From Desulfobacterales bacterium (lineage in GTDB: Bacteria; Desulfobacterota; Desulfobacteria; Desulfobacterales; UBA5852): a stretch of DNA of 8,950 bases. The stretch covers positions 1 through 8,950 of the forward strand of contig JASJBQ010000195.1 of the NCBI GenBank assembly GCA_030066455.1, in the 5' to 3' direction. The notes under the pieces were generated by a model that saw nothing but the letters and a program-made list of their open reading frames with translations, made no database searches and was not told the origin of the DNA. Numbering within the stretch: position 1 is the stretch's first letter; every line of letters starts with the position of its first letter. Both the position numbers and the translations under genes were made by a program. This document shows, piece after piece, positions 1 through 8,950 of this stretch.

Positions 1-1
1 G

Positions 2-457
2 GGCGAAATTGCCTATGCCACCCAGAATGTCGGGAAGTACGAATTCGAACAGGACACTTCCCATGCCAGCCCGGGGCTGCGCAAACTGGTGGCCCTGCGC
101 ATCTGCCTTTACATCGTTCGGCAATTCGGTCAGGGATCCACGCCGGTGGAGAGCGATCAGATCGCCGACGATCTGACCCTTCCGCTGCCGTTGACCCAGC
201 GCGTGCTGCGTGAACTGACCGACAGCGACATTCTCAGGGAAGTCCAACTGGTCGACAGCAAGCTGCAGGGCTTCATACCGGCGCGGGACGCCGACCAACT
301 GCGCATCAGCTTTATCCTCGAGGCGCTGGAGACACGTGGCGTCAACGGCATCCCCCTGCCGGATTCCCCGGAATTCGTGGCCCTGTCCGACGCCCTGGAA
401 GACCTGCGGCTATCGGTCCAGCACTCACCGGGCAACAAGCTTCTGAAAGAGATCTAG
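2..457 (+). CDS. YihY/BrkB-family membrane protein, C-terminal part (5' end outside window)
   Basis: The reading frame is open from base 2 to a TAG at 455-457, so this is the last ~151 residues of a longer protein. No membrane segment is visible here. The visible part begins with a YATQNV..YEFEQD stretch, followed by a basic helix (LRKLVALRICLYIV) and a winged-helix-like module containing ADDLTLPLPLTQRVLRELTDSDIL. It ends in SPGNKLLKEI. As I recall the family, this matches the soluble tail of YihY/virulence factor BrkB proteins (formerly misnamed ribonuclease BN), which have about six transmembrane helices upstream. The function of the family is not well defined. A GTG at 89 is in frame, but the homology-like sequence continues upstream of it, so it is not the true start. 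The assignment rests on motif memory from a fragment; an unrelated winged-helix tail is the main alternative. Confidence 0.7.
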   Translation, partial: GEIAYATQNVGKYEFEQDTSHASPGLRKLVALRICLYIVRQFGQGSTPVESDQIADDLTLPLPLTQRVLRELTDSDILREVQLVDSKLQGFIPARDADQLRISFILEALETRGVNGIPLPDSPEFVALSDALEDLRLSVQHSPGNKLLKEI

Positions 458-461
458 CCGG

Positions 462-478
462 CCGTCGGCAACCGACGG
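462..478 (+). terminator. Hairpin just after the YihY-like gene
   Basis: A perfect 7-bp stem (CCGTCGG / CCGACGG) with a 3-nt CAA loop begins 5 nt after the stop codon. There is no T-run after it, so it is not a textbook intrinsic terminator. It could be a weak or factor-assisted terminator, or a 3'-end stabiliser. Its position between the stop codon and the next promoter supports a transcript-end role. Confidence 0.45.
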
Positions 479-495
479 GATTGAATCGTTCCGTG

Positions 496-525
496 TTGAC
501 AAGGGTTGCGGCACAAAAATATAGT
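496..525 (+). promoter_or_regulatory. Predicted sigma70-type promoter of the HTH/PBP-like regulator gene
   Basis: A perfect -35 TTGACA (496-501) is separated by 18 bp from TATAGT (520-525), a five-of-six match to the -10 consensus. The local AT-rich patch (ACAAAAATATAG) stands out in this GC-rich sequence. Transcription would start near 532, giving a leader of about 77 nt before the ATG at 609. It is inferred from sequence only. Confidence 0.65.
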
Positions 526-546
526 GCCGGGCAGCCGTCCACCGCA

Positions 547-560
547 CCCTTTTCAAAGGG
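547..560. promoter_or_regulatory. Inverted repeat in the regulator's leader, possible autoregulatory operator
   Basis: CCCTTT-TC-AAAGGG is a perfect 6-bp inverted repeat with a 2-nt spacer. It lies about 15-28 nt downstream of the predicted transcription start. That is a reasonable place for a dimeric regulator to block its own transcription, but a short RNA hairpin is equally possible. No second copy was noticed elsewhere in the window. Confidence 0.35.
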
Positions 561-568
561 GCCTGCTT

Positions 569-589
569 GCCGGCCGACCCGCCGGCCGA
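569..589 (+). repeat. Duplicated GCCGGCCGA in the leader, able to fold as a hairpin
   Basis: The 9-mer GCCGGCCGA occurs at 569-577 and again at 581-589. Because GCCGGC is self-complementary, 569-574 can pair with 581-586 around a 6-nt loop. The structure ends about 10 nt before the weak Shine-Dalgarno (GGGGAA, 598-603), so it could affect translation initiation. In GC-rich DNA such a repeat may also be chance. Confidence 0.3.
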
Positions 590-608
590 TTGAAGATGGG
601 GAACAGAC

Positions 609-1523
609 ATGGACTACATGTTGTCGACCAAGGAGGTCGCCCGCTTTATCGGCGTCAACGAGAAGATGGTCTACACCCTCGTGGCCGACAAGGGGTTGCC
701 GGCCACCAAGATCACCGGCAAATGGCTTTTCCCGCGCCACCTGGTCGAACAGTGGATCGAGGCCAACACGATCAACTACCCCGAACCCCGCAGGGACCTG
801 CCGCCTTATGAGGGGATCCTGATCCTGGCCGGCAGCAACGACCCCCTGCTGGAGAAGGCCATCAGCCTCTTCAACCGGATTCATCCCGAGCACCTCGCTG
901 TTTTTGGGAATCTGGGCAGCCTGGGGGGGCTGAGGGCGCTGCGGCGACGCATGTGCCACGTGGCCGGCAGCCACCTGCTGCAGGAGGAGGACGACGAATA
1001 CAATTTCGATTTTGCCGCCCGGGAACTCGAGCATGCCCCGGCCGTGGTCAATTTCTGCCGCCGCGAGCAGGGCATTCTCGTGGCGGCGGGCAATCCCCGC
1101 GGGATCGGTTCGGTGGCCGACCTGGCCACCCGGGGGCTGCGCCTCGTCAACCGGCCCAACACCACGGGGACGCGCCTGCTGCTCGACCGCGAACTTCAAA
1201 AGGCGGGTATCGACGCGACGGCCATTGACGGCTACCACGACGAAGTCGCCCGTCATCTGGATCTGGGGCTGGAGATCGCGGCCGGCCGGGCCGACGCCGG
1301 GCCCGGCATCCGGGCCGTGGCCGGTATGCTGGGGCTCGATTTCATCCCTTTGCGCTGGGAACGCTACGACCTGCTGGTGACCAAGGAGCGCTTCTTCGAC
1401 CCGGGGGTCCAGCTCTTCCTGGGATTGCTCACGGAGAAGACCTTCCGTCGGCTGGCGGAGACGCTGGAAGGCTACGATGTCCGCCTGAGCGGCAAGATGG
1501 TATTTCCCGCCGAAAGCGCCTGA
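609..1523 (+). CDS. Excisionase-type HTH regulator with PBP-like ligand-binding domain
   Basis: This 304-aa cytoplasmic protein has two parts. Residues ~3-55 form an excisionase/MerR-like HTH (LSTKEVARFIGVNEKMVYTL, then GKWLFPRHLVEQWI). Residues ~68-300 resemble the PBP-like domain PF12727, which is also found in some molybdenum-cofactor proteins and regulators. Typical marks are SND (76-78), NRPNTTGTRLLLD (181-193), YHDEVARHL (209-217), AAGRADAGPGI (224-234) and LDFIPLRWERYDLL (243-256). It has no signal peptide, so it should sense a small cytoplasmic ligand. Molybdate or tungstate is a family-based guess, and no transport or cofactor gene is nearby to support it. ATG 609 is chosen because GGGGAA lies 6-7 nt upstream; ATG 618 would be an alternative start without a good ribosome site. 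The gene stands alone with its own promoter and converges on alr. Confidence 0.8.
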   Translation: MDYMLSTKEVARFIGVNEKMVYTLVADKGLPATKITGKWLFPRHLVEQWIEANTINYPEPRRDLPPYEGILILAGSNDPLLEKAISLFNRIHPEHLAVFGNLGSLGGLRALRRRMCHVAGSHLLQEEDDEYNFDFAARELEHAPAVVNFCRREQGILVAAGNPRGIGSVADLATRGLRLVNRPNTTGTRLLLDRELQKAGIDATAIDGYHDEVARHLDLGLEIAAGRADAGPGIRAVAGMLGLDFIPLRWERYDLLVTKERFFDPGVQLFLGLLTEKTFRRLAETLEGYDVRLSGKMVFPAESA

Positions 1524-1525
1524 CG

Positions 1526-1558
1526 GCGGCGCAGGGGGAGCGGCCCCTCCCCCGCCGC
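1526..1558 (+). terminator. GC-rich hairpin at the 3' end of the regulator gene
   Basis: Starting 3 nt after the TGA, GCGGC (1526-1530) pairs with GCCGC (1554-1558) and GGGGGAG (1534-1540) pairs with CTCCCCC (1547-1553) around a 6-nt loop, with a 3-nt bulge on the 5' side. The stem is very stable, but no T-tract follows. It may slow or end transcription between the convergent genes, or simply protect the 3' end. The rest of the gap to 1710 shows nothing clear. Confidence 0.5.
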
Positions 1559-1710
1559 GGCGGATGAAGTTGGGCCCTGCGCTTCGGCCCTCGGCATGGC
1601 AGCGCTCCGGAAATACGCTTCCTTCCACGGACCTCGCCCGCCTTGATCGCGCCCTTTTTTCGAATTCGTCTGCAATCCGTCATTTGGTGCGTTCATCTCG
1701 CAACGGTCGA

Positions 1711-2868
1711 TTATTGGTTGCCGAGATAGCGGCGCGGCACGCGCGCGAAATTGGTGAAGACGATTTCGTAGTTGATGGTCTCCAGCAGGTCGGCCACGGT
1801 GTCGGCGCTGATCTCGGCATCGCCCTGGCGGCCGATGATCACCACCTCGTCCCCCGCGGCCGCGTCCGCGACGGCCCCCACGTCCAGCATGATCAGATCC
1901 ATGCACACCCGGCCCACGATGGGCACCGCCACCCCCCGGACCAGCATCTGGCCGCGGTTGGAAAGCCGCCGCTGGATGCCGTCGGCATAGCCGGTGGCCA
2001 CGGTGGCGATCCGGGTGGTGCGCGGTGCCTCCCAGGTCATGCCGTAGCTTACCGGAAAACCGGCCGGCACGTCCTTGACCTGCAAGATGCGGGATTTGAG
2101 TGTGAGCGCCGGTCGCAGGTCGATGCGCCGGCAATCCACCGCGCGCGAGGGGTAGAGCCCGTAGAGGGCGATCCCGGGGCGCACGGCATCCAAATGGGAT
2201 TCGGGCAGGTCGATGACCCCGGCGCTGTTGGCGGCGTGGCGCAGGCCGGCGTCGATGCCCGCCCGGGAGAGCTGATCGAGGAAGGTGCGGAAGATCTCGA
2301 GCTGCAGTTCGGTAAAGGATTTGTCGGCCTCGTCGGCAGCGGCGAAGTGGGTGAAGATGCCCTCGAGGCGCACCCCGGTCAATGCTTTCAGCGCGCGGAC
2401 GGCGGCCACCGGCGGCAGGCGGGGATCGCTTCCGGGGGTGCCGCAGTCCGGCACCAGGCCCAGGCGCCCCATGCCCGTATCGACTTTGAGGTGGACGGGG
2501 ATCACACGGTTCATGCGGTCCGCGCGGGCGGCCAGGCCGCGCGCATCCTCCAGCGAGGTGACCCCCTGGATGAGGTCGTGGTCGACGATGCGCTCGGCAA
2601 AGGCGGGGAAGGTCGGGCCCATGACCAGGATGGGCGCTCTCAGGCCGGCCCGACGCAGCTGAACACCCTCGTCGATGCGGGCCACGGCCAGCATGTCGGC
2701 GCCGTTGGCCAGCGCGGTCCGGGCCACGGCTTCGGCGCCGTGCCCGTAACCGTCGGCCTTGACCACCGCCATCAGTCGGGCCTGCGGCCGGGTAATGCGC
2801 CGCAGCGACCTCACGTTGTGGGCAATGGCGTCGAGATCGATTTCGGCCCAGATATTCGGAAGATCCAT
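1711..2868 (-). CDS. alr: Alanine racemase
   Basis: This is a PLP-dependent enzyme that interconverts L- and D-alanine in the cytoplasm, supplying D-Ala for peptidoglycan. The 385-aa length is typical. The N-terminal TIM barrel carries the PLP lysine K37 in AVVKADGYGHG. HLKVDTGMGRLG (127-138) and the HAANSAG segment (211-217) are characteristic. The C-terminal beta domain holds the second catalytic base Y275 in VSYGMTW, then GYADGIQRR and GRVCMDL. The frame extends upstream to an ATG at 2919, but the start is placed at 2868 because MDLPNIWAEIDLDAIAHN matches the usual N-terminus and a GGAGAG ribosome site lies 7 nt upstream. It lies 116 bp downstream of the long ACAD gene on the same strand, so a shared transcript is possible. 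It is well conserved with no sign of damage. Confidence 0.95.
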   Translation of the reverse strand: MDLPNIWAEIDLDAIAHNVRSLRRITRPQARLMAVVKADGYGHGAEAVARTALANGADMLAVARIDEGVQLRRAGLRAPILVMGPTFPAFAERIVDHDLIQGVTSLEDARGLAARADRMNRVIPVHLKVDTGMGRLGLVPDCGTPGSDPRLPPVAAVRALKALTGVRLEGIFTHFAAADEADKSFTELQLEIFRTFLDQLSRAGIDAGLRHAANSAGVIDLPESHLDAVRPGIALYGLYPSRAVDCRRIDLRPALTLKSRILQVKDVPAGFPVSYGMTWEAPRTTRIATVATGYADGIQRRLSNRGQMLVRGVAVPIVGRVCMDLIMLDVGAVADAAAGDEVVIIGRQGDAEISADTVADLLETINYEIVFTNFARVPRRYLGNQ

Positions 2869-2875
2869 GGATTCG

Positions 2876-2881
2876 CTCTCC
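2876..2881 (-). promoter_or_regulatory. Ribosome binding site that fixes the alr start
   Basis: On the minus strand this reads GGAGAG, 7 nt before the ATG at 2868. It supports that start over the in-frame upstream ATG at 2919. Confidence 0.7.
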
Positions 2882-2984
2882 GCAGCAGAGGCAAGTTGAC
2901 GGGGCCGCCGGAAATGCATTGTCTCATAGCCGAGTTGTCGGGTTTTGGCAATGGAGGGGCGAACGGCGCAAGGGCGGGCGGCCG

Positions 2985-4832
2985 TCAGGCGCCAAAGGTT
3001 TTTTCGGCGGTTTCCATGATGGCCGCGGTGTCTCCCTGCATGATGCTCTTGATCTTGCCGATGGTGACGGGCAGCGTCGTAGAGATGAAATAGGCGGCTG
3101 TCTTGATCTGGCCGTCCATAAAGGCCGCTTCCCGATGGGTGCGGATCACCTGGTTCGCATCGGGGGTATCCGCCGTGAGCGCCTGCAGGCGGGGATAGGC
3201 GCAGGCGGCGCGTTCGAGCAGCATCCAGGCGAGGATAATGTCGCCCGTGACATCGAGAAACGGGTGGGCCTGGGTGAAGGCCAGCTTGATATCCTCCCCC
3301 CGGGCGCGTTTGCTCAGGAAAACGGCGACCTCGCCGTAGCGGTTCAGGGCGGCTTCGAGCTTTTCGCCCAGTGCCCGCAGGTCCGCGATTTTTTCGGTTT
3401 TCTGGATCCCGGCGCGCACGGTCTGCAGAAAAGACATGAAGACTTCGCCCTTGCGCAAACCGATTTTACGCCCCAGCAGATCCATGGCCTGGATGCCGTT
3501 GGTGCCCTCGTAGATGGTGGTGATCTTGCAGTCGCGCATGAGCTGCTCGATGGGGTATTCCCGGGTATACCCGTAGCCGCCGTATACGTTCATCGCCAGA
3601 TCGCAGACTTCCATGCCGCGTTCGGAACAGTAGGCTTTCACCACGGGTGTCAAGAAGGCAATCAGGCCGCCGTAGCGTTCGCGGTCTTCGGCATCGATCG
3701 CGGTCGCTTCCAGGTCGAAGAGGTGCGCCACGTAGAAGGTAAAGCTGCGCATGCCGTCCACGAGGGCCTTCATGCGCATGAGCATGCGCCGGACATCCGG
3801 GTGGCGAATGATGGGGACCGACGCGCCTGCAGGGTGGCCGGGGGTGAGATCCCGCCCCTGGACGCGGTTTCGGGCGTATTCGGCCGCATAGAGGTAGGCC
3901 GCCGAGCCGTGCAGGAAGCCCTGCTGGCCGACGCCCAGCCGGGCCGCGTTCATCATCTGGAACATGATGGCCATGCCCTGGTTTTCAGCCCCCAGCAGCA
4001 GGCCGCGGCAGGGGCCGTCGGCCCCGAGGGACATGCTGCAGGTCGGGCTGCCGTGGAGCCCCATTTTTTCTTCGACGCCGGTGCAGACGATATGGTTGGG
4101 CGCTCCCAGGGTGCCGTCGGCGTGGACCCAGATTTTGGGCACCAGGAAAATCGAGATGCCCTTGCTGCCCCCGGGCGCACCCTCGATCCGCGCCAGCACC
4201 GGGTGGATGATGTTGGGGGTCAGATCGTGGTCGCCGCAGGTGATGAAGATTTTGCTCCCCTTGAGGCTGTAGGTGCCGTCCGCATTTCTGACCGCCGTGG
4301 TGGCGAGAGCCCCCACGTCCGATCCGGCCTCGGATTCCGTCAGCAGCATGGTGCCGGCCCACTCGCCCGAGTAGAGTTTACCCAGGAAGAGCGCTTTCTG
4401 CCGTTCGTTGCCGAAGCGTTCGATCATCTTGCCCGTGCCGTGCCCCAGAATGCCGAAGGCCGCAAAGCTGAAGTTGGCGCCGGTGAGGTAATCCCGTGCC
4501 GCCTGGGCAACGACCTGCGGCAGCCCCTGGCCGCCGAGCTCCACGGCCTCCGCCATGGCCAGCCAGTCCCCCTCGCGGTAGTGGCGGTAGGCACGGTGGA
4601 AGCAGGCCGGAACCTGCACCTGACCGTTGGCGAACCGGACGCCTTCGCGATCGCCGGCCGCGTAGGTGGGCAGAATTTCCTTCAGGCTGAACTGGCGCGC
4701 CGCATCGATGACCCTAGCGGCCAACGGCCTGTTGATCTCCCGAAAACGTTCGGTCTGGAAGAGGTTTTCGATGCCCAGCTGATCGTAGAGAACGAAGTCG
4801 ATATCACGGCGATCGGCTATCAGTTGTGCCAT
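2985..4832 (-). CDS. Long-type acyl-CoA dehydrogenase (DmdC-like architecture)
   Basis: This 615-aa FAD enzyme should oxidise an acyl-CoA to the trans-2-enoyl-CoA and pass electrons to ETF. It is longer than the ~380-aa ACADs. A short N-terminal extension (RRDIDFVLYDQLG, 8-20) precedes the ACAD core. FAD and substrate motifs are intact: LLTESEAGSDVGAL (163-176) and GSKIFITCGDHD (192-203). GGYGYTREYPIEQLMRD follows near 418-434. The catalytic base is E442 in IYEGTNGIQ, the MCAD-type position. Residues ~465-610 form the extra C-terminal helical domain (PF12806-like) of the 3-methylmercaptopropionyl-CoA dehydrogenase DmdC type. That architecture is shared by many enzymes with other substrates, so the substrate is unknown. 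The ATG at 4832 has AAAGGA 8 nt upstream. It is transcribed divergently from the right-hand operon and lies upstream of alr. Confidence 0.9.
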   Translation of the reverse strand: MAQLIADRRDIDFVLYDQLGIENLFQTERFREINRPLAARVIDAARQFSLKEILPTYAAGDREGVRFANGQVQVPACFHRAYRHYREGDWLAMAEAVELGGQGLPQVVAQAARDYLTGANFSFAAFGILGHGTGKMIERFGNERQKALFLGKLYSGEWAGTMLLTESEAGSDVGALATTAVRNADGTYSLKGSKIFITCGDHDLTPNIIHPVLARIEGAPGGSKGISIFLVPKIWVHADGTLGAPNHIVCTGVEEKMGLHGSPTCSMSLGADGPCRGLLLGAENQGMAIMFQMMNAARLGVGQQGFLHGSAAYLYAAEYARNRVQGRDLTPGHPAGASVPIIRHPDVRRMLMRMKALVDGMRSFTFYVAHLFDLEATAIDAEDRERYGGLIAFLTPVVKAYCSERGMEVCDLAMNVYGGYGYTREYPIEQLMRDCKITTIYEGTNGIQAMDLLGRKIGLRKGEVFMSFLQTVRAGIQKTEKIADLRALGEKLEAALNRYGEVAVFLSKRARGEDIKLAFTQAHPFLDVTGDIILAWMLLERAACAYPRLQALTADTPDANQVIRTHREAAFMDGQIKTAAYFISTTLPVTIGKIKSIMQGDTAAIMETAEKTFGA

Positions 4833-4994
4833 GCGCGGGGTCCTTTGCGGTTTCCTGTTTGCTCACGCGACGGCCGGCGCCTTTTGAACAACGGGCGGTG
4901 GTCGTTTGTTTTCTTGATGGGGGGTGCCGGTGATGTCCGGAACCGGCATTCCACAGGCGTAATAGGCAGGCGCTTTAATTTAAATCTACGTGAT

Positions 4995-5023
4995 TGTTTA
5001 GAAAAAGGGCGACGGCTTGTCAA
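4995..5023 (-). promoter_or_regulatory. Candidate promoter for the leftward ACAD (and possibly alr)
   Basis: On the minus strand there is a perfect -35 TTGACA (5018-5023), a 17-bp spacer and TAAACA (4995-5000). The -10 is weak, matching the consensus at three of six positions. Transcription would begin near 4988, leaving a leader of about 155 nt. The AT-rich palindromic patch at 4974-4985 would lie just inside the transcript start. Confidence 0.4.
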
Positions 5024-5243
5024 GTTCCACCCGGAACGCGACCCCGAAAGCCCATCCCGACGGCCCTCCCCGCCGGGACATGTCCCGCCCGTCCATTTTC
5101 CGCGATCCATCACCGGCAACGGGTGAATCCCATCGCGATCCGTGGTGGGCGCCGGCGGACGTATGGGCGGACGCCTGGCAACACGTGCCCGGTGGGGGGC
5201 TTGCTGAATTCGTTCCCGAACGGGATGCCGATCGATAAAATGG

Positions 5244-5272
5244 TTGACTTGGGGGGGTGAAGCCGGTATGAG
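5244..5272 (+). promoter_or_regulatory. Predicted promoter of the ACAD-ACAD-TetR-carboxyltransferase operon
   Basis: TTGACT (5244-5249; five of six) is followed by a 17-bp spacer and TATGAG (5267-5272; four of six). The spacer contains a run of seven G (5251-5257). The predicted start is near 5279, giving a leader of about 66 nt. The two palindromes at 5271-5303 overlap the end of the -10 and the start site, the classic position for repression. Confidence 0.55.
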
Positions 5273-5283
5273 AATTACATTCT
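5271..5283. promoter_or_regulatory. Operator-like palindrome 1
   Basis: AGAAT-TAC-ATTCT is a perfect 5-bp inverted repeat with a 3-nt spacer, centred at 5277. It overlaps the -10 edge and the predicted transcription start. It shares the core GAATTA(C/G)ATTC with palindrome 2. The likely ligand is the TetR protein encoded in the same operon (inference). Confidence 0.55.
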
Positions 5284-5286
5284 TAA

Positions 5287-5303
5287 TTTGAATTAGATTC
5301 AAA
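5287..5303. promoter_or_regulatory. Operator-like palindrome 2
   Basis: TTTGAAT-TAG-ATTCAAA is a perfect 7-bp inverted repeat with a 3-nt spacer, centred at 5295. That is 18 bp from palindrome 1. Over 17 aligned positions the two sites agree at 12. Size, symmetry and position fit a TetR-family dimer site downstream of the transcription start. Confidence 0.65.
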
Positions 5304-5333
5304 AACCGAATTGGTTGTGGGTTCACCCCTCTC

Positions 5334-5339
5334 GAGGAA
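5334..5339 (+). promoter_or_regulatory. Ribosome binding site that fixes the first ACAD start
   Basis: GAGGAA lies 5 nt before the ATG at 5345. This favours that ATG over the in-frame GTG at 5315, which would add ten residues not expected in the family. Confidence 0.7.
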
Positions 5340-5344
5340 GCCCC

Positions 5345-6487
5345 ATGGACTTTGCCTTTACCCGCGAACAGTTGATGTTCAAAAAGGAAGTGCTCCGTTT
5401 TGCGCGCAAGGAGATCGTACCCCGCGTCCAGGCGCACGACCTCCAGAGTGCCTTCGATTTCGAATCCTTTCGCAAACTGGGAGCGTTCGGCATCCTGGGG
5501 ATGCACTTTCCCGAGGCCCTGGGCGGCGGCGGGGCCGACGTGGTCACCACGGTGCTGGCCGGTGAGGCCCTGGGCGAGGCCGGCGTCGACGGCGGACTCA
5601 CCCTGGCCTACGGCGCCCATTCGTTCCTGTGTGCGGACACGATTTTCCGCCACGGGCGTGAAGACCAGCAGCAGCACTACATCCCCAGACTGGCCAGCGG
5701 CGAGTGGATCGGCTGCATGGGGCTCTCCGAGCCCGAGGCCGGATCGGACGTGGCCGCCATGCAGACCAGCGCCGTACGCCGGGGCGACCGGTACATCCTC
5801 AACGGCACCAAGATGTGGATCACCAACGGCCCGATCGCCGACGTGGCAGTGGTTTACGCCAAGACCGATCCCGACCAGCAGCATGCCGGCATCTCGGCGT
5901 TTATCGTCGAAAAGGGCACCCCCGGGTTCACGGCCGGCCCCCCCCTGATCAAGATGGGGGTGCGCACCTCCAAGACCTCGGAGCTGGTTTTCAAGGACTG
6001 CGCCATTCCGGCCGCCAACCGCCTGGGCAACGAGGGTGAAGGTTTCCTGATGGCCATGCAGACGGTGGAGTGGGACCGCAGCGCGCTCCTGGCCCCGTTC
6101 GTGGGTTCGACCACCTACCTGCTCAAGAAGTGCGCGGCCTACGCCCGGGGCCGGCGGCAGTTCGGACGTCCGATCGGTCATTTCCAGGCCATCAAGCACA
6201 AACTGGCCGACATTCGCATCTTCGGCGAAGCCGCGCGCGCCCTGGTCTACCGGATCGCCTGGTGCAAGGACCAGGGCCGGCCCCTGAACCACCTGGAGGC
6301 CGCCGTGGCCAAGCTTTTCATCGGCGACTGGAGTCTTCCGGTCACCAACGACGCCGTGACCCTGCACGGGGGGTACGGTTACACGCATGAATTCGATGTC
6401 GAGCGCATTTTCCGGGACACGCGGCTGGCACCGATCGGCGGCGGCACCTCCGAGATTCAGAAAATGATCATTGCACGCCTGATCTGA
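5345..6487 (+). CDS. Acyl-CoA dehydrogenase, standard length, displaced catalytic base
   Basis: This 380-aa flavoenzyme should convert an acyl-CoA to its enoyl-CoA, with ETF as electron acceptor. The ACAD fold is complete: N-terminal helices 1-120, LSEPEAGSDVAAM (127-139), GTKMWITNGPIAD (154-166), RRQFGRPIGHFQAIKHKLAD (270-289) and GGYGYTHEFDVERIFRD (342-358). The C-terminal motif is IGGGTSEIQKMII, so the MCAD-type glutamate is replaced by Gly at 366. Isovaleryl-CoA and long-chain ACADs also lack it and use a Glu before an Arg on helix G; here the matching residue is Asp 244 (VEWDRSALLA). The base is therefore probably D244, or possibly E242. The neighbouring MCC-type carboxyltransferase makes a branched-chain acyl-CoA substrate plausible but unproven. 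It is the first gene of the operon, 46 bp ahead of the next ACAD gene. Confidence 0.92.
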   Translation: MDFAFTREQLMFKKEVLRFARKEIVPRVQAHDLQSAFDFESFRKLGAFGILGMHFPEALGGGGADVVTTVLAGEALGEAGVDGGLTLAYGAHSFLCADTIFRHGREDQQQHYIPRLASGEWIGCMGLSEPEAGSDVAAMQTSAVRRGDRYILNGTKMWITNGPIADVAVVYAKTDPDQQHAGISAFIVEKGTPGFTAGPPLIKMGVRTSKTSELVFKDCAIPAANRLGNEGEGFLMAMQTVEWDRSALLAPFVGSTTYLLKKCAAYARGRRQFGRPIGHFQAIKHKLADIRIFGEAARALVYRIAWCKDQGRPLNHLEAAVAKLFIGDWSLPVTNDAVTLHGGYGYTHEFDVERIFRDTRLAPIGGGTSEIQKMIIARLI

Positions 6488-6533
6488 AGATGGCGCCGAT
6501 CCCGACAAACGACCTTGAGCATGGAAAGCAGCC

Positions 6534-7661
6534 ATGAATTTTGATTTCAATCCCGAGGAGCAGGCCTGGCTCGACAGACTGGCCGCCCTGGCCGTCGATC
6601 TGTCCGGCGAAGACCCGCCTGCCGCGCAGAATGTCTCCGAAGGCCGGGCCCGGGCCCGAAGCGTATTGGAACGCCTGGCCGCGACCGACTATCTGAAGCG
6701 GGGCGTCCGCCCGCCGGACGCCGGTAAGGCCGTGGTTGCGCTGGCCGCCATGGAAACCCTGGCGGCCGGGGACCGCTGCACCATGCTGATGGCGGCCATG
6801 AGCACCTGCATGCTCGGTCGGGCCGTCGCGGCCTGGGGAAACGACGCGCAGCAGGACCGGTGGCTGCATCCCCTGATGACGGGCCGTTCCCTGGGAGCGC
6901 TGGCGCTTTCCGAGGCCAGCCTGAACGTCGACAACGATCCGCTGGAAACCAGGGCCCGGCCCGAGGGCGATGGCTTTCGACTGCGCGGGCGGAAATCATT
7001 CGTGATCAATGCGCCCCTGGCCGATGTGATCGGGGTGGTCGGTCTCTTCCAGGACCGCCCGGCGCTTTTTCTGATACCCGGCCAAGCCGAGGGCCTGAGC
7101 GTCGGTGCGCGGATCGAGACCATGGGGCATGACGGGCTTTGGATTGCGGATCTTCGGCTCAACGACAGCCCCGCGGCCGCGGCGGCGGTGATCCAGCCGC
7201 CCGCGGCCGTCGATCTCCTGGACCAGCTGCGCCTGTGGGAGAATGATATTCTTACCGCCCAGGCTTTGGGCCTCATGCGTTCCGCCTACGAAGCCGCGCG
7301 GGATTATGCCAAGTCCCACCGCACCGGCGGGAAGCCGATCATCGCCTACCAGGAAGTCGGGTTCAAACTCGCCGCGATGCTGACCCTTTACCAGACCGCC
7401 CAGCTGCTGGCCTACCGGGCCGCGTGGACGGCGGCGGTCGATGCCCGGGCCGGCCGGTCCTTGAACTGGTGCGCCAAGGTCTTTGCCACCGAATCGGCCG
7501 AGGAGGTGGCCGGTGACGCCCTGCGCATCCTGGGCCAAGAGGGCTACCGTGCCGGCAGTCGGGCCGCAGGGGCCTACCGCGCCGTCAAGCTGACCCAGAT
7601 CGGAGGCACCTCGACCGAGATCGCCCGGGTCAAGATCGGTGATGCGGCGCTGGGGTATTAA
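6534..7661 (+). CDS. Divergent acyl-CoA dehydrogenase homologue, possible partner subunit
   Basis: This 375-aa protein aligns along most of its length with the preceding ACAD but has lost several hallmarks. LSEPEAGSD becomes LSEASLNVD, removing the GSD that helps bind substrate. KMWITNGP becomes KSFVINAP (154-161), replacing the flavin-contacting W and T by F and I. GGYGY becomes GQEGY (335-339), and the ERxxRD motif is lost. The Arg of the FAD-contact segment appears kept (R263 in SHRTGGKP). The C-terminal motif reads IGGTSTEIARVKIGD, again without the MCAD-type Glu, while helix G has E236 (LWENDIL) where the neighbour has D244. It may be an active enzyme with an unusual substrate or a non-catalytic subunit of a mixed ACAD complex, as described for mycobacterial steroid-degrading FadE pairs. 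The frame is intact, and GGAAAG lies 5 nt before the ATG. Confidence 0.85.
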   Translation: MNFDFNPEEQAWLDRLAALAVDLSGEDPPAAQNVSEGRARARSVLERLAATDYLKRGVRPPDAGKAVVALAAMETLAAGDRCTMLMAAMSTCMLGRAVAAWGNDAQQDRWLHPLMTGRSLGALALSEASLNVDNDPLETRARPEGDGFRLRGRKSFVINAPLADVIGVVGLFQDRPALFLIPGQAEGLSVGARIETMGHDGLWIADLRLNDSPAAAAAVIQPPAAVDLLDQLRLWENDILTAQALGLMRSAYEAARDYAKSHRTGGKPIIAYQEVGFKLAAMLTLYQTAQLLAYRAAWTAAVDARAGRSLNWCAKVFATESAEEVAGDALRILGQEGYRAGSRAAGAYRAVKLTQIGGTSTEIARVKIGDAALGY

Positions 7662-7664
7662 TCC

Positions 7665-8369
7665 ATGAGAATCGATCAAGCCAGCAAACGACGCTCGCTG
7701 CAGGGTAAGTCTGAGACCCCGCTGACCCGCAGTGCCCGGCGGCGCCTGCGGGAGCGGGAGCATCGCCTGGAGACGATCCTCAAGGCGGCCGGAACCCTGT
7801 TTGCGGAAGAAGGCTACCACCGCACCGGCATGGAGCGCATCGCCGACGAGGCCGAGGTCTCGGTGGGGACGGTCTACTTCTACTTCAAGAACAAGGAAGA
7901 TCTGCTGGTTCAGCTTCTGGATCGCACCGGCTACGAGCTGCGCAACCTCCTGGGAGACGCTTTCCGCCATGCGGACGGCACCCTGGAGGGGTTTCGCAGC
8001 GCGGGCAAGGTTTTCTTCGAGGACTTCTGCCCGCACAACCCGGAGAAAATCGCCCTGATTTTCAGGGAGTCGGCCGGTCAGAGCGCGGTGGTCGAAGCGC
8101 ACCGCAAGCGGATTTTCGCCCGGCTGATCGAGGATCTCAAGGCCGCTCTCGCCAGCGTGGCGGCCAATCTGGGCGCCTTCCACAGCGATCTGGCCATCGA
8201 GGTCATGGCAGCCAGCATCCTGGGGATGTTCGAGCGCCTGGCCTACCATTATCTGATCTGGCAGGATCGCCGCGGCGATCTCGCCGCGGTCGGCGAGGAC
8301 GCCGTCGATTTCATCGTGGGCGGTATCCGCAACCTGCTGCACACCGAACCCGCTGACGAGGAGAACTAG
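7665..8369 (+). CDS. TetR/AcrR-family transcriptional regulator
   Basis: This 234-aa cytoplasmic repressor-type protein begins with a ~30-residue Arg-rich tail. A TetR N-terminal HTH follows at about 33-82: ETILKAAGTLFAEEGYHRTG, then MERIADEAEVSVGTVYFYF with the recognition helix near 65-74, and KNKEDLL. The remainder is the helical ligand-binding and dimerisation domain, which differs between members. In an acyl-CoA degradation operon the ligand is probably an acyl-CoA (inference). It starts 3 bp after the divergent ACAD and ends 3 bp before the carboxyltransferase, so all four are probably co-transcribed. Its ribosome site is weak (GGGG, 7652-7655), suggesting translation partly coupled to the upstream gene and low protein level. 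The likely targets are the twin palindromes at 5271-5303, making it autoregulatory. Confidence 0.93.
   Translation: MRIDQASKRRSLQGKSETPLTRSARRRLREREHRLETILKAAGTLFAEEGYHRTGMERIADEAEVSVGTVYFYFKNKEDLLVQLLDRTGYELRNLLGDAFRHADGTLEGFRSAGKVFFEDFCPHNPEKIALIFRESAGQSAVVEAHRKRIFARLIEDLKAALASVAANLGAFHSDLAIEVMAASILGMFERLAYHYLIWQDRRGDLAAVGEDAVDFIVGGIRNLLHTEPADEEN
8358..8364 (+). promoter_or_regulatory. Strong ribosome binding site inside the tetR 3' end
   Basis: GAGGAGA lies 8 nt before the ATG at 8373 and within the last codons of the TetR gene. It sets the carboxyltransferase start and suggests translational coupling. Confidence 0.7.
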
Positions 8370-8372
8370 CCC

Positions 8373-8950
8373 ATGGGCGTGATTGAATCCCGCATCGACG
8401 TCGGATCCGAGGCCTACCGGAAGAATTACGAGAAGATGGCGTCGCTGGTCGCAGACCTCAAGACCGCCCTGAAGCAGGCCCGGGAGGAGCGTTCCGACAA
8501 GGCCCGGCAGCGGGTGGCCGAGGTGGGCAAACTGCCGGTGCGCGAGCGGCTGGACCTGCTGCTCGACCGCAACACGCCCTTCCTGGAGATCGGGGCCCTG
8601 GCCGCCAAGGACATGTACGACGGCAAGGTGCACGCGGCCGGGAGCGTGATCGGCATCGGCGTGGTGGAAGGCCGCGAGGTCATCGTGAACGCCAACGACC
8701 CCATGATCAAGGGCGGCACCATTTATCCCCTGGGGGTCAAGAAGTCCCTGCGCGCGCAGAGGATCGCCATGGAAAACCGCCTGCCCACCCTCTACCTGAT
8801 CGACTCGGGGGGCGCTTTTCTGCCCATGCAGAGCGAGATCTTCCCGGACGAGGACGACGGCGGGCGCATCTTCTACAACCAGGCGTTGATGTCCAAGATG
8901 GGCATCCCGCAGATCGCGGCCGTCATGGGCCTGTGCACGGCCGGTGGGGC
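8373..8950 (+). CDS. Acyl-CoA carboxylase carboxyltransferase (beta) subunit, MCC-type, N-terminal part
   Basis: The first 192 residues are present; the gene continues past the window end (full members are ~530 aa). The enzyme transfers carboxyl from biotin to an acyl-CoA. After a helical N-terminus comes the first crotonase-like domain, with KLPVRERLDLLLD (53-65), AGSVIGIGVVEGREVIVNAND (89-109) and KGGTIYPLGVKKSLRAQ (113-129). DSGGAFLPMQSEIFPDE (144-160), then GRIFYNQALMSKMGIPQIAAV and GLCTAGG, follow. The DSGGAxLPxQ form is typical of methylcrotonyl-CoA and geranyl-CoA carboxylase beta subunits and differs from propionyl-CoA carboxylase (DSGGARIQEG). MCC acts after isovaleryl-CoA dehydrogenase in leucine breakdown, which fits the ACADs upstream. 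The biotin carboxylase subunit is expected downstream, outside the window. The exact substrate cannot be fixed from this portion. Confidence 0.9.
   Translation, partial: MGVIESRIDVGSEAYRKNYEKMASLVADLKTALKQAREERSDKARQRVAEVGKLPVRERLDLLLDRNTPFLEIGALAAKDMYDGKVHAAGSVIGIGVVEGREVIVNANDPMIKGGTIYPLGVKKSLRAQRIAMENRLPTLYLIDSGGAFLPMQSEIFPDEDDGGRIFYNQALMSKMGIPQIAAVMGLCTAGG

Follow-up and report, generated by a model that had tools for sequence, protein, structure and literature searches.

Do two adjacent genes for acyl-CoA dehydrogenases (ACADs), one of which looks degenerate, encode the subunits of a single heteromeric enzyme? The question is raised by a tandem gene pair in the window (the whole stretch of DNA analyzed here, 8,950 nucleotides long), whose source organism is probably a sulfate-reducing bacterium. 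According to the available parts of the literature, heteromeric ACADs act in steroid breakdown and have been suggested for dicarboxylates (PMC12543098). Going by titles and the openings of abstracts, papers that mention heteromeric or heterotetrameric ACADs deal largely with steroids or mycobacteria; human LCAD and the PimCD-like dicarboxylate case are also represented.

Gene Organization in the Window

Both open reading frames lie where the earlier note had placed them, separated by 46 bp. They are followed by a TetR-family gene, which probably shares one operon with ACAD2, and by a carboxyltransferase gene that is cut by the window end. A scan for promoters and terminators gave a result about equal to that of shuffled sequence. 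The features are listed below; Asp244 of ACAD1 and Glu236 of ACAD2 had been missed in the earlier note.

5345 (ATG) to 6487 (stop), plus strand: ACAD1, putative flavin-bearing acyl-CoA dehydrogenase subunit, 380 aa
6074 to 6076, plus strand: codon of ACAD1 Asp244, at the catalytic base position of the isovaleryl-CoA dehydrogenase (IVD) type (Asp in 73/73 ACAD1 rows)
6359 to 6361, plus strand: codon of ACAD1 Thr339, where the QxxGG FAD-ADP contact usually has its conserved Gln (motif table)
6534 (ATG) to 7661 (stop), plus strand: ACAD2, degenerate ACAD partner subunit whose own flavin is probably absent, 375 aa
6909 to 6938, plus strand: ACAD2 residues 126–135 (SEASLNVDND), former site of the TEPxAGSD flavin/pyrophosphate motif (alignment)
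6999 to 7007, plus strand: ACAD2 residues 156–158 (FVI), at the W/F-I-T flavin contact site (alignment)
7239 to 7241, plus strand: codon of ACAD2 Glu236, acidic residue at the IVD-type base position (Glu in 62/72 main-clade rows)
7317 to 7334, plus strand: ACAD2 residues 262–267 (HRTGGK), rebuilt conserved loop in place of RxQFG(R/K) (His in 68/72, Gly in 66/72)
7665 to 8369, plus strand: TetR-family regulator, 3 bp past ACAD2
8373 to 8950, plus strand: carboxyltransferase subunit of a biotin-dependent carboxylase, 5' part

Fold and Motifs of the Two Proteins

Both proteins match three Pfam ACAD domains, with 138, 103, and 100 bits for ACAD1 versus 88, 43.5, and 28 bits for ACAD2, and share 27% identity over the part aligned by BLASTP. 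From helix G to the C-terminus, the gapless alignment claimed before is reproduced in the family alignment (137 columns, 36 identical, no gap in either protein); BLASTP inserted compensating gaps over this stretch.

For the motif table, ACAD2 rows shorter than 330 aa were left out (78 of 81 kept) and the loci were divided into an early clade (L070, L074–L077, and L080) and a main clade with all other loci. As had been stated, ACAD1 retains its flavin motifs, with GSD and the Thr168-equivalent present in all ACAD1 rows with letters at these places, and ACAD2 has lost GSD, which reads NVD instead. The reported loss of WIT, which is FVI in ACAD2, stands for the Thr168-equivalent but not for the Trp: a W-to-F exchange is no loss in itself because Phe is common at this position both in ACAD1 (59/73 rows) and in other ACADs (11/15). 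Judged from the alignment, the losses that count are those of the Ser142-, Gly141-, and Thr168-equivalents, which are kept in 3, 4, and 8 of the 72 main-clade ACAD2 proteins, respectively. Some main-clade members carry an aromatic residue at the Trp166 place, and these, together with the 8 that keep the threonine, are a point against a heteromer. Two other claimed losses are partial: ERxxRD is mostly gone but its second Arg remains, and one glycine of the glycine pair has disappeared in the window while the other persists (G334-Q335), the second glycine being present in 53/72 main-clade rows.

The FAD-ADP half-site is distributed differently. Its R, F, G, and G are present in all 73 ACAD1 rows, and the window ACAD1 retains four of the five ADP contacts checked. 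The Gln of QxxGG (Q349-equivalent) is found in only 1/67 main-clade ACAD1 rows, versus 5/6 early rows and 14/15 other ACADs. In main-clade ACAD2, the R281-equivalent is His (68/72), the F284-equivalent is Gly (66/72), and the Q349-equivalent is Gln (47/72), Arg (12/72), or Lys (9/72). The ACAD2 family thereby carries a conserved HxxGGKP loop, which forms a newly conserved set together with WE(N/D). The catalytic base position is equally distinctive, with the invariant Asp of ACAD1 set against Glu in 14/15 other ACADs; in ACAD2, the Glu of most main-clade rows is replaced by Gly in 6/6 early rows.

In ACAD2, 48 positions are conserved at 90% or more (5, 9, and 34 in the N-terminal, middle, and C-terminal domains, respectively). 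Conservation is lowest in the N-terminal domain (mean 0.46 versus 0.67 for the C-terminal domain, which is the tetramer core in ACADs). Twelve NCBIfam equivalogs match ACAD2, all far under their own cut-offs, and ACAD2 is thus ruled out as PimD or another of the matched equivalogs.

Selection and Descent

Between the window and locus L001, dS is nearly the same for both genes (0.385 for ACAD1 and 0.389 for ACAD2), and dN is 0.019 for ACAD1 versus 0.137 for ACAD2. Two more comparisons gave dN/dS values of 0.045 and 0.045 for ACAD1 versus 0.28 and 0.24 for ACAD2, so that the ranges over the three comparisons are 0.045–0.051 and 0.24–0.35 at nearly equal dS. ACAD2 is under purifying selection and is not decaying, as its dN/dS indicates, in agreement with its earlier description as an intact gene. 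Its dN/dS is 5–7 times that of ACAD1, and this speaks against a heteromer.

The pairwise distances of ACAD1 and ACAD2 correlate (0.83 over 66 loci), which is expected of linked genes anyway. In a tree of 71 rows (28/73 ACAD1, 28/81 ACAD2, and 15/32 other ACADs), ACAD1 and ACAD2 each fall on one side of a fully supported branch, this and all other trees being of the ‘quick’ type without bootstrap, and their sub-clades match as judged by eye.

Conservation of the Pair Across Genomes

A profile of 35 ACAD2 relatives was used to search bacterial genomes, and the best 80 of 90 confirmed loci were kept. They were found with search patterns derived from the ACAD2 family itself and lie mostly in MAGs of Desulfobacterales or Deltaproteobacteria, with a few labelled Myxococcota, Acidobacteria, Spirochaetes, Poribacteria, or Balneolaceae. 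Locus L029 belongs to an isolate, Desulfosarcina widdelii. The side-by-side arrangement, on which the earlier proposal depends, holds widely: ACAD1 is immediately 5' of ACAD2 in 75 of the 77 testable loci (72 by open reading frames with an ACAD1 ortholog of at least 50% identity, and three with the C-terminal end of ACAD1 at the contig start), the other three of the 80 being loci whose contig starts in or just ahead of ACAD2. We found two exceptions, specifically L068 and L069, with upstream DNA that contains no ACAD1. The first looks like an assembly fork, as a separate contig of the same genome ends in ACAD1 plus the first 34 residues of an identical ACAD2. In the second, an ACAD1 (69%) is located on a different contig with an unrelated gene 3' of it; the pair is unlinked and both members are present.

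The reciprocal search started from ACAD1, which is easily told from other ACADs (643–755 bits versus at most 305 in three genomes). At E up to 1e-110, it was found at 47 places in 45 of 291 class genomes, a sample from a larger group in which about the top six candidates per genome were scored. An ACAD partner lies immediately 3' at 45 of the 47 places, the remaining two being contig edges; two of these 45 partners are only 28–29% identical to the window ACAD2. The ACAD2 profile (E up to 1e-55) matches 44 class genomes, two of which (G087 and G262) were removed as ordinary ACADs by their tblastn identities, and the remaining 42 all fall among the 45 with ACAD1. ACAD2 orthologs occurring often without ACAD1, named beforehand as evidence against a mixed enzyme, were thus looked for, and at the cut-offs used none of the 291 class genomes has ACAD2 without ACAD1. 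A search for plasmid-borne relatives gave no match at E 1e-20.

Natural Fusions and a Graded Series

An artificial ACAD1-ACAD2 read-through chain was used as query to search for natural fusions. Proteins P0123–P0126 (769–784 aa, one labelled Ardenticatenia) align over 98–99% of this query with 36–41% identity. A fifth protein, P0128 (662 aa), consists of an ACAD1 (73% to L064), a Gly/Ser linker, and an ACAD2 (56% to L079) that lacks most of the N-terminal domain. In the fusion tree, from which eight named rows (mostly long branches) were left out and six more loci thinned, the halves of P0128 group with the ACAD1 and ACAD2 of the same loci, L064 and L079. The first halves of P0123–P0126 are sister to ACAD1 (98), and their second halves fall on the ACAD2 side beside L077. 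P0128 is a single cluster with two member sequences on one metagenome contig, which is a point against a heteromer, and none of 23 matches to its ACAD2 part is a second fusion of this kind.

Every flavin and ADP contact checked is present in the first halves of P0123–P0126, which also have Glu at the IVD base place; the second halves contain the same contacts (with Leu at the Trp166 place in two) and an MCAD-type Glu, as does the ACAD2 of L077. In the ACAD2 of L070, L074–L076, and L080, the flavin contacts are eroded to varying degree, and on the ADP side R, Q, and G353 are intact, F is present in four of five, and G352 is replaced by Ala. Over the six early-clade rows, R is thus kept in 6, F in 5, Q in 6, G353 in 6, and G352 in only 1. 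The early-branching pairs, in which ACAD2 is less degraded or intact, form a graded series from the fusions with two active sites to the window subunit.

We lean slightly towards a separately evolved heteromeric ACAD class of non-steroid type, in which one subunit has been made a pseudo-enzyme stepwise and living intermediates remain. The first stage would be a single chain with two intact, unlike sites, one with an IVD-type Glu and one with an MCAD-type Glu (P0123–P0126), and the second an unfused gene pair whose second subunit is still intact (L077). Erosion of the flavin side with most of the ADP side kept (L070 type) would follow, and the window ACAD2 would represent a fourth stage, with the flavin side lost and the ADP loop remade as HxxGGKP, in partnership with an ACAD1 whose base has changed to Asp.

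Comparison With Known Heteromeric and Homomeric ACADs

The steroid alpha2beta2 set comprises ChsE4-ChsE5, ChsE1-ChsE2, IpdE1-IpdE2, and Tcur3483-Tcur3481, along with the fused CasC. The window pair resembles it in having two ACAD genes with one flavin site lost and in the adjacency of these genes, which are kept together in 75 of the 77 testable loci. As in the steroid alphas, ACAD1 retains the flavin half-site and an acidic base, but this base is Asp and not Glu; as in the steroid betas, the flavin half-site of main-clade ACAD2 is lost. The catalytic steroid subunit likewise has the IVD-type base position. As described for the steroid enzymes, one FAD is split so that alpha binds the flavin and beta the ADP part (PMC11153573), and CasC consists of two fused ACAD domains, a fused steroid form (PMC8399759). 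The likeness ends at the FAD-ADP half-site, and the earlier view that the pair is encoded in just the way of the steroid enzymes fails there because the alpha/beta pattern differs: steroid alphas have lost the half-site and betas keep it, whereas here ACAD1 keeps R, F, and GG and ACAD2 lacks R and F. RxxFG and QxxGG are missing from two solved steroid alphas, Tcur3483 and 4x28_A (which we take to be ChsE4), and present in the solved beta Tcur3481. That ACAD2, unlike Tcur3481, has lost R and F is also a point against a heteromer. With R, F, G, and G in every ACAD1 row and His and Gly in ACAD2, a steroid-type half-site split is ruled out for the window pair.

Neither G001 nor 282 genomes from the phylum of G301 gave a protein above the IpdE2 cut-off, and 199 genomes from the phylum of G300 gave none above the PimD cut-off; below-cut-off relatives were therefore used as steroid/PimCD-like references. 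In these relatives from other genomes, the half-site split is the same as in the steroid enzymes (two alphas and four betas, one beta having Glu for Gln). Six such rows branch apart from ACAD1 and ACAD2, on long branches flagged by the program and in a tree thinned further than the fusion tree. ACAD1 itself reaches 69 bits with the NCBIfam model IpdE2 (cut-off 450).

PimC and PimD also represent paired ACAD genes outside steroid metabolism, and for PimCD-like relatives a heterotetramer acting on dicarboxylates is suggested in the accessible text (PMC12543098). ACAD1 differs from them with 115–120 bits versus NCBIfam cut-offs of 624–653, and the PimCD-like pair L163, which is below the PimD cut-off, has the steroid-type half-site split, unlike the window pair. 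ACAD1 also resembles the IVD type: it aligns over its whole length with 4kto (319 bits), and its JK loop lacks the MCAD Glu, as in the 4kto chain. Unlike IVD, ACAD1 has Asp as helix G base in all rows, and unlike homotetrameric IVD-type ACADs, it has lost the QxxGG Gln and adjoins a degenerate partner gene.

Predicted Structure of the Pair

ACAD2 alone is predicted to fold confidently. The predicted complex is in line with the proposed pairing: an artificial 1:1 ACAD1-ACAD2 read-through fusion from locus L003, modeled with a 58-row alignment, co-folds with a pLDDT of 92.0 and a pTM of 0.92 around a floppy linker, which suggests a firm ACAD1-ACAD2 contact, although AlphaFold may pair any ACAD-like chains. 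The HRTGGK loop has a mean pLDDT of 56 in ACAD2 alone versus 93 for the matching block in the L003 fusion, the two models being of different sequences. Foldseek matched about half of the fused chain (TMq 0.44–0.48 among the 50 matches listed), so the predicted interface is not identifiable by this method.

A Candidate Heteromeric Enzyme and Its Alternatives

The best reading, predicted from sequence and models, is that ACAD1 and ACAD2 are subunits of one obligate heteromeric acyl-CoA dehydrogenase, with a probability of about 0.75. We favor such a two-part enzyme because related genomes keep the pair together and a few relatives fuse it, and the obligate mixed ACAD of the earlier note is upheld to that degree by the adjacency of the genes, the lack of a lone ACAD2 in the 291 genomes, the fusions, and the co-fold. 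The computed support consists of motif loss, the obligate pairing and similar descent of the two genes, purifying selection, naturally occurring fusions, and a confident co-fold. This heteromer lineage appears separate from the steroid/PimCD heteromers.

In the proposed enzyme, flavin and substrate would be bound by ACAD1, which would also supply the base (Asp244 for Glu), and FAD would be held by ACAD1 only. ACAD2, in which the ACAD fold is kept but important residues of the flavin pocket are gone, would use its conserved C-terminal domain and its rebuilt HxxGGKP loop to act as a partner with a structural or regulatory role. The two would form a physical complex, probably 2+2 with two FAD, and would probably convert a (beta-branched?) acyl-CoA to an enoyl-CoA and pass the electrons to an ETF.

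Given a heteromer, there are two ways in which FAD could be shared. Sharing by ACAD1 with ACAD2, by way of the rebuilt loop, has slightly better than even odds, in view of the Gln lost from ACAD1, of Gln, Arg, or Lys at that place in 68/72 ACAD2, and of the loop being ordered in the co-fold. Sharing within a pair of ACAD1 chains, the tetramer then being completed by a dimer of ACAD2, falls just short of even odds and is favored by the R, F, and GG retained in ACAD1. The same retention bears on the heteromer as such: because R, F, G, and G of the ADP half-site are kept throughout, ACAD1 might be able to make a complete FAD-sharing homodimer by itself, which counts against a heteromer.

Apart from the heteromer, ACAD2 could be an ordinary, fast-evolving paralog that works alone, FAD-bound or not, and shares no more than a transcript with ACAD1. 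The nearly complete FAD contacts of ACAD1, which could be a homotetramer, the much faster evolution of ACAD2, and its frequent Glu at the IVD base place would fit, but we consider this unlikely in view of the reciprocal pairing, the co-presence even where the genes are unlinked (one genome), the natural fusions, and the rarity of the pyrophosphate Ser and the flavin Thr in main-clade ACAD2. A re-purposed, non-redox, and non-stoichiometric factor (a regulator that binds acyl-CoA, an ETF-docking protein, or a chaperone-like one) with an effect on ACAD1 or on the pathway is, if anything, a shade less probable still. WE(N/D) and HxxGGKP, as a newly conserved set, do not look like the outcome of simple decay, and conservation is lowest in the N-terminal domain, most of which is absent in P0128; fusion and co-fold, however, indicate a stable 1:1 contact, and the conserved positions concentrate in the C-terminal domain. 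A decaying pseudogene or annotation artefact, for which an in-frame TAA inside ACAD2 at one locus (L026) could be cited, is ruled out as very unlikely by dN/dS well under 1, a confident fold, residues invariant across deep time, and a length of at least 330 aa in 78 of 81 ACAD2 rows (window included); the three shorter rows are L026 plus L055 and L072, both of them fragments at a contig start.

Genomic Setting and Significance

The setting was counted in those of the 80 loci that have 6 kb or more of downstream sequence, 46 in all. A carboxyltransferase gene is found downstream in 21/46, all 21 of which also have a biotin carboxylase (BKACE in 13, AtuA in 4); a thiolase-like gene takes the place of the carboxylase in 18/46, and neither is present in 7/46. 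All 18 thiolase-type loci contain a CoA-ligase match and a match to a ChsH2-like OB/MaoC protein, which MaoC alone could produce. The tie to an MCC-type carboxylase described earlier is thus true of the window but extends to only the 21 loci with a carboxylase; it is one of two common settings. In the carboxylase setting, the substrate could plausibly be a branched-chain or isoprenoid-like acyl-CoA, judged by the pathway type, and in the window the product could enter the adjoining biotin-dependent carboxylase and then a hydratase.

If the heteromer is real, a very common family of flavoenzymes has arrived at a pseudo-enzyme subunit by a second route, and the preserved intermediates allow the sequence of losses to be tested. 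The invariant Glu-to-Asp base and the rebuilt FAD-side loop of the partner are open to direct expression tests. The pair occurs in 45 of the 291 sampled class genomes and in at least two settings, carboxylase-linked and thiolase-linked. Such a pair also cautions that active enzymes may be overcounted where homologs of ACAD2 are annotated as ‘acyl-CoA dehydrogenase’.

Gene neighborhood of the ACAD pair

Upstream of the acyl-CoA dehydrogenase pair (ACAD1, which keeps the flavin motifs, and the degenerate ACAD2), the window contains three other genes, the first two of which were assigned by eye.

609-1523, +, putative helix-turn-helix protein with a binding-protein-like domain
1711-2919, -, putative alanine racemase
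2985-4832, -, third ACAD, a long-type protein carrying a PF12806 C-terminal domain, 615 aa (family match)

The long-type ACAD is divergent relative to the pair, and its relatives are located upstream of the pair and on the opposite strand in seven loci of other genomes (L001, L003, L004, L009, L024, L029, and L046). Locus L001 also has relatives of the genes at 1711-2919 and 609-1523 upstream of its pair. In Desulfosarcina widdelii (L029, 12748-20572), the genes after the pair encode a thiolase-like protein, a CoA ligase that carries SCP2 domains, and an OB-fold/MaoC protein of the ChsH2 type. This gene set is similar to the retro-aldol module used in steroid side-chain degradation.

Atypical ACAD2 copies and double ACADs

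The ACAD2 gene of locus L026 is intact except for an in-frame TAA at 2057-2059, which may be a sequencing error or mark an early pseudogene. In two loci (L122 and L123) from genomes of the window's class (G268 and G204), the gene next to the ACAD1 orthologue on its downstream side encodes a partner only 28-29% identical to the ACAD2 of the window. A contig binned as Balneolaceae (L072) carries the end of an ACAD2 gene and a TetR-family regulator gene resembling that of the window; this contig may be a contaminant, because no ACAD1 orthologue was found in the same genome (best match 308 bits).

Four natural single-chain proteins (P0123-P0126; 769-784 aa) align over an artificial ACAD1-ACAD2 read-through chain. 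Their first half has an IVD-type Glu base and their second half an MCAD-type Glu base, and these double ACADs are possibly bifunctional.
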